Below are positions 1 to 64,000 of a stretch of 64,000 nt of DNA, one piece after another. Below the pieces are notes generated by a model. That model searched no databases. It had not been told where the DNA came from and worked only from the letters and a program-made list of their open reading frames with translations. Source of the stretch: Gammaproteobacteria bacterium (lineage in GTDB: Bacteria; Pseudomonadota; Gammaproteobacteria; Steroidobacterales; Woeseiaceae); the NCBI GenBank assembly GCA_009937445.1, contig JAACFM010000004.1, forward strand, positions 1-64,000. The letters are read 5' to 3'. A program made the position numbers and the translations under genes. Each line of letters starts with the position of its first letter. The first letter of the stretch is position 1.

Positions 1-134
1 CTGTTTTCTAGGTTCTTACGTCTTCTTTGCCTTCGCAAATTCCAACGCAAGCACCCACACAAATTATCTGATTGAGTTGTTAAAGAACGAGCCCTAACGT
101 AGGTGACAGTCTTGACTGTCGCTTGATTAGGGCT
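1..134 (-). other. 16S rRNA leader with antitermination signals (boxB-like stem, boxA, boxC)
   Basis: Read on the minus strand, a two-tier stem-loop comes first: outer arms AGCCCTAA/TTAGGGCT at 127-134 and 90-97, inner arms GACAGTC/GACTGTC at 114-120 and 105-111. Then boxA GTTCTTTAACA (78-88) and boxC TGTGTGGGT (53-61). This order is the Nus-factor antitermination leader of rrn operons. By comparison with E. coli, the mature 16S 5' end should lie some tens of bases left of position 1, so no rRNA gene body is inside the window. Confidence 0.85.
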
Positions 135-142
135 GACCCACC

Positions 143-170
143 ATTATACAGGCGATGGAGGTGTTAGCAA
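143..170 (-). promoter_or_regulatory. rRNA operon promoter P2
   Basis: Second minus-strand promoter about 100 bp downstream of P1: TTGCTA (165-170), 16-bp spacer, TATAAT (143-148). Tandem P1/P2 spacing of this size is the usual arrangement of gammaproteobacterial rrn operons. Confidence 0.8.
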
Positions 171-241
171 CAATCCTCTGGCGCCTGCGTGTATATTTTT
201 GGGGGCTGCTGAAGTCCACCGTGTCCCTCAGCGAGCCGCGC

Positions 242-269
242 ATTATACGGGCGAATTGAATCCCGTCAA
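242..269 (-). promoter_or_regulatory. rRNA operon promoter P1 (sigma-70, stringent type)
   Basis: On the minus strand TTGACG (264-269) and TATAAT (242-247) are separated by 16 bp. The stretch upstream of the -35 (270-293) is made of A/T tracts like a UP element, and a GC-rich discriminator (GCGCGGCTCGC) follows the -10, as in growth-rate and ppGpp-controlled rRNA promoters. It points toward the rrn leader below. Confidence 0.85.
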
Positions 270-300
270 CACCTTTTTCAAGTTTTTTTGCAAATCACTG

Positions 301-618
301 AAATGACCCTCTGACGGGGGCTCAAAGGATTACGAGACAAAGCTGAATAGGCGCCTTTATTGCGGGAAAAACAGCGTTTTTTGGTTCCGTAGGCAACGAG
401 TGCGGCACATCATCTTTAGGTCGACTCAGGGGCACTTTGAATGGCTCGCTTGCTGTTCGTGGCGGATATCCGCGGATTCATATGTGGCCCTGAGGGCAGC
501 GGGCGGCTGCGGGCAGCCAGATACGGTGCCATTTGTTCAATTTGATCAGAACTTTCGGCCGCTGCGCGCAAAAAAGGACGATCAGAACTCCTGCACCGTC
601 ACTTTGCTCCTGCCCCAA
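301..618. other. intergenic stretch upstream of rrn promoters
   Basis: I see no credible gene here. A short A/T hairpin (AAAAAC-AGC-GTTTTT, around 367-382) could weakly terminate the minus-strand gene that ends at 619. The rest has no promoter, repeat or RNA signature I can support. Confidence 0.4.
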
Positions 619-1779
619 TTAGGGCCGGTTGGCACGCCAGGTTTTGTATTCGTCAGTCACCACGAGGTTCGCAAAGCCCCTGAACTTGTCTCGTCTGAGC
701 TTCGCTTCGTCCAGGCGCTGCCCGAAGTTATCTTCGAGCTGCGTCAGGGCCTCTATGGCGCCCGCGTAGTTCTCGGCGCTCGAGCGAGCTCTCAGCATTG
801 ACCACCATCCCAACTCAAGGCTCGGCTCATCCTCGGTGGCTTCAACGGCAAACATCTCCGCATCCTCGGGTTTACCGATCGCCAGCGCCAGGGCAGACAG
901 TTTGGCAGGTAATGCGCCTTCCTTTACGGCGAAGTTCTGATGGAATGTTTTTAGCAGCTCGTAGGATTGCTCGTAGGCCCCGATGGCAACATAGAAATCC
1001 GAGACTGACAGTGCGAAGCCGGGCTTGTCTGAATAGACGTCAACGAATATCTCCAATGCCCGCGCCAGGCGATCGGAGTCCTTCATCAAAAAGGCCATAA
1101 AGACAGCGTATTTCGCTATGAATGGCTCTCTTTGCAGGGGGTCACTGAATTGGTCGTAAATATCGAAGAAACGCGGTGGCTGCCTATCCCGCGATGCCTT
1201 ATATATTTCGGTTACCTGAAAAAGCTCTAAATCTGTCGGGTTCTGGATCGACAAGGTCTTGCGTGTAGCTGCCTTGGTGGGCATCAGGATCATCAGTTCC
1301 TCTGCGATCTCAGCTGAGACCATTTGTCCCGAACCGGAATCGAACCAGTCGATAACCCTGAGTCGGCCGCGACCGTCGTGCTGAAGATCAAAGACCTGAA
1401 ATACGTACTCGAAATTGGGCTTGGTGAAACGAATCGCCGCTTTGCCTTTGCCGTCCTTAAAGGCGAAGTCGACAAGTTTTGCTCGGCTTTTGGAGCCCGG
1501 CGGTGGCAGGTTCGCCGTGAATTCCGCTTCAACAAATTGCCAGAAATTGCCGTCAAACACCTGCGCAGCATCTGCCTCGATTTGCCCGGCACTGAGAACC
1601 CGATTCCGCATGTCCGTTTTGTCGATCGCTTTCTGAATGCTCTCGAATGACCGATCATCAATTCCCCTGAGAATTTCCTGGAATTGACCAAATGCCTCCG
1701 CATCATCCCCGGCCGCGATCAGAGGCCTGGCGGCCATCGTCAACAGGACGACCGTTGCCGCTAGCGCTGCAATCTTCAT
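619..1779 (-). CDS. secreted helical-repeat protein of unknown function
   Basis: 386 aa with a clear N-terminal signal peptide (about residues 1-22, ending PLIAAG). Residues 30-170 form a mixed domain with no motif I recognise. Residues 190-360 are helical with TPR-like spacing (for example LLKTFHQNF, DEPSLELGWWSML, IEALTQLEDNFG). The start has a good ribosome site (AGAGGTG). It lies between tyrS and the rrn promoters, 64 bp downstream of tyrS on the same strand. It is probably periplasmic; the repeats suggest a scaffolding or binding role, but no specific function can be assigned. Confidence 0.75.
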   Translation of the reverse strand: MKIAALAATVVLLTMAARPLIAAGDDAEAFGQFQEILRGIDDRSFESIQKAIDKTDMRNRVLSAGQIEADAAQVFDGNFWQFVEAEFTANLPPPGSKSRAKLVDFAFKDGKGKAAIRFTKPNFEYVFQVFDLQHDGRGRLRVIDWFDSGSGQMVSAEIAEELMILMPTKAATRKTLSIQNPTDLELFQVTEIYKASRDRQPPRFFDIYDQFSDPLQREPFIAKYAVFMAFLMKDSDRLARALEIFVDVYSDKPGFALSVSDFYVAIGAYEQSYELLKTFHQNFAVKEGALPAKLSALALAIGKPEDAEMFAVEATEDEPSLELGWWSMLRARSSAENYAGAIEALTQLEDNFGQRLDEAKLRRDKFRGFANLVVTDEYKTWRANRP

Positions 1780-1843
1780 ATCTGCACCTCTCGTCAGATC
1801 TTACCCCTGCAAAATCCGTACATTCACCCTGAAGTGCGATCTT

Positions 1844-3043
1844 TCAGGTCAGGCTGACTCGTGCGAACTTACGCTTACCTACTTGATAAACATGTGTGGA
1901 ACCCGCCTCCACTTGCAACGAACGGTCTGCAACCCGCTCGCCATCGATCTTGACCGCACCCTGCTTGATCATTCTGAAGGCGTCGGACGTGCTGCTCACC
2001 AGACCCGCACTCTGCAGCAAATAGGCGATACCCAATTTTCCATCCTGACTTTCTATCGTGACATCCGAAATTTCGTCGGGCATCGCTCCCTGCTGAAATC
2101 GCGATACAAATTCCTGCTTTGCTGCAGCCGCATCTGCCTCGCTATGAAATCTGGCAACTATTTCGTGCCCAAGTTCAAACTTTGTGTCGCGCGGGTTCAT
2201 CCCCTCGGCCACGGATTTCTTCAGAGCATTGATATCGTCAAGCGTTCGGAAGCTCAAAACCTCGAAATACCGCCACATCAGCTCATCTGAAATCGACATG
2301 ATTTTGCCGAACATTTCACCCGGTGCATCCGTAATGCCAATGTAGTTACCCAGCGATTTGGACATCTTCTGCACGCCGTCCAGACCCTCGAGAAGCGGTG
2401 TTGTCATGACGATTTGCGGCTTCTGCCCAAATTCCTGTTGTAGCTGGCGCCCGACGAGCAGATTGAATTTCTGGTCGGTCCCGCCGAGCTCAACATCCGC
2501 CTGCAGGGCAACTGAGTCATAGCCCTGCACCAACGGATAGAGGAATTCGTGGATTGAAATTGGCTGGCCGCCTTTGTAGCGCTTATTGAAGTCATCTCTC
2601 TCGAGCATGCGCGCCACGGTGTGTCGAGACGCCAGCTTGATCAGTCCGGCGGCGTCCATCTCTCCCATCCAGGTTGAATTGAACGCGACCCGGGTCTTTT
2701 CTTCATCAAGAATCTTGAAGATCTGCTTTTCGTACGTCGCCGCATTGGCGGCAATCTCATCGGGCGTTAGCGGCGGGCGGGTCGCATTCTTACCCGATGG
2801 ATCGCCGATCATGCCAGTGAAATCACCGATCAGGAACACCACGTCGTGTCCCAGCTGTTGAAACTGGCGCATTTTATTGATGAGAACCGTGTGACCAATG
2901 TGCAGGTCCGGGGCAGTCGGATCAAAGCCCGCCTTGACGATTAGAGGTCGCCCTTCCTTGAGTTTGCTCTCAAGCCCATCCTCCGGCAAAACCTCGTCGG
3001 TGCCACGGGTAAGCTCTGCAATTTGTTCCTGAATAGCTGTCAT
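1844..3043 (-). CDS. tyrS: tyrosyl-tRNA synthetase
   Basis: Class I aminoacyl-tRNA synthetase that charges tRNA-Tyr in the cytoplasm. With the ATG at 3043 the protein is 399 aa. It shows the HIGH signature (LHIGH, residues 47-51) and KMSKS (226-230), a Rossmann catalytic core, and a C-terminal S4-type RNA-binding domain (about 335-399). An upstream in-frame start would add 24 residues ([10 protein letters not shown]...) that look nothing like the family, so the downstream ATG is preferred. The sequence resembles the shorter-insert TyrRS branch found in Pseudomonas and Haemophilus. It is divergent from the M23 peptidase gene. Confidence 0.95.
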
Positions 3044-3117
3044 GCCTGTTTTGCTCGAATTATTTAGTGATTTGCGGGGGCGAAACTGTAGCATTCTCGT
3101 GGCGGTTAGCACCATGA

Positions 3118-3144
3118 GTTATAACACTTTGCTTTGACCTCAAA
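3118..3144 (-). promoter_or_regulatory. possible tyrS promoter
   Basis: The minus strand has TATAAC (3118-3123) as a -10, with a T-rich -35-like stretch (TTTTGA) 16 bp upstream. The -35 match is weak. Position fits a leader of about 70 nt before the tyrS ATG at 3043. Confidence 0.35.
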
Positions 3145-3193
3145 AAAGCTGCACGGTAGAGTAGCGCCTTCCAGCTACCTAGAGACCTAAGCC

Positions 3194-4582
3194 TTGAATC
3201 GTCCGGTCAGTCCACTTCTACACGATTACAAGCAGTCTGCTCCGCGCCAGCCCGCGAAATCCAAGGCTATTCAATGGTTTGCGGTTGGTCTGGGAATCCC
3301 GCTGATCGCCGTAACCCTGATGAATACACTCGATCGGGAGTCACCTGAGGAGCCGGTTGGCGGTGCGCCAGTCATGTCTGCCAGTTCGGACGAGCCACTC
3401 ATCGTTCCCCCGGTTGATCAGGCGAAACTGATGGAAGAGATCGCTGAGCTCTTACCCGAGCCTGTCCCGGAATTCGAAAAGCTGGTTCTGAACGTTGCCT
3501 CTGGTGACACGATGGAAAAACTGTTTCGAAAGAATAAACTCAGCCTCGGCCACCTGATGTCGATCGTCGAACTGGATGAAGCCAAATCCCGCTTTCGCCG
3601 CATCAAGCCCGGCGATGTCTTCGAAATCACCCACAATGAGGGCCAGGTCATCAGCCTGTACTCTGAGCTTGATCTGACGAGCGCGCTGCAGATCGACAAA
3701 CAAGAGACAGGATTTGCAGCGAAGATTGTTGAGCGGCCCATTGAGATTCGAAAAAGAATGGCCCACGGCGTTATCAAGTCCTCCTTGTTCGAAAGTGCTA
3801 CAGCCGCCGGCTTGTCCGACAAAGTGATAATGAATATCGCTGGAATATTCGCCTGGGATGTCGACTTTGTGCTCGATATTCGGCAGGGCGATAACTACTA
3901 CGTGCAATTCGAAGAAGTCTGGCAAGACGACGAATACGTGTCGGACGGCGAAATAATAGCGGCCGAATTCAACAACAACGGCCGGACCATTCAGGCAATA
4001 CGATTCGTTGACGACAACGCGCACAGTGAGTATTTCACGCCTAAAGGGGACAGTGTTCGCAAAGCATTTATCCGCGCACCCGTGGACTTCACCCGAATCA
4101 GCTCAAATTTTAACCCGAATCGAAAGCACCCAATTCTTAACAAGATCCGGGCACACCGCGGTGTCGACTATGCGGCCCCACGCGGGACACCAATCAAAGC
4201 GTCAGGCGACGGCAAAGTTATTTTTCGCGGCACCAAGTCCGGTTACGGCAAGACCGTCATTTTGCAGCACGGCGGCAACATCACGACTTTGTACGCTCAC
4301 ATGTCCAGCTTTGTCTTGAAGGTTGGAGTTGGCTCGCGCGTAAAACAGGGCCAAACCATCGGTTTCGTCGGCAAGACCGGGCTCGCTACCGCCAACCATC
4401 TCCATTACGAATATCGCCTGAATGGCGTACATCGAAATCCGCGCACCGTCGATCTGCCAGATGCAGATCCCATTGACGAGCAGTACCGTGAGAAATTCAT
4501 GGCGGTTGCCGAACCCATTCTAAAAGAGCTGGAACAATTCAAGAGTGCGCAGACCCCGGCGGTCGCGCACAACAGCCAGTAA
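3194..4582 (+). CDS. membrane-anchored M23 peptidoglycan endopeptidase (OapA/MepM-like)
   Basis: 462 aa, starting at TTG. One N-terminal membrane segment (about 29-43), an OapA/LysM-like region (about 95-160, containing SGDTMEKLF), then a C-terminal M23 domain. Zinc ligands of the LytM type are visible: HxxxD (H321, D325) and HLH (402-404), with the usual YGKTVILQHG and YAHM motifs between. The family cleaves peptide cross-links in peptidoglycan for wall expansion or cell separation. It precedes anmK by 5 bp, so wall hydrolysis and anhydroMurNAc recycling are in one operon, an arrangement common in gammaproteobacteria next to tyrS. Confidence 0.9.
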   Translation: MNRPVSPLLHDYKQSAPRQPAKSKAIQWFAVGLGIPLIAVTLMNTLDRESPEEPVGGAPVMSASSDEPLIVPPVDQAKLMEEIAELLPEPVPEFEKLVLNVASGDTMEKLFRKNKLSLGHLMSIVELDEAKSRFRRIKPGDVFEITHNEGQVISLYSELDLTSALQIDKQETGFAAKIVERPIEIRKRMAHGVIKSSLFESATAAGLSDKVIMNIAGIFAWDVDFVLDIRQGDNYYVQFEEVWQDDEYVSDGEIIAAEFNNNGRTIQAIRFVDDNAHSEYFTPKGDSVRKAFIRAPVDFTRISSNFNPNRKHPILNKIRAHRGVDYAAPRGTPIKASGDGKVIFRGTKSGYGKTVILQHGGNITTLYAHMSSFVLKVGVGSRVKQGQTIGFVGKTGLATANHLHYEYRLNGVHRNPRTVDLPDADPIDEQYREKFMAVAEPILKELEQFKSAQTPAVAHNSQ

Positions 4583-4587
4583 TAACC

Positions 4588-5691
4588 ATGTCCGGTTTCT
4601 ATGTCGGGTTGATGTCCGGCACCAGCATGGACGGCATCGATTCCGTACTCGTTAGCTTCCAGAGCGCCGGCGTAACAATGCATGCGACCCACTGTCAGGC
4701 CTATCCTGACGATCTGAAAGCCGCACTGCTTGAGGCGATCCGCGAGCCGCTGCACGTTCCGCTCGACCCATCGGGCGAACTGGACCGCCGTGTCGGCCAG
4801 TGCTTTCTGGATGCGACACTGGCAGTGATCGATAAGAGCGGTGTCGACACCAAGGACATTGTGGCAATTGGCAGCCATGGACAAACCCTGCGTCATCAAC
4901 CAAATGCCGAGCGGCCGTTTTCCCTGCAAATTGGCAGCGCCAATATCATCGCCACAGGCTCTCGATTGACCACCGTTGCAAACTTTCGCCAGGCCGATAT
5001 TCAGGCTGGTGGCCAGGGCGCTCCGCTCGTGCCCCCATTTCACCAGTGGCTGTTCCACTCTGCTGATGCCGATCGGGTTATCGTCAATATTGGTGGGATT
5101 GCGAACGTCACCGTCCTGCCTGCCAACGGTTCCGACGTCATCGGGTTTGATACCGGGCCCGGTAACGGATTGATGGATATCTGGATCAAACGACACCGCG
5201 ATCTGTCATTTGACCGTGACGGCGGGTGGGCTGCCGGCGGATCAGTAATCGAATCTTTGCTCGAACAATTTCTCGGTGACCCGTACTTCGAACTTCAACC
5301 GCCCAAAAGTACCGGCTTCGAGCACTTCAACCGTGAGTGGCTGAAGAGGTTTGATGTGGACCGCTTCGAAGCCGTCGATATTCAGGCGACACTGTGCGAA
5401 TTCAGTGCAAGGTCGATCGCGCAGTCTATTGATAAGCATGCAGGCAACAGTCGCGAAGTCTTTGTGTGTGGCGGGGGCACCCACAACCGGGAACTGCTGC
5501 GCCGCTTGCGTCAACAGCTTCCATCCATGACTGTTTCCAGCACTGCGTCCGCCGGTCTCGACCCGGACTGGGTTGAAGCCGTCGCTTTCGCCTGGTTGGC
5601 AATGCGCACCATGAACGAACAGACCGGAAATTTACCGAGTGTGACGGGTGCAACGCACAAAGTTGTACTGGGCGATATACACTCTCCCTGA
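4588..5691 (+). CDS. anmK: anhydro-N-acetylmuramic acid kinase
   Basis: 367 aa, the normal family length. It opens with the ATP-binding GLMSGTSMDGID motif (8-19) and has GSHGQT, the conserved VNIGGIANV, and FDTGPGN. The enzyme phosphorylates and opens 1,6-anhydro-MurNAc to MurNAc-6-phosphate during cell-wall recycling. Its partners in the window are the upstream M23 endopeptidase and AmpD at 26.4-27.0 kb, which feed the same pathway. The ppk1 start lies 2 bp after its stop. Confidence 0.96.
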   Translation: MSGFYVGLMSGTSMDGIDSVLVSFQSAGVTMHATHCQAYPDDLKAALLEAIREPLHVPLDPSGELDRRVGQCFLDATLAVIDKSGVDTKDIVAIGSHGQTLRHQPNAERPFSLQIGSANIIATGSRLTTVANFRQADIQAGGQGAPLVPPFHQWLFHSADADRVIVNIGGIANVTVLPANGSDVIGFDTGPGNGLMDIWIKRHRDLSFDRDGGWAAGGSVIESLLEQFLGDPYFELQPPKSTGFEHFNREWLKRFDVDRFEAVDIQATLCEFSARSIAQSIDKHAGNSREVFVCGGGTHNRELLRRLRQQLPSMTVSSTASAGLDPDWVEAVAFAWLAMRTMNEQTGNLPSVTGATHKVVLGDIHSP

Positions 5692-5693
5692 CC

Positions 5694-7760
5694 ATGAACG
5701 ACCAATACATAAATCGCGAACTGAGCCTGCTGCAGTTTCATAAGCGGGTGCTTGCTGAGGGGCAGGATCAGAGTGTGCCGCTACTCGAGCGACTGCGGTT
5801 CTTATGCATCAGTTGCACCAACCTCGACGAGTTCTTCGAGATTCGCGTCTCCGGACTCAAGCAAAGGATGGAGATTGGTGCGCCAGCTCAGGGTCCGGAA
5901 CAGATTCCAGCACAGACTATCCTCAGCGAACTTCGGACCGGTATATCCGAGATGGTCAAACAACAATACCAGCTACTCAACGATGAATTGTTTCCGCAGC
6001 TTGCCGCTGCGGGCGTTCGGTTTGTTCACAGCAACGACTGGTCCAAAGAACAACACGAATGGCTTGAAGAATATTTTGAGGAACAGGTCGTTCCGGTCCT
6101 GACCCCATTGACGTTCGATCCGTCCCGACCATTTCCGCGAATTCTGAACAAGAGTCTGAACTTTATCGTACGACTGCACGGCAAGGATGCGTTCGGCAGG
6201 CGCCGGCATCGCGGCATGGTGCAGGCACCACGGTCGTTACCGAGAATCATTCGACTGCCAGACTCCATAAGCAAGCCGGGTGAACACAGTTTCGTGTTCC
6301 TCTCCTCAATCATTCGGGTCCATGTCGAGAGGCTGTTCCCGGGTCTCGACGTAGACGGCTGCTACCAATTCCGGGTGACGCGAAACAGTAATTTGTACGT
6401 TGACGATGAAGAAGTCAGTGATCTCATCAGGGCCCTTGAAGGACAACTGGAAGCCAGCCGATACGGCGCCGCTGTTCGAATAGAGATTGGCCACGAATGC
6501 CCGGATGATCTCCGCGAATTTCTCCTCGATCATTTTGAGTTAGGTGAGGAAGACGCCTACATGGTCGATGGGCCGGTAAACCTGAATCGGATGGCCACCG
6601 TTTGTGACCTCGGCGACAATCCTGAGTTGCTTTACCCACCGTTTACTCAGGGATTGCCGGAAGAACTCCGCAGCAATGAGAATATTTTTTCGATTCTCGA
6701 CCAGAAGAATGTGCTCCTGCATCATCCCTATCAGTCATTCGCGCCGGTTATCGACTTTATCGGCTCCGCAGCGTCTGACCCCGATGTGCTTGCAATTAAG
6801 CAAACGCTTTATCGAACCGGCCCGGCATCGCCGGTCGTCGATAATCTTGTCGCGGCTGCGCGCTCGGGCAAGGAGGTTACCGTAGTCATCGAGCTCATGG
6901 CCCGGTTTGACGAAGCCGCTAATATTTCGCTGGCAAACCGTCTACAGGAAGCTGGCGCACATGTTGTTTACGGCCTGGTTGGATTCAAAACACACGCCAA
7001 AATGACGCTTATCGTGCGCCGCAAGGAAGGCCGGCTCGTTCGATACACCCATCTTGGCACTGGCAATTACCATCATGCGACGACGTCGGTGTATACCGAC
7101 TACGGTTATCTCAGCAGCAGCAAGCGATTGGGCGAAGATGTGCACAAGTTATTCCTGCAGCTGACGAGCCTGACGCGCGCGGATGATATGACACGCATGC
7201 TGGCTTCGCCGTTTAGCCTGTTTGACGCGCTTCTTCAAAAGATACAGCGAGAAACTGCTTTCGCTAAAGAAGGTAAGACCGCTCGGATAATATTGAAGGT
7301 CAACTCTCTCAACGAACCACAACTAATCGATGCACTTTACGAAGCGTCGCAAGCGGGCGTAACAGTCGACTTGATCTTGCGTGGTATTTGCTCGTTGCGG
7401 CCCGGAGTCGAAGGTCTCTCGGAGAACATCAGGGTACGATCAATTGTCGGTCGTTTCCTCGAACATTCACGCGTGTACTACTTCCTGAATGACGGCAAAG
7501 AAGAGTTTTACTGCTCCAGTGCCGATCTGATGTATCGCAATATGTTCCGTCGCAACGAGTCTTGCTTCGAGATTCGACAGAAAGCGATGAAAGAGCAAAT
7601 TCGACACGATCTGGAGCTTTTTCTGGCAGACAACTGTCAAGCTTGGGAGCTTAAACCTGACGGTAGTTACTCGCGCCTGACAACGGGCGATAGCCCGCGG
7701 GTCTCTGCCCAGGAAACATTTCTGGCAGAGTTATCGGGCCCGAAACTCGTCCAGGACTGA
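5694..7760 (+). CDS. ppk1: polyphosphate kinase 1
   Basis: 688 aa. Synthesises polyphosphate from ATP. N-terminal domain begins YINRELSLLQFH. The two catalytic-domain histidines equivalent to E. coli His435 and His592 are visible: H453 in THLGTGNYHH (the residue autophosphorylated in the family) and H591 in FLEHSRVYYF. RNESCFEIR near the C terminus is conserved. It is coupled to anmK (2-bp gap) and faces ppx tail-to-tail, so the polyphosphate-making and -degrading genes are adjacent but convergently transcribed. Confidence 0.97.
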   Translation: MNDQYINRELSLLQFHKRVLAEGQDQSVPLLERLRFLCISCTNLDEFFEIRVSGLKQRMEIGAPAQGPEQIPAQTILSELRTGISEMVKQQYQLLNDELFPQLAAAGVRFVHSNDWSKEQHEWLEEYFEEQVVPVLTPLTFDPSRPFPRILNKSLNFIVRLHGKDAFGRRRHRGMVQAPRSLPRIIRLPDSISKPGEHSFVFLSSIIRVHVERLFPGLDVDGCYQFRVTRNSNLYVDDEEVSDLIRALEGQLEASRYGAAVRIEIGHECPDDLREFLLDHFELGEEDAYMVDGPVNLNRMATVCDLGDNPELLYPPFTQGLPEELRSNENIFSILDQKNVLLHHPYQSFAPVIDFIGSAASDPDVLAIKQTLYRTGPASPVVDNLVAAARSGKEVTVVIELMARFDEAANISLANRLQEAGAHVVYGLVGFKTHAKMTLIVRRKEGRLVRYTHLGTGNYHHATTSVYTDYGYLSSSKRLGEDVHKLFLQLTSLTRADDMTRMLASPFSLFDALLQKIQRETAFAKEGKTARIILKVNSLNEPQLIDALYEASQAGVTVDLILRGICSLRPGVEGLSENIRVRSIVGRFLEHSRVYYFLNDGKEEFYCSSADLMYRNMFRRNESCFEIRQKAMKEQIRHDLELFLADNCQAWELKPDGSYSRLTTGDSPRVSAQETFLAELSGPKLVQD

Positions 7761-7808
7761 ATCGATCAACGTGTCGATGCGTTTGACCGCCGATAAAGCA
7801 CCGCCCAG

Positions 7809-9314
7809 TCACACGATGAGCTGGTATCCAACTTCGGCGAGGTACTCCTGCTCCCTCTCCAGATCCGCAATGGTCAGCGGATTGGCAGCCAGCCAATCGG
7901 CATCCATCCTGATCGACAGCCCGTCGTCAAATGCGGTGACTGTGATGGGCGGTAACTCGGCGTCGTTGCGACTCCGGTTTAGCAATACAGCGAGGCGCAG
8001 AATCACGACCAGTCGCAGGCCGGCCTCACGCCAGGACTTAGGAAGCCCGTCCAGAAATGCTTTGTCTACTCGATGCCGTTGACTTCGAATCAACGTCGCT
8101 AGAAACCGCTGCTCGGCCCTCGGAAATCCTGGCATATCGGCATGCTCGGCAATGTACGCGCCGTGACGCTGATAGCCATCGTGAGAAATATCCAGACCGA
8201 TCTCGTGCAGTCGAGCCGCCCATCCCAGAATCTTCTCAGCAATATCCTGCTCGAGGTGCCAAACCTCGGCGCACTGGGCATGCAGGTCGGCTGCAGTCTC
8301 GCTGACTCGCCTCGCCTGTTCTTCATCTACCTGATAACCCCGGGCGTCTTCGTGCTGCAATCTTCCCAACAGGTCATACAACAATCCTTCGCGAACTGCG
8401 CCATCCGATACGCGCATTGCGTCGATTCGCAAAGCAGTAAACAACTCAGCCAGAATGGACAAACCACCCGGCCAAACCTGCGCCCTGCGCTCTGACAAAC
8501 CTTTCAAAGACAACTCGCTTATGTTGTCAAAGGCCAGCACTCGGTCAATAAGCGCTTCAATGGTATCCAGCGTGATCGCTGTTTCTGCAAGCCCGAGCTC
8601 GCGAGCGACATTCTCGGTCGAGAGTATTGTTCCGGAAGTGCCGATCGCCTCAATGCCCGTCGCGCCGCGGAAGAATGCCTTTACCGGTCGCAGCTCCAGG
8701 CGCGCGGCCATGCGCGCCTTGTTAAACCTATTGCGAGTCAAATGCCCGTCAGGAAAGTAGCGCTCTGTCATTGAGACACAGCCCATGTGCAGGCTCTCCA
8801 TCCTATTGGGCGTCGCACCCTGTCCCAGTATCACCTCCGTGCTGCCGCCGCCAATATCGGTCACCAGACGCATGCCATCCGTCGGGGGCAAACTGTGCAT
8901 TACACCGGTATAGACCAGACGCGCTTCTTCTATGCCCGAGATTACTTCGATAGGGTGACCCAGAAGCGCTTCGGCCTCCGCCATGAATGAGGAGTCCTCG
9001 CGAGCGCGACGGATGGTGCTGGTGCCGGCAGCGCGAACACTGCCCGCACGCATGTCTCGCAGGCGTTCACCAAAACGCGAAAGACAGTCCAGGGCTCGTT
9101 GCCGTGCATCGGCAGACAAATCACCTTTCGGTGAGAGTCCTTCCGCGAGTCTGACCGTTTCTTTGATTCGGTCAATAATAGCGAGCTGACCGTGGCGCAA
9201 TTCGCCAACGATCATGTGAAAGCTGTTGGAGCCGAGGTCAACGGCCGCGATTATCTCTGGCTGATGCGACTCAGACAGTGAAGGAGGATCCGCAACCGCA
9301 GGTGGTCTGTGCAT
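7809..9314 (-). CDS. ppx: exopolyphosphatase / pppGpp phosphohydrolase
   Basis: ASKHA-fold phosphatase removing terminal phosphates from polyphosphate. [12 protein letters not shown] is the first phosphate-binding motif; DIGGGSTE is the second; EAIGTSGT follows. The C-terminal half is the HD-like domain of the Ppx/GppA family. With the ATG at 9314 the protein is 501 aa. That start lies 44 bp inside erpA, and no ATG/GTG/TTG is available between it and AAVDLG. A longer form from 9374 would add residues unlike the family. It is translationally linked to the end of erpA. Confidence 0.92.
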
Positions 9315-9630
9315 TCGGATTCCGGATGATGAACTGCGCTCCCTGCAGGTCTTCCTTGTAATCGATCTCGGCACCCATCAGATACTGAACACTCATCGGG
9401 TCGATCAATAACATCACACCTTGATTCTCAACCTGGCTGTCACCGTCTTCGATACTTTCGTCAAATGTGAAGCCATACTGAAAACCTGAGCAACCGCCGC
9501 CCGAAACAAACACCCGCAATTTCAGATTCGGATTGTCTTCTTCGGTGATCAGTTCACTCACCTTGTGCGCTGCAGCGTCAGTAAAAACGACGCTCGGTGG
9601 TGGGGGTGCGCTTGAAAGTGCTGTATTCAT
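9271..9630 (-). CDS. erpA: A-type iron-sulfur carrier ErpA
   Basis: 119 aa HesB/IscA-family protein that carries and inserts Fe-S clusters into apoproteins. The three cluster-binding cysteines are present: C47 in [10 protein letters not shown] and C111/C113 in the C-terminal CGCGSSF. The long [11 protein letters not shown] tail fits ErpA better than IscA, as does the lack of isc neighbours. It sits 9 bp after the bactofilin gene, and its 3' end overlaps the ppx start. Confidence 0.93.
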
Positions 9631-9639
9631 ATGCTTAGT

Positions 9640-10062
9640 CTACTCGCCGGACGCAGCAGCTTGCTCGTCCATTTGATTGGTTTGCTCCAGAAGTGGTACC
9701 TGACCTTCGGGCTGGTGCACCAGTTTACCGTTAATCTCGGCACCTTCTGCCATTTGAATCAGATTGTAATACACATTGCCTATGACTCGCGCGGTTGCGC
9801 CAAGTTCTACTCGCTGACTGGCAAAGACATCGCCTTTAACTATGCCATTCAGGGTGACATAGGGAACAGTGACACCACCATCGACACTACCAATATCGCT
9901 GATGCTCAGCGCAGATTCCGTGTCTGGATCTGCGCTCACATTGCCTTTAACCGCGCCATCAATATGGCATCCGCCTTTAAAATGCAGGTCGCCATACAAT
10001 TTGCTATTCGAGCCTACGAGCGTCTCTATGACAGTGTGCCTGATTTGTTTCTTGCCAAACAT
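9640..10062 (-). CDS. bactofilin (polymer-forming cytoskeletal protein)
   Basis: 140 aa, begins MFGKK. Central region (about 14-110) is built of short beta repeats typical of the right-handed beta-helix bactofilin domain (IETLVGSNSKLYGDLHF, GCHIDGAVKGNV, NGIVKGDVFA, RVIGNVYYN). The flanking tails are short and probably unstructured. Bactofilins polymerise without nucleotide and scaffold cell-shape or polar machinery. It is located directly downstream of the DUF6776 membrane protein on the same strand, a pairing repeatedly seen in gammaproteobacteria. Confidence 0.9.
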   Translation of the reverse strand: MFGKKQIRHTVIETLVGSNSKLYGDLHFKGGCHIDGAVKGNVSADPDTESALSISDIGSVDGGVTVPYVTLNGIVKGDVFASQRVELGATARVIGNVYYNLIQMAEGAEINGKLVHQPEGQVPLLEQTNQMDEQAAASGE

Positions 10063-10110
10063 CGGGTTCTCCGTACCGCCGCTTCGCGGCCTGATTTTTC
10101 AATTCCTGAT

Positions 10111-10824
10111 CTAACTGGTTGCCCAGTCAAAACTCTCTTCAATACTGGAAATCGACCGGGTTTTGGAGCGTACCTCAACGGTTACGCGCTCTGGCGTAAA
10201 GCCGTCTGGCAGCACCAGTAGACGGTCAAATCCCTGAAAATAGCGGAATGAGAACGCCCACGCACTGTTGTCCTCATCCGCAAGCAACTGCGCCAGAGCA
10301 TAAGTCGTCTCGACTCCGTTCTGGCTGCCAACGATGCTTAGATTGACATCGCCGGACACTTTGCGATCGTGCTTCATTGCCTGTACCAGAACAAGTCGCA
10401 AGTTGAACTCACGTTCGGCTTTACCGCGCGTGAGCTTAAACTCTTGTACACGCAGCCCGGAATTTCCGTCCGACGGTGAGACTATTCCACGATAAAACGC
10501 GATCGCGTTGCGTTGTTCCTGAATCTTAGCCTGCAGCTGCGTCAAGCTGGCTTCAACTTCCTTGTAGGATGCCCGATCAACCTCGTGATTGGTCTCCAAA
10601 ATCGCAATCTTTTGTTTTAAATCAACAATTTCGTCATCCAGGGCCTGCACATGATCGCTGTGGGCCTGTTCGACATTGCCCGCCTCAACAATGTCATAAC
10701 CCGCCGATATACGCCCAAACTCAAAAATCAGGTAAGCGCTGATGGCAACCAGCAGCACCTTGACCGCCCTGACCATCCAGGTTCTGCCCGAACTGTGCTG
10801 TTGTAAAGGGGATTTAACTGCCAC
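10111..10824 (-). CDS. DUF6776 membrane protein with coiled coil
   Basis: 237 aa. One transmembrane helix near residues 22-40 (VLLVAISAYLIFEFGRISAGY), then a long heptad-rich coiled coil (about 55-115), then a compact beta-rich C-terminal domain (RVQEFKL, EFNLRLVLVQ, YFQGFDRLLVLP). The architecture matches the DUF6776 family, whose role is unknown. Topology suggests the bulk is periplasmic. It sits between rppH and the bactofilin gene, and a role in anchoring the bactofilin scaffold is a reasonable but untested guess. Confidence 0.8.
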   Translation of the reverse strand: MAVKSPLQQHSSGRTWMVRAVKVLLVAISAYLIFEFGRISAGYDIVEAGNVEQAHSDHVQALDDEIVDLKQKIAILETNHEVDRASYKEVEASLTQLQAKIQEQRNAIAFYRGIVSPSDGNSGLRVQEFKLTRGKAEREFNLRLVLVQAMKHDRKVSGDVNLSIVGSQNGVETTYALAQLLADEDNSAWAFSFRYFQGFDRLLVLPDGFTPERVTVEVRSKTRSISSIEESFDWATS

Positions 10825-10898
10825 TTGGAGGATGCGTCCACTTGCTCACAAAAGACGTTATGTTACGCGGGTACCTCTGCTAACAGAAGTGCGCCAGG

Positions 10899-11495
10899 TC
10901 ACGTATTGTGAAGAAATCGCTCCCCTGATTTCTTCGCCACAGCGGCAAGATCTTTGTCGAATACGGAGCGCCAACGCCTGGGCCACCAGCGAGGTTGCGG
11001 CGGCAATCCGTCAGGATGAACGCAGGACCCGAGCTCATGCAGCGCACGCGCATACACCCGTCTTTTGAAGTAGATCACTTCATTAACCGGTCGCCAGAAG
11101 TCGACCCAGCGAATGCGGTCAAACTCAGGTTTGTCGCACCGATCAAAGCGCACGGCATCCACATCAGAGGTCAGCCGCAGCATGAACCAGCGTTGTTTTT
11201 GACCAATGCAAAGGGGTTTGCTGTGCCGCCGGATGAACTTGTCCGGCAACTTGTAGCGAAGCCAATCGCTCGTGACGTCCAGCACGTCGACATCGCCCTC
11301 CTCGAGGCCAACCTCTTCACGCAGCTCACGAAACATTGCATCGACAGGTTCTTCGCCTTCGATCATCCCTCCCTGCGGAAACTGCCAGCCCTTGGCCCCT
11401 ACTCGACCACCCAGCATGAGCTTGTTATCTGCGTTCGCAAGGATGATGCCGACATTAGCGCGAAACCCTTCAGCGTCTATCCAATCGTTGCCCAT
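10899..11495 (-). CDS. rppH: RNA pyrophosphohydrolase
   Basis: 198 aa Nudix hydrolase. It removes pyrophosphate from mRNA 5' ends and so triggers RNase E decay. The sequence has the family N terminus (GFRANVGIIL), GWQFPQGG, a complete Nudix box at residues 42-64 (E48, R56-E57, E60-E61), and the RppH-type IGQKQRWFML. It is slightly longer than E. coli RppH at the C terminus. Same strand as its neighbours, with 39 bp to the binding-protein gene upstream and 74 bp to the DUF6776 gene downstream. Confidence 0.95.
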   Translation of the reverse strand: MGNDWIDAEGFRANVGIILANADNKLMLGGRVGAKGWQFPQGGMIEGEEPVDAMFRELREEVGLEEGDVDVLDVTSDWLRYKLPDKFIRRHSKPLCIGQKQRWFMLRLTSDVDAVRFDRCDKPEFDRIRWVDFWRPVNEVIYFKRRVYARALHELGSCVHPDGLPPQPRWWPRRWRSVFDKDLAAVAKKSGERFLHNT

Positions 11496-11534
11496 AGCAA
11501 CCGTACTAAAGCTTTAACTGACCGCCACTTTACA

Positions 11535-12431
11535 CTATTGATAGCCAGCGCGTTCAGCCAAAAGCGTGGCCTCCTCGTCACGCCAGCCGGCGATATTGAC
11601 GGCACCTAACTCGCGATTACCGGTGCCGCGGGGCTGTTTCTCCCGGACCAGCCATTCGACGAGCTTTTGGGCCGCTTCTGGCTGCCGAGCGTGTCGGGCC
11701 ACACCAATACCGTCGATATGCATGTAGTGCTGCTCAGGCACGGTATACATCAGGTCATCGACATAAGGAGACCGAGAGAGAATCCCGTAATCGCAGGTGC
11801 CGTCGCGAATCGCCTCGATCAATAGACCTTCGCTGGAAAACGGAGCCGTTGCCAGGTTTCGGATCCAGGCGCGCACCAGACGCTCCGCATTTTTCACGCC
11901 CCGGTCGTTAATGAGCATCGCTAGCAGTGAGCGATTCACAGGAAGTGCCGAGGATGACAAGCACAGCCTGCCTCGCAGTTCCTCACCCGCCAGAATGTCG
12001 TAACTGGCAAGCAACGGGCGAGTCGATTCTTCCTGCAATGCCCCGATAACATTCCACCGCATCGCGACAGCGGTCCAAAAACCATCCGGATCCGTCAGCA
12101 GCGGAGCAGAGATTTCAAGTACTTCTATACTGAGTGGCCGCAGCGCACCCTTATCTGCCGCTCGCCAGATATCCGCAACATTATTGGTCATCAGAACATC
12201 GGCAGGTGGCGACCCGCTGTTGTTAATGACCCGATCAGCATTCTTGCTGCTCTTGCTAAAGACCAACGTAGTCGGAATTCCGGTGTCGTTGCTAAACTCG
12301 GCGAGCCTCTCTGACAAGGCGATCTCATCATCGCCGACGGCATAAACAATGATCGCCGGTGGCGGTGGCCCGGAATCACAGCTGATCAACAACAGCGAGA
12401 GACTGGCTGCTATTAGTCGCCCTGGTCTCAT
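11535..12431 (-). CDS. orphan extracellular solute-binding lipoprotein (Fe3+ SBP-like)
   Basis: 298 aa. The signal peptide ends in a lipobox (LLLISC, C18), so it is a probable lipoprotein. The body resembles iron/thiamine-type ABC binding proteins: IIVYAVGDDE start, ADVLMTNNVADIWRAADKGALRPL, DPDGFWTAVAMRWNVI, then CDYGILSRSPYV and the C-terminal GIGVARHARQPEAAQKLVEWL. No permease or ATPase gene is adjacent. Its ATG overlaps the stop of the upstream diguanylate cyclase gene by 4 bp (ATGA), so the two are translationally coupled. Substrate is unknown. Confidence 0.85.
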   Translation of the reverse strand: MRPGRLIAASLSLLLISCDSGPPPPAIIVYAVGDDEIALSERLAEFSNDTGIPTTLVFSKSSKNADRVINNSGSPPADVLMTNNVADIWRAADKGALRPLSIEVLEISAPLLTDPDGFWTAVAMRWNVIGALQEESTRPLLASYDILAGEELRGRLCLSSSALPVNRSLLAMLINDRGVKNAERLVRAWIRNLATAPFSSEGLLIEAIRDGTCDYGILSRSPYVDDLMYTVPEQHYMHIDGIGVARHARQPEAAQKLVEWLVREKQPRGTGNRELGAVNIAGWRDEEATLLAERAGYQ

Positions 12432-13528
12432 ACGGACTCGATGAACACCCGGTCCCGGCCAGCGGACTTGGCCGCGTACAAAGCGACGTCCGCGCGCGCG
12501 ACCAGTGAATCGCCAAACGTCTTCAGATCCTCGTCGTCAGCTTGAGGGTGGCCCTCGGATATTCCGATGGATACCGTTATTCTCACGGTTTCGCCACAGG
12601 GAAGATCGAATGGCGATTTGGCGATTTCCTTGCGGATTCGCTCTGCCAGCAACATTCCCGACGCGGCCAGCGTGTTTGGTAACAGCACCACAAACTCTTC
12701 GCCACCGTACCGAGCAGCCACATCGCTCGCGCGAATCTGGGTTTCGATACGCCGGGCCAATTCACTCAATACGGCATCTCCGGCGGCATGCCCCCAGGTA
12801 TCGTTCACACGTTTGAAATGGTCAACATCGAGCATCAGACAAACGATACCGGCCCGGTCACGTCGTGCTCTTGCCAATTCCTCGCCCAGCCGCACAATGA
12901 GATAGCGGCGGTTATTCCAGCCAGTCAGTACGTCTGTAAATCCGCTGCGCAGCAAACGCGCCCGGTTAATCGTGTTCTCAACGCAAAACGAGGCAATAAT
13001 GCCGAGGTGTTCGAGAAAACCGTTAGCGTGATCGCGCCTGAATCGCAAAGCGTCCTGGCTGCACAAATTAATGCTGCCCAACAGTTTCCCACGATGTTTC
13101 AGTGGGATCATCGCCATACTATTCAGGGCATCGGCATTGGGGCAGATCAGCTGGTGATCGCAGGCGGCGAATGCGCCCAGCCAGGGCTTGTGCAGCGCAA
13201 CGTATTGTGGTGCCAGACCCGTAAGAGACTCGGTTAGTACTAGATTGGCATGCCCTTCAGGCGGCGTGCCATTGGCTATCAGCAAGTGCCGGATATCATG
13301 GTCCGGATCGCAAAGAACGACACTCACATACTCCAGTGCGAAGCTAAGCTTTAGTCCCTCGACCAGCACCTTCAGCAGTGAATCGAGATCCTCAGCCTGC
13401 AGCAGCTTCAATTCACGCCGCTGCGTGCGGCGCATCCTGTCGTCGTTGCGAGCAACCTCCTCGGTCAGCTCGTCCAGTCTGCGTTTTGCAGCCTCGAGCT
13501 GCGCTTGCAGTTCCTCTTTTGCTGGCAT
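12428..13528 (-). CDS. diguanylate cyclase (coiled coil - GAF - GGDEF)
   Basis: 366 aa, cytoplasmic. An N-terminal coiled coil (about 1-45), a GAF-like sensor domain (about 46-190), then a GGDEF domain (about 200-365). The active-site motif is intact as GGEEF (275-279). An inhibitory I-site RxxD (RASD, 266-269) lies exactly five residues upstream, so it should make c-di-GMP with product feedback. Strong ribosome site (GGGAGAGG). It is coupled to the downstream solute-binding lipoprotein, which hints that the two act in one response. Confidence 0.94.
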   Translation of the reverse strand: MPAKEELQAQLEAAKRRLDELTEEVARNDDRMRRTQRRELKLLQAEDLDSLLKVLVEGLKLSFALEYVSVVLCDPDHDIRHLLIANGTPPEGHANLVLTESLTGLAPQYVALHKPWLGAFAACDHQLICPNADALNSMAMIPLKHRGKLLGSINLCSQDALRFRRDHANGFLEHLGIIASFCVENTINRARLLRSGFTDVLTGWNNRRYLIVRLGEELARARRDRAGIVCLMLDVDHFKRVNDTWGHAAGDAVLSELARRIETQIRASDVAARYGGEEFVVLLPNTLAASGMLLAERIRKEIAKSPFDLPCGETVRITVSIGISEGHPQADDEDLKTFGDSLVARADVALYAAKSAGRDRVFIESV

Positions 13529-13562
13529 GAGCAGCCTCTCCCGAGCGTTTCACTGATTTCCC

Positions 13563-13587
13563 CGAAAAAGGGTCAGTGCCTTTTTCG
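13563..13587 (-). terminator. terminator hairpin downstream of tyrA
   Basis: Perfect 9-bp stem CGAAAAAGG / CCTTTTTCG around a 7-nt loop, located 11 bp past the tyrA stop and ahead of the GGDEF gene. The T-run lies inside the stem, as in bidirectional or weak intrinsic terminators. Confidence 0.5.
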
Positions 13588-13597
13588 AATGTTCGCC

Positions 13598-14683
13598 CTA
13601 TCCCCGTAACGCGAGGTAGTCGCGGCCCTTTTGCATGAGTTCCACGAATGCCTCTTCATCACCACCCGCGACTGTCTCGCGTATTCTCCCCGCGGCTTCA
13701 CACAAAGCGTCGAGCGGCCCCAGCCCGAACTTGTTCAAATTCTGGATTTCAAAATACAAATGCGGATTATCCTGCGCAACCGCCTCGGCCACGAGCAACT
13801 GGGAGTCAAACGTTGTCGATGACAACTGCGCAAGTTTCGGCGCTGCCTCGCCGCTTTCGGCAAGGGCTGTAAAGAAGGCGATATTCAAGGCGTGCGATAA
13901 ACCCAATACATAAGCAATCAAGCGATCGTGGTCCTCGAGACCCATGTCGAGTTGCTCGACCATAGTGGCAGCGAACAGTTCTTTCGCCGCTGCTGTCGCC
14001 TCGGCGTCACCGACATCGCAAAAAATCAGGTGGCGACCGGACAGTAAGCGGGTGTCGGGTCCGTACATTGGATGCAGTGACGTTACGCGGCATCCCGCTG
14101 ATTGCAGTTCTTTCAAACCGTCAATCAACGGCGATTTCAGCGACCCGATATCAAACACGAGCCCTGCGGGTTTGAGGACGGCCAGTTGGGCGAGAATTCG
14201 GCCGGATACTGCCAGCGGTGCAGCAACAACGATGACGTCGAAATCGACACCTGCGTCGGTCCAGTTCTTGAATTGAGACGGCCCGTCCTCGACCATCCTG
14301 TCCGCTACTGTTGTAGCAAAGCCTTGCGACGCGAAGAATTCTACAAACCAGCGGCCCATTTTGCCCGCACCGCCGATCACAAGCGCACGCCGGCCATCAC
14401 CCTTGCCTTCGGCCACAACCCGATCGCGCTCCTGGCTTTCAAGTGATGTCCGGATCAGCATTTCCAGTAATTGCTCTACGAGGTCCGGGTCGACACCCAT
14501 ATCTACCGCTTGCTTACGACCCATCTCGAGCACATTTTTTTCGCGCGCATAGTCACGTGTGCCCGTTCCGGTGTTCTGCTTGGTCTTACCGATATCAGCA
14601 ACGATCCGCTGCCGCTCGGCAATCATCTCAACCAGGCGTCGATCAATAGCGGACAGGTTTTTGCGTAGTTCGTCGAGGCTCAT
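13598..14683 (-). CDS. tyrA: bifunctional chorismate mutase / prephenate dehydrogenase
   Basis: 361 aa. Residues 1-85 are an AroQ-type chorismate mutase (LRKNLSAIDRRLVEMIAER). A NAD-binding motif (VIGGAGKMGRWF, about 97-108) starts the prephenate dehydrogenase domain, which continues with SLHPMYGPD and the conserved YVLGLSHALN. It catalyses chorismate to prephenate to 4-hydroxyphenylpyruvate in tyrosine synthesis. The fused form is typical of gammaproteobacteria such as E. coli. Terminators flank it on both sides, suggesting a monocistronic unit. Confidence 0.95.
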   Translation of the reverse strand: MSLDELRKNLSAIDRRLVEMIAERQRIVADIGKTKQNTGTGTRDYAREKNVLEMGRKQAVDMGVDPDLVEQLLEMLIRTSLESQERDRVVAEGKGDGRRALVIGGAGKMGRWFVEFFASQGFATTVADRMVEDGPSQFKNWTDAGVDFDVIVVAAPLAVSGRILAQLAVLKPAGLVFDIGSLKSPLIDGLKELQSAGCRVTSLHPMYGPDTRLLSGRHLIFCDVGDAEATAAAKELFAATMVEQLDMGLEDHDRLIAYVLGLSHALNIAFFTALAESGEAAPKLAQLSSTTFDSQLLVAEAVAQDNPHLYFEIQNLNKFGLGPLDALCEAAGRIRETVAGGDEEAFVELMQKGRDYLALRG

Positions 14684-14747
14684 TCTGAATTGCGAGGTCT
14701 TTAGTGGCTGTTGGCAACCCTTTTACAGGAGTGCCGCGCACAGTGAA

Positions 14748-14775
14748 AGCCGGCCCGATAAATTTCGGGCCGGCT
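14748..14775 (-). terminator. intrinsic terminator of the small frameshifted gene
   Basis: An 11-bp perfect inverted repeat, AGCCGGCCCGA and TCGGGCCGGCT, with a 6-nt loop lies between the small gene (stop at 14805) and the tyrA start. On the minus strand it is followed by TTTC, only a short U-tract. Confidence 0.65.
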
Positions 14776-14804
14776 CTTTGCTGTCGGACATTTAGTTACC
14801 GCTG

Positions 14805-15129
14805 TTAGTGTTTTCGATATCGAAAGTAGGCTTGTTCCCAACGATATAGCTCGAACAGCTGGTGCCATGACATGTGATGATTCCAGCGGAGACGCGAGTG
14901 CTCGAACCAGCGTCGAAATGACCTGTCATGTTTCAGCCACTTCGGCATCTTTTTCGCACGTTTATTTCTCGCGTCGTAGCGTTCGCCACGGTGCCTGTCT
15001 CGGCTGTAATAGTCGCGGCTATGGGAATCGCGGCGATAGGCATCCGATCGATCCGTGGGCTGAAGCCTCGGGAGATTCCAGGAGCAACAGACCACAGGCA
15101 ATTACAGTTGCGATAAGTACTTTGTTCAT
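14805..15129 (-). pseudogene. small secreted basic/aromatic protein, frameshifted
   Basis: A perfect ribosome site (GGAGGTGA, 15133-15140) precedes the ATG at 15127-15129. That frame encodes an ideal signal peptide (MNKVLIATVIACGLLLLESP then EASAH) and then stops within about 12 codons. The neighbouring frame, open to 14805, carries a Arg/Tyr/His/Asp-rich body (DRSDAYRRDS... to ...YRWEQAYFRYRKH). Removing one G from the GGATCGATCGGAT tract near 15050 joins the two into one protein of about 107 aa. So this is either a recent frameshift, a sequencing error or slippage-prone site. Function unknown. Confidence 0.65.
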
Positions 15130-15216
15130 AGTTCACCTCCGGTTTGTCTTGGTACGGTTGCAGAATAGGTCCGGTCGCATGAACTCATACTGAATACAAG
15201 CTACTGTTTTTATTAA

Positions 15217-16413
<1,197 letters not shown>

Positions 16414-16425
16414 ATCCGCTTCTTC

Positions 16426-17952
16426 GTGACCAACATTGCAGTAGCTACGACGTCTCAGCTGGCCGCAGATGCGGCGCGTGAAGTTGCGGCTGGCGGTGGA
16501 AATGCGGTCGACTGTGCATTGGCAGCCTCTCTGTTGACGATGAACACAGAGCCGAGCGTATGTGCACTGGCAGGCAGCGCCTTCATAACGATCTGGCCTG
16601 ACGGCGGCGAGCCGGTAACGATCGATGGAAACGTGGCGGTTCCCGGTGCGGGCCTCGCGGCAAAGGAACGTGGGCAAGGTGCCGTTCCCGTGTCGATCAA
16701 CTACGGTGGCGGAATCGAAACTCTGGTAGGACCGGGGTCGGTGGCAATTCCCGGCTCGCTCGCTGCCATTGAATACGCGTGGAAAAAATACGGCGCTAGC
16801 AGTTGGGAAGCTATTTTCGCTCCGTCGATTCGGGCGACGAGGGACGGGTTCGCTCTCCCTGCCGCGTGCCGCTACTACCTTGGTTACTCCGGTGACTGCA
16901 TCTTCGATCGCAGCAAAGATGGTCGCGATGCGTTGCGTCATGACGACGGTACGTTACGCGATACCGGCAGCACGATTGTCATTCCGCACCTTAGCGATAC
17001 GCTGGAGGCTATTGCACGATACGGCGCAGATCTGTTCTACAAAGGGGATCTGGCCGCTGCCATATCAGAGCATTGTCGTGCAGGCGGCGGCATGCTGACG
17101 CGGGAGGACCTGTCATCATACGAAGCGATTGAAAGACAGCCACTGCGCGCAGAAATTGGTCAATGGTCCATCGCGACGAATCCTGCTCCTGCGATCGGCG
17201 GAGCCGTCCTTACGGCTATGCTTATGGCTTGCTCAGATTTGCATGACCGTGCCTGGAACCGGGCGACGCTTGAGCAGTTGATCCATTCGCAGCAGGCGTG
17301 TCTGGACTTTCGCCAACGTCGTCTTGATCTGGCCGACGATGTTGGCGCTGAGGCGGCACGTCTCATCGAATCTGCACGCACCGGGCGGCTGCTGAGTCGT
17401 TGGACATCCGCGTCAACGGTTCACACCTCCGTCGTCGATAACGCAGGGACCGCCTGCGCGATTACTGCATCGTCCGGATACGGCTCCGGCGAAATGCCAG
17501 CCGCTACGGGGTTGTGGCTGAATAACTGCCTCGGTGAGATTGAACTGAATCGTCGGGGGCTCGACGCAGGTCCGCCAGGTTCGCGATTGCCGTCCAACAT
17601 GGCGCCCAGCGTTGCTCGTTGCGGCGACTCGGTTGTCGCGGTGGGTTCGCCGGGTGCCGACCGAATCACCACTGCACTGCAGCAATTCCTGATCAATTAC
17701 CTGTTGTTCGAAATGCCGCTGGAGGATGCAATCGCGCACCCACGTGTGCATGTCGATACCAGCGGTGACGAGGTTCGATTAATGGCAGAGCCGGGACTGG
17801 ACCTTCCTGAAACCGAGCTACCCGTCCATCTTTTTGAGAATCTCGTGATGTATTTTGGCGGCGTCGGTGCGGCTGTGTTTGATAGCGAGCGGGGGCTTGC
17901 TGCGGCAGCCGATCCGCGTCGCGAAGGTGGAACGTGTATTTACGAGCGCTGA
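16426..17952 (+). CDS. gamma-glutamyltransferase family protein (no signal peptide)
   Basis: 508 aa, GTG start 12 bp after frmA. Ntn-hydrolase of the GGT family, which self-cleaves before a Thr; here the likely nucleophile is T331 in TVHTSVVD, matching TTHYSVVD in E. coli. Other family features: GGNAVDCALAA near the N terminus, GPGSVAIPG, and the small-subunit SSGYGSGEMPA and LPSNMAPS. Unlike classical periplasmic Ggt, no export signal is visible, so it may be cytoplasmic and act on gamma-glutamyl amides. Linkage to the glutathione-dependent frmA suggests a glutathione-related role. Confidence 0.85.
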   Translation: MTNIAVATTSQLAADAAREVAAGGGNAVDCALAASLLTMNTEPSVCALAGSAFITIWPDGGEPVTIDGNVAVPGAGLAAKERGQGAVPVSINYGGGIETLVGPGSVAIPGSLAAIEYAWKKYGASSWEAIFAPSIRATRDGFALPAACRYYLGYSGDCIFDRSKDGRDALRHDDGTLRDTGSTIVIPHLSDTLEAIARYGADLFYKGDLAAAISEHCRAGGGMLTREDLSSYEAIERQPLRAEIGQWSIATNPAPAIGGAVLTAMLMACSDLHDRAWNRATLEQLIHSQQACLDFRQRRLDLADDVGAEAARLIESARTGRLLSRWTSASTVHTSVVDNAGTACAITASSGYGSGEMPAATGLWLNNCLGEIELNRRGLDAGPPGSRLPSNMAPSVARCGDSVVAVGSPGADRITTALQQFLINYLLFEMPLEDAIAHPRVHVDTSGDEVRLMAEPGLDLPETELPVHLFENLVMYFGGVGAAVFDSERGLAAAADPRREGGTCIYER

Positions 17953-19550
17953 TCCTTCTCGGTCTGACTTTCGCTTTCGACGCGAGCGCACAGATCACGA
18001 TTACCCGTGGAACGAATCTTTCGGTAGATGCTGCGCAAGACGGTCGTCTGGCGATCGACCTGCGCGGTGATCTCTGGATTGTGCCTGGGGGCGGCGGTGA
18101 AGCCCGGCAGCTCACTCAGGACCTCAAGTCTGTTAAACGACCCCGTTGGTCTCCTGGCGATGATCAACTGGTCTACTCGGCTGTTGCTGACGGCCAACAG
18201 GGCATCTGGCTTTACGATCTCGACAGTGGCAATACACGATTCCTGAGTTCTCAGACCAATCTCGATTTGTATCCAAGCTGGCACGCCGACGGCCAGCGAG
18301 TGCTGTATTCGTCCGATGTCAACGGCGATGGGTTTGATCTTTGGGAGATCGACGTCCCCACTGGCCTGCGCTGGCGAATAACTGACCGGCCCGGTGACGA
18401 GACAGAAGGTGCCTGGTCGGACGATGGGCGCGATCTTGTCTATGTCCATCATCACGGTGATGAGTGGTCGCTCATTCTCCGCCGGCACTCAAGACCTGAG
18501 GAGGTTTTGCTGACATCACAAGAAAAGATTGCAGCGCCGACCTGGCGGCCAGACGGCAGTCTGATCTCTTTTTTCAAGAGCGACGCGAACACGACGACTC
18601 TGGAAGTCGTCATATTATCGAGTCCCCGTCTCATCCGTTCTTACGCGACGAACGAGCAGTTCGTTGTATCACCAGTCAGCTGGCTGGATCGTCACCGGAT
18701 GTACTATTCCGCCAATGGTCAGATTCGACAGCGCCTGTTCAACTCCTGGACGTCGACCCCACTGCAATTTCGGGCGACCATTCAACCTGCGGTGGTAGCG
18801 GCCGTCAGGCGTGAGCGGCCCATTCTGCAGTGGCCGGATGAACCAAAGGGCACTCTGGTCATCCATGCGGCCCGGTTTTTCGACGGCGTCAACGCGGGTT
18901 ATCAGCACGACAAAGACATCGTGATAGAGGGTGGTCGTATCGCCTCGGTAACGGAGCATGTAGAACGGCCAGGTTCTATTGTCATCGACATGGGTGATTT
19001 GACCATTCTCCCCGGCCTGCTCGACGCCGACGCGCGATTGCCAGGTCAACTGTCTGCAAGTCACGGTCCGGACCTGCTGACGATGGGAGTGACCACGATT
19101 GTTGGCAGCCACCCGAATCTGGAGGCGTTGAATTCGATTTGGGCTGGCAAAGAGATTCCGGGCCCGAGAATGTTGAGAGCGGATCAATGGCAGCCCGGAC
19201 CGACGCCGCGGCCGGAACTTGATGTAACCGCGGCGATAGTCACCAGCCGATCCACCGGCCTGCCAACGGGAGAGGCATTGGCGACTCAGTTTCGTGCGAT
19301 GCAAGTCGCTGGTTTAACGCCAGAACAAACCCTGCGGGGCATGGGTGTGAACGCAGCCGGGGCGATGCTGGCGGACCCGTATCTCGGCCGTATTGCAATC
19401 GGCGCGGCCGCCGACCTGGTTTTCGTTGATGGCGATCCACTGTCCAATATCAGCCACGTTCTGAATGTGGTGGCCGTGGTCCGAAATGGACGCTTCTACA
19501 GTGTCTCCGGATTATTTGATCGTGCCAAGCGCGCAGAAACTGTCGATTAA
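17934..19550 (+). CDS. secreted TolB-like beta-propeller fused to a truncated amidohydrolase domain
   Basis: 538 aa from a GTG that overlaps the end of the GGT gene by 19 bp. A signal peptide (about 1-19) is followed by a propeller built of WD40-like/PD40 repeats (PRWSPGDDQLVYSA, YPSWHADGQRVLYSS, GAWSDDGRDLVYV; about 40-270). The amidohydrolase part follows (about 310-530). The first metal motif, normally HxH after LPGL.D, reads LPGLLDADARL, and about 200 residues of the barrel holding the other ligands are missing. The C-terminal DPYLGRIAIGAAADLVFVDGDP is preserved. It is probably a non-catalytic binding protein. Confidence 0.8.
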   Translation: MYLRALILLGLTFAFDASAQITITRGTNLSVDAAQDGRLAIDLRGDLWIVPGGGGEARQLTQDLKSVKRPRWSPGDDQLVYSAVADGQQGIWLYDLDSGNTRFLSSQTNLDLYPSWHADGQRVLYSSDVNGDGFDLWEIDVPTGLRWRITDRPGDETEGAWSDDGRDLVYVHHHGDEWSLILRRHSRPEEVLLTSQEKIAAPTWRPDGSLISFFKSDANTTTLEVVILSSPRLIRSYATNEQFVVSPVSWLDRHRMYYSANGQIRQRLFNSWTSTPLQFRATIQPAVVAAVRRERPILQWPDEPKGTLVIHAARFFDGVNAGYQHDKDIVIEGGRIASVTEHVERPGSIVIDMGDLTILPGLLDADARLPGQLSASHGPDLLTMGVTTIVGSHPNLEALNSIWAGKEIPGPRMLRADQWQPGPTPRPELDVTAAIVTSRSTGLPTGEALATQFRAMQVAGLTPEQTLRGMGVNAAGAMLADPYLGRIAIGAAADLVFVDGDPLSNISHVLNVVAVVRNGRFYSVSGLFDRAKRAETVD

Positions 19551-19822
19551 TTTAACAAAATGCACATAAATTGCAGATTCTTCGGACCACCACACCCCAT
19601 TTGACATAATGATCGGCCTGCTCTCCGATTCGATTGTCGAAGAGAATTCCGTAGGCCAGCAGTTTTCCCTGATAGAAAGGTCCGATAGTGCAACGCGTCA
19701 GACCAACCCCGATCTTTTACGCCCAAGAAACGTCGGCTTTTTTTACAAAATACAAGCCTTTAGTCTACGCCGACGGATTGAACAGCGGCTAAACCATTGA
19801 ATTAGCGGTGCTTCGACAATAG
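19551..19822 (+). other. intergenic region upstream of the sigma-54 promoter
   Basis: No credible gene. A weak hairpin followed by seven T's ends at about 19744 (CCGAT...GTCGGCTTTTTTT) and may terminate the upstream operon. A 10-bp inverted repeat, ATTGTCGAAG (19633-19642) and CTTCGACAAT (19811-19820), flanks the stretch and could be an activator site, but may be chance. Confidence 0.4.
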
Positions 19823-19842
19823 TTGGCACAGGTCTTGCTTTT
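19823..19842 (+). promoter_or_regulatory. sigma-54 (RpoN) -24/-12 promoter
   Basis: TTGGCAC-AGGTC-TTGCTTTT matches the RpoN consensus (YTGGCACG-N4-TTGCW). The invariant GG (19825-19826) and GC (19837-19838) are separated by exactly 10 nt. The predicted start is about 12 nt downstream of the GC, near 19850. No protein start follows before the terminator at 20024-20054, so the transcript appears to be non-coding. Confidence 0.8.
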
Positions 19843-19849
19843 AATATTA

Positions 19850-20054
19850 GAGCCCAAGCGAAGCGTAACTGCAGATTGATAACAACACGGTCAGAGACGG
19901 GATTTAGACGCCAGAAGAATAATAACTATAAAAATAAGAAGATCCAGATCCAATAACAATAAGAAACACTTTGTCGCCGGTTATCGAATTCGCAGTTACC
20001 TCTTTTGAAAAAAAGAGAAATTCAGCCCCACAGCTCACGCCGTGGGGCTTTTTC
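19850..20054 (+). ncRNA. putative RpoN-dependent, A-rich (Hfq-decoy type) small RNA
   Basis: A roughly 205-nt transcript is bounded by the sigma-54 promoter and an intrinsic terminator, with no convincing ORF. It carries three A-rich blocks of AAN triplets: 19915-19926, 19930-19941 and 19952-19966. Such repeats bind the distal face of Hfq and resemble the CA-motifs of Pseudomonas CrcZ/CrcY. The block region is closed by complementary 8-mers (GTAACTGC 19865-19872, GCAGTTAC 19992-19999). A GAAA-capped 7-bp hairpin (20000-20017) and the terminator follow. Homology to CrcZ is not claimed; the resemblance is in architecture. Confidence 0.6.
20024..20054 (+). terminator. Rho-independent terminator of the sRNA
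   Basis: 8-bp perfect stem AGCCCCAC / GTGGGGCT (20024-20031, 20042-20049), 10-nt loop, followed by TTTTTCTT. It lies 65 bp before the next gene start. Confidence 0.85.
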
Positions 20055-20118
20055 TTGTGTGGCACTTTGCCCTTTTGTTCTTGTCCGAATAGGATCAGAG
20101 CATCAGAGGGGATCAATC

Positions 20119-20907
20119 ATGAACAAAATGACACCCATAAGAGGACTAACGTTCGCGCTCACTTTCGCTTTGATCGTGGGCTTCGTCCAGCAACCCGCAG
20201 TGGCGACTGAGTCCGGCCAATCAATTTATGACGCTGCGGTCGCAAGCACAGCAAGACCGGAGTCCGATCGTGCTCATGACGCCGAGCGCAAACCAGCGGA
20301 GGTTCTGGCGTTTCTGGGCATCGAACCCGGCATGAACGTATTGGACATGTTCACCGGCGCTGGATACTACGCAGAAATCATCGCTAGCGTTGTTGGCGAA
20401 GAAGGAAAAGTCATCGCACATTCAAACGAGGCCTACCTGGGTTTCGTCGGTGCTGCCTTCGAGGAAAAATTTGGCAGTGGTCGCCTGACGAATGTGGAAG
20501 TTCTCATGGCCGAAAACAACGAGCTGTCCCTTGAAACCAATTCTTTGGATGCCGTGATGCTAGTGCTGTCTTTTCACGACCTTTACCACTCAGACGAAGA
20601 GAATGGCTGGCCACCGATTGACGCCCCGGCTTTTCTGGCTGAGTTGAGAAAGGGCCTGAAGCCGGGCGGCTTTGTAGGGATTATTGACCATTATGCGGAG
20701 GCTGGGGCGCCTGCTGAAACCGGTAATACCGTGCATCGAATTGATCCGGCCATAGCAATTGCAGAAATGGAAGCGGCCGGATTCATACTCGATGGCCAAA
20801 GCGACCTGTTGCGAAACCCGGATGACGACCTGACCAAGAGTGTCTTTGCTCCGGAAATCCGCGGCAAGACCGATCGCTTCATTATGCGCTTCAAGAATCC
20901 CGACTAA
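20119..20907 (+). CDS. exported class I SAM-dependent methyltransferase-like protein
   Basis: 262 aa from the ATG at 20119, preceded by GAGGGGATC. The N terminus is a typical signal peptide (about 1-30, ending AVATES), followed by a methyltransferase fold: ERKPAEVLAFLGI, the motif I region MNVLDMFTGAGYYAEIIA, then LDAVMLVLSFHDLYH and LKPGGFVGIIDHY. Motif I reads DMFTGAGYY rather than the usual DxGxGxG. Exported members of this family occur in other gammaproteobacteria. Because SAM is not normally available in the periplasm, either the signal is not used or the protein has another role. Confidence 0.8.
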   Translation: MNKMTPIRGLTFALTFALIVGFVQQPAVATESGQSIYDAAVASTARPESDRAHDAERKPAEVLAFLGIEPGMNVLDMFTGAGYYAEIIASVVGEEGKVIAHSNEAYLGFVGAAFEEKFGSGRLTNVEVLMAENNELSLETNSLDAVMLVLSFHDLYHSDEENGWPPIDAPAFLAELRKGLKPGGFVGIIDHYAEAGAPAETGNTVHRIDPAIAIAEMEAAGFILDGQSDLLRNPDDDLTKSVFAPEIRGKTDRFIMRFKNPD

Positions 20908-20938
20908 AGGGGCCCGTAAACCACCTGAACGTTGATTC

Positions 20939-21709
20939 ATGTTCAAAGCTGTACGCATCTCAATATTGCTGTTCGTCCTGATCTTCGTAGGCCTCAGCGC
21001 ATTTCTAACCCAGACGAGAAGTACGGACTGGAATAACAGCCTGTGGATCAAGGTCTACCCCATCAATGCCGACGGCAGTCCCGAGGCGGCCCAGTACATT
21101 CAGGCACTGAAATCGTCCGACTTTGAAGGTATCGAAACGTTTCTTGAGCGGGAGACAGAACGCTACTCGAGAACTCTGAGACAGCCAGTTCGTATCGAAC
21201 TGGGAAGCGAAGTCAAAGAACAACCACCGCAGCTCGATGCTGACCCACACGTCATGTCGGTGATGCTCTGGTCTCTGAAATTGCGCTGGTGGGCCGGTAG
21301 TTCGACCGACGCTCAGGATCGTATCGACCCGGATGTGCGAATTTTCGTTCGCTACCACAAGCCTGATCGTGCCGTGATACTCGAGAATTCCGTTGGCCTG
21401 CAGAAAGGTATGGTGGGCATCGTGAATGCGTATGCCAGCCGGCGATACCGCGGCACGAACAACGTCATTATCGCCCATGAGTTTCTGCACACGCTCGGCG
21501 CCTCCGATAAATACAGTGCCGTTGACGGACAACCGATAGGCCCTGACGGCTTGGGAGAACCCGACCAGCAACCACTTTATCCGCAACGATTTGCCGAGAT
21601 CATGGGCGGTCGCATTGCTCTTGCAGAAGACGACTCTGTTATTCCGCAGAGTCTGAAGTACGCCGTTATTGGATCGCTAACCGCCAGTGAGATAAATCTG
21701 TCCAGATAG
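20939..21709 (+). CDS. membrane-anchored putative zinc metallopeptidase
   Basis: 256 aa with one N-terminal membrane helix (about 7-24). The only clear motif is HEFLHTLGASD (H180, E181, H184, D190), a HExxHxxGxxD zincin signature of the kind seen in snapalysin-type enzymes. The family is otherwise unknown to me. The catalytic domain is probably periplasmic. It starts 31 bp after the exported methyltransferase gene, so the two may form a small envelope-directed operon. Confidence 0.7.
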   Translation: MFKAVRISILLFVLIFVGLSAFLTQTRSTDWNNSLWIKVYPINADGSPEAAQYIQALKSSDFEGIETFLERETERYSRTLRQPVRIELGSEVKEQPPQLDADPHVMSVMLWSLKLRWWAGSSTDAQDRIDPDVRIFVRYHKPDRAVILENSVGLQKGMVGIVNAYASRRYRGTNNVIIAHEFLHTLGASDKYSAVDGQPIGPDGLGEPDQQPLYPQRFAEIMGGRIALAEDDSVIPQSLKYAVIGSLTASEINLSR

Positions 21710-21714
21710 ACTTT

Positions 21715-22509
21715 TCAGGCAACGTGGCCCCTTAGCCGACCCAGGTATTTCTCATGCAACGATGGATTCGCTGCGAGTACCGAGCGAATATCAAGATCCG
21801 GTTTATCACCATTGAGGTTGGTGAAGACACCACCCGCTTCTGTCACGATGACAGACAATGCAGCGATATCCAGGATATTCACGTCCGACTCAATCACCGC
21901 TTCGATCTTACCGGCAGCGAGTAAATGGTAATGATAGAAGTCGCCATAACCTCGAATGCGATCAGCACTCTTCACAATATCGCCGAGCGCGGACCAGCCG
22001 TCGCTGCGTGCCAACGACTTCAGGTTTCCCGTTGAAACAGCCGCTCGATCCGGATCATAAATATTGCTGACCGTAAGACGCTGGCCATTCAACCACGCAC
22101 CTTGTCCTTTCTCGGCCCATGCAAGTTCGTCCATCATCGTGCCGCTTGAAACGCCGAGAATCAGTTCTCCATTGCGCATGAGCGCGATCTGGGTCGAGAA
22201 GAACGGGTACTGGCGGACGAATCCCTTGGTGCCATCGATAGGGTCAACAAGCCAGAGAAACTCTGCGTCAGCCTGTGTCTGGCCCGTTTCCTCTCCATAG
22301 AAACCGTGCTCGGGGAATGCGCTGAGGATGATTTCACGAATCGCCTGCTCGCATTCGACATCGGCTTGCGTCACCGGCGTCAAGTCGGCTTTGGTCGTTA
22401 CCGTGAAGTTGCCTTTGAAATAACTCCGACTGATAGCCGCCGCCTTGTCGGCGGCCGCCAACGCAACCTTGAGGTAATCCGAAGCATTTTCTGCGTTGAA
22501 GCTTTCCAC
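21715..22509 (-). CDS. hisN: inositol monophosphatase family, likely histidinol-phosphatase
   Basis: 264 aa, GTG start (AGGA ribosome site). Mg2+-dependent phosphatase of the IMPase fold: GEETG (metal-binding Glu), WLVDPIDGTKGF (the DPxDGT motif), and a C-terminal NILDIAALSVIVTEAGG. The spacing and the GFVRQYPFFSTQIAL region match HisN, which dephosphorylates histidinol-phosphate. No other his gene is in the window, so CysQ- or SuhB-like activity cannot be excluded. It is convergent with the metallopeptidase gene (5-bp gap). Confidence 0.85.
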   Translation of the reverse strand: MESFNAENASDYLKVALAAADKAAAISRSYFKGNFTVTTKADLTPVTQADVECEQAIREIILSAFPEHGFYGEETGQTQADAEFLWLVDPIDGTKGFVRQYPFFSTQIALMRNGELILGVSSGTMMDELAWAEKGQGAWLNGQRLTVSNIYDPDRAAVSTGNLKSLARSDGWSALGDIVKSADRIRGYGDFYHYHLLAAGKIEAVIESDVNILDIAALSVIVTEAGGVFTNLNGDKPDLDIRSVLAANPSLHEKYLGRLRGHVA

Positions 22510-22619
22510 CTGAAATCAATCCTGATATTGCGAACACTCGGCGCAACTATGGCCGCTGTCGCCAGCAGAAACAAGCATGCTTTCTTGACAGTCCATGGAC
22601 GCCTACCTATCGTCGCAAC

Positions 22620-23168
22620 ATGGGAAATCGATTAAGCAAAATATATACGCGTACCGGCGATGACGGCACGACAGGACTCGGCGATGGAAGTCGGGTCGCG
22701 AAGGACTCTGCACGAGTTGAGGCCTATGGCACGGTTGATGAAGCCAATTCGGCCATCGGCCTGATTCTCGCAGCTGGTGAGCTATCCGCGGGCGTTCGAG
22801 AGTGCCTGACTGCAGTGCAACACGATCTGTTCGAACTCGGCGGCGAACTTTGCATACCGGGACACAGTGCCGTTAAGCAGGAATTTATCGAGCGCCTCGA
22901 GTCGGATCTGGACGGATTCAATGAGGACCTGCCGATGCTCAGGGAGTTTATTTTGCCCGGCGGTGGTCCGGCGGCCGCGGCCTGCCATATGGCCCGGACA
23001 ATTGTGCGGCGGGCAGAACGACGCGTCGGGACATTGGCGGGTGTCGAGGAGATCCGTGCAGAGACAGGGAAATATTTGAATCGCCTGTCAGATTTGCTTT
23101 TCGTCATTGCGCGGGTTTTGGCGCGTGCCGAATCCGGTCAAGAGGTTCTATGGGATCGCGATCGCTGA
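22620..23168 (+). CDS. cob(I)yrinic acid a,c-diamide adenosyltransferase (PduO type)
   Basis: 182 aa. Transfers the adenosyl group of ATP to cob(I)alamin to make coenzyme B12. It has the N-terminal IYTRTGDDGTTGLGDGSRV, VEAYGTVDEANSAIG, FILPGGG, and the ATP-binding RTIVRRAERRV and LNRLSDLLFVIAR. Length is normal. No other B12 gene is near. The downstream SDR gene is 48 bp away on the same strand. Confidence 0.93.
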   Translation: MGNRLSKIYTRTGDDGTTGLGDGSRVAKDSARVEAYGTVDEANSAIGLILAAGELSAGVRECLTAVQHDLFELGGELCIPGHSAVKQEFIERLESDLDGFNEDLPMLREFILPGGGPAAAACHMARTIVRRAERRVGTLAGVEEIRAETGKYLNRLSDLLFVIARVLARAESGQEVLWDRDR

Positions 23169-23216
23169 AAAGACAAGCTGAGCTGCGATCAAGAATCAAT
23201 AACGAGGAACCAGGGT

Positions 23217-23972
23217 ATGGCAGGAGTTGAAGGGCGCGTCGCGCTCGTAACAGGTGGTGGTCGCGGTATTGGTCGGGCAACGGCTGATTTGCTGGCTACG
23301 CGCGGCGCAAAGGTCATGTGCGTCGCACGCAGTGAAGAAGAACTCGCCAAGTCCGGTCATGAGTACTCAGTCGCCGACCTTGGAACGCCTGACGGCTGCG
23401 CGAAGGCGCTTGAAGACACCGAACAACGACTGGGCCCGGTCGATATCCTTATCTGCAATCACGGTTTGGGTTCTGCGCACGAGAAGGTGATCTGGGAACA
23501 GGACCTGCAAGACTGGAGCGACTCGATTCGCATCAATCTTGACGGCCCGTTTTATCTTTCACGTCTGGTATTGAAGGGAATGGTCGAGCGGCGGTATGGA
23601 CGCGTTGTGTTCACGAGCTCCACAGCCGCACTCAACGCCGAACACGCCGGAAGCGCCTACAACAGCTCCAAAGCCGGGTTGCTGGGGCTGATGCGCTCTG
23701 TCGCGGAGGACGGCGGCGCCTACGGCGTCACATCAAACGCTGTGCTACCAGGCTGGGTGCGAACGGAAATGGCGGACCGATCGGCACGATACGAGGCAGA
23801 AGAACGCGGCATTACGCCGGAGCAGGTCTGGGAAGAACGCGCGGCACTTTATCGTCCTGGCCGTGTTGCGACACCCAAAGAGGTTGGCGAGATGATTGCG
23901 TTTCTGGCTGCCGAGGAATCCAGTGGCGTCAGTGGCGAGTCCATTCGGGTTGCACTTGGCAGTTCATGGTAG
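23217..23972 (+). CDS. short-chain dehydrogenase/reductase
   Basis: 251 aa. Classical SDR with the TGGGRGIG cofactor motif (about 12-19), the NHG motif, a catalytic Ser in VVFTSSTA (about 134-135) and YxxxK as Y148/K152 (AYNSSKAG). The C-terminal GEMIAFLAAEESSGVSGESI is standard. Substrate cannot be told from sequence; the FabG-like family spans many alcohol/ketone reactions. Confidence 0.9.
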   Translation: MAGVEGRVALVTGGGRGIGRATADLLATRGAKVMCVARSEEELAKSGHEYSVADLGTPDGCAKALEDTEQRLGPVDILICNHGLGSAHEKVIWEQDLQDWSDSIRINLDGPFYLSRLVLKGMVERRYGRVVFTSSTAALNAEHAGSAYNSSKAGLLGLMRSVAEDGGAYGVTSNAVLPGWVRTEMADRSARYEAEERGITPEQVWEERAALYRPGRVATPKEVGEMIAFLAAEESSGVSGESIRVALGSSW

Positions 23973-24002
23973 GGCCAACGAGGCCCAGACCGGGACCCTC
24001 CA

Positions 24003-24026
24003 GTCAGGACGCTTGCGCGTCCTGAC
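24003..24026 (+). terminator. hairpin between convergent SDR and ompW genes
   Basis: Perfect 10-bp stem GTCAGGACGC / GCGTCCTGAC with a TTGC tetraloop, followed on the plus strand by ATGGCTTTTC. It likely terminates the SDR transcript and may serve both directions. Confidence 0.6.
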
Positions 24027-24042
24027 ATGGCTTTTCGGCTCA

Positions 24043-24753
24043 CTAGAAATGATAGCCGAGGTTGACTGAGTAGACCCATGGGTCAACACTGAGCGTGGGA
24101 AGCGCAATGCTTACTGACTCGAGTCCGGCAGGATCAAGAGCTACACCCGAAATTGTTGCGTCTGCGTCGATTTCTATGTAACGAACATCGAAACCGAGTA
24201 TCCAGCTCTCATTGAATTCCCAGTGACCGCCGAGTTGAGCGGCAAAACCACTCGAATTATCGATCTTTATCGATTCGAATCCTTCCTCGACCATACTTGG
24301 GATCAGTTTTTCGCCACTAAACATAGTGTAGTTAAACCCGACGCCAATGTAGGGGTCGAAATTTCCAGCCGTAGTGAAATGATACTGGACGGAAAGTGTC
24401 GGCGGTGCTTGATCAAACTCACCGATCTTCATCGACTCAGTTTCGCCAGGAATTTGCACTATTGCGTTGATGTCGTGGTTAAACGGCCATGCAGCAAGCA
24501 TGTCGATCGCCCAATTCTCATTGATCATGTAGGTAACACCAAAGGGCATACTCGTTGCACTATCGATATTGAAACCGACGGAAACCTCTTCGAAATCAAC
24601 ATCTGGGATAGTAGCCGATACGCCTTTGCTGTCGGGTTCCACCGAACCCACGCCCACATACATGGTCCAGGATCCGGGTTCATTCGCAAGCGCAGGTGAC
24701 AGGCTTAAGGCCAGTAGGCTGCTACCTACCAGCAAATATTTACCGATTTTCAT
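24043..24753 (-). CDS. OmpW family outer-membrane protein
   Basis: 236 aa from the ATG at 24753 (ribosome site GAGGAAG). Signal peptide ends SPALANE. The rest is an eight-stranded beta-barrel: alternating pattern, GVTYMINENWAIDMLAAWPFNH, an LSVQYHF strand, DPYIGVGFNYTMF, and a terminal VNLGYHF with C-terminal Phe, the outer-membrane insertion signal. OmpW barrels form narrow hydrophobic channels. A longer reading frame from 24858 adds an Arg-rich stretch that is not credible. Confidence 0.92.
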   Translation of the reverse strand: MKIGKYLLVGSSLLALSLSPALANEPGSWTMYVGVGSVEPDSKGVSATIPDVDFEEVSVGFNIDSATSMPFGVTYMINENWAIDMLAAWPFNHDINAIVQIPGETESMKIGEFDQAPPTLSVQYHFTTAGNFDPYIGVGFNYTMFSGEKLIPSMVEEGFESIKIDNSSGFAAQLGGHWEFNESWILGFDVRYIEIDADATISGVALDPAGLESVSIALPTLSVDPWVYSVNLGYHF

Positions 24754-24994
24754 AACGTCTTCCTCTCGTCCGTTTGCAGGACCTGCAATACGCCGCCGTC
24801 TCGCAGCGCAGGGTCCGCCCCTCTGCGCACCCGTTTGGGTAGCATCGCGCTGATCCAAGTCAATTCAAGTACGGAATTTCTCGTATTGCTCAGGATACTC
24901 AGTCGGAGAGAGAATTGAGCCGTGCATAGGAGTTCGAAACATGGAATTCCGTGATGGCGCTCCTAAACACAGGGCGGGAAGAAAATAACCCGGG

Positions 24995-25450
24995 TCACTC
25001 TTGCGATGGCGACACCTCTAATAGCGTTTTAAACATGAGTGTCGCGTCGCGCGGACACAAACCGGAAAATTCCTCAGTACGTCGGATCGCATCTGGCGCA
25101 TTCGCACGCGCACTGGTTTCATATCCGAGATTCGAGAAGAAGCCGTCTGCATCGATCGTCAGCAACCACAGCTCACCTACACCATTCGACCGGCAAGCGA
25201 CCTCGAGCGCTGTGACCAGTGCTGCTCCAATGCCTGCTCCGCGGGCACTGGCCGAGACCACCAGCGATCGCAGGAGGGCGATTTTTCCAAAGGATTCGAG
25301 ACAAATAACGCCCTGAAACAGATTGTTTCTTGCGGCCACAAACGCTAATTTTTCGGCACACAGATCAGCAACGGGAAGCCCGGCCTCTTCAAGCAGCACA
25401 ATGCTTTCGGCAAGATCCGCCGCTGTCGCGGGTCGGATCTCCAGCGTCAT
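24995..25450 (-). CDS. GNAT N-acetyltransferase (ArsN2-like)
   Basis: 151 aa. The acetyl-CoA site is ARGAGIGAALVTALE, preceded by LLRSLVVSASA. The ESIVLLEEAGLPVADL N terminus and FFSNLGYE resemble the ArsN2 subgroup linked to arsenic genes, but no ars genes are adjacent, so substrate is open. Its ATG overlaps the ampE stop by one base (TAATG), so it is translationally coupled to ampD-ampE. Confidence 0.82.
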   Translation of the reverse strand: MTLEIRPATAADLAESIVLLEEAGLPVADLCAEKLAFVAARNNLFQGVICLESFGKIALLRSLVVSASARGAGIGAALVTALEVACRSNGVGELWLLTIDADGFFSNLGYETSARANAPDAIRRTEEFSGLCPRDATLMFKTLLEVSPSQE

Positions 25451-26382
25451 TAACGCGTCAGACCATACAGGGTCATTGCCGAGATGATGACCGCAAAAAT
25501 CAATAGCAGTCTGAAGACGAGTTGATTGGCGGACCTTGCGCCGCGAATGCCGCGCTCCTTAATCGTTTCGTCAGGGCGATCCTGCAGTGCAAGCGCGGCA
25601 ACACCGACTCGAGCAAGCAGATGTTCACTGTGCTCGGACAGCGACGCATCACGATTTCCACCCGCTGCCCGAAACGCTGCAATCGCTTCATCCGCATGTC
25701 CTGCCGTAGCATAACCCATTGCCGTCAGGCGGGCCGGCACCCAGGCCAGCAGCCCGTGCACCAGTTCCGCAGCATCGCGAATTCTCTCGCAATTGTCGTT
25801 CGCATCTTCGCTGCGGGTTGCGTTAAAAACAGCACGGCGCCGTATGAGGTCCGTTACACGGTAGCTCCACGCCGCCAGAGGGCCGATGTAACCCATGACA
25901 GCACCCAGAACGACGAACCAGAATACAACGGCAAACAGCCGATTGTTCGCCTGTACACAGACGGCCTCTTCTACACGTGCGATTCGCTCCCGCGCATCTG
26001 TCGGCACGTCGCCTTCAATAATGGCTTTGGCCGCGTTATGAATTTGTTCTTCATCTTCTGACTCAAGCGCTTTGCAGTAGTCATCAACTTCTTCCCCGAT
26101 GTCTTTCGGGCCGAGTGAAAACAGCAATACGAAAATGGCCAGTATCAGGTAAGTGAAACCCTGCAGTGTCTCGCCCAGACCAAACATGATCGCGACAACC
26201 GGCAGCACCAGCAGTATCGCCAAACCAACAACTGGAATAATCGCTGGCCAGTTTTTGAGACGTTCAGCCTGGCGAAATCCCGCATCGATTATGCGCTCCA
26301 GCCAGCGCATTCGACGCCAGTGAAAAAATCGCGTAGCGAATCGCTCTATGACCAGTCCGATAAGTAAGGCAATCAGGTGCAT
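25450..26382 (-). CDS. ampE: inner-membrane protein AmpE
   Basis: 310 aa. Four hydrophobic segments (about 1-14, 45-66, 71-91, 150-172 with a last one at 290-308) and the CobD/AmpE-type ALLIGLVIERF N terminus, YRVTDLIRRR, and GLLAWVPARLTAMGYA are recognisable. AmpE accompanies AmpD in many gammaproteobacteria, where the pair influences beta-lactamase induction; its biochemical role is not settled. The start overlaps the ampD end by 10 bp. Confidence 0.9.
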   Translation of the reverse strand: MHLIALLIGLVIERFATRFFHWRRMRWLERIIDAGFRQAERLKNWPAIIPVVGLAILLVLPVVAIMFGLGETLQGFTYLILAIFVLLFSLGPKDIGEEVDDYCKALESEDEEQIHNAAKAIIEGDVPTDARERIARVEEAVCVQANNRLFAVVFWFVVLGAVMGYIGPLAAWSYRVTDLIRRRAVFNATRSEDANDNCERIRDAAELVHGLLAWVPARLTAMGYATAGHADEAIAAFRAAGGNRDASLSEHSEHLLARVGVAALALQDRPDETIKERGIRGARSANQLVFRLLLIFAVIISAMTLYGLTR

Positions 26383-26978
26383 GAGTTCAGGTTCTCGAGT
26401 GTTTCTCCAAGTGCATCATACAAGCGCAGCCAGTCGAAAGCAGGACCTGGATCGCTCTTGCGGCCGGGAGCAATGTCACAATGTCCCGCAAGCTCTCGTG
26501 GCGATATACCAGGATAGGCGCGCGCCATGGCGCACAGCACAGCGGGAAGGACCTGGTACTGCCGTTCGTCATAAGGTGTATCGTCCTCGCCTTCGAGCTC
26601 AATCCCGATGGAGAAATCGTTACAGCGCGATCTTCCGCGGAAACACGACTCGCCTGCATGCCAGGCGCGCTCGGTGAAAGGTACAAATTGAATGATTTCT
26701 CCGTCTCGGCGGATCAACAAATGCGCAGAAACTTCCATGCCTCGAATCTCACCAAAATACGGGTGCGAATCCCAGTCGAGCTGATTCAGAAACAACGCCT
26801 CAATCTCCCCGCCGCCAAACTCCCCGGGCGGCAGACTGATGCCGTGCAGAATAACCATGCCCGGAGCGGCTCCCTCGGGACGCGCATCCCGATTCGGGCT
26901 AAGACATAGCCGGGCCGGGCTGATGAGTCCGGTCTGTGGATCGACGGTAAACTCGCTCGCCACGTTCAGTTCAGGCAT
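26373..26978 (-). CDS. ampD: 1,6-anhydro-N-acetylmuramyl-L-alanine amidase
   Basis: 201 aa cytoplasmic zinc amidase of peptidoglycan recycling. It splits the peptide from anhydro-muropeptides, feeding AnmK, which is encoded at 4.6 kb. Zinc ligands H45 (ILHGISLPPG), H166 (GHCDIAPGRKSDPG) and D176, and the catalytic Glu near E127 (IGIELEG) are in place. No signal peptide, as expected. Divergent from rsmE with 12 bp between starts. Confidence 0.95.
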   Translation of the reverse strand: MPELNVASEFTVDPQTGLISPARLCLSPNRDARPEGAAPGMVILHGISLPPGEFGGGEIEALFLNQLDWDSHPYFGEIRGMEVSAHLLIRRDGEIIQFVPFTERAWHAGESCFRGRSRCNDFSIGIELEGEDDTPYDERQYQVLPAVLCAMARAYPGISPRELAGHCDIAPGRKSDPGPAFDWLRLYDALGETLENLNSCT

Positions 26979-26990
26979 GATTTCGAAGAC

Positions 26991-27725
26991 ATGAGTACGA
27001 GGCTATTTGTTTCCGGCACATTGATCAACGGTGCCGAGCTGGAACTTGACGGGGATCGCGCGCGATACCTCGGTAAAGTACTGCGCGTGCGCGTTGCAGA
27101 CCGCCTGACCGTCTTCAACGGAGAGGGCCCGGAATGGCCCGCAACTGTCACTCGAATTAGCAAGAGCGCCGTCGGTCTGAAGCTGGGAGAAAGTTTCGAG
27201 GCTGGCACCGAGTCGCCGCTGAAAATTCACCTGGTGCAAGGGATCTCGCGCGGTGATCGCATGGACCTTGTCGTGCAAAAGGCCACCGAACTGGGCGTGA
27301 AACGCATAACACCTGTACTCACCGAATATGGCGTCGTCAAACTTGATGCCGATCGCGCTGAAAAACGCCGCGCACACTGGCAGAAAATTGCGAACGGCGC
27401 GTGCGAGCAATCGGGACGTACCCGTCTGCCACTGATCGATACTCCGATATCCATGAAGAACTGGTTTGGAAGCAAACCAGTTAAAGTGGATGCCGAATTG
27501 ATTCTTGTGCCAGGCGCCGCAACGTCTCTGACATCCATTTCAGCCCCGGCAACCAAAGTCTGCGTGTTGATTGGACCGGAAGGTGGATTCAGCGTTGCAG
27601 AATACGGCGATGCCGAGGTCTCAGGGTTTACGGCGGTGTCACTGGGCCCGCGCGTGTTGCGCACCGAATCGGCCGCGATCGCGACTTTGGCCGTGCTGCA
27701 GTCTCTTTGGGGTGATCTGCGCTAG
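26991..27725 (+). CDS. rsmE: 16S rRNA (uracil-1498-N3)-methyltransferase
   Basis: 244 aa SPOUT-class enzyme. The N-terminal PUA-like domain (HYLGKVLRVR type, here YLGKVLRVRVAD) is followed by the knot: RMDLVVQKATELGVKRITP, VLIGPEGGFS and LGPRVLRTESAA. It methylates U1498 of 16S rRNA. In many gammaproteobacteria rsmE sits beside gshB; here gshB is 10 kb away, separated by the pil-chp operon. Confidence 0.95.
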   Translation: MSTRLFVSGTLINGAELELDGDRARYLGKVLRVRVADRLTVFNGEGPEWPATVTRISKSAVGLKLGESFEAGTESPLKIHLVQGISRGDRMDLVVQKATELGVKRITPVLTEYGVVKLDADRAEKRRAHWQKIANGACEQSGRTRLPLIDTPISMKNWFGSKPVKVDAELILVPGAATSLTSISAPATKVCVLIGPEGGFSVAEYGDAEVSGFTAVSLGPRVLRTESAAIATLAVLQSLWGDLR

Positions 27726-27731
27726 CGCGTA

Positions 27732-28202
27732 TCAGGCTTGCAGTGACTCTCTGGCCAGCATCGCCTCAAGCTTCTCCAGATCGGGAATCATGGGATACTC
27801 GTTAATCATGCGCACGCGGCAAAGCACCGGCGCATCCTCTGGCCAACCGTCTTTCGATTCAAGCTTCAGCACATCGCGGTTGACGCGCACAAGCTGGGGG
27901 AAGCCCTGTGTTACCACACCAAAATAGCCGGTTTTGAGCTGCCCGGTGACCGCATAAAAGACGACCACTCGCGTGCGACCGGTGATGACGGGTATGTCTT
28001 TGCCGATTGCGCCCTCGAAAGAAACAACGGGCAGTGGACGGCCATTCCAGTTGACTGTCCCCAGCATCCATTCATGGGCGCCTTCTTGCGCATCGGCTTT
28101 GGAAAAACGGACGACTTCGGCAACGCAGGCACGCGGAACGATCAGTCGATCGTCTGAAAGCGGCACGAGCAGGCTGTACAGTTCTTCTGACTCGGCACTC
28201 AT
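27732..28202 (-). CDS. CheW-like coupling protein (ChpC-like)
   Basis: 156 aa single CheW domain: YSLLVPLSDDRLIVPRACVAEVVRF, WMLGTVNWNGRPLPVVSFE, and VVVFYAVTG. It ends the pilG-chpA operon, its ATG overlapping the chpA stop by 4 bp. The position matches ChpC, the second coupling protein of the Pseudomonas Chp pathway. It would link the ChpA kinase to an additional receptor. Confidence 0.88.
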   Translation of the reverse strand: MSAESEELYSLLVPLSDDRLIVPRACVAEVVRFSKADAQEGAHEWMLGTVNWNGRPLPVVSFEGAIGKDIPVITGRTRVVVFYAVTGQLKTGYFGVVTQGFPQLVRVNRDVLKLESKDGWPEDAPVLCRVRMINEYPMIPDLEKLEAMLARESLQA

Positions 28203-31200
28203 TGTAATTCAATCCCTCTTTCTTCGAACTGGCGACGGATTGCCTCCAATAACTGTGTGTCCTGATACGGCTTACCAAGATAATCGTTCACGCCAAGTTC
28301 GATTGCGCGCGCCCGGTGTTTATCGCCCACGCGCGACGTAATCATGATGATAGGCACATCCGATACGCGGTCATCGTTACGCACATGCGACGCGAACTCA
28401 TAACCGTCCATACGCGGCATCTCGATATCCAGAAGAATGATGTCCGGTTTGACTTCCTGCATCACGCTTATTGCGTCCAGTCCGTCCTTCGCTGTCGCAC
28501 AGCGCATGCCATTGCGCTGCAGGAAGCGCTCAGTGACACGACGGACTGTGATGGAATCATCCACGACCAGCGCCAGCGGCCGATCATCACTTGGCGTCGG
28601 TACCGATTTCTTGATTTCGACGACCGGAGCACCCGTGCGCACGAGCGCATGAATGTCGAGGATCAGCACGATGCTGCCGTCACCGAGAATTGTGGCGCCG
28701 GACACGCCGCGGATACTCGCTAGTTGTGGACCAACCGCCTTTACAACGATCTCACGGCTTGCCAGCATTTCATCAACCAGCAATGCGGCCGAATATTCGC
28801 CAGCCTGAATCAGAATAACGGGAACAAATGCCTCATCTTCGGGGAGCTTGGCAGCCTGACCGCCAAGATACATGCCGAGATGTCTGAATTTGTAGGATCG
28901 TTCGCCATATTGATAGCTTGGCTCAGTCTGGCTGAGCAGGTTCTCGAGCTCCGCACGCGGAATTCGCGCCACGCCCTCGACCGTCGGCAATGGCAATGCG
29001 TAAATCTCTTCGCCGGTGCGGATAATCAGCGCCTGCGTAATCGCCAGCGTAAACGGCAAGCGCACCGTAAAGTTCGTGCCCTGACCGGTGACAGAGCTGA
29101 TTCGCAGTGAGCCACCGAGTTTTTTCACTTCGTTCGCGACAACGTCCATACCGACGCCACGACCGGCAGTCTGCGTCACTGTGCTTGCAGTCGTGAACCC
29201 TGGCGCCAGAATCAGCTGCATGATCTCTTCGTCGGTAACCTTGCTGTCCGGTTTTAGCAGGTCAAGTTCGTAGGCCTTGCGACGAATCGCGTCGACGTCC
29301 AGACCGGCACCGTCGTCAGCTACATCGATAACCATCTCAGCACCCTCTCGATGCAGACGAATGGCAATACGGCCGACGGCAGGCTTGCCAGCCGCCTGAC
29401 GATCTGCAGAGTCTTCGATGCCATGCACGATCGAGTTGCGCAACATATGTTCGAACGGAGGCAACATCTTGTCGAGCACCTGCCGATCCAGTTCGCCTGA
29501 TGCGCCTTCGACAACCAGTTCCGCACGTTTGTTCGCTTCATTAGCGGCTTGACGAACGAGTCTCGTCAACCGTCCGACGTGACGCTCAAAAGGAACCATG
29601 CGAGTCCGCATGAGGCCGTCCTGAAGTTCCGCCGTCACACGAGACTGCTGCACAAGGAGTCCTTCTGCCTCAGTGGTCACGGACTGGAGCAGGTCCTTGA
29701 GACTGCCAAGATCACTTGCCGACTCTGCCAACGCTCGAGACAACTGCTGGATAGTGGAATAACGATCCAGTTCCAGCGGATCAAAATCGCGAGCCACAAG
29801 GGTGTCCTGATGGCTGTGCATGATCTGCGCTTCGGTTTCGTTCTCAAGTTTTCGCAGCTGTTCGCGCAATCTCGCGATGGTCTGCTCAAGCTCCTCGACA
29901 TGGAAGTCGAAGGTATTGACCTGCTGGCTCAGCCGCGAATGATAAATACTGATTTCACCCGCCGCATTGAGCAGGTCTTCGAGCAACTCCGCATCGATAC
30001 GCGCAAATTCCTGACGCGTTTCCTGCGTGCGAATAGGTCGAACATCGGCCGGGGCCTGCTGTTCGACCTTTGGCTCGGGTTCCGGTTCCGGTATGGGCTC
30101 AGGTTCAGGCTCAGGCTCAGGTTCCGGAACGGGCTCAGGCTCGGCAACGGGGTCAAAGCCCTCTTGGGAGGTGGCATCCGTTTCTTTGGCCAGCTCCACC
30201 AGTTCATCAGCGAGTGGCGAATCGACGATAACCATGCTGACCGCATCAACCGGTTCGACCGTGAATTCTGACGACGGCGCAATTTCGACGCTGCTATCCG
30301 TCGGTGCAATTTCCACTTCGGCGTCATCAGCAACCTCAAAGCCCGCGTTCGCCTGCTGAATGCGCTGTTCCAGCGCGGCCGACGACTTCACAGACTTGCC
30401 GGAAATCACGGTGTCGCGCATGCGATGAAGCTCATCGATGCTGCGTTGCAACAGGTCCTCCACCGCCGGGGTCACCTTGACCCGGCCCTCATCCACCGAA
30501 ATCAACAATGTCTCGAGCTCATGACTCAGGTTGCCCATCGCCGTGATTCCCGCCATACGTGCGCCGCCTTTCAGCGTATGCAGGTGGCGCTTGAGTTCAT
30601 CCATGGGCTGTTGAGATCGATCTTTTGACCAACTTATGAGTGCCTGATCCGCCTCCTCGAGGAGCTCAGCCGATTCCTCGGTGAATATTGCCGCGATCTC
30701 GGCATCGTAGTCAGCCTCTTCAATCTCGTCTTCTACAATTGTTTCAACAAAGCCTGGTTTGGGGTCTTCCTGTTCAATAACCGGCTGCCGTTGCGGCGCA
30801 GCCTCTTCACTGGGGAACGCGGCATCCGATATCTTGCTGATGTACGCAATCAACGCCGTGTAATCAGCACGATCCCTGGCCGGCTTATTAATGTCACCAA
30901 CAATAATTTCTATCGCCTGGGCTGCGGCTTGCAATACATCCAGACCGGACTTTTGAAACCCGACCTTGTGATCAAAAACACGGCGCACAAAACGATTCAA
31001 AACGGCGGCAACCGCAACGCCGCGCTCAACGTTCGCCATATTGGCGCTACCGTGCAGGGTGTGGCACGCACGATGCAGTTTATCCGTGACATCAAACGGT
31101 GGCTCGTGCCCTTCGCAAGCTGCAAGATAGTCTTTGATGACCTGCAGGTGGCCCGCCGTTTCCTTCGAGAAAATATCGTATAGAACCGGGTCCATCTCGA

Positions 31201-33553
31201 GCGCCGGCTCCTCTTCCACCGGTTCTGCGCTTTCCGGCATTACGATCGTCAGAACAGCTGCGTTCGGATCGCCATCGGCAAACGCATTGGCTCGCGCAAT
31301 ATATAGACTGATGTTACTTGTCGGCTCCGTTCCAACCTCGAGTTGTTCAACAAGTTCCGGTACGGCGGCCGCCGCAATCTGGATGAAATCGATCATCGGC
31401 GGCGTTCGCAGCAGTGTGCGATTGATCAGGCGATTGAGCAGGTTTTCCACCGCCCAACAATACTCTCCTATGCGTTCTGCACCGACCATGCGTCCGCTGC
31501 CTTTCAGAGTATGAAAAGAACGCCGCACTGTGATGAGTTTTTCCATGTCATCCGGCGACGCAGCCCATACGGGCAAGTGCCGCTTGATAGAAGCTATTTC
31601 TTCTTTCGCTTCCTCAATGAAAAGCTCAATGATCTCGGGGTCCAACTGTGCCGTATGGTCGACGACAACCGGCAGTGGGATCACCTCGGTGGCTTGCGGC
31701 GGCATGCCAGACGATGGTTCCAGCAATGCCTCGGTAGCGCGCTCCTCTATGCCCTCAATCGACAGTTTCTGAGTCGGCTCAATTGTTGCGTCATCCTTCG
31801 CCTTGACCTTACTCAGGCGACCCTCAACATCACTCAAAACAGCGAGGCAGGCTTCGGCATTGTCGAGCATGTACCACGGTTCGCTGCGCCCCGCCTTAAC
31901 GGTCTCCATGTAATACTCGATACTGACGATCACGTCTGCAAGGCGATCAGTTTCCTTCTGGTCCAATAATTTCGGCCCACCCGCATTGAGCATGACCGCA
32001 ATCAGTCGCCCAACCCGCTCGACCACTTCCATCGCACGTGTTTTGTCGAGCAATAGCAATCCGGATTTGATCCCGCGTATCAACGACGGAATGTTATCGA
32101 AACCATGAGAACCTGATTCGGTCGTAAAGCTCTGACTAATGGTTTCCTTGATACGTGCGAGATTGATTATGCACTCGCGCATCACTGACTCAGTGACCTT
32201 TTGAAATTCACCATCGTCGTCTGGTTCTTCACCAGCGTCGGCTTCTCTTGGAGTGGTAAGGCGAATCAGCTGTTGGTCAAGACGATCCTCGACGCGCAAG
32301 AGTGTCGAAGCAATATCGAGAATGACCTGATCATTCGCGATGCCACCGCGTTCGACAACATCTTTCAATCTGTCGATTTCCCCGTCGATATCGCCGCGGA
32401 GCTCACCCAGACCCAGCACACCCAGCGTGTCACTGATCTTCTTCAAAAGCACAAGCTGTGGAATCAGCTCTGACGATTTGTTCATGCCGGTGCGCACAAA
32501 AATGTCGAGGACATCTTTCACACGGCTCAGATCATCTTTGATAGCCGACGCGACGGTCTCCATGAGCTTCGCACTCGGAGCCGACAACGCATCGCGCGCC
32601 TCTTCAACCTGTTCATCACCTGGCAACAATTCGGACAGGTTGAATGCGGCGCGTATCTCACTGATTCGCTCGCCCGCAATTCTCGAACGCGCCACATAGT
32701 AGAGAAGATTATTCAACAGATCGTCGACGGGATGATGTTCGTACGCGAGCAATCCTTCATCGATGACATACTTGAGCTGGCGATCGGTCTGACCCAGCAA
32801 TCGCTTGACCGCTATGGATGTATCCAGCCCGCCGTTCCGCAATGCTTCGAGCACTCCCGAGACGACCCACCAAAGCTGAAACATGTCGTCACGTGTGGAT
32901 GAGTTTTCAAGTGCTGCTGTAACCCTTGCCAGCGCTGCGAGGTGGCGACTGCTATCACCGCCTTTGATCCAGCCGAGCAGCGCCAGTTGGAATTTCGGGC
33001 GCAAGCGTTTTGCGACAATCACCGGATCTTCGCCGCTGCCCGCACGAGGCTCGCTTCTTTTGTCCGCACGGGTGGGAGACAAGTTCAACAGTAACAGCGT
33101 GCCTTCTGACAGTAATGGCTCGCCACGAGCAGCCCGCAGATCGTTAAGCATCGGCAACAACACCAGCGCTATGTCGCGACCGCCGCCAAGCAGACGCTCA
33201 ATATAAACCGGTAACTGCACCATCGAACGGGTCAGTGCATCCAGACCGTCCTCACGACCTTTCCCCGCACGCAACGCGGAGAGGTAATCGCACGCCAGTT
33301 CCATTTCTTCAACGAGCAATGCAGCGCCATAGGTCTCCGTCATTCGCAGAGCACCACGAGCCTGATGCAACAGCTCGCCTGCGCGTCGCAGCGCAGCTGT
33401 TCCGCCGCGGCCATCAACGCAATCTTCCAACGCCAGGTGCGCGTTACGAATCGTCTCCATAAGCTCGGTACTAACGATCGACAGCGCGCTGATAGCGCCA
33501 TTGACCTTATCGTCTCCGATCATTTGCTCATGAATGCCTGTATCGCCCGTCAT
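28199..33553 (-). CDS. chpA: hybrid chemotaxis histidine kinase ChpA (type IV pilus control)
   Basis: 1784 aa. Residues 1-620 are helical; one segment (57-70, LLHQARGALRM) looks like a degenerate Hpt. Three intact Hpt domains follow with phosphoacceptors H681 (HTLKGSGRM), H831 (HTLHGSANM) and H992 (HTLKGGARM). A Pro-Glu repeat linker (1136-1162) precedes the CheA core: dimerisation about 1175-1340, ATPase N-box with N1373/H1377, GRGVGMDVV G-box, a CheW domain (about 1505-1645) and a C-terminal receiver with D1709 and K1761. Pseudomonas ChpA has more Hpt-type domains (eight). It acts with PilG, PilH, PilI and PilJ in surface sensing and twitching. No pilK or chpB methylation genes accompany it. 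Confidence 0.96.
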   Translation of the reverse strand: MTGDTGIHEQMIGDDKVNGAISALSIVSTELMETIRNAHLALEDCVDGRGGTAALRRAGELLHQARGALRMTETYGAALLVEEMELACDYLSALRAGKGREDGLDALTRSMVQLPVYIERLLGGGRDIALVLLPMLNDLRAARGEPLLSEGTLLLLNLSPTRADKRSEPRAGSGEDPVIVAKRLRPKFQLALLGWIKGGDSSRHLAALARVTAALENSSTRDDMFQLWWVVSGVLEALRNGGLDTSIAVKRLLGQTDRQLKYVIDEGLLAYEHHPVDDLLNNLLYYVARSRIAGERISEIRAAFNLSELLPGDEQVEEARDALSAPSAKLMETVASAIKDDLSRVKDVLDIFVRTGMNKSSELIPQLVLLKKISDTLGVLGLGELRGDIDGEIDRLKDVVERGGIANDQVILDIASTLLRVEDRLDQQLIRLTTPREADAGEEPDDDGEFQKVTESVMRECIINLARIKETISQSFTTESGSHGFDNIPSLIRGIKSGLLLLDKTRAMEVVERVGRLIAVMLNAGGPKLLDQKETDRLADVIVSIEYYMETVKAGRSEPWYMLDNAEACLAVLSDVEGRLSKVKAKDDATIEPTQKLSIEGIEERATEALLEPSSGMPPQATEVIPLPVVVDHTAQLDPEIIELFIEEAKEEIASIKRHLPVWAASPDDMEKLITVRRSFHTLKGSGRMVGAERIGEYCWAVENLLNRLINRTLLRTPPMIDFIQIAAAAVPELVEQLEVGTEPTSNISLYIARANAFADGDPNAAVLTIVMPESAEPVEEEPALEMDPVLYDIFSKETAGHLQVIKDYLAACEGHEPPFDVTDKLHRACHTLHGSANMANVERGVAVAAVLNRFVRRVFDHKVGFQKSGLDVLQAAAQAIEIIVGDINKPARDRADYTALIAYISKISDAAFPSEEAAPQRQPVIEQEDPKPGFVETIVEDEIEEADYDAEIAAIFTEESAELLEEADQALISWSKDRSQQPMDELKRHLHTLKGGARMAGITAMGNLSHELETLLISVDEGRVKVTPAVEDLLQRSIDELHRMRDTVISGKSVKSSAALEQRIQQANAGFEVADDAEVEIAPTDSSVEIAPSSEFTVEPVDAVSMVIVDSPLADELVELAKETDATSQEGFDPVAEPEPVPEPEPEPEPEPIPEPEPEPKVEQQAPADVRPIRTQETRQEFARIDAELLEDLLNAAGEISIYHSRLSQQVNTFDFHVEELEQTIARLREQLRKLENETEAQIMHSHQDTLVARDFDPLELDRYSTIQQLSRALAESASDLGSLKDLLQSVTTEAEGLLVQQSRVTAELQDGLMRTRMVPFERHVGRLTRLVRQAANEANKRAELVVEGASGELDRQVLDKMLPPFEHMLRNSIVHGIEDSADRQAAGKPAVGRIAIRLHREGAEMVIDVADDGAGLDVDAIRRKAYELDLLKPDSKVTDEEIMQLILAPGFTTASTVTQTAGRGVGMDVVANEVKKLGGSLRISSVTGQGTNFTVRLPFTLAITQALIIRTGEEIYALPLPTVEGVARIPRAELENLLSQTEPSYQYGERSYKFRHLGMYLGGQAAKLPEDEAFVPVILIQAGEYSAALLVDEMLASREIVVKAVGPQLASIRGVSGATILGDGSIVLILDIHALVRTGAPVVEIKKSVPTPSDDRPLALVVDDSITVRRVTERFLQRNGMRCATAKDGLDAISVMQEVKPDIILLDIEMPRMDGYEFASHVRNDDRVSDVPIIMITSRVGDKHRARAIELGVNDYLGKPYQDTQLLEAIRRQFEERGIELQ
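30068..30148 (-). repeat. Pro-Glu repeat tract in chpA
   Basis: Low-complexity DNA (repeats of CTGAGCCTGAACC-like hexamers on the minus strand) coding for the alternating EP linker at ChpA residues 1136-1162. It separates the Hpt region from the kinase core and is likely to vary in length between strains. Confidence 0.75.
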
Positions 33554-33580
33554 CTGGTCGTCCGTGTCACTTGTGGTTGC

Positions 33581-35584
33581 CTAACCGGCTTTCGCCTGAT
33601 TGTCTGCCGGTGCCGGAGCTGGCGATTGAGTGCTGGAAGCTGGTCGCGTTAACGCCCCTGTTTGCATCATGTCAGCTGGCAGAGAAAATCCTTCTACCGT
33701 CTTTCTAAGCTGCGTTGCGAGCTCCGATAATTTTGCGATAGATGCCGCTGTCGCCGACGTCGCCTCACCCGTCTGCTGCCCAATTTCCCGCAACCTTGAG
33801 GTGCGTCGGGTCACGTCTGCTGCAGATCCCGCCTGCTGCCGGGCGGAGCTCGAGATATTCTGCACGAGACTCGCGATCTGGTTAGACACTTGCTCAATCT
33901 CATCGAGGGCCGCGCCAGCGTTCTCAGCCAGTAACGCTCCACCCACTACGTCGGTTGTGCTGCGCTCCATTGAAACGACGGCTTCGTTGGTGTCCGACTG
34001 AATGGTTCGAACCAGCACTTCGATTTGCTTGGTCGCATTCGTGGATCGTTCCGCGAGCCGTTGCACCTCATCTGCAACGACAGCAAATCCGCGCCCGGCT
34101 TCGCCTGCCATCGACGCCTGAATGGATGCATTCAACGCAAGAATATTGGTCTGCTCAGCGATATCGTTAATCAACTCAACGATGTTGCCAATTTCCTGCG
34201 AGCTTTCACCCAGTCGCTTGATACGCTTCGACGTTTCCTGGATCGTCTCTCGAATCGCGTTCATGCCGTCGATCGTTCGACGCACGGCCTCGCCGCCTTT
34301 GTGCGCGACCTCTACCGAATGGCGAGCGACATCCGATGATCGCTCAGCATTACCGGAAACCTCTTCGATCGAGGCTGCCATCGATACGATGGACTCTGTA
34401 GCTGCATTAATCTCTTTAGCCTGATTGTCCGCAGCTTTAGCCAGGTGCGCCGCGGTGTTCTCAGTTTGTTTGGTGGCCATGTCAACCATGAGCGCGGTAT
34501 CGTTCACGGTCGCCACAAGCTTGCGCAATTCTTCGATCGCGAAGTTGAATGAATCGGCAATCGTGCCGGTAATATCCTCCGTGACCGTCGCCTCTACCGT
34601 CAGGTCGCCATCCGCAAGACTGCCCATCTCATCGAGTAATCGCAGAATAGCCTGTTGATTGCGCTCATTCTGCTCAACCTGCTCGCGCGCCGTTATTTCG
34701 AAAACCGCACTCTTGGAATGTAAGACCAGAAGTCCGATGATCAACAGAATCGCGATGCCAACCAGAGCAATTGGAATCAAGACATTGTTAAGAAATGCCG
34801 GCAGTGACGCAGCCCCCGCACCGGAATTGAAAGCCGACCCAAGCAGATTAGTTGCGCTTCTGCTCAATTCAGACTGGGTGGCGAGAAGCTCGCTTACCTG
34901 ATTGATATTGGCATCTAAAGTAGCTGCTTGTTCTGTCAGGCTCGTCAGACTGCTGATGACGGGTACCAATGCGACTTCGCGCCCCTCCTCGTTCAGCGGA
35001 CCAATATCGAGATCACTGTCTCCGCCATCCAGGGCATCGGATACATTTTGTAAATAGCCAATATCTTCCGCGATCGCATTTGCGGCGCTTTCGCCGCCCG
35101 CGAGTATGTCAGCCGACGCTTCGCGAATTCGATTCGCACGTTGCTGAAACTCCATAATGGCCGCTGTCGCGCTGGACCTGTCCAGCAGTTCGTTGGAAAG
35201 CTGTACCAATGACGTTGCGTCCGTTTCCATTTGGCTGGCAGCCGCCAATACCGCATCGACTTGCGAGCGTCTTGCCAGAATCGCAGCCGCTTGTGATTCC
35301 AGTTGCTGCCAGTCGGACGCACGACCCGGTGCTCCTGTACGACGCAGCGTCGCTACACTCTTGACGCTCGCACCAAGTTCTTCAAACGCGTTGGGCTCAC
35401 CGCCCAGAGCGCGCGCCGCCTGCGCCGGAATCGCCTGCGACAGCGCCGCAAGTTTCGGCGCCGATGGACCAGGACTAGCCCCACCCGCCTGCAAATAGGT
35501 CAATGCCGCAGCACCAATAAGGAGGAATGCAGCAAGACCCGCGAGCGCTCTAAAAGTGGATGAATTGTCGATATTACTGGCCAT
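33581..35584 (-). CDS. pilJ: methyl-accepting chemotaxis protein PilJ
   Basis: 667 aa. Membrane helices at about 12-30 and 280-302 flank a periplasmic PilJ-type sensor. A HAMP-like region (about 305-365) follows, then the signalling coiled coil whose hairpin tip (AGEAGRGFAVVADEVQRLAERS) is intact. The C-terminal tail is Ala/Pro-rich with no CheR-docking pentapeptide visible. It senses type IV pilus state or surface contact and signals to ChpA. It lies between pilI (9 bp) and chpA (27 bp). Confidence 0.95.
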   Translation of the reverse strand: MASNIDNSSTFRALAGLAAFLLIGAAALTYLQAGGASPGPSAPKLAALSQAIPAQAARALGGEPNAFEELGASVKSVATLRRTGAPGRASDWQQLESQAAAILARRSQVDAVLAAASQMETDATSLVQLSNELLDRSSATAAIMEFQQRANRIREASADILAGGESAANAIAEDIGYLQNVSDALDGGDSDLDIGPLNEEGREVALVPVISSLTSLTEQAATLDANINQVSELLATQSELSRSATNLLGSAFNSGAGAASLPAFLNNVLIPIALVGIAILLIIGLLVLHSKSAVFEITAREQVEQNERNQQAILRLLDEMGSLADGDLTVEATVTEDITGTIADSFNFAIEELRKLVATVNDTALMVDMATKQTENTAAHLAKAADNQAKEINAATESIVSMAASIEEVSGNAERSSDVARHSVEVAHKGGEAVRRTIDGMNAIRETIQETSKRIKRLGESSQEIGNIVELINDIAEQTNILALNASIQASMAGEAGRGFAVVADEVQRLAERSTNATKQIEVLVRTIQSDTNEAVVSMERSTTDVVGGALLAENAGAALDEIEQVSNQIASLVQNISSSARQQAGSAADVTRRTSRLREIGQQTGEATSATAASIAKLSELATQLRKTVEGFSLPADMMQTGALTRPASSTQSPAPAPADNQAKAG

Positions 35585-35593
35585 TAATCACCT

Positions 35594-36160
35594 TCATTCC
35601 GCAGATGCCTGCAGGAACACATTGCTTTCGACTAAATCGAACAAATTGAAAACCGGCCAGGACTCGTCACCGCGTTGGTAGACTCCGGCCAGGAAACGAT
35701 CGCAGCGCACGATGGTTTCCTGTGCTTCATTTGCATATTCGTGATCCGTAAAACGCCGGAAACCCAGAACCTCGTCAACAACGAGTCCGGCCGGAACTTC
35801 ACGGTGGTTAACTGATATGACGCGCGTGCTGCGTCGTAAGGTCGTTCTGCCGCTGCCCAGCATCAATTTAAGATCAACGAGGGGCAGTAAATGGCCGCGG
35901 AGATTAGCTATCCCCAGTAACCAGCGATTTGCCCCGGGCACGCGTGTCATCGTCTCCGGCAACATCAGGACTTCGCGGACTTGCTCTCGACTGGCGACAA
36001 ACTGTTCATCGCCTATGCGAAAGCCAATACCAACCCACTCGGATGGCATGGCACCGGCGGAACTCTGGCCGGCATGGGCGGCGCGGCTGCGCAGCTCCAT
36101 TTCCTGCAGCAACTCGAACGGTTGCTCAACCAGCGCCGCGAGATCAGCGGAACTACTCAT
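35594..36160 (-). CDS. pilI: CheW-type coupling protein PilI
   Basis: 188 aa CheW domain with an N-terminal extension (about 1-45). GIGFRIGDEQFVASREQVREVL, RVPGANRWLLGIANLRGHLLPLVDL and ISVNHREVPAGLVVDEV are standard. It couples PilJ to ChpA. The ATG follows the pilH stop directly (TGAATG). Confidence 0.94.
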   Translation of the reverse strand: MSSSADLAALVEQPFELLQEMELRSRAAHAGQSSAGAMPSEWVGIGFRIGDEQFVASREQVREVLMLPETMTRVPGANRWLLGIANLRGHLLPLVDLKLMLGSGRTTLRRSTRVISVNHREVPAGLVVDEVLGFRRFTDHEYANEAQETIVRCDRFLAGVYQRGDESWPVFNLFDLVESNVFLQASAE

Positions 36161-36526
36161 TCAGTCTGCCACCACCGCATTGATCATCGCGACCAGATCC
36201 TTGTCTTTGACCGGCTTCACAACGTATTCAACGGCGCCCTGGCGCATGCCCCATATCTTGTCAGTTTCCTGATCTTTCGTCGTAATCATGATGACCGGTA
36301 TCGACGCGGTCATCGGGTCCTTGGTCAATTGTCGCGTCGCCTGAAATCCATTCATACCAGGCATAACGACGTCCATAAGGATGCAATCAGGAAGAGATGT
36401 GCGCGCGGCCTTCAGTCCTTCTTCGCCGCTGTCAGCGACAAGCGTGTCGAACCCGGCCTTCTCCAGCATGTTCTGAAACAAATGCAGCTCAGTTGGCGAA
36501 TCATCGATGATGAGTACAACTGCCAT
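36161..36526 (-). CDS. pilH: twitching response regulator PilH
   Basis: 121 aa single receiver domain: acidic pocket D8-D9, phosphoacceptor D52 (CILMDVVMPGMNG), and a conserved Lys in VVKPVKD. PilH is the second CheY-like output of the Chp system, thought to limit PilG signalling and affect retraction. Order pilG-pilH-pilI-pilJ-chpA is as in Pseudomonas, without pilK. Confidence 0.95.
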   Translation of the reverse strand: MAVVLIIDDSPTELHLFQNMLEKAGFDTLVADSGEEGLKAARTSLPDCILMDVVMPGMNGFQATRQLTKDPMTASIPVIMITTKDQETDKIWGMRQGAVEYVVKPVKDKDLVAMINAVVAD

Positions 36527-36536
36527 CTAAAAGTCC

Positions 36537-36932
36537 TTAGTTGATGTGGTTCGAAATTGCACCGAGGAGTTCGTCCTTGGTGAATGGTTTTGTAAGATAC
36601 TGTTCCGACCCGACGATGCGTCCGCGCGCACGATCGAACAGCCCGTCCTTGCTCGACAGCATAATGACAGGCGTCTGTTTGAAAACCTTGTTGTGCTTGA
36701 TCAGAGAACAGGTCTCATAGCCATCCAGACGAGGCATCATGATGTCCACAAAGATGAGGTCCGGCTGGTGATCAGCAATTTTGGACAATGCATCAAAACC
36801 ATCAATCGCGGTGAACACCTGACAACCCTCTTTTGATAACAGGGTTTCTGCTGTTCTGCGGATGGTCTTGCTATCGTCCACGACGAGTATTTTTAGCCCA
36901 TTCAGGCTTCGCGATGCGTTAGCTGACACCAA
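36537..36932 (-). CDS. pilG: twitching response regulator PilG
   Basis: 131 aa single receiver domain: D19-D20 pocket (LKILVVDDSKTIRRTAE), phosphoacceptor D63 (LIFVDIMMPRLDGYE), KPF lysine near the C terminus. PilG promotes pilus extension and cAMP signalling in Pseudomonas. First gene of the operon; divergent from gshB with 156 bp between the starts. Confidence 0.95.
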   Translation of the reverse strand: MVSANASRSLNGLKILVVDDSKTIRRTAETLLSKEGCQVFTAIDGFDALSKIADHQPDLIFVDIMMPRLDGYETCSLIKHNKVFKQTPVIMLSSKDGLFDRARGRIVGSEQYLTKPFTKDELLGAISNHIN

Positions 36933-37088
36933 ATTTCCCCAGATTGAAAACCGACTTTTACCATATTGACATAACTCCGGCTAGGACGCGCGCCACGTTG
37001 CACGAAATCACGCAATTTCCGATGCCTGCAGTGGATTTCACGGTATAGTTGGCGGCTTCATTCCGAAACAATCGCTCAAGAATAAAAC

Positions 37089-38042
37089 ATGGCTGCACAC
37101 GCGTTAAAAGTTGGCATGGTGATGGATCCGATCGGCTCCATCACGCCGAAAAAGGACTCTTCGTTGGCAATGTTGCTGGAAGCCAGTCGTCGTGGCGCCG
37201 AAATTCATTACTTCGAACAGCAGCATCTGCGCATGCTCTCGGGCAAAGCGACTGGTTTGTCTACGCGGCTGACAGTGCGTGATGACAATGACGACTGGTT
37301 CGATTTTGGTGAACAGCGGGAGGTTGAACTCGGTGACCTTGATGTCATCCTGATGCGCAAAGATCCACCGTTCGATATGGAGTATGTTTACACGACCTAT
37401 ATCCTGGATCGCGCAAAACTGGCCGGCGCGCTCGTCGTCAACGCGCCGCAGGCATTACGGGACATGAACGAGAAGGCCTATACCGCCTGGTTTCCGGACT
37501 GCACGCCGCTGACCCTGGTCACCCGTTCGATGCCTGAGATGAAAGCCTTCCTCGCCGAGCACGGCCGCATCGTCGTCAAGCCGCTCGACGGTATGGGCGG
37601 ACGCTCGATCTTTGTTATTTCTCAAGGCGACAACAATGCCAACGTCATCTTCGAAACGCTGACCGATTACGGACAGCGTTTCGCGATGGCGCAGGTCTAC
37701 ATTCCCGAAATCGCCCTCGGCGATAAACGTATCTTGCTGATTGACGGGGAACCCGTGCCCTACGCGCTGGCCCGCATACCGACCGGCGACGATAACCGCG
37801 GCAATATGGTCGCTGGCGCAACAACCAAAGTGCAGGACCTGTCTGCCACCGATCGCCGTATTTGCGCGATGGTTGGACCGGTTTTGCGTGACCAGGGTGT
37901 CCTGTTCGCCGGTATCGATGTTATCGGCGACTACATGACCGAGGTAAACGTCACGAGCCCGACCGGCATCCGCGAACTGGATCGCAGTTTTGATCTCAAT
38001 ATCGCTGGCCTGATGTTCGACGCGATAGAGCGACATCTTTGA
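37089..38042 (+). CDS. gshB: glutathione synthetase
   Basis: 317 aa ATP-grasp enzyme joining gamma-glutamylcysteine and glycine. Shows KVGMVMDPIGSI at the N terminus, VLMRKDPPFDMEYVYTTYIL-type substrate region, VVKPLDGMGGRSIF (ATP-grasp), and C-terminal VNVTSPTGIREL. Length and order (gshB beside tonB and opposite pilG) are as in Pseudomonas. It supplies glutathione used by FrmA encoded at 15.3 kb. Confidence 0.97.
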   Translation: MAAHALKVGMVMDPIGSITPKKDSSLAMLLEASRRGAEIHYFEQQHLRMLSGKATGLSTRLTVRDDNDDWFDFGEQREVELGDLDVILMRKDPPFDMEYVYTTYILDRAKLAGALVVNAPQALRDMNEKAYTAWFPDCTPLTLVTRSMPEMKAFLAEHGRIVVKPLDGMGGRSIFVISQGDNNANVIFETLTDYGQRFAMAQVYIPEIALGDKRILLIDGEPVPYALARIPTGDDNRGNMVAGATTKVQDLSATDRRICAMVGPVLRDQGVLFAGIDVIGDYMTEVNVTSPTGIRELDRSFDLNIAGLMFDAIERHL

Positions 38043-38109
38043 GACGACGGCGCGCTTGAGAGCTAGTCCCTTGTTTATGTAAGCAAATTGGCGGATTATT
38101 CGCGCGGAT

Positions 38110-39021
38110 ATGGCCAACGTAGCGCTGCATACAGACCCTCTCGACGAGATGCGACTCCTCGCACCTGCCGTTCCCGATCGGCTGCCTGCGATGTTGTTCC
38201 TGGCCGCGCTCATCCATGGCATCCTGATTATCGGCATCACCTTCAATCCGGAGCTCGCCGACCAGTTCGCGAATGCAATATCGCTTGAGGTGACCATCGT
38301 CGCCGACGCCGATCAGCATATTGACCGACCCGATAAAGCCGCCTATCTGGCACAGGCGAGTCAGGAAGGCGGTGGCAATACCACTGAACAGGTTCGTCCC
38401 GCCGCACCGCTGCAAAGTGCCATGCCCGTCGACAACGAGGGCCGGGTTGACGGCAGCGCGCTGCTGGATACCCAGGCTCATCAGCAATCGGCCGACGAGC
38501 TATTGACCACGCAGGACTCGGCGAATCGACAAGTCGACATTGATCCCCGATCGGACCCGCAACCAGAAACCAGCACCGCCATCTCAATGGAGGCGGGTAG
38601 CGAAGTCACCCTGCCTTTGCCGCAGGAAGATCAGGCGACAATGTTGATACATGACGATGAGCCGCGGCAGCTCATTATCAGTGCAGATACTCGTGAGTCT
38701 GTGATTGCAGCGTATCTTGATAACTGGAAACGTCGTATTGAGGCTGTGGGTGAAGCCTACCTGCCGCAACTCGGAGCCCTCGACAACATTTCGGGCAGCC
38801 CGACCTTGATGGTCGCGATCGATGCGTCGGGCGATCTGCAGGAGGCCGTAATACGTAAGTCCAGTGGATCGACAATTCTCGATCTGGCTGCTCTCGATAT
38901 ATTGAATCGTGCGTCACCGTTTGACCCCTTCCCACCCGAGGTCACCGCGGAATACGATGTCGTGCGCTTCGAGTACAAATGGTTGTTTGCAGACCAGATT
39001 GTTTCGAGCCCATCTGAATAA
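38110..39021 (+). CDS. TonB-family energy transducer
   Basis: 303 aa. One N-terminal membrane helix (about 26-43, MLFLAALIHGILIIGI), a long polar Gln/Asp-rich periplasmic spacer (about 60-200) that is less Pro-rich than classical TonB, and a TonB C-terminal domain (about 210-300: YLDNWKRRIEAVGEAYLP, SPTLMVAIDASGDLQEAVIRKSSG, RASPFDPFPPE). No exbBD nearby. Location between gshB and algH is conserved in Pseudomonas, where this TonB homologue (TonB3) is linked to twitching. Confidence 0.9.
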   Translation: MANVALHTDPLDEMRLLAPAVPDRLPAMLFLAALIHGILIIGITFNPELADQFANAISLEVTIVADADQHIDRPDKAAYLAQASQEGGGNTTEQVRPAAPLQSAMPVDNEGRVDGSALLDTQAHQQSADELLTTQDSANRQVDIDPRSDPQPETSTAISMEAGSEVTLPLPQEDQATMLIHDDEPRQLIISADTRESVIAAYLDNWKRRIEAVGEAYLPQLGALDNISGSPTLMVAIDASGDLQEAVIRKSSGSTILDLAALDILNRASPFDPFPPEVTAEYDVVRFEYKWLFADQIVSSPSE

Positions 39022-39037
39022 GTCGAGAGCATAGCTT

Positions 39038-39634
39038 GTGCCCATCGGCATGAGCGCAGATACTAGAGACATGGACCCGGCTGGATCTCTCATAAATCAA
39101 CTACTTATCGCGATGCCCGGCATGGCGGACCCCAACTTTTCCTCGACGGTGACCTTGATCTGTGAACATAACGATGACGGTGCCCTCGGTATCATCATCA
39201 ATCGTCCCCTGAATCTGAAACTTTCCGGTCTTTTCGAGCAACTCTCTGTTGATGATGCCGACCCGGACGTTGCCAGCAACCTGGTCATGGCTGGCGGACC
39301 CGTAGGGACAGAACGTGGCTTCGTATTGCACGGCAAGAACCACACCTTTGAGAACACGCTCTCTGTTTCCGACGACATTCAACTTACGTTGTCGCGCGAC
39401 GTCATTGATGCAATGGCCACCGGCGAGGGACCTGAAAAATCACTGGTGGCGATAGGCTATGCCGGATGGGAACCCGGGCAACTCGAAGAGGAAATGCTGG
39501 CGAACGCCTGGCTCAATGTCGACGCAACGCCGGAACTGGTTTTCGACACACCATTTGAAGATCGCTGGAACTCTGCAGCACGTCTGCTCGGGGTCGATAT
39601 TTCCAGTATTTCCCCGGACGCCGGTCACGCCTGA
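39038..39634 (+). CDS. YqgE/AlgH family protein
   Basis: 198 aa from a GTG with GAGAG at a suitable distance; an ATG 12 bp later is the alternative. Family hallmarks: LLIAMPGMADPNFSSTVTLICEHN, GALGIIINRP, GGPV...RGFVLH and IGYAGWEPGQLEEE. Function is poorly defined (AlgH is named from alginate regulation). It is followed immediately by ruvX, the usual neighbour. Confidence 0.93.
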   Translation: MPIGMSADTRDMDPAGSLINQLLIAMPGMADPNFSSTVTLICEHNDDGALGIIINRPLNLKLSGLFEQLSVDDADPDVASNLVMAGGPVGTERGFVLHGKNHTFENTLSVSDDIQLTLSRDVIDAMATGEGPEKSLVAIGYAGWEPGQLEEEMLANAWLNVDATPELVFDTPFEDRWNSAARLLGVDISSISPDAGHA

Positions 39635-39635
39635 C

Positions 39636-40061
39636 TTGTCCGAACCCCGAACAATCCTTGCCTTCGATTTCGGTCTGCGCCGGATTGGTGTGGCCATTGG
39701 GCAGGACATCACAGGCTCAGCCAGTCCGCTGGGAGTGGTGCCCAATCGCGACACAGGAGTCGATCACAATGCGATCGAGACACTGATCAGGGAATGGCGT
39801 CCCACCAGCATTGTTGTCGGTATGCCCTCTCACGCGGACGGTTCGCCGAGCGCTATGCAAGAGTCGGTTGACGCATTTATTCTGGAATTACAGCGTTACG
39901 GGCTGGCGGTCGATACGGTCGATGAGCGATACACGTCGGTCGAAGCAGAGCGAGTTTTGAAAGAGGCCCGGACAGCCGGTACTCGTGGTCGAATATCGAA
40001 AGAAATGATTGATAGTGCGGCCGCTGTATTTATCGCTGAAAGATACCTCTCATCTGGGTAG
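39636..40061 (+). CDS. ruvX: Holliday junction resolvase-like / pre-16S rRNA nuclease YqgF
   Basis: 141 aa using a TTG start one base after the algH stop. RNase H fold: ILAFDFGLRRIGVAIG with the first catalytic Asp, VVGMPSHADGSPSAMQ, VDTVDERYTSVEAE and a final D in KEMIDSAAAVFIAERYL. Homologues process the 5' end of 16S rRNA. A longer reading frame upstream overlaps algH and does not resemble the family. Confidence 0.92.
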   Translation: MSEPRTILAFDFGLRRIGVAIGQDITGSASPLGVVPNRDTGVDHNAIETLIREWRPTSIVVGMPSHADGSPSAMQESVDAFILELQRYGLAVDTVDERYTSVEAERVLKEARTAGTRGRISKEMIDSAAAVFIAERYLSSG

Positions 40062-40073
40062 AATGCTCCCGCG

Positions 40074-41048
40074 ATGGAGCAAGACGACACCAAACTTCAG
40101 TTCGACCCAAATGGCAACTTACGACACCTGTTGTCGCTGAAGAACCTCGATTCGTCCCTCTTAACCGAGTTACTGGATGAAGCAGAGGGTTTCCTGACGG
40201 CACCCGGTGCTTTGCCAACTCGCAGCCGGTCGTTGGCCGGCCGTACCGTCGGCAACCTGTTCTTTGAACCCAGCACGCGCACGCGAGCGTCCTTCGACCT
40301 TGCCGGCCGTCGGCTGGGCGCAGATGTCCTCAACCTCGACGTCAATACATCGTCTCGCAAGAAGGGTGAAAGCATCCTGGACACGATCTATACGCTTGAG
40401 GCGATGCAGGTCGATATCATGGTCATTCGCGATGCGAGCGATGGCGTCCCGGCCTATATCGCGCGTCACGTGGAAGACCACGTGAGTATCCTGAATGCTG
40501 GCGAATCTGACGTCTCGCACCCGACCCAGGGCTTACTCGACCTTCTGACCATTCGACAGCACAACGCGGACTTCAAGAACATGGCCGTGGCCATTGTTGG
40601 CGACATCCAGCACTCGCGTGTCGCAATGTCCGCCTCCCAAGCACTGCAAACGATGGGTATTGGTGAGCTACGCCTGATCTCACCACCGGCATTAGCCCCC
40701 GATGCGGACAAGTTTCCCGGCGCAACCATCGTCGACAACATTACGGACGGATTCAGGGACGCCGATGTGGTCATGGCGCTTAGAATTCAGCGCGAACGCA
40801 TCGGAAATCTCGACGGTATTCCGGGTATCGATGAGTATTTCGCGAACTACGGAGTCAGTCACGAAAGCATGAAACTGGCGAAGCCAGACGCCATCGTCAT
40901 GCACCCGGGTCCGATGAATCGCGGCATAGAAATTGAGGGCGCACTTGCCGACAGCCCCCGCTCAGTCATAACAAAACAGGTAACCAATGGCGTCGCCGTC
41001 CGTATGGCGGTTCTCGATCGCATTGGCAAAGTTATGAGCACACGGTGA
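40074..41048 (+). CDS. pyrB: aspartate carbamoyltransferase catalytic subunit
   Basis: 324 aa. First committed step of pyrimidine synthesis. FFEPSTRTR (63-71) binds carbamoyl phosphate; SHPTQGLLD replaces the usual HPTQALLD; MHPGPMNRGIEI near the C terminus is conserved. No pyrR precedes it and no pyrC-like gene follows, unlike Pseudomonas. Its stop overlaps the GTG start of the next gene (GTGA), a pyrK-like subunit. Confidence 0.96.
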   Translation: MEQDDTKLQFDPNGNLRHLLSLKNLDSSLLTELLDEAEGFLTAPGALPTRSRSLAGRTVGNLFFEPSTRTRASFDLAGRRLGADVLNLDVNTSSRKKGESILDTIYTLEAMQVDIMVIRDASDGVPAYIARHVEDHVSILNAGESDVSHPTQGLLDLLTIRQHNADFKNMAVAIVGDIQHSRVAMSASQALQTMGIGELRLISPPALAPDADKFPGATIVDNITDGFRDADVVMALRIQRERIGNLDGIPGIDEYFANYGVSHESMKLAKPDAIVMHPGPMNRGIEIEGALADSPRSVITKQVTNGVAVRMAVLDRIGKVMSTR

Positions 41049-41935
41049 CCACAGCTGCGCAAGAAATTGCACAGCGCAATCGCAACACGATCTTTGTCGA
41101 AGACGGTGAGCTGCTGCACGTCGAGGAGTACCCCGGCGATCAATTCGTTATGCGCATTCGCGCGCGAAAGTGCGCGGCAGCGGCCAAACCCGGTAGCTTC
41201 GTTCACCTGACGTGCGATGACGCGTTGCCGATGCGCAGACCTTTGTCGATCATGCGCGTCGAAGACGATTGCATCGATGTTCTCTACAAGATCGTTGGCG
41301 ATGGCCTGCGACGATTGTCCAGGAAACGTCCCGGGGACATGACCAGTATTCTCGGTCCTATTGGGCAGCCGTTTCGACCGTCGAGCGAACGTCCAAATAC
41401 GCTGCTCATTGGTGGTGGCGTCGGCATACCACCGATGGTTTTCCTTGCTGACTTCCTGCGACAACAAAGTGGCGACTGGGCGCCGCTGGCTATTTTGGGA
41501 TCGGAGTTGCCGTTCCCGTTCGAGAAACGATCTTCGAGTATCTCAACGCCCTGGGTCGACAACTCAATCGACGCCACGATGCCGCTGATGGAAGATTGGG
41601 GGATCCCCTGCCGCCTCGCGACCCTGGCCGGCTTTGACGGCTGCTTTGACGGCTATGTCACCGATCTCGCCGACCGATGGTTAGCAAGCCTGTCGACTGA
41701 TGAGCTCGCTAAAACTGAAGTTTTTTCCTGCGGACCGACACCCATGCTAAAAGCTGTCGCGTCCCTGGCCGCAAAATACGATCTGCCCTGCCAGGTGTCG
41801 CTCGAAGAATTCATGGCTTGCGCGGTCGGCGGCTGCGCCGGGTGTGCCGTAAAGATCAACACACCCGAGGGCGAGGCGATGAAGCGTGTCTGCGTTGACG
41901 GCCCGGTCTTCGAAGCATCGACTGTCGTCTGGTAG
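41045..41935 (+). CDS. dihydroorotate dehydrogenase electron-transfer subunit-like (PyrK)
   Basis: 296 aa, GTG start overlapping pyrB by 4 bp. Ferredoxin-reductase family: FAD site RRPLSIM, NAD site LLIGGGVGIPPMVFLA, CGPTPML, and a [2Fe-2S] cluster with C259, C264, C267 and C283 (CX4CX2CX15C), the PyrK pattern. PyrK passes electrons from PyrD type 1B to NAD+. No pyrD is in the window. Linkage to pyrB supports a pyrimidine role, although most gammaproteobacteria use the quinone-linked class 2 PyrD. Confidence 0.85.
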   Translation: MTTAAQEIAQRNRNTIFVEDGELLHVEEYPGDQFVMRIRARKCAAAAKPGSFVHLTCDDALPMRRPLSIMRVEDDCIDVLYKIVGDGLRRLSRKRPGDMTSILGPIGQPFRPSSERPNTLLIGGGVGIPPMVFLADFLRQQSGDWAPLAILGSELPFPFEKRSSSISTPWVDNSIDATMPLMEDWGIPCRLATLAGFDGCFDGYVTDLADRWLASLSTDELAKTEVFSCGPTPMLKAVASLAAKYDLPCQVSLEEFMACAVGGCAGCAVKINTPEGEAMKRVCVDGPVFEASTVVW

Positions 41936-41941
41936 CGATAA

Positions 41942-42754
41942 ATGCAGCTGGAGCCGTCGCAAATCACAGATTTTGAGACGGACGGCGCGATCCTGATCAA
42001 AGGGCTGTTCCGTGACTGGGTGGATATCATTCAGGCCGGGATCGAAAAGAATATGGCCGATCCCGGACCGTATGCCGCCGAGAATCTGAATCCAGGGGAA
42101 TCAGGTCGCTTCTTCGACGATTACTGCAATTGGAGTCGCATTGCCGAGTTCGAGGAGGTCATTCGACATTCAGAAGCCGGCAAAATAGCGGCCGGGATTA
42201 TGCGGTCGCAGTGCACTCAGCTATTTCATGACCATGTCCTCGTAAAAGAACCCGGTACATCGAAACCGACTCCCTGGCATCAGGACTCGCCATATTATTT
42301 CGTCGACGGCAAACAGACCGTTAGTTTCTGGTCACCGATGGAGCCCGTGAAAAAAATGAGCTTGCGTTGCGTTGCCGGATCGCATTTATGGAAGCAACCG
42401 GTTCTGCCGACGCGCTGGCTCTCAGAGAGCGACTTCTATCCTGAGAATGACCAGTACATGCCTGTGCCCGATCCGGATTCGGACCCGGCAACGTTTCGAA
42501 TCCTCGAGTGGGAGATGCAACCGGGAGATGCTGTCGCGTTCGACTTCAGGACGCTGCATGGCGCTCGCGGCAATCATTCCGACCGTCGAAGACGTGCGTT
42601 TTCTCTCAGACTACTCGGAGACGATGCAAGGTATGTGGCCCGACCCGGCCCAACCTCGCCACCTTTTCCCGACCACGGGATGATTGCAGGACAGCGACTT
42701 CGAGAAGACTGGTTTCCGATCATTTACGGCCGAGACGCGACCAATCACCCGTAA
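41942..42754 (+). CDS. phytanoyl-CoA dioxygenase (PhyH) family oxygenase
   Basis: 270 aa Fe(II)/2-oxoglutarate oxygenase. Metal triad H113, D115 (TPWHQDSPYYF) and H206 (TLHGARGNH), with a 2OG-binding Arg near R217-R220. Substrate is unknown; PhyH proteins act on phytanoyl-CoA, ectoine, quorum signals and others. It follows the pyrK-like gene by 6 bp and overlaps the convergent ureohydrolase gene by 10 bp. Confidence 0.9.
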   Translation: MQLEPSQITDFETDGAILIKGLFRDWVDIIQAGIEKNMADPGPYAAENLNPGESGRFFDDYCNWSRIAEFEEVIRHSEAGKIAAGIMRSQCTQLFHDHVLVKEPGTSKPTPWHQDSPYYFVDGKQTVSFWSPMEPVKKMSLRCVAGSHLWKQPVLPTRWLSESDFYPENDQYMPVPDPDSDPATFRILEWEMQPGDAVAFDFRTLHGARGNHSDRRRRAFSLRLLGDDARYVARPGPTSPPFPDHGMIAGQRLREDWFPIIYGRDATNHP

Positions 42755-43701
42755 TATCCAGCCCGCACAGCGGCACCGATGAAATTACAGATCAATCGTT
42801 CGGCATGAATCAGGGTGATATTTCCAACATCGTGCTTGGGCGCGATTTCCACGAGATCCATACCGAGCACCCGGCCCTTGTTGACCAGACCGTGCACGAG
42901 CTTGCGCGTCTGCACCCACGACAGCCCCCCCGGTGTTTGAGATATTACGCCGGGCATGATGGTCGGATCGATGCCGTCGGCATCGATGGTCAGGTAGTAA
43001 GGACCACCATCGGGAATGCGGTCGAGTACTGCATCAATCCCGATATCGTGCATTTCATACGCGGTGATGATGTCCGCCCCATACTCTCGCGCATCATTGA
43101 CCTCGGCTGTGCGGGCGCTGCCGATACCGCGCAGGCCAATTTGCACGATGTTGTCGAACCATGGCATTTCCGAGGCGCGCCGAATCGGGCTTGAGTAGCC
43201 CTCTTTCTCACCATTGACTGCATCGCGCCAATCCAGATGGGCATCAACATGGACCAGGGTAATGGCTGAGCCATGCTCCTCCAGAGCCCGCATTACCGGT
43301 ATTGGGACTCCGTGATCACCACCCAAGGTAATGAGAGTCGCACCGGCAGCAAGAATTTTTCTGGCCGCTAGCTCAGCTCGCTGATAGTGCACTTTGTGAT
43401 CGGACATATCCGCTGACACGTTGCCGCAATCGACAACCCTTACGTCTCGACCATCAAGTAGCGGACCACCCAGATCCCAGTCATAGTGGTTCCTCGTATA
43501 ATCGATATCCATCGCAGCCTGTCTGATGGCATCAGGTGCTCGGCTCTGATCATTTGCCATCGCACCCACGTGATACGGCTGCCCGTAGGGAATGCCCAGA
43601 ATAGCGATGTCCGCGCGCAGATCGTCGAGATCACCGGCATAGGGAAAATCGAGAAACGTCTGTGGAATTCTCCCCGGTGGTTGTGTCAGCTTCTCAGTCA
43701 T
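42745..43701 (-). CDS. agmatinase/arginase-family ureohydrolase
   Basis: 318 aa. Binuclear Mn site complete: H130 (LGGDHG), D153/H155/D157 (HVDAHLDW), and D240/D242 (TIDADGIDP). Closest in feel to SpeB/guanidinobutyrase enzymes that release urea from guanidino compounds (IPYGQPYHVGA, SRAPDAIR). It lies 41 bp downstream of an MFS transporter gene on the same strand, suggesting uptake plus hydrolysis of one substrate. Which guanidino compound is used cannot be told. Confidence 0.92.
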   Translation of the reverse strand: MTEKLTQPPGRIPQTFLDFPYAGDLDDLRADIAILGIPYGQPYHVGAMANDQSRAPDAIRQAAMDIDYTRNHYDWDLGGPLLDGRDVRVVDCGNVSADMSDHKVHYQRAELAARKILAAGATLITLGGDHGVPIPVMRALEEHGSAITLVHVDAHLDWRDAVNGEKEGYSSPIRRASEMPWFDNIVQIGLRGIGSARTAEVNDAREYGADIITAYEMHDIGIDAVLDRIPDGGPYYLTIDADGIDPTIMPGVISQTPGGLSWVQTRKLVHGLVNKGRVLGMDLVEIAPKHDVGNITLIHAERLICNFIGAAVRAGYYG

Positions 43702-43742
43702 GTCGTCCCCAGATACTTTCCAACCGGTCTCAATTACAGAGC

Positions 43743-45029
43743 TTACTGCTCAATTTGATGATCCGGTCGCACCAGCAGGATCATCGCTGAGGCGACAATC
43801 GACAAAATCGCCGCCGACGAAATCGCAAATGACCAGCCGAAAGTCATCGCTGTCCACGGCACCAGCACCGCGTTAAATATTCCGACTGCATTTCCGCCAG
43901 TATTCATCGCCCCGCCAACCGCGCCAGAGTGTTTACCACCGATGGCCATACTGATAGTCCAGTACGGCGCTTCGACCGACTGATTGAAGAAAAGACAGGC
44001 AATCAACAGGAACATCGCCACCGATTGGCTGGGATGATATATGCCGCCGATGAGGCACAATGCCGAAACCACGCCGCCGATAACAAGCGGCAAACGGCAA
44101 CCCCAACGCATTCCAATACGCCTGCACAGCTTGTCGCAATACCAGCCGCCAGCCGCAGCTCCAATGGCACCGGCGATCCACTGAGCAGACGTGAGCCAAC
44201 CGGCATCGGTCATGCTGAAGCCTCGAATTTCTACCAAAAAGTAGAAAAACCAGCTCAACACAACATAGAAAGTGTATTGAATGCAGAAATAGGAAAACGT
44301 CAACCAGAAAACATCGCGATTCTTGAGTAGCCGGAGCAAGCTAATTGAATGACTGTCCGCACTAAGCTGTTCTTCCCGCCCCGCTTGAATCAGTTTGATT
44401 TCTTCTGCGTTGACTGCCCAGTGTTCCTCCGGATTGTCTCGCGAATACCACCACCACAATGCGGCAAGGAGTAGTCCTAATGGCGACAGAAACAGAAAAG
44501 ACATGCGCCAGCCAAACTCGACGATTGACCATGCCAATAGCGGTGTCGACGCGGCAACGCCGAGGTTCAGCCCCGTACTACTGAGGCCATTGGGTAATGC
44601 CCAGCCGCCCACAGGAAACCAGTTAACAACAACAGGGTTCGTCGCTGGATATATAGGAGCATGCGCGGCACCCGCGAGAAATCGCACCAATATCAGCGAT
44701 CCCATTATTACCCCAACGGAGGCGAATTCCGCACTCGGTACAAGAGTTGTTACCGCCGTAAGCGCCGCCCAAAGCACGGCCATGACCGTAACCAACCGCC
44801 GTGGTCCAAAGCGATCGCCCAGAAACCCACCAGGAAGCTGAAAAAGCGCATAGCTGGTTAAGAACGCGGCAACCGTCCAGCCCCACTGGATCTCGGTCAA
44901 GCCAAGATCGGTCATCATGGCAGGTGCAGCAGTCGAAAAATTGTAACGAAACGTGTAGGAAATGAAGCTCGCGAGTATCAAAATGCTGTATACACGCCAG
45001 CGCACAAACGTCGGTCTATTATTGGACAT
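43743..45029 (-). CDS. MFS transporter (anion:cation symporter-like)
   Basis: 428 aa from the ATG at 45029, which has GGTGA 5 bp upstream; a GTG three codons earlier is the alternative. Twelve hydrophobic segments. The loop 2-3 motif is GFLGDRFGPRRL. Similar to the ACS family (hexuronate, glycerate, tartrate carriers): ISYTFRYNFSTAAPAMMTDLGL start and the second-half GWYCDKLCRRIGMRWGCRL. Probably moves the substrate of the adjacent ureohydrolase or a related organic anion. Confidence 0.88.
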   Translation of the reverse strand: MSNNRPTFVRWRVYSILILASFISYTFRYNFSTAAPAMMTDLGLTEIQWGWTVAAFLTSYALFQLPGGFLGDRFGPRRLVTVMAVLWAALTAVTTLVPSAEFASVGVIMGSLILVRFLAGAAHAPIYPATNPVVVNWFPVGGWALPNGLSSTGLNLGVAASTPLLAWSIVEFGWRMSFLFLSPLGLLLAALWWWYSRDNPEEHWAVNAEEIKLIQAGREEQLSADSHSISLLRLLKNRDVFWLTFSYFCIQYTFYVVLSWFFYFLVEIRGFSMTDAGWLTSAQWIAGAIGAAAGGWYCDKLCRRIGMRWGCRLPLVIGGVVSALCLIGGIYHPSQSVAMFLLIACLFFNQSVEAPYWTISMAIGGKHSGAVGGAMNTGGNAVGIFNAVLVPWTAMTFGWSFAISSAAILSIVASAMILLVRPDHQIEQ

Positions 45030-45117
45030 TGTTATCACCGCCGGTCAGCTGAGCTCAACACACTACCCATGCTGACGAGCGACCGCAAACGTGATGCGAG
45101 CAAACGACGAAAATCAT

Positions 45118-45440
45118 TCAGGGCGTCAGTCCAACTCGTTCGAACAGTTCTGCATAGCGGGGATCATCCCTGATATCGCTGATGAGCGGATCACGCAACC
45201 AGGAAATTACCATTGACCGCTCATCGAGCGCTTGATCAAAGTGAGCGAATGCCGCATCTCGATCGCCCATGCTTGCGGCCAATACGCCGAGAAGGCCTGG
45301 CATCACATAAGTACTCGCGCTGGTATTGAGCGCGAACTCGTAGAATGTGCGCGCCTAGTCATTGAGCCCGAGCAGTGGCAGCACCATGTTGCCATACCCT
45401 GCGCCGACAATACTGTCACCGAAGTCGCTGCGCCCGTTGA
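45118..45440 (-). pseudogene. remnant of a TPR-containing protein
   Basis: The C-terminal piece (MPGLLGVLAASMGDRDAAFA...DPRYAELFERVGLTP) is the familiar end of large TPR regulatory proteins (adenylate-cyclase or kinase fusions). Reading upstream in the same frame gives ARTFYEFALNTSASTYV, then a TAG (45355-45357), then YGNMVLPLLGLND. The TAG sits where a Glu codon (GAG) would give LNDEARTFYE. The homology ends at about 45440, just before pilU-like DNA. So the gene lost its 5' part and gained a stop. Confidence 0.65.
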
Positions 45441-45472
45441 TTCTTTTTTGATGGACGCTGCAATTTGCGACA

Positions 45473-46531
45473 CTAACCGCCGAAATTAACCTTCGCTTCC
45501 AGGTTGGCGCGAGAATCAGCATGCGACATCGCTTCATCCATGGTGATCGTGCCCTGCTTGTAGAGGTCCAGAAGAGCATCGTCAAAGGTAACCATGCCTT
45601 GCTCGCCACTGTCCTTGTGCGCTTCTTTCACCGCCGAAATATCACCCTTGAGTATCAAATCCTTGATATGCGGCGTATTCAGCATAAGCTCGACCGCCGC
45701 AACTCGCTTGCCGTTGCGGGAGCGTACGAGGCGTTGCGACAATATCGCGCGAAGATAATGGGCAAGATCCATAAAGACCTGGCCATGCTGTTCCTGAGGG
45801 AACAGGTTGATAATTCGGTCCAGCGTTTCCGGTGCATTATTGGAGTGAACCGTTGCGAGAACCAGGTGACCTGTACCCGCCATATCCAGAGCAGCTCGCA
45901 TTGACTCGGTGTCACGAATCTCACCAATTTGGATGACGTCTGGCGCACCACGCACGGCACTCTTCAGTGCGCGACTATAAGACTTGGTGTCCAGGCCGAC
46001 CTCACGTTGATTAATGATCGACTGCTTGTTCGGGTGCAGGAATTCAATCGGGTCTTCGATGGTGATGATGTGCGATGACGTCTTTTCATTGCGGTGATTG
46101 ATCATAGCCGCAAGCGTTGTTGACTTGCCGGCGCCCGTCGCACCTACCATCAAGATCAAGCCGCGACGCAGCATGACGAGATCTTTGAGCTGCTCAGGCA
46201 TGCCAAGTTCGGCCAGCGTTGGTAGCTCCGATGTGATGTAGCGCAACACCATCGACACACTTCCACGCTGATGAAAAACATTGACGCGAAAACGACCGAG
46301 ACCTGGCTCAGATAGTGCAAAGTCAATTTCCAGCTCTCTGTTGAACTCGTCCATCTGCTCTTCGGTCATGAGCTCGAATGCAGCCTGTTTGACCATCTTC
46401 GGCGTCATTTCAAGTTTATTGACCGGCATGATTTTGCCTTCAATCTTGATCTTGGCCGGAGAAAACGGCGCGAAGAAAAGGTCTGAAGCCTTTTTCTCAA
46501 CCATCAACTTGAATAGTGGTTTGACATTCAT
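45473..46531 (-). CDS. third PilT/PilU-family ATPase
   Basis: 352 aa. Hexameric type IV pilus retraction-type ATPase: Walker A GATGAGKST, Asp box ITIEDPIEFLH, Walker B VIQIGEIRD, His box TGHLVLATVHSNN. The N-terminal PAS-like domain (about 1-95) is present. Closer to PilU than PilT: no AIRNLIRE motif; instead PHIKDLILKGD. It is the last of three tandem retraction ATPase genes (21 bp after pilU). Such a third copy is less common; it may be an accessory retraction motor. Confidence 0.88.
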   Translation of the reverse strand: MNVKPLFKLMVEKKASDLFFAPFSPAKIKIEGKIMPVNKLEMTPKMVKQAAFELMTEEQMDEFNRELEIDFALSEPGLGRFRVNVFHQRGSVSMVLRYITSELPTLAELGMPEQLKDLVMLRRGLILMVGATGAGKSTTLAAMINHRNEKTSSHIITIEDPIEFLHPNKQSIINQREVGLDTKSYSRALKSAVRGAPDVIQIGEIRDTESMRAALDMAGTGHLVLATVHSNNAPETLDRIINLFPQEQHGQVFMDLAHYLRAILSQRLVRSRNGKRVAAVELMLNTPHIKDLILKGDISAVKEAHKDSGEQGMVTFDDALLDLYKQGTITMDEAMSHADSRANLEAKVNFGG

Positions 46532-46552
46532 TTAGCAGTTTTTCCTTTCCGC

Positions 46553-47710
46553 TCAGAAGGTCTGAGCAGGGTCCTCTTCCAAAATACCCAGAGTCTCTGA
46601 TTGCCGGTCTGCAATCGACGAGTCGCGCTTGCTCTCAAGTTTGATCTTCAGACGAAGCTCGTTCTTCGAGTCCGCGTTGCGCATCGCTTCCTCGTAGGTA
46701 ATCGCGCCGTCCTCGTAAAGACTGAAGAGTGACTGGTCAAACGTCTGCATGCCGAGCCGCGTTGACTTGGCCATGATTTCCTTGATTTTCCCGACCTCAC
46801 CTTTAAAGATCAAATCCTGAACCAACGGCGTATTCAGCATGATTTCCATCGATGCAACGCGGCCGATACCGCCCGCTCGAGGCACCAGGCGTTGCGATAT
46901 GAATGCTTTGGCATTCAATGACAGGTCCATCAGCAATTGCTGACGCCGTTCGTCGGGGAAGAAGTTAATAATTCTGTCGAGCGCCTGGTTGGCGCTGTTA
47001 GCGTGCAGCGTCGCAAGACACAGGTGACCTGTTTCTGCGAACTGAATGCCGTATTCCATCGTTTCCTTATCGCGAATCTCGCCGATAAGGATCACATCGG
47101 GTGCCTGCCGCAGAGTGTTCTTGAGCGCCGCGTGCCAGGATTCCGTGTCGACGCCTACTTCGCGTTGAGTGATTACGCATCCCTTATGCGGGTGTACGTA
47201 CTCCACCGGATCCTCGATCGACACGATGTGGCCACGGGAGTTTTCATTGCGGTGGCCGATCATCGCTGCAAGCGTCGTGGACTTACCAGAACCGGTACCG
47301 CCCACGATGATGCAAAGACCACGTTTGTTCATAACGACGTCTTTCAGTATCGGTGGTAGCTCCAGATCTTCCAGCGTTGGGATCTCCGTCGTAATCGTTC
47401 GGAGAACTGCGCCGACCATGCCCTGCTGGATAAATGCGCTAACGCGGAAACGACCAATGCCCTGCGGAGCGATTGCGAAATTCGCCTCCTTGGTCGCGTC
47501 AAATTCCTTGATCTGTTTGTCGTTCATGATCGAACGCACCATGATCGCAGCCTGATCCGCTGACAACGGCGTGTCGGTAGCCTTGTGAATGGTGCCATCG
47601 ACCTTAATCGCCGGCGGAAACGCAGCCGTGATGAATAAGTCCGATCCGTCCCGTTCGACCATTTTGCGCAACAGGTTCTGCGTGAGTCGTACCGCTTGCT
47701 CGCGTTCCAT
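46553..47710 (-). CDS. pilU: type IV pilus retraction ATPase PilU
   Basis: 385 aa from the ATG at 47710 (E. coli-like SD GGAG upstream; a TTG 15 bp earlier is less likely). Walker A GGTGSGKST, Asp box VSIEDPVEYVHPH, Walker B VILIGEIRD, His box TGHLCLATLHANSANQ. The C-terminal extension with ELRLKIKLESKRD fits PilU. PilU assists PilT in powerful retraction. Follows pilT by 36 bp, as in Pseudomonas. Confidence 0.93.
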   Translation of the reverse strand: MEREQAVRLTQNLLRKMVERDGSDLFITAAFPPAIKVDGTIHKATDTPLSADQAAIMVRSIMNDKQIKEFDATKEANFAIAPQGIGRFRVSAFIQQGMVGAVLRTITTEIPTLEDLELPPILKDVVMNKRGLCIIVGGTGSGKSTTLAAMIGHRNENSRGHIVSIEDPVEYVHPHKGCVITQREVGVDTESWHAALKNTLRQAPDVILIGEIRDKETMEYGIQFAETGHLCLATLHANSANQALDRIINFFPDERRQQLLMDLSLNAKAFISQRLVPRAGGIGRVASMEIMLNTPLVQDLIFKGEVGKIKEIMAKSTRLGMQTFDQSLFSLYEDGAITYEEAMRNADSKNELRLKIKLESKRDSSIADRQSETLGILEEDPAQTF

Positions 47711-47746
47711 CGTCCTAAACTCCAATTAAAGCTGCCTCTGGCAGCT

Positions 47747-48787
47747 TTAGAAATTATCCTTGTTGGCGGCTCTGAAGCGCGCCTCTTCTTTGTTAATCAA
47801 ACCCTTGGTCAACAGCTCTTTAAGGTTTTGATCGAGAGTCTGCATACCGGAACCCTGACCCGTCTGAATCGCTGAGTACATCTGAGCAATTTTGCCTTCT
47901 CGAATAAGGTTTCTGATCGCAGGCGTACCAACCATAATCTCGTGTGCGGCAATTCGGCCGCCGCCGACTTTTTTCAAAAGCGTCTGTGAAATGACCGCGC
48001 GTAATGATTCGGACAACATCGCGCGAACCATCTCTTTTTCGGCCGCGGGAAACACATCGACGATACGATCGATCGTCTTGGCTGCCGAACTCGTATGCAG
48101 GGTACCGAAAACCAGGTGACCGGTTTCGGCGCCGGTAAGCGCAAGGCGAATCGTTTCCAGATCGCGAAGCTCACCAACCAGGATGACGTCGGGATCTTCA
48201 CGCAGTGCTGAACGCAAGGCTTCGTTGAAGCCCAGTGTATCGCGATGTACTTCGCGCTGATTGACCAGCGATTTTTTCGATTCGTGCACAAACTCGATTG
48301 GATCCTCGATAGTCAGGATGTGGTCGGGCTTGTTGTCGTTGATGTAATCGACCATCGCTGCAAGCGTTGTCGACTTGCCGGAACCAGTTGGACCGGTGAC
48401 CAGCACAATGCCACGAGGTTGCATCGACAGGTCTTTGAAAATTGGCGGCGCGCCAAGATCATCGAGGGTCAGAATATCGGAGGGAATGGTTCTGAATACG
48501 GCGGCTGAACCACGATTCTGGTTAAAAGCATTGACTCGAAAACGGGCCAGCTTCGGGATTTCGAACGAGAAGTCAGTCTCAAGGAACTCCTCATAGTCCT
48601 TGCGTTGCTTGTCATTCATGATGTCGTACACCATGCTATTGACGTCTTTGTGGGTAAGCGCCGGCATATTGATACGCTTGATGTCACCATCAACGCGAAT
48701 CATAGGAGGCACGCCACCTGACAAGTGCAGGTCGGAAGCGTTGTTCTTTACCGAGAACGACAATAGTTGAGCAACGTCAACGGCCAT
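47747..48787 (-). CDS. pilT: type IV pilus retraction ATPase PilT
   Basis: 346 aa, standard length. Walker A GPTGSGKST, Asp box LTIEDPIEFVH, Walker B VILVGELRD, His box TGHLVFGTLHTSSA, and the PilT signature AIRNLIREGK. It depolymerises pili for twitching, DNA uptake and surface sensing. First of three tandem ATPase genes; divergent from yggS with 84 bp between, the same context as in Pseudomonas. Confidence 0.97.
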   Translation of the reverse strand: MAVDVAQLLSFSVKNNASDLHLSGGVPPMIRVDGDIKRINMPALTHKDVNSMVYDIMNDKQRKDYEEFLETDFSFEIPKLARFRVNAFNQNRGSAAVFRTIPSDILTLDDLGAPPIFKDLSMQPRGIVLVTGPTGSGKSTTLAAMVDYINDNKPDHILTIEDPIEFVHESKKSLVNQREVHRDTLGFNEALRSALREDPDVILVGELRDLETIRLALTGAETGHLVFGTLHTSSAAKTIDRIVDVFPAAEKEMVRAMLSESLRAVISQTLLKKVGGGRIAAHEIMVGTPAIRNLIREGKIAQMYSAIQTGQGSGMQTLDQNLKELLTKGLINKEEARFRAANKDNF

Positions 48788-48871
48788 ATTTATCCCTCTT
48801 TATTGGTTGCCGGACTTACCATAACCCGGCGCTGAATTGAGCCTAGTATAACGAAGCAACCGGACTAAAAC

Positions 48872-49555
48872 GTGATTGGAGTCACGGAAAACCTAGCAAT
48901 AATCAGTGATTTGCTGACTCAATCGGCTGTTGAGGCCGGTCGCGCGCCCGATGCCGTGCATTTGCTCGCCGTGAGCAAAAAACAGCCCCTGTCGAAGATT
49001 ATTGACGCTGCCAACGCGGGCCAACGCGATTTTGGCGAAAATTTCGTCCAGGAGGGGCTCGAAAAGATCGCTCAGACCCGTAATTTGGGGCTTGTCTGGC
49101 ATTTTATCGGGCACCTGCAGAACAATAAAACACGTGTGGTCGCCGAGAACTTTGACTGGGTTCACACCATCGACAATTTGAAAACCGCCCAACGCCTCAG
49201 CAAGCAGCGGCCGGAGTCGCTTGGCCCTCTGAATATTTGTCTGCAGATAAACGTTGACGATGAAAGCAGCAAGTCCGGCATCACTATTGCAAAGCTACCG
49301 GAGCTTGCCGCCGCCTGTTCGGATTTACCCAATCTCAATTTGCGGGGGCTGATGTGCCTGCCGGCTGCGCGAAGTGATTTTTCGGAACAACGATTGCCGT
49401 TTGCGAAGCTGCGAGAGTTGGCAAACGAGCTGCGCTCTGGCGGACTGGAAATGGACACGCTGTCGATGGGGATGAGTGGCGATTATCGGGCAGCGATATT
49501 TGAGGGTGCGACCATGGTGCGAATAGGCACTGCGGTATTTGGTAACAGAACTTAG
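48872..49555 (+). CDS. yggS: pyridoxal-phosphate homeostasis protein YggS
   Basis: 227 aa, GTG start. PLP-binding Lys K36 in LLAVSKKQP, then FGENFVQE, WHFIGHLQNNK, and C-terminal LSMGMSGDYRAAI. Controls free PLP and vitamin B6 balance. Followed by proC (15 bp), a near-universal pairing. Confidence 0.95.
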   Translation: MIGVTENLAIISDLLTQSAVEAGRAPDAVHLLAVSKKQPLSKIIDAANAGQRDFGENFVQEGLEKIAQTRNLGLVWHFIGHLQNNKTRVVAENFDWVHTIDNLKTAQRLSKQRPESLGPLNICLQINVDDESSKSGITIAKLPELAAACSDLPNLNLRGLMCLPAARSDFSEQRLPFAKLRELANELRSGGLEMDTLSMGMSGDYRAAIFEGATMVRIGTAVFGNRT

Positions 49556-49570
49556 GGGCTCAACAACACA

Positions 49571-50410
49571 ATGGATTACGGAAAAGTCGCATTTATTGGC
49601 GGCGGAAACATGGCCCGCGCTTTGGCGGGCGGAATGCTGGTTGCTGGATATGAGCCAGGTCATATTTTGATCTCCGAGCCGCTCGTTGAACATCGTGAGA
49701 GGCTCGTCGAAGAGTTTCCGGGCACCGTGATTCGCGCCAGCAACGCCGACGTCGTTGCCGAAGCCGAGTGTATTGTTCTCGCCGTGAAACCACAGATCCT
49801 GCCTGAAGTTTGCAAACCACTTGCCGACGCAGTGCAGCAAGCCAGGCCGCTGATTATTTCAATCGCAGCAGGCGTTCGCAGCCACGACATCGATTCCTGG
49901 TTAGGTGGGGGCCTGTCGGTCGTGCGCGTCATGCCGAATCAACCCGCACTGCTGCGCCTTGGTATTTCGGGCATGTACGCTAATGACAGGACCAGCGATA
50001 CACAACGCCGAGCCGCGAGTAATATTGTTTCCACCACCGGACCTGTTGTGATGGTTGCCACAGAAGACGATATCGATACAGTTACCGCTGTCTCTGGTAC
50101 CGGACCTGCCTATTTCTACCTGCTGGTCGACATGCTGGTGTCTGTGGCCGAAGAGATGGGCCTCGATCACGATTCTGCGCTTGCGCTGGTACTGGAGACG
50201 GCCCGTGGTGCGGGCGAGATGGCCGAGCAGTCAGGCGAAACGATGGAAACGCTCATTGCCCGCGTGCGCTCACCGGGCGGCACGACGGCAGCCGCCTTTG
50301 ACTACATCGACAACACGAATTTTCGTGATATCTTCAGTGCCGCTGTTATTGCCGCGCGTGATAGAGCCAGAGACCTGGCGGATCAGGCGCACGAAACGGG
50401 TAAGGACTAA
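49571..50410 (+). CDS. proC: pyrroline-5-carboxylate reductase
   Basis: 279 aa. Last step of proline synthesis. Cofactor motif VAFIGGGNMARALAGGML, AVKPQ, RVMPNQPALLRLGISGMYAN, GTGPAYFYLLVDML, and SPGGTT near the C terminus. Its stop lies 4 bp before yggT. Confidence 0.97.
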   Translation: MDYGKVAFIGGGNMARALAGGMLVAGYEPGHILISEPLVEHRERLVEEFPGTVIRASNADVVAEAECIVLAVKPQILPEVCKPLADAVQQARPLIISIAAGVRSHDIDSWLGGGLSVVRVMPNQPALLRLGISGMYANDRTSDTQRRAASNIVSTTGPVVMVATEDDIDTVTAVSGTGPAYFYLLVDMLVSVAEEMGLDHDSALALVLETARGAGEMAEQSGETMETLIARVRSPGGTTAAAFDYIDNTNFRDIFSAAVIAARDRARDLADQAHETGKD

Positions 50411-50414
50411 ATTC

Positions 50415-50975
50415 ATGCCATCAAATATTGCTTCGGCTTTGGTCTTCATCGTCAATGCCCTGACGAGCCTTTATCTGCTCTTATTGTTGTTGAGATTTTG
50501 GCTGCCGTGGTTGCGGGCCGATTTTCGCAACCCTCTCGCGCAGGGTATTTTGAAACTGACATCGCCAGTCATTATTCCTCTACGGCGCATCGTCCCGTCA
50601 TTTGGCCGCCTGGATACTGCAACGGTACTGGTAGCATTCATCGTGCAATATCTCGCGATCTTGCTGATACTGCTGATCATGGGTACCACTGCCACGTTTT
50701 CTGCTATTTCGATAACAGCGATCGTTAAACTCATGCTGTTGTCGCTGAATCTGTTCATGTTCGCAATATTCGTGCGCATTATTCTGAGCTGGGTTTCGCC
50801 GGGCCAGTACAACCCGGCGACGGCAATAATCACAACCCTGACAGAACCGGTCCTGCGACCCGTTCGCCGTCTTATACCGCCGCTCGGTGGATTCGATATT
50901 TCGCCTATATTTGTCATCATCGGGCTCGGTGCACTAACCCGAGTGCTGATGGGCTTCAATCAATTGGGCTTATAG
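50415..50975 (+). CDS. YggT family membrane protein
   Basis: 186 aa from the ATG at 50415. Two repeats of the YGGT unit, each a pair of hydrophobic helices with a conserved LRFWLPWLR or ILSWVSPG and a PLRRIVPSFG or PVRRLIPPLGGFD motif. Family function is unclear; linked to osmotic or membrane homeostasis and usually located after proC. Confidence 0.93.
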   Translation: MPSNIASALVFIVNALTSLYLLLLLLRFWLPWLRADFRNPLAQGILKLTSPVIIPLRRIVPSFGRLDTATVLVAFIVQYLAILLILLIMGTTATFSAISITAIVKLMLLSLNLFMFAIFVRIILSWVSPGQYNPATAIITTLTEPVLRPVRRLIPPLGGFDISPIFVIIGLGALTRVLMGFNQLGL

Positions 50976-51072
50976 ATACAGCACTTGCACCACGCGGCGA
51001 ATCCCAGCGCAACAAGCAATTTCGCATCCGGGTGTAATGGTTTATAGTGATTCCAAAAAGGGGACAAGTGTC

Positions 51073-51555
51073 ATGAATAAAAGAACACTGCTGACTTTTC
51101 TGTCGCTGCTTGCGGTGACTTCTGCATGCGGTGGCCCCGGTGATTCTGCCACCGTGCCGGAAGCACAACCTGCGGGCGCGACGTCTGCTGATATCGGCAA
51201 TCACGTGATACATTTCAGCGCTCAGTCTACCGATCAGTTGCCACCTGCTGTTGCTCGCGAATACAACATCGTTCGCAGCAAGAATCGGGCGATGCTCAAT
51301 GTCTCTGTACTGAAAAAGCCAAATAACGTGCCGGTGGCCGCCGAGGTTTCCGTCAACACGGTTAACCTGACCGGACAACTCAAGAACGTCACCATGCGCA
51401 AGATTGAGGCGCCAGGAGACGTGGTCGCAATCTACTATATCGGTGACACAACCGTCGCGAATCGCGAAGTCCTGATTTTCGACATCAGCATCAAACCGGA
51501 AGGTGAAGAGACTGTTTCTCAAGTCCGTTTCAAACGGCAATTCTACAGCGACTAG
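51073..51555 (+). CDS. DUF4426 exported protein
   Basis: 160 aa from the ATG at 51073 (GGGGACA ribosome site). N-terminal signal ending TSAC, compatible with a lipoprotein though the lipobox lacks Leu at -3. Body of DUF4426 type: HVIHFSAQSTDQLPPAVAREYNIVRSKNRAMLNVSV. Function unknown. In Pseudomonas this gene follows yggT-metX-metW; here met genes are absent. Confidence 0.87.
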   Translation: MNKRTLLTFLSLLAVTSACGGPGDSATVPEAQPAGATSADIGNHVIHFSAQSTDQLPPAVAREYNIVRSKNRAMLNVSVLKKPNNVPVAAEVSVNTVNLTGQLKNVTMRKIEAPGDVVAIYYIGDTTVANREVLIFDISIKPEGEETVSQVRFKRQFYSD

Positions 51556-51573
51556 TCCTTTCGCCAGTAACTC

Positions 51574-51602
51574 AAAAAAGCCTTAAATAAAGGGCTTTTT
51601 TT
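51574..51602 (+). terminator. terminator after DUF4426 gene
   Basis: AAAAAGCCTT and AAGGGCTTTTT pair with one bulge around a short AAATA loop and run into seven T's. Located 18 bp past the stop. Confidence 0.75.
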
Positions 51603-51629
51603 GTTACGCGTTCCCAAAACATATGTTAT
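51601..51629 (+). promoter_or_regulatory. possible promoter of the HU-like gene
   Basis: TTGTTA (51601-51606), 17-bp spacer, TGTTAT (51624-51629). The match is partial. It overlaps the end of the preceding terminator, leaving a leader of about 60 nt to the gene. Confidence 0.35.
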
Positions 51630-51692
51630 CGTCCCGCTGCATTCACCGCGGGCTAGCGCCCGTTTTTGTATTTTTTTAGGAGTCTTTTTTTC

Positions 51693-52013
51693 ATGGCAGC
51701 AAACACAAAGAAGCCACCGACCAAGTCCGAGATCTACGCAAAGATCGTTGACGACACGGGTCTGACGCGCAAAGACGTAGCAGCAGTTTTCGAATCACTG
51801 AACGGCCAGATCCAGAAAAATCTGGGCGGTCGCGGCGCACCGGGTCTGTTCACCGTTCCGGGCCTGTTGAAAATGCGTGTTGTTAAGAAGCCAGCAACCA
51901 AAGCGCGCAAAGGTACAAACCCTTTTACTGGCGAAGAGATGATGTTCAAGGCCAAACCGGCTTCTAAAGTCGTCAAGGTTTCTGCCTTGAAAGGCCTGAA
52001 AGATATGGTCTGA
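51693..52013 (+). CDS. HU/IHF-family DNA-binding protein
   Basis: 106 aa from the ATG at 51693 (AGGAG 10 bp upstream). HU fold: SEIYAKIVDDTGLTRKDVAAVFESL, then the beta-arm region GLFTVPGLLKMRVVKKPATKARKGTNPFTGEE. The arm and Lys-rich C terminus (KAKPASKVVKVSALKGLKDMV) match a longer HU-like subfamily distinct from HupA/B. Strong flanking terminators suggest a single-gene, highly expressed unit. Confidence 0.93.
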   Translation: MAANTKKPPTKSEIYAKIVDDTGLTRKDVAAVFESLNGQIQKNLGGRGAPGLFTVPGLLKMRVVKKPATKARKGTNPFTGEEMMFKAKPASKVVKVSALKGLKDMV

Positions 52014-52035
52014 TTTCGAATTTCACATTCGAATC

Positions 52036-52063
52036 AAAAAGCCGGGCATTGCCCGGCTTTTTT
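52036..52063 (+). terminator. strong Rho-independent terminator
   Basis: AAAAAGCCGGGC-ATT-GCCCGGCTTTTTT: a perfect stem of 12 bp when the A/T arms are included. It ends the HU-like gene and could also serve the convergent hydrolase gene. Confidence 0.9.
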
Positions 52064-52091
52064 ATGGCAAAAGTACAGCACTTGCAACGAC

Positions 52092-52736
52092 TTATCGGCT
52101 CGCCAACTCAGTTACGAAATCCGCAACAGCCTCACGCAAGTCAATCAGCCGGCCGTGAAAAAAGTGCTCAGCGTCCGGAATTATGAGCAGTTCCGGTCCT
52201 GGCTCCAGACTGTCGAACCACGTAACTGTCTCGTCAACATCGACCAATTCATCCTGATCACCCTGGATGATTAGCCAGGGGCACCGGGGCTGCGAATCAA
52301 GCCCGGTGGCGAATCGCGCAATGGCTGGTGCTACGCTTATCAGGCCATCAACTTCAGTGCTAACCGCGGTTTTCACCGCGATAGCCGCGCCAAACGAAAA
52401 TCCGGCTAACCAGAGGCGCGAGCCGGGATATTTTTCTCGCATCCACTGGATAGCCGCAAGCGCGTCATCCAGTTCGCCGATGCCGCGATCGTATTCACCT
52501 TCGCTTTGCTCGGTGCCGCGGAAATTGAACCGCAAGGTGGCGTACCCCAAGCGCACAAACGCACGTGCCAGCGTATGCGCAACCTTGTTGTGCATCGTCC
52601 CGCCGTGCTGTGGGTGCGGGTGGCAAATTACGGCACTCCCCACCGGTTCTTGTTCGGCGGGCAACTCCAAAATGGCCTCCAATCGACCCGCGGGTCCGCC
52701 AATAAACAGTCTTTGTGCACTAGGTGGCTTTGGCAT
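52092..52736 (-). CDS. alpha/beta hydrolase (COG2945-like)
   Basis: 214 aa. Nucleophile elbow GFSFGA, HPHPQHGGTMHNKV near the N terminus (oxyanion region), LRFNFRG, and a C-terminal Asp/His pair in IIQGDQDELVD and DAEHFFHG. Typical of small cytosolic hydrolases of unknown substrate. Lone gene on the minus strand between the HU-like gene and the HhH protein gene. Confidence 0.9.
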   Translation of the reverse strand: MPKPPSAQRLFIGGPAGRLEAILELPAEQEPVGSAVICHPHPQHGGTMHNKVAHTLARAFVRLGYATLRFNFRGTEQSEGEYDRGIGELDDALAAIQWMREKYPGSRLWLAGFSFGAAIAVKTAVSTEVDGLISVAPAIARFATGLDSQPRCPWLIIQGDQDELVDVDETVTWFDSLEPGPELLIIPDAEHFFHGRLIDLREAVADFVTELASR

Positions 52737-52810
52737 CTGGGCTTCCGGGGTAGATAGACTCGTGAATACTGCTGTAAAATTATGATCTTATGTAATGTCG
52801 GAATCAATTG

Positions 52811-53767
52811 ATGCCAGATCTCAACGTCAACTATATTGCGATTATCGCCGGTATGACTTTTGTCGGCGTAATTGTTGGCTGGATTCTCCGCGGCAAGCGC
52901 GCTCGGGAGGAAAAAGCCGCGGTGAACGCCGGTTGGCAAGAACAGATTAACGCGCAACGTAAAGAGCACGATCGACTCACTGAGCAGAACAAATCGCTCA
53001 TGGAGCAAGTTAGTCAGTATCTGGCATCGAACAAGGATGCAAAAAACCGCGCCAAGGAACTATCAGAAGCAGTGCAGGAAGCCTACTCGCGGCGCGATCA
53101 GCTGCAGCGGGAGATCAAGGATATTCGCAGCACGCTGGAAGTCGCCATGACCGAGCGCGATCAACTGCAATCGGATATGAGCTCCAAGGCGAGTGAAAAT
53201 GCGGAGGTCGAGGCCAAGGATGCGCGCATCAGGAAATTACAGCGTGAACTCGAAAACTGGCAAAACCGCTTACCACCTCTTATTGAGAAATTCCGGCAGA
53301 GAAATGAATACGCGGCAGAACTGGAGTCAGACCTCGAAGCGGCTCGCGAGCGCATTGCGCAACTCGAAGCACCGATTGACCCCGGACAGACTCGTATTGA
53401 GCCAGTCAACCATCCGGATGAGCTGACCGATGGGCGCGACGCGTCCAATGACGCCATCGACGATGGTGAGCCCAGCCTCGTGGACAGTGAGCATGCGGAG
53501 TTGGAGCAGAACCCAGTCTACGAGGACGACTCAATTGCACGCATCAACGGCTCACGTGACAACTTGAAGGCCATCAAGGGTGTGGGCCCGGCCATTGAAA
53601 AAACACTCCATGAAATGGGCATCTTCCGCTATCAGCAGATCGCCGACATGAGTGAGTACGACATCGACCGAATCGCAAAACGGCTTAAAGGTTTTCGCAG
53701 CCGCATCTATCGGGAAGACTGGATAGGACAGGCACGAGACTTGCGTGATCAAGACTCCAGCGCCTAA
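52811..53767 (+). CDS. membrane-anchored coiled-coil protein with C-terminal helix-hairpin-helix domain
   Basis: 318 aa from the ATG at 52811 (a TTG just before is the alternative). One membrane helix (about 9-28), a long coiled coil (about 30-190), an acidic linker, then a helix-hairpin-helix-type domain (LKAIKGVGPAIEKTLHEMGIFRYQQIA, about 258-300). Similar C-terminal domains occur in proteins annotated as ribosomal-L21-like/HhH and may bind DNA or protein. The next gene overlaps its end by 23 bp. Confidence 0.82.
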   Translation: MPDLNVNYIAIIAGMTFVGVIVGWILRGKRAREEKAAVNAGWQEQINAQRKEHDRLTEQNKSLMEQVSQYLASNKDAKNRAKELSEAVQEAYSRRDQLQREIKDIRSTLEVAMTERDQLQSDMSSKASENAEVEAKDARIRKLQRELENWQNRLPPLIEKFRQRNEYAAELESDLEAARERIAQLEAPIDPGQTRIEPVNHPDELTDGRDASNDAIDDGEPSLVDSEHAELEQNPVYEDDSIARINGSRDNLKAIKGVGPAIEKTLHEMGIFRYQQIADMSEYDIDRIAKRLKGFRSRIYREDWIGQARDLRDQDSSA

Positions 53768-54608
53768 AACCGCCATTGCTCTCTTGCTCGTCGGTGGCAT
53801 GCTTATCGCGTCGCTGCTCGACAAAAGTGACGAGATCGAATCGACGACAAACGAGCCACAATCGGCTCAATCCCCGCTATTTCAAATACACCGTCTCCAG
53901 GGTGAGTTGACACTCTCGGGTCACACATCGTCCCAAAAACACGAAGATACGCTGCTGCAGATTGCGAAATCCTTCGATTCGAACAACCATGTCCTTAGCG
54001 ATTTTGAACCGCTCGGCATCGTTCCGGCGCATTGGGCAGCAACGACAGGAGAAGCCCTCAAGCTGCTTCAGCATACGAGTTCCGGGGGAGCTACCCTGTC
54101 CATGGATACGCTGCAGATACGTGCTGTCGTCATCGACGCCGCACATTGGCGGCATCGGTTCGACGCCTTTCTGGAAACCGTGTCACACGGAATAACTGTC
54201 ACCCTGGACACCATTCTCGTTGACCCTGCCATCAGCATCCCGTCAATTTGCGAGCGCGCTTTTCGCTCTTTCGAACACGGGCGAATCAACTTTGAGGAAT
54301 CGAGCGCCGAGTTTCGAAGTTCCGCCTACCCCAGAATGGATCGCCTTATCGCGCTCGCGCTTGCCTGTGAAGATGCAGAGATATTTATCACGGGTCATAC
54401 AGACGCATCCGGGAACGAGTCCTGGAATCAGCAACTGAGTGTTCGGCGAGCCAGAGCGGTTGGTGACTACATGGCAAACGGCGGAATTGAAAGGGACCGA
54501 CTCCGCATCGCCGGTGTGGGATCAGCGGAGCCTGTCGCGGACGACAGCACCCGCTACGGTCGAAGCCTCAATCGACGCATCGAGGTCTCTTTATCGAACC
54601 GCTATTGA
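53745..54608 (+). CDS. OmpA-family peptidoglycan-binding protein
   Basis: 287 aa, GTG start inside the preceding gene. N-terminal membrane anchor or signal (about 9-25), a middle region with two weak BON-like repeats (GELTLSGHTSSQKHEDTLL, about 50-160), and a C-terminal OmpA domain (about 175-285: INFEESSAEF, IFITGHTDASGNESWNQQLS, RIAGVGSAEPVADD, RSLNRRIEV). It should bind peptidoglycan from the periplasm. Translationally coupled to the coiled-coil HhH protein. Confidence 0.88.
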   Translation: MIKTPAPKTAIALLLVGGMLIASLLDKSDEIESTTNEPQSAQSPLFQIHRLQGELTLSGHTSSQKHEDTLLQIAKSFDSNNHVLSDFEPLGIVPAHWAATTGEALKLLQHTSSGGATLSMDTLQIRAVVIDAAHWRHRFDAFLETVSHGITVTLDTILVDPAISIPSICERAFRSFEHGRINFEESSAEFRSSAYPRMDRLIALALACEDAEIFITGHTDASGNESWNQQLSVRRARAVGDYMANGGIERDRLRIAGVGSAEPVADDSTRYGRSLNRRIEVSLSNRY

Positions 54609-55111
54609 GGTGCAGTTACCTTCAGGAGCTCGATGGTAAAAATCAAGGTTGCGTTTGGTGGAATCTCGCCACGACCGGACGGCCCGTAGGCCAAATCTCC
54701 GGACACGACGAGTTCCCGAGTCTCACCCTCGAGCATACAAGGCACGCCGAGGTCCCAGCCCTTGATCACCTGCCCGGCTCCGAGCTGGAACTGGAAGACG
54801 TTGTTGCCGGATTCCCAGATAAACTTGCCGTGGCGATCCGCGGCTGTTTCATCGTACAACCAGAGCCAGACATTGGTGTCAGCATAGTCACCCTGCACAG
54901 CGGACCGACCGTAGCCCGTCTTCAGAATTCTCGCGTCCAGGCCCGGAGCGATCTGAATATTTCCTGATTCGTCCGCTGCGGGGCAATTCGTAGCCACTGA
55001 CATAACCGTCTCCTGTGTTTCGTTATCAACTGCCTTTTGCTCAGCTGGCTGCCCACAAGCAACCAGTCCGATGACGGAAAGAACAGAAACGAATGTGTGG
55101 CGTAGGTACAT
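54602..55111 (-). CDS. FKBP-type peptidyl-prolyl isomerase lipoprotein
   Basis: 169 aa. Signal peptide with lipobox (VIGLVAC, C19). FKBP domain (about 60-168): FQFQLGAGQVIKGWDLGVPCMLEGE, ELVVSGDLAYGPSGRGEIPPNATLIF. It catalyses proline isomerisation in the periplasm. Convergent with the OmpA-family gene, overlapping it by 7 bp; 2 bp after msrB. Confidence 0.92.
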   Translation of the reverse strand: MYLRHTFVSVLSVIGLVACGQPAEQKAVDNETQETVMSVATNCPAADESGNIQIAPGLDARILKTGYGRSAVQGDYADTNVWLWLYDETAADRHGKFIWESGNNVFQFQLGAGQVIKGWDLGVPCMLEGETRELVVSGDLAYGPSGRGEIPPNATLIFTIELLKVTAPQ

Positions 55112-55113
55112 TG

Positions 55114-55515
55114 TTATTTATCCTGAAAATCGAGTGCTGCAGAATTGATACAGTATCGCAGACCGGTCGGTTGCGGGCCATCTTCAAAAAGGTGCCCAAG
55201 ATGGGCCTCGCAGTTATTGCATACCACCTCGAATCGAATCATCCCGTGGCTATTGTCTTTAACCGTACGTACCGCTTCTCCCGCCATCGGCAACCAGAAA
55301 CTGGGCCAGCCAGACCCGGAATCGTATTTGTGCTCTGAGCTAAACAGCGCCGCGTCACAACAAACACAGCGATAGGTGCCATCGGCTTTGTGGTCAACAT
55401 ACTTGCCGGTAAATGCTCGCTCCGTCGCGGCTTTCTGCGTTACCGCATACTGCTCATCATCGAGCTTTTTTCTCAGGTCATCTTTCTCAGGTTTACTCAC
55501 TCTTGACTCCGTCAT
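55114..55515 (-). CDS. msrB: peptide-methionine (R)-S-oxide reductase
   Basis: 133 aa. Zinc cysteines C50/C53 and C99/C102, catalytic C122 in [13 protein letters not shown], and [13 protein letters not shown]. Cytoplasmic repair of oxidised methionine. Its ATG lies 23 bp inside the 3' end of htpG, so both belong to one stress operon with the FKBP gene. Confidence 0.96.
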
Positions 55516-57373
55516 CGGTATTCAAAAGGAACGCATTAACGCGCCGTACATATTCCGCTGGATTCGGCAACTGCGAGCCCTCGGCCAACAATGCATGATC
55601 CAGAACAATGTTGGACAAAGCATTAAACCGACCCTCGTCAGTCTCACCCGACAAGCGTGTCACCAGCGGATGTTCAATGTTGATTTCGAGAATGGGTTTT
55701 GATTCCGGTAATTCCTGACCACTGGCTTCCAGCATTCGGCGAACCTGCGGGTTCAGATCCTGATCGCTTGCGACAACACACGCCGGTGAATCCACCAGTC
55801 GACGACTGACATTGACCGCCTCGACGCGCTCGCTCAATACGCCCTGCACCTTCTCAAGAAACTTTTTGTGCTCCTTGTTCAGGTCTTCTTGCGCCTTGTC
55901 GTCGCCTTCTTCCGGTATGTCGAGCACTTCCCGCGCAACATCGACCAAGGTCTTGCCTTCGTACTCAGCGAGACTTTCCGCCAACCAGGCATCGATGCGA
56001 TCCGTCAGCAGCAGGACTTCCATGCCGCGACTTCGGAGCTGTTCGAGATGGGGGCTGGCGACGGCCGTCGCGTGAGTCTCAGCCAGAATATAGTAGATCT
56101 TGTCCTGATCATCCTGCATTCGTCCCAGGTAGTCGTCCAGTGACTGATCCTGTGTTTCGTTACCGTTGTGCGTTGTTGCAAAACGCAAGAGCTTCGCGAG
56201 CTTGTCCTTGTTCGCATGGTCTTCAACGAGGCCTTCTTTCAGCACCTGGCCGAACTCTCCCCAGAATTTCTGGTAATCGTCCTTTTCGGCGGCAATCTTC
56301 TTCAACATATCCAACACGCGACGAGTTAATGCGCTGCGCATGGCGGACAGATCCGGGTTTTGCTGCAGCAGCTCGCGTGAGACGTTCAACGGCAGATCCG
56401 AAGAATCGACGACGCCCTTGACGAAACGCAAGTACAAGGGCAGAAACTGTTCGGCGTCATCCATGATGAAAACACGCTGGACGTAGAGCTTCAGGCCACG
56501 TGGTGCTTCCCGGTTCCACATATCAAAGGGGGCCGCAGCGGGGATGTAGAGCAGGCTCGTGTATTCACGCTTGCCCTCCACGCGGTTGTGACTCCAGATG
56601 AGTGGGTCAGCGAAGTCATGCGAAAGGTGTTTGTAGAATTCCTTGTACTCGTCTTCGGTCACCTCGGAACGAGAGCGAGTCCAGAGCGCAGTCGCCGAGT
56701 TAACGACCTTGGCTTCTGCGTCGTCCTCGCCAATTGCAGTCAGTGAGACAGGGAAACCAATATGATCCGAGTACTTGCGTATCAGTGAGTCAATCCGGAA
56801 TGACTCCGCAAATTCAGCCTGATCTTCCTTGAGATGCAAGGTCACGCGCGTGCCGCGATCTTCGCGCTCGATATCTTCGATCGTGAACTCGCCCTCACCT
56901 GCGGATTCCCAACGAGCCCCTGCGTCTTTATCAAGACCAGCCCGACGCGTTTCTACAGATACTTTGTCAGCCACGATAAATGCCGAATAGAACCCAACAC
57001 CAAACTGACCAATCAGGTGAGCATCATGCTGCTTGTCGCCGGTCATCTGCTGCAAGAATTCCGCTGTGCCCGACTTTGCGATTGTGCCGAGGTTGTCGAT
57101 AAGTTCATCACGAGACATACCGATGCCGTTGTCTGTGACGGACAGCGTCCGCTTTTCCTTGTCGACTTCAATGCTGATACCCAGTTCGGTGTCGTCCGCC
57201 AGCAATTCCGGGCTCGCGAGGGCCTCGAATCTGAGCTTGTCAGCCGCATCTGACGCGTTGGATATCAGCTCACGAAGGAAGATTTCCTTGTTGCTGTACA
57301 AAGAATGGATCATCAGTTGCAGTAACTGACGAACCTCGGTCTGAAACCCGAGGGTTTCGCGCTTGTCGCTCAC
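55493..57373 (-). CDS. htpG: molecular chaperone HtpG (Hsp90)
   Basis: 626 aa, GTG start with GGGAG upstream. GHKL ATPase domain with [31 protein letters not shown], and [12 protein letters not shown]; then middle and C-terminal dimerisation domains. ATP-dependent protein remodelling chaperone. A heat-shock promoter lies just upstream. msrB and the FKBP gene follow. Confidence 0.97.
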
Positions 57374-57407
57374 AGAGTGGTCTCCCGACGCAGATAAGGA
57401 CAGACAC

Positions 57408-57434
57408 GATATAGGCTCTACAGCCTATTTCAAG
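57408..57434 (-). promoter_or_regulatory. sigma-32 (heat-shock) promoter of htpG
   Basis: On the minus strand CTTGAA (57429-57434), 13-nt spacer, CCTATATC (57408-57415), close to the RpoH consensus (CTTGAA-N13-15-CCCATNT). A palindrome, TAGGCT-GTAG-AGCCTA (57412-57427), fills the spacer. Predicted leader is about 25 nt to the GTG at 57373. htpG is a classic RpoH-regulated gene. Confidence 0.75.
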
Positions 57435-57462
57435 GCCAGACGGGTATGTTCAGGTGGTTTAT

Positions 57463-57714
57463 TCAGGCCGTTTGCGGCCCGCTTGCAAAGGGTGAGGTCA
57501 CCGAGCGGTACAGCAGCGTGACAAACAGCAGGGTAGAAGTCGCAAGTGCCATTGGTGCATGCAGTGTCGCGAGCCAAACACCGGCCAGCGCTCCCGCACC
57601 AACGGTCAGACCGTAAAACAGGGCTAGGGTGAAACGGCGCAGCCTCTCATTTACCAAGCCGACCATTCCACAGAGATCATCAAGATCGTCGAGATACTGT
57701 AGCAATCGCTCCAT
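57463..57714 (-). CDS. small two-helix membrane protein, hypothetical
   Basis: 83 aa. An acidic N terminus (about 1-22) is followed by two hydrophobic helices (about 28-48 and 54-70). No family recognised. It starts 8 bp after the stop of another small gene and the two look like one unit upstream of htpG. Coding status rests on composition, spacing and a plausible topology. Confidence 0.6.
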   Translation of the reverse strand: MERLLQYLDDLDDLCGMVGLVNERLRRFTLALFYGLTVGAGALAGVWLATLHAPMALATSTLLFVTLLYRSVTSPFASGPQTA

Positions 57715-57722
57715 AAGATGCT

Positions 57723-57914
57723 TTACCTGACAATGGTCAACAAAGGGCTGGAGCTTTCTGTATCAACGCTGTGGGGGTCACCGTCGTCCAGCAAAGCATT
57801 GTTGGATTCTTTTGCGTGTGCGATTGCACGATGAAAAAGTTCCCAGCGTTGCCGAGCCGATTCGCTCGTTAGTGCCTCAACGGGCGATTCATTATTCGGT
57901 TGTTTCTTTGCCAT
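57723..57914 (-). CDS. small soluble hypothetical protein
   Basis: 63 aa, polar, no membrane segment: SESARQRWELFHRAIAHAKESNNALLDD is a likely amphipathic helix. No known motif. Followed closely by the small membrane protein gene, which supports both being real. Confidence 0.5.
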   Translation of the reverse strand: MAKKQPNNESPVEALTSESARQRWELFHRAIAHAKESNNALLDDGDPHSVDTESSSPLLTIVR

Positions 57915-58108
57915 GTTTTCGTCAACAGTTTTGCAGTCGGTAAACGAACTATAGGCAGCCTCGATTTATCACTCCGTGAGGCAGGTCACAGCTTGTCCCG
58001 TAAAATCATCTTTAAGGCAGTTATTGCTTCAAAATAAGACGTAGTTCCGGTCCGATTAGCGACGCCATTCACAGTCAATCGACTACCGCAAAGAAGCATC
58101 CATTCCAT
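57915..58108. other. intergenic region
   Basis: Between two small minus-strand genes. TATAGT on the minus strand (around 57948) could be a -10 element for the gene starting at 57914, but no convincing -35 accompanies it. No RNA gene signature seen. Confidence 0.3.
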
Positions 58109-58145
58109 TACGTAAAACGCCGGCAAAAAGCCGGCGTTTTACGTA
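58109..58145. terminator. long bidirectional terminator hairpin
   Basis: Perfect 16-bp inverted repeat TACGTAAAACGCCGGC / GCCGGCGTTTTACGTA with an AAAAA (or TTTTT) loop. It is located 24 bp past the stop of the 94-aa gene on the minus strand. The T-runs inside both arms make it usable in either direction. Confidence 0.8.
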
Positions 58146-58168
58146 AACAGGAAAATTACTCGGGCGTG

Positions 58169-58453
58169 TTAGTTGTCGTTTTTCTGATCCTTGGACCAGT
58201 TACGTTTTACTGTATCTGACCAATCCCGGTACCCCTTCCACGAGTACAGTGACGGGTCGATACTGGAGCGGCGGCTACGTGGTGCCGGTGCTTTCGAAAT
58301 CCAGCGACGGTACTGCTGCCAACCATCCGCATCGTTCGCAGCGGGCTCTTTATTGTCCAGCGTCGCGTCTTTAGCGTTCGGGCCCTGGCCGGCATCCGTG
58401 CCCAACTTGTCAGTCCACTTCATGTGTTTGTTATCTGGCATATCTTTGCTCAA
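58169..58453 (-). CDS. small basic hypothetical protein
   Basis: 94 aa, hydrophilic and Trp/Arg/Lys-rich (WQQYRRWISKAPAPRSRRSS, YSWKGYRDWSDTVKRNW), with an acidic N-terminal half. No signal peptide or membrane helix. No family recognised. It has its own strong terminator and no same-strand neighbour within 100 bp, so it is probably a separate transcript. Confidence 0.6.
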   Translation of the reverse strand: MSKDMPDNKHMKWTDKLGTDAGQGPNAKDATLDNKEPAANDADGWQQYRRWISKAPAPRSRRSSIDPSLYSWKGYRDWSDTVKRNWSKDQKNDN

Positions 58454-58560
58454 TCGATCCTATGAGCAAATCCTACGGGCCATTGACCATAAATCACAGG
58501 AACTGCATCACAATGCACTTTCTTTTTTTTCCTTATTTATCAGTTAATTAGGTGTCTGTT

Positions 58561-59934
58561 TTACTTAATCACATAGCACGGGTCGTAATCATGACCTGAG
58601 ATCTTCATCCGCTGCTGGGCAACGAACGCTGCCAGCAACCGATCCAGCATGTCCATGATTCGCTGCGAACCGCTTATCTGGAATGGCCCGTGACGTTCGA
58701 TTTGTTCGGCCGTATCTTCGCGAACATTTCCGGAAACGATGCCCGAAAAAACACGTCGCAAATTTGCTGCGAGGATATGAGCTGGAAGATCTTCACTGAT
58801 ATCCAGCGAAGACATAGCGGCATGCGTCGCCAAGAACGGCACTTGAAACTCTCGGTCGATCTTGAGACGCCAATTGAAGTAAAACGCGTCACCGTGCGTT
58901 TTTCGAAATTCCAGTACATCCTCAAGCCGACTCTTGATCTCCTGCGCCACCGCTCTTGGGTTATCGATAATGATCTTGTAGCGCTTCTGCGCATCAGGGC
59001 CGAGCGTTGCGCCAATAAACTCATCTATTTGTCGAAAGTAAGTTGCGGAACTGGCCGGTCCCGTCATGACCAACGGAAAAGGCTGCCCCTTATTCTCCGG
59101 ATGCAGCAAAATACCCAGCAGATAGAGAATCTCTTCCGCCGTACCCACGCCCCCCGGAAAAACGACAATGCCGTGGCCGGTCCTGACGAAGGCCTCCAGC
59201 CGTTTTTCCATATCCGGCATGATGACCAGCGAGTTGACGATCGGATTGGGTGATTCGGCCGCAATGATCCCCGGCTCGGTGATACCTACGTAGCGGCCTT
59301 TATGTATGCGCTGCTTCGCATGGCCAATGGTCGCTCCTTTCATCGGCCCTTTCATCGCGCCCGGGCCGCAGCCGGTGCAGATATTCAGTTCGCGAAGACC
59401 CAACTCGTAGCCAATCAGTTTGGAATAGTCATACTCCTCTCGGCTGATTGCATGACCGCCCCAGCAGACGACCATATTGATCTCTGCAGGTAATAGCAGG
59501 AGTTTCGCGTTTCGGACGATATGAAATACGGCATTTGTTATGCCCTCGGAAGAGTCCAGATAAAATCGGCCACTATCGAATATTTCGTTTCGGGTATAGA
59601 CAATGTCACGCAGAACCGCGGACAACAACTCACGCGTACCGCGGATCATCGTGCCGTCGACGAATGCGTCCGCTGGCGCGTTCTTTAACGAAACCTTGAG
59701 GCCGCGATCCTGTTGGATGAAGCTGACGGCGAAGTCACGATATTTATCCAATACCGCTTTCGCTTCATCTGTCTCATTGCCCGAATTCAGAACCGCCAGC
59801 AAGCAACGCCTGAGCAACGGGTACAAACCGCCAGTTCCGCTGTTTTTCAGAAGGTCGACCTCAAGCTGCGACAAAACCTCGAGACTGCCCGCGGGCCAGA
59901 CCTCTGCGTCAACGCAGACAGGAGAGTCAGTCAT
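58561..59934 (-). CDS. ppnN: pyrimidine/purine nucleotide 5'-monophosphate nucleosidase (LOG family)
   Basis: 457 aa. N-terminal regulatory region, central Rossmann-like LOG domain with NICTGCGPGAMKGPMKGA and FPGGVGTAEEILYLLG (nucleotide-binding PGGxGTxxE), and a C-terminal domain, as in E. coli PpnN (YgdH), which cleaves nucleotides to base plus ribose-5-phosphate and is modulated by (p)ppGpp. The start shares one base with the stop of the L,D-transpeptidase gene (TGATG). Confidence 0.93.
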   Translation of the reverse strand: MTDSPVCVDAEVWPAGSLEVLSQLEVDLLKNSGTGGLYPLLRRCLLAVLNSGNETDEAKAVLDKYRDFAVSFIQQDRGLKVSLKNAPADAFVDGTMIRGTRELLSAVLRDIVYTRNEIFDSGRFYLDSSEGITNAVFHIVRNAKLLLLPAEINMVVCWGGHAISREEYDYSKLIGYELGLRELNICTGCGPGAMKGPMKGATIGHAKQRIHKGRYVGITEPGIIAAESPNPIVNSLVIMPDMEKRLEAFVRTGHGIVVFPGGVGTAEEILYLLGILLHPENKGQPFPLVMTGPASSATYFRQIDEFIGATLGPDAQKRYKIIIDNPRAVAQEIKSRLEDVLEFRKTHGDAFYFNWRLKIDREFQVPFLATHAAMSSLDISEDLPAHILAANLRRVFSGIVSGNVREDTAEQIERHGPFQISGSQRIMDMLDRLLAAFVAQQRMKISGHDYDPCYVIK

Positions 59935-60431
59935 CAGGGTCGAATTTCTATGGGTGTGTTGTCGCCAGTCATCAACCAGATATCGATCATGTCGGAGTTC
60001 GACACAGCGATACAGCCGTTGGTCCAGTCTTGTGTACGATAATAGGTCTCTGATCGTGACGGCACGTTCGGCTGACCATGAATCATGATAGATCCGCCCG
60101 GGTCGAGTCCGTTCTCATCGGCCTCGCGCCGATCCGTCGCGCTCGGATAGGAAACGCGAATCGAAAGATAATAGTCGCTATCGGGATTGCGCAGATCAAG
60201 CAGGTACCTGCCCTCAGGGGTTTTGAAGTCACCTTCCTTTTTCTTGTCGCCCTCCGGGCGAATACCAAGAGCAATCTTGAATGTTCGAAAGATCTTGCCG
60301 TTGTTAAGCAAGTGCAATTCGCGGGCAGACTTTTCGATGATCACCTCATCGGCAACCGGGAAATCTCCGGCTTGCAACAGTGTCGGGGCCAGCAAGACAA
60401 GAGACAGTAATAGGAGCGTGAGTCGCATCAT
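59934..60431 (-). CDS. periplasmic L,D-transpeptidase family (YkuD) protein
   Basis: 165 aa with signal peptide (about 1-21). YkuD fold: IMIHGQP (H118) and DWTNGCIAVSNSDM (catalytic C140); the usual SHGC is TNGC here, as in the YafK-like branch. It would form or cleave 3-3 cross-links or attach proteins to peptidoglycan. Upstream of and coupled to ppnN. Confidence 0.92.
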   Translation of the reverse strand: MMRLTLLLLSLVLLAPTLLQAGDFPVADEVIIEKSARELHLLNNGKIFRTFKIALGIRPEGDKKKEGDFKTPEGRYLLDLRNPDSDYYLSIRVSYPSATDRREADENGLDPGGSIMIHGQPNVPSRSETYYRTQDWTNGCIAVSNSDMIDIWLMTGDNTPIEIRP

Positions 60432-60480
60432 ATTCCTAGCCTAACAAACCTCGGCTCGCCAGAAAATGGCCTGTATCACA

Positions 60481-60885
60481 CTAAACGTTTCGACCAACTA
60501 TCCAGCCGATCGCGAAACCGATACCGCCGGCGACAACCGTATAAAAAGGCAGGTAGCGAAAAACCCGGTCGGGGAAGGCAGCGTCTGTGAACATATCATT
60601 GAGATTGACCGCATAAGCGTAGTGCAAGTAGAGAGACAGACCCAGAGCGGGAATTGCATACCCGGCGATGCCCAACGGCAAGCGCTTGCCCAACCCGGTC
60701 CAGCGTCCGCCACCCAGATACAGGGTCACGCCAGACAGCACAACCAGCAGCGCGAGTGGTATCAGATTGCGCAAAACGTATGGCCCTGCCTCCTGAACGT
60801 CGTTGAACCAGAAGGCCGCAGCCACTGAGACAAGCATGACCGGCAGCAATCGCAGCAAGACATATTTGCCAATGTTATTGCTCAT
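60481..60885 (-). CDS. four-helix membrane protein, hypothetical
   Basis: 134 aa with hydrophobic helices at about 10-27, 38-56, 72-90 and 112-130. No family recognised with confidence. It overlaps the mltD stop by 4 bp (ATGA), so it is translated with the lytic transglycosylase and may be linked to envelope function. Confidence 0.65.
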   Translation of the reverse strand: MSNNIGKYVLLRLLPVMLVSVAAAFWFNDVQEAGPYVLRNLIPLALLVVLSGVTLYLGGGRWTGLGKRLPLGIAGYAIPALGLSLYLHYAYAVNLNDMFTDAAFPDRVFRYLPFYTVVAGGIGFAIGWIVGRNV

Positions 60886-62783
60886 CCAGTCTGCACGTCA
60901 GTCAACAACGGTATTTGAATTTTGGTCCCGGGTCTCACCTTGTGCATATCGACGCCAGGATTATATTGCCGGAATAACCAGATCGGCACGTCGTATTTTC
61001 GCAGCGCCAGTATCCAGATAGAGTCGCCGGGCTTGATCGTGTGCTCAGTCACACCACTGATGACGTGGCGCCTGAAAAAGCTGTCCTGCTGAACACGATG
61101 ATAAGCGATTCGTCTTTCCTCAAAGAGTTTGGCATCGACCGTATTCAAGTCCAGCTTGATACGTTGACCGACGGCAACGGGCGTCTTGAAGGCCATCGCA
61201 TTCAAATCTCGCAAACGCTGCGTCTTTATCTCCAGCCAGTCACCGTAATGGCCGAGCGTTTCGAGAGCCTGCACCTCGATCGTCTTGTCAGCCGCGACAC
61301 TGTAGTCACTGGGGTCGGACAACAAAGACGTTTGCAGAGTGGTGGGCAACGATGTCGCTACATCGCTGGCCATAGCTGCAGGTGTCATTTCGGCAACTTC
61401 AATCTCAGCTTCCGGTACGACAGGTTCCGGCGCGACCTCAGATGCAGCCGCAACGCTCGCCACTACAGGAGCCGGGCCTGCCGCTGGCAAACGCAACTGC
61501 TGACCAGCCCGTATGCGGTGACTGCTGCCAAGACCGTTCAGTGCGACCAGCGTGGATACGCGAGTATCGTAAGTCTCAGCAATCTGCGACAACGTATCCC
61601 CTCGTGCCACTTTGTGGAACATATCGGGTAATTGCCTGGTGAACACAGCGTCAGCAGGGAGTGATGCCAGTATTTCAGATAGCGGTCGCGAGGTATCGAC
61701 TGCTGGAAAACGCAGTTCATAGCCCTTCGGAACGTACTTGCTTTCCTGCCAGACGGTCGCCTGCAAAGCCCGGTTGTGTTGCGCCAGCTTCTGCGGCGTT
61801 GTGCCCAATGCCTGCGTAAGGCCTGACACTGATACATAGTTTGGCAAAGTCGCAACCGCATAGTCGGTTGGTTTATCCGCGATCAGCCCTGGGAAATAGA
61901 GGTCAATGTTTTCATCCACTTCCTTCGCGGCAAGGAATGCGACGTAGAAATTTCTGGAAGCAAAGCCGAATGTCCGACCGTTGTATTCCCTCAGAATTTC
62001 AACGTAAGCGGTATCACCGTATTGTCGCATCGCACGACGCACACCACCAAGACCATGATTGTAGGCGGTAATCGCCATCGGCCAGTTGCCGGTGATCGAG
62101 TAGTTGTAAGCCATCAACTGGCCTGCCGCGCGCGTCGCCGCGAACGGGTCATTGCGTTCATCGACAACGTGATCAACTTGCATAAAACGTCGGCCCGTAC
62201 TGCGGGTGAACTGCCAGATACCGGAAGCGCCGACGTGCGAGCGTGCGTCCGGATTGTAGGATGACTCAACGTGCGGGAGCGCCGCTATTTCGATAGGCAC
62301 ATTCAGCGCCCGAAACTCCGTGTTCACATGATCGCGCCACTGACCAGAACGTTTCAGCCCCTGGCGAAATCGACCCTTGAGTCCCTGTTGATATCGAATA
62401 CGACCCACGGCATCGTTCAGGGTCTCGTTACTGACGCCAGGCGGCCACAACGCCAGAATGCGTGCTTCTTCCGCGGTCAGGTTGTCTCGCTTGCCTGCAG
62501 CCAGCGATCTCAAGACTGACTGCACAAGCTTGCGCTGCTTCTCGACGCGCCGTTGTCGCTCGCGCCGACCCAGGTTTTCCGGTATCGCCAGGCGGTCGTA
62601 GACAACCGCGAGATTGCGATTGTCGTGCAATACGCCCTCATCATTTCCGTATTCGGTGAAGACATCGACCCAGAAATCGACATCGGGTTGCAGTTCAGCC
62701 GGCTGTGGAAAAGTCTCGTCTGCGACAGATGAGTCGAAAAAACTCAGGAATATCAGTAATAAAAGAGGTTTGGAGCTTGTCAT
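60882..62783 (-). CDS. mltD: membrane-bound lytic murein transglycosylase D with LysM domains
   Basis: 633 aa. Signal peptide (about 1-21), an MltD N-terminal region, and an SLT catalytic domain with Glu173 (ALPHVESSYNP) and the SHVGASGIWQF loop (about 155-300). Two clear LysM units (about 388-435: RGDTLSQIAETYDTRVSTL; about 584-630: PGDSIWILALRKYDV) flank a weaker third (about 495-550). It cleaves glycan strands yielding anhydroMurNAc ends, feeding AmpD and AnmK. No lipobox is visible, unlike E. coli MltD. Confidence 0.93.
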   Translation of the reverse strand: MTSSKPLLLLIFLSFFDSSVADETFPQPAELQPDVDFWVDVFTEYGNDEGVLHDNRNLAVVYDRLAIPENLGRRERQRRVEKQRKLVQSVLRSLAAGKRDNLTAEEARILALWPPGVSNETLNDAVGRIRYQQGLKGRFRQGLKRSGQWRDHVNTEFRALNVPIEIAALPHVESSYNPDARSHVGASGIWQFTRSTGRRFMQVDHVVDERNDPFAATRAAGQLMAYNYSITGNWPMAITAYNHGLGGVRRAMRQYGDTAYVEILREYNGRTFGFASRNFYVAFLAAKEVDENIDLYFPGLIADKPTDYAVATLPNYVSVSGLTQALGTTPQKLAQHNRALQATVWQESKYVPKGYELRFPAVDTSRPLSEILASLPADAVFTRQLPDMFHKVARGDTLSQIAETYDTRVSTLVALNGLGSSHRIRAGQQLRLPAAGPAPVVASVAAASEVAPEPVVPEAEIEVAEMTPAAMASDVATSLPTTLQTSLLSDPSDYSVAADKTIEVQALETLGHYGDWLEIKTQRLRDLNAMAFKTPVAVGQRIKLDLNTVDAKLFEERRIAYHRVQQDSFFRRHVISGVTEHTIKPGDSIWILALRKYDVPIWLFRQYNPGVDMHKVRPGTKIQIPLLTDVQTG

Positions 62784-62863
62784 TTATATTAATTCAAGTT
62801 TCAATCGTAAATTATTGATTACTGCACAGAAAAAAGCATTCAAATGCCGTATTTTGGGGCGAT

Positions 62864-64000
62864 ATGAGCACCCTTCTCCGACAATCTGACAGCTTCCACA
62901 AAATTTGCCAGTATCTGGTGAGTTTTTTGCTGCTGTTGCCACTTGGCACACTCCAGGCTGGCGAGGCTGCGGTCGATCCATCGGATAATGGTATCGATGT
63001 TCTCGAGGATGCGACACTCGAAGTCGATTCACGTTCCAGCGAAACCTCCGCTGCCGCTGAGGAGATGGCCGCTCACAGCCCGGTTCGCGAGTATGCGGGG
63101 CCACTGGCCAACGCGGTTGACGATGCGACAGGGAATGCCGAACCGCTGCAGATTCTGGGCGTTGAGATAGCGCCCGGTACGTCGCGGCGACTGTCCTGGT
63201 CGGCTACCGAATTATTCGAAGGCGTACCGGTATCCACACCAGTGCTTGTTCTCAATGGCGTCGCCCCGGGTCCGACCGTATGCCTCACCGCAGCCGTACA
63301 CGGCGACGAACTCAACGGTATCGAGATGGTACGGCGCGTGTTTCATGACATCGAGCCATCAAGACTGTCCGGTGCACTCATCGGTGTTCCCATCGTCAAT
63401 GTCCAGGGATTTCGACGGGGTTCGAGATATCTTCCTGATCGTCGTGACCTGAATCGCTACTTCCCGGGCAATCCTAACGGCAGCGCCGCCGCCCGCATCG
63501 CGTATTCGCTGTTCAACGATGTCATCGCAAATTGTGATGCCCTCGTCGATCTGCACACGGGATCTTTCGAGCGCGCCAATCTTCCTCAGCTGCGTGCCGA
63601 TCTGCGCAATCCGGATGTTGTTACATTGACGCACGGATTTGGCGCGATGGTCGTCTTGCACAGCAAACCCACCGTCGGCACGCTGCGCTACGCAGCAACC
63701 ATGGCTGGAATCCCGGCCGTGACTGTCGAGGCAGGTGGCCCATCGCAGCTTGAGCTCGCTGAAGTGAAACATGGCGTCAAGGGTATCGAGACATTGCTGA
63801 CAACGCTGGGTATGACTCGTCGAATGCGCCTGTGGGGAGATCCCGAGCCCGTTTACTACCGTTCATCCTGGGTGCGCGCAGACAATGGCGGTATTCTGTT
63901 GTCTGACGTTTCGTTGGGCAGTTCGGTCAGAAAAGGGGACTTGCTGGGATCAATCACCGACCCGATGAACAATGCCAGAACCGAACTTCGCTCACCGTAT
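62864..64000 (+). CDS. succinylglutamate desuccinylase/aspartoacylase family protein, partial
   Basis: ATG at 62864 preceded by GGGGC; the frame stays open to the window end (379 codons). A hydrophobic signal-like segment (about 18-33) precedes a long spacer. The zinc site is TAAVHGDELNG (His, Glu) and LVDLHTG (second His), then a conserved Glu in VTVEAGG. These are M14-like deacylases. Family members with a signal peptide are found in marine gammaproteobacteria. The 3' end is missing. Divergent from mltD by 80 bp. Confidence 0.88.
   Translation, partial: MSTLLRQSDSFHKICQYLVSFLLLLPLGTLQAGEAAVDPSDNGIDVLEDATLEVDSRSSETSAAAEEMAAHSPVREYAGPLANAVDDATGNAEPLQILGVEIAPGTSRRLSWSATELFEGVPVSTPVLVLNGVAPGPTVCLTAAVHGDELNGIEMVRRVFHDIEPSRLSGALIGVPIVNVQGFRRGSRYLPDRRDLNRYFPGNPNGSAAARIAYSLFNDVIANCDALVDLHTGSFERANLPQLRADLRNPDVVTLTHGFGAMVVLHSKPTVGTLRYAATMAGIPAVTVEAGGPSQLELAEVKHGVKGIETLLTTLGMTRRMRLWGDPEPVYYRSSWVRADNGGILLSDVSLGSSVRKGDLLGSITDPMNNARTELRSPY

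Follow-up and report, generated by a model that had tools for sequence, protein, structure and literature searches.

Positions 19823–20054 of the 64 000-nucleotide stretch of Woeseiaceae DNA analysed here (the window) contain a genuine gene for a small RNA (sRNA), and all of the elements that an earlier note had listed for this DNA are found in their places. Comparison of sequences among related genomes establishes that the gene is conserved, together with its sigma-54 promoter, an upstream activating box, a pattern of A-R-N triplets, a rod structure and an association with the regulator PrsR. The activator, indicated by a PrsR-type box, is what is new beyond the earlier note. We favour the reading, at a probability of about 0.52, that the gene specifies a stand-alone sRNA that is controlled by PrsR and sigma-54, is made with the PEP-CTERM/exosortase programme, and acts by occupying or titrating Hfq, possibly with additional pairing through its 5' end. 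Among the papers listed by a literature search, judged by title and the opening lines of the abstract and mostly outside subscription journals, none describes an sRNA from Woeseia or one belonging to the PrsR regulon.

Gene structure

The coordinates of the gene and its elements are given in Table 1. The promoter reads TTGGCAC-AGGTC-TTGCTTTT, with GG at 19825–19826 and GC at 19837–19838, and the predicted +1 is position 19850. A -24/-12 promoter with these two dinucleotides 10 nt apart had been proposed from the window, and it is borne out there and in every one of 49 copies compared. These copies comprise 28 from the same genus (window copy included) and 21 from other Woeseiaceae; one copy split between contigs (in G029) and one truncated copy (in G320) were omitted, and none was dropped for a missing promoter. 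The predicted transcripts of the 49 copies are 182–216 nt long. The three runs of AAN triplets recognized earlier (19915–19926, 19930–19941 and 19952–19966) are all present, as are the GAAA-capped hairpin and the strong intrinsic terminator, and the complementary 8-mers that close the structure show compensatory pairs between copies. A short repeat, GGCACTTTGCCCTT, lies 3' of the terminator (20060–20075) and is found in some close relatives; one of the copies (L004) repeats a similar unit.

Table 1. Elements of the sRNA gene and its upstream region (positions in the window)
Feature	Position	Strand	Remarks
PrsR-type upstream activating box, CGTCGGCTTTTTTTACA	19731–19747	+	consensus [CT]GTCGR-N5-YTTACA, 17 bp
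IHF-like site, TAAACCATTGAAT	19790–19802	.	between box and promoter
sigma-54 -24/-12 promoter	19823–19841	+	GG-N10-GC, 49/49 copies
sRNA gene	19850–20054	+	about 205 nt, from the predicted +1 through the U-run
5' segment, GCCCAAGCGAAG	19852–19863	+	candidate seed; near-invariant, mostly unpaired
Closing helix P1, 5' arm, GTAACTGC	19865–19872	+	pairs with GCAGTTAC at 19992–19999
Inner rod helices P2/P3, 5' arm	19876–19897	+	arm-pairing permutation test
Hairpin P4, 5' arm, GGATTTAGAC	19900–19909	+	pairs with part of 19939–19951; RNAalifold consensus
First A-R-N block	19915–19941	+	nine triplets, the fifth TAT in the window copy
Second A-R-N block, AAT AAC AAT AAG AAA	19952–19966	+	most aligned copies keep it as CCAATAAYAATAA
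3' arms of P3, P2 and P1	19969–19999	+	fold; arm pairing
GAAA-capped hairpin, CTCTTTTGAAAAAAAGAG	20000–20017	+	fold; in relatives a hairpin with variable loop
Intrinsic terminator	20024–20054	+	fold; stem shows compensatory pairs

Occurrence and gene neighbourhood

A blastn search with 19800–20070 recovered the RNA in the source genome (G000) and in 28 of the 36 other genomes of the same genus, and gave no match in the genomes of other families (0/23). The match starts at query position 22–24, the -24 element, in 22 of the 28 and ends at 257–259, the end of the terminator, in 19; since its edges lie near these two elements, the match represents a conserved gene that is bounded there. The two matches in G029 come from a single gene that is divided between contig ends. 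The covariance model R1, built from an alignment of 28 copies (A1), matches the window at 19851–20057 with 225.7 bits, the window copy being itself part of the model. Of the 396 genomes of the order that were searched, 94 have an R1 match: 64 belong to the same genus (73 genomes, own included), 21 are other Woeseiaceae, and nine, with weak matches, are from other families. At least 11 Woeseiaceae outside the genus have no R1 match; most of the genomes are incomplete MAGs. At least one species of Woeseiaceae has been cultured. Across 369 genomes of the class, R1 gave just two matches outside the order (G585 and G622), each of about 75 nt and resembling a terminator; one (L300) aligns at little else and the other (L301) is of equal length.

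The arrangement of promoter, A-rich blocks and terminator, whose conservation among close relatives the earlier note had made a test of its proposal, was indeed found in those relatives. A pattern scan reported 83 stretches, from which 80 loci were recovered; 77 of these are the sRNA (73 by pattern, and L123, L133, L136 and L172 by eye) and three (L119, L131 and L167) are chance matches. Among unusual copies, L102 (G320:C220) has an intact promoter and terminator and the entire A-R-N middle is gone, through either a true deletion or an assembly fault, and in L026 and L029 the second A-R-N block and the 3' arm of P4 are deleted.

The neighbourhood of the gene was compared at 38 loci, with neighbours called mechanically from long ORFs and with three weak matches that resembled chance terminators (L094, L096 and L100) excluded. 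A beta-propeller/amidohydrolase gene is next upstream in 36, mostly about 300 nt away. At L101 a spurious short ORF intervenes upstream, L088 lies on a contig without an upstream gene, and L093 has a pdxH-like gene upstream, named by eye. In the window, a methyltransferase gene (20119–20907) follows in the same orientation, starting about 64 nt beyond the terminator. A further conserved gene, encoding 256 amino acids without a Pfam match (20939–21709), is near the RNA in 32 of the 38 loci, two of them in another family.

Secondary structure and the 5' segment

The predicted transcript (19849–20060) folds at -56.1 kcal/mol, compared with a mean of -39.5 kcal/mol for shuffled sequences (z = -4.1; 0/200 shuffles as stable). 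A long interrupted rod, P1-P2-P3, encloses the middle of the RNA. Rod arms of the same species pair better (mean -21.9 kcal/mol) than arms combined across species (-17.6 kcal/mol), and the same holds when P1 is left out (-15.0 against -11.9 kcal/mol); in both cases 0/5000 permutations were as good, related genomes being counted as independent. P1 carries compensatory changes to GTAATTG/CAATTAC in two copies and to GTAGTTG/CAGCTAC in one. The hairpin P4, which presents the first A-rich block, is mostly invariant and has no covariation support.

The first 11 nt of the 5' segment are invariant in the 28 copies of A1 and in the 21 aligned copies from elsewhere in the family. Written as GCCCAAGCGAA, the segment does not vary among the aligned copies, and a diverged copy (L296) retains GTGCCCAAGCGA of it; GACGCCAGAAGAA is nearly invariant. 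The segment is not preserved in the positional orthologues of other families that are described below. Conservation of the 5' segment and GACGCCAGAAGAA exceeds what a pure decoy would need and thus counts against titration alone.

A-R-N blocks and Hfq

The first A-rich block, in the 41 of the 49 copies where it is 27 nt long, varies by phase, with entropies of 0.21, 0.17 and 1.09 bits at the three positions of the triplet: A occupies 93% of first positions and A or G 98% of second positions, and all four bases occur at the third. The longest A-R-N run is seven to nine triplets in 14 of the 21 copies from other genera and nine in six of the 28 from the same genus, the others having four or five; a TAY triplet often interrupts the first block in the same-genus copies. 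Taken singly, the runs are not exceptional in the window copy, where the longest run of five was reached by 44 of 500 dinucleotide shuffles. Among eight copies treated in this way, five (L001, L010, L021, L072 and L073) were matched by 28–128 of 500 shuffles and three copies with nine triplets by 0–1 of 500. The A-rich blocks are therefore significant because of the comparison across species and not because of a single sequence.

The distal face of Hfq is described as accepting A-R-N triplets in six pockets (PMC4063720, PMC6422490), and the aligned pattern, with its free third base, fits this distal-face pattern. A similar A-R-N periodicity is reported for the 6-ARN Hfq/Crc site of amiE (PMC6422490), which is the ribosome-binding site of an mRNA, whereas the triplets here would lie in the loops of an sRNA. 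Hfq was detected in 13 of the 15 Woeseiaceae genomes tested and is absent from two reduced genomes that are also without the RNA; the motif YLVNGIK is intact in all five Hfq proteins read. The two reduced genomes (G130 and G201, genus g23) also lack PrsR and nearly all sigma-54 activator domains.

The upstream box and PrsR

The box [CT]GTCGR-N5-YTTACA ends 74–76 nt before the TGG of the -24 element in 47 of the 49 copies, and the two copies off the consensus (L004 and L016) have one changed base each. Between box and promoter, an IHF-like TAA-N4-TTGA lies 33–34 nt before the TGG in 40 of the 49 copies, as the best match to YAANNNNTTGATW, which we take to be the IHF consensus; eight or nine of the nine fixed positions are matched in 36 of the 49 copies, compared with 3.4% of shuffles.

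In the account of Haft 2006 (PMC1569441), proteobacterial PEP-CTERM genes are preceded by a 17-nt motif 1 with the 3' end TTTACA, separated from a sigma-54 motif by a spacer that averages 62.8 nt (32–92), and PrsR is the predicted activator at motif 1, with a few extra sites before other genes. Dependence on RpoN is reported for one PEP-CTERM gene (PMC9850573). Judged by this published description, the present gene resembles the PrsK/PrsR–sigma-54 regulon in its 17-nt box ending in TTTACA, its spacer of 74–76 nt (within the range of 32–92 nt), its sigma-54 promoter and the presence of an encoded PrsR. It differs from the regulon members that Haft 2006 describes, which are PEP-CTERM genes and a few others, in that the product is an RNA. 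Two other assignments of the box were rejected: the spacing is N11, not the N10 of a NifA-type TGT-N10-ACA site, and the published CbrB subsite TGTTAC does not match it. The most likely activator is PrsR, from the PEP-CTERM/exosortase system, and not CbrB.

The source genome encodes PrsR (TIGR02915, 702 bits, cut-off 502.6). At a threshold of E <= 1e-150, at which a fragmented PrsR can be missed, PrsR was found in 22 of 25 RNA-positive and two of 10 RNA-negative Woeseiaceae genomes (Fisher p = 2.6e-4, genomes treated as independent); the samples were drawn from 85 RNA-positive genomes of the family and from at least 20 without a match. The three RNA-positive genomes without PrsR at this threshold are G022, G155 and G187, and the two PrsR-positive genomes without an R1 match are G005 and G118. 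In G118 a diverged copy, undetected by R1, does exist: it has the box, the promoter, GTGCCCAAGCGA, A-R-N triplets and a terminator. G118 is still counted here among the RNA-negatives. The upstream neighbour is missing in G005 and in G001 too (E <= 1e-20), and G179 keeps this neighbour and has neither RNA nor PrsR. PrsR was also found in eight of 13 genomes of other families tested that have no convincing R1 match; PrsR thus does not require the sRNA. In the source genome, five of the nine long ORFs found within the 14 kb that surround prsR were scanned, and none of these five was PrsK or an exosortase.

Positional orthologues in other families

Six of the weak R1 matches, in families f6 and f15 (L092, L093, L095, L097, L098 and L099), share the neighbours of the Woeseiaceae locus. 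These orthologues have A-R-N-rich stretches and terminators, and their sequence is diverged. In L092, L093 and L099 the box stands 73–75 nt before a sigma-54 promoter, and all three genomes have PrsR; L095, L097 and L098 have neither box nor sigma-54 promoter, and their genomes are without PrsR. This co-loss of box, promoter and PrsR is the best independent support for the proposed control by PrsR. Five of the orthologues, those in f6 (L092, L095, L097, L098 and L099), share a conserved 3' module, about GCAGCCAGGCCGCATACTTGAAACCGTAAACTCCGATAAC.

Other sites with the box and a sigma-54 promoter

In 14 genomes the box alone (TGTCGRNNNNNYTTACA) gave 33 sites compared with 17 for the reversed control, an excess of about twofold that makes it weak evidence by itself. 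Several of the box sites with a sigma-54 promoter precede genes for proteins ending in VPEP..., the PEP-CTERM signal. The composite of box and promoter gave 65 sites in 32 genomes, compared with one for the reversed pattern. The sRNA or a positional orthologue accounts for 17 of the 65, and in the source genome the sRNA is the sole composite site. Another 28 of the remaining 48 precede PEP-CTERM genes, 27 by their C-terminal pattern and one (L377) with its correct start; the other 20 comprise different genes, non-coding stretches and probable chance matches. Ten of the downstream proteins were scanned: nine, all PEP-CTERM, pass TIGR02595, and the tenth, which is PagP-like, is below the cut-off. 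Apart from these nine, the PEP-CTERM calls rest on the C-terminal pattern. One PrsR-negative genome (G105) has a single composite match (L378), and one PrsR-positive genome (G058) has none. In 25 leaders of PEP-CTERM genes A-R-N triplets are little enriched, the longest run having a median of 2.

Five composite sites in other PrsR-positive families (L336, L333, L339, L344 and L347) are followed by stretches judged by eye to be non-coding and to have terminators. The stretch at L336 (G043:C13), where 250 nt hold 10 overlapping three-triplet matches, is strongly A-R-N-rich. L333 (three matches) and L339 (two) are no richer than the PEP-CTERM mRNA of L377 (three), and L344 and L347 have none. By synteny, none of the box-linked non-coding stretches in families f5, f8, f9, f10 and f16 is at the Woeseiaceae locus.

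Comparison with CrcZ and CrcY

The earlier note had suggested an analogue of the Pseudomonas RNAs CrcZ and CrcY, outside Pseudomonas and not encoded beside cbrB. The position agrees with this: the neighbours are the beta-propeller/amidohydrolase gene and the methyltransferase gene. Homology does not. An Rfam search detected no family at the gathering threshold in the window, so that the RNA is not a member of the CrcZ/CrcY family; under permissive settings CrcZ (RF01675) scored 23.5 bits (E = 3e-4, cut-off 95), restricted to the A-rich 19922–19984. The likeness that stands is one of kind: CrcZ and CrcY are sigma-54-dependent, have an IHF site and A-rich repeats for the Hfq distal face, and are not translated, and the present gene likewise has an RpoN-type promoter, is a stand-alone sRNA and has A-R-N repeats of the Hfq type. 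In contrast to CrcZ, it has a covarying rod, a PrsR-type box instead of CbrB subsites and a different locus, and no degenerate Crc was seen; it is about half as long, with one or two A-R-N runs compared with the six A-rich stretches of published descriptions of CrcZ. The role in catabolite control that the comparison with CrcZ had carried with it is without support, because the activator is most likely PrsR and not CbrB. None of eight activator sequences scanned in the source genome was named CbrB, and NCBIfam may have no CbrB model.

No catalytically degenerate Crc was found among the ExoIII-family proteins examined, from a few genomes. L233 (source genome) and L238 (G099) are ExoIII-type, with 2jc4 and 6fk4 as their nearest solved proteins. 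L234 (G099) is nearest to the nuclease 2jc5 (317 bits), ahead of Crc (263 bits), and keeps residues lost from Crc: its QETKA, GDWNIAH and SDHAP correspond to QDTRA, GSLYVAH and SQHAP in Crc. Its counterparts in G001 and G005 have the same motifs by eye. The member of this branch in the source genome is split across two frames, with QETKA and SDHAP in the pieces.

Proposed mode of action and alternatives

We propose that the two-component activator PrsR and sigma-54 would switch on the sRNA when the PEP-CTERM/exosortase programme for extracellular matrix proteins is on. In loops held by the rod and the hairpin, the A-R-N triplets, in one or two runs, would dock on the distal face of Hfq, and the U-tail could take the proximal face. 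Once induced, the sRNA may occupy Hfq and so free A-rich mRNAs from repression by Hfq, a titration like that of CrcZ, and the invariant 5' segment may add pairing to this. Transcription, binding of PrsR, binding of Hfq and titration are all predictions from comparative data. Against this reading count the small number of A-R-N runs (one or two, compared with six A-rich stretches in CrcZ), the copies without the second block (L026 and L029) or the A-R-N region (L102), the low A-R-N enrichment of the PEP-CTERM leaders, and the genomes in which PrsR and the RNA, or PrsR and composite sites, do not coincide. What is shared across families is the A-R-N runs with the terminator, and PrsR control where PrsR exists, which favours Hfq occupancy. 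Within Woeseiaceae, the invariance of the 5' segment suggests pairing in addition. Hfq occupancy with titration is the most likely action, with pairing as a close rival, and the 'decoy' role is still hypothetical, since a 5' segment that is invariant and mostly unpaired fits a base-pairing sRNA too.

Class II Hfq sRNAs such as ChiX and MgrR have an A-R-N/AAN motif, a terminator U-tail and a conserved unpaired 5' segment. The present RNA has both the A-R-N/AAN motif and the rho-independent terminator of this class, and its order of seed, A-R-N blocks and terminator fits; it differs from ChiX and MgrR in promoter type and lineage. It is possible, though less likely than titration, that PrsR and sigma-54 drive such a base-pairing sRNA, with the A-R-N block and U-tail serving only to hold it on Hfq and the unpaired GCCCAAGCGAAG pairing with target mRNAs. 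It speaks for this that the first 11 nt do not vary among the 28 copies from the genus, that L296 retains the segment and that the segment is mostly unpaired in the fold. The search for targets speaks against it: in a small test, 25 PEP-CTERM leaders bound the 5' segment at a mean of -8.4 kcal/mol compared with -7.7 kcal/mol for shuffles, the one strong leader match (L377) is in a genome without detected RNA, and antisense 11-mers in 2.1 Mb were confined to three chance loci, selected for containing the segment. That the other-family orthologues do not keep the segment also weighs against it. A protein other than Hfq, for example one like CsrA or Crc, is an unlikely partner, with the A-rich blocks as incidental single-stranded linkers: the invariant or nearly invariant GGATTTAGACGCCAG contains one GGA, but no second such motif occurs in that stretch, the ExoIII-family proteins examined retain catalytic residues, unlike Crc, and the A-R-N phase with its free third base fits the Hfq distal face.

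The remaining alternatives concern the nature of the gene, and Hfq occupancy by a stand-alone sRNA stands well ahead of both. With the methyltransferase gene so close behind on the same strand, the promoter might serve that gene and the interval be a 5' leader ending in an attenuator; we consider this very improbable, as the first downstream gene varies between relatives while the RNA persists. Least credible of all is a gene for a small protein, in which the AAN triplets would be lysine and asparagine codons. The third-position variation would suit codons, and in 12 of the 49 copies the AAN frame is open and has a start codon; however, the other 37 lack a start in this frame, the positions of the 12 starts are not conserved, and an in-frame stop interrupts three of 41 blocks (L082, L084 and L101). 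The earlier view that the interval holds no credible ORF is thus upheld over the 49 copies, no conserved ORF having come to light, and the small ORF was rejected for its scattered starts and in-frame stops.

More broadly, we rate as about evenly balanced the proposal that in this gammaproteobacterial order the PrsK/PrsR exosortase systems include a regulatory arm made of RNA that links the matrix to Hfq regulation. It would consist of PrsR/sigma-54-driven, A-R-N-rich RNAs that are positional orthologues in Woeseiaceae and two other families and that arose anew or moved in at least one additional family (the non-syntenic L336 in G043); of the non-coding stretches at PrsR boxes in other families, L336 alone is clearly A-R-N-rich. 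If true, an extracellular-matrix programme would be tied to cell-wide Hfq regulation in the way that CbrAB and CrcZ serve carbon control, and CrcZ-style RNAs, controlled by sigma-54 and binding Hfq, could work with a different activator and with no Crc demonstrated. PEP-CTERM/exosortase systems are described as having a preferential distribution among sediment, soil and biofilm bacteria (PMC1569441). An sRNA within the PrsR regulon would add a post-transcriptional arm to matrix production.

Four of the genes with a PrsR box (L358, L363, L364 and L366) encode similar secreted proteins of about 180 amino acids. One of these, L364, resembles the lipid A palmitoyltransferase PagP (40 bits, below the cut-off) and is a possible member of the PrsR regulon that is not a PEP-CTERM protein.
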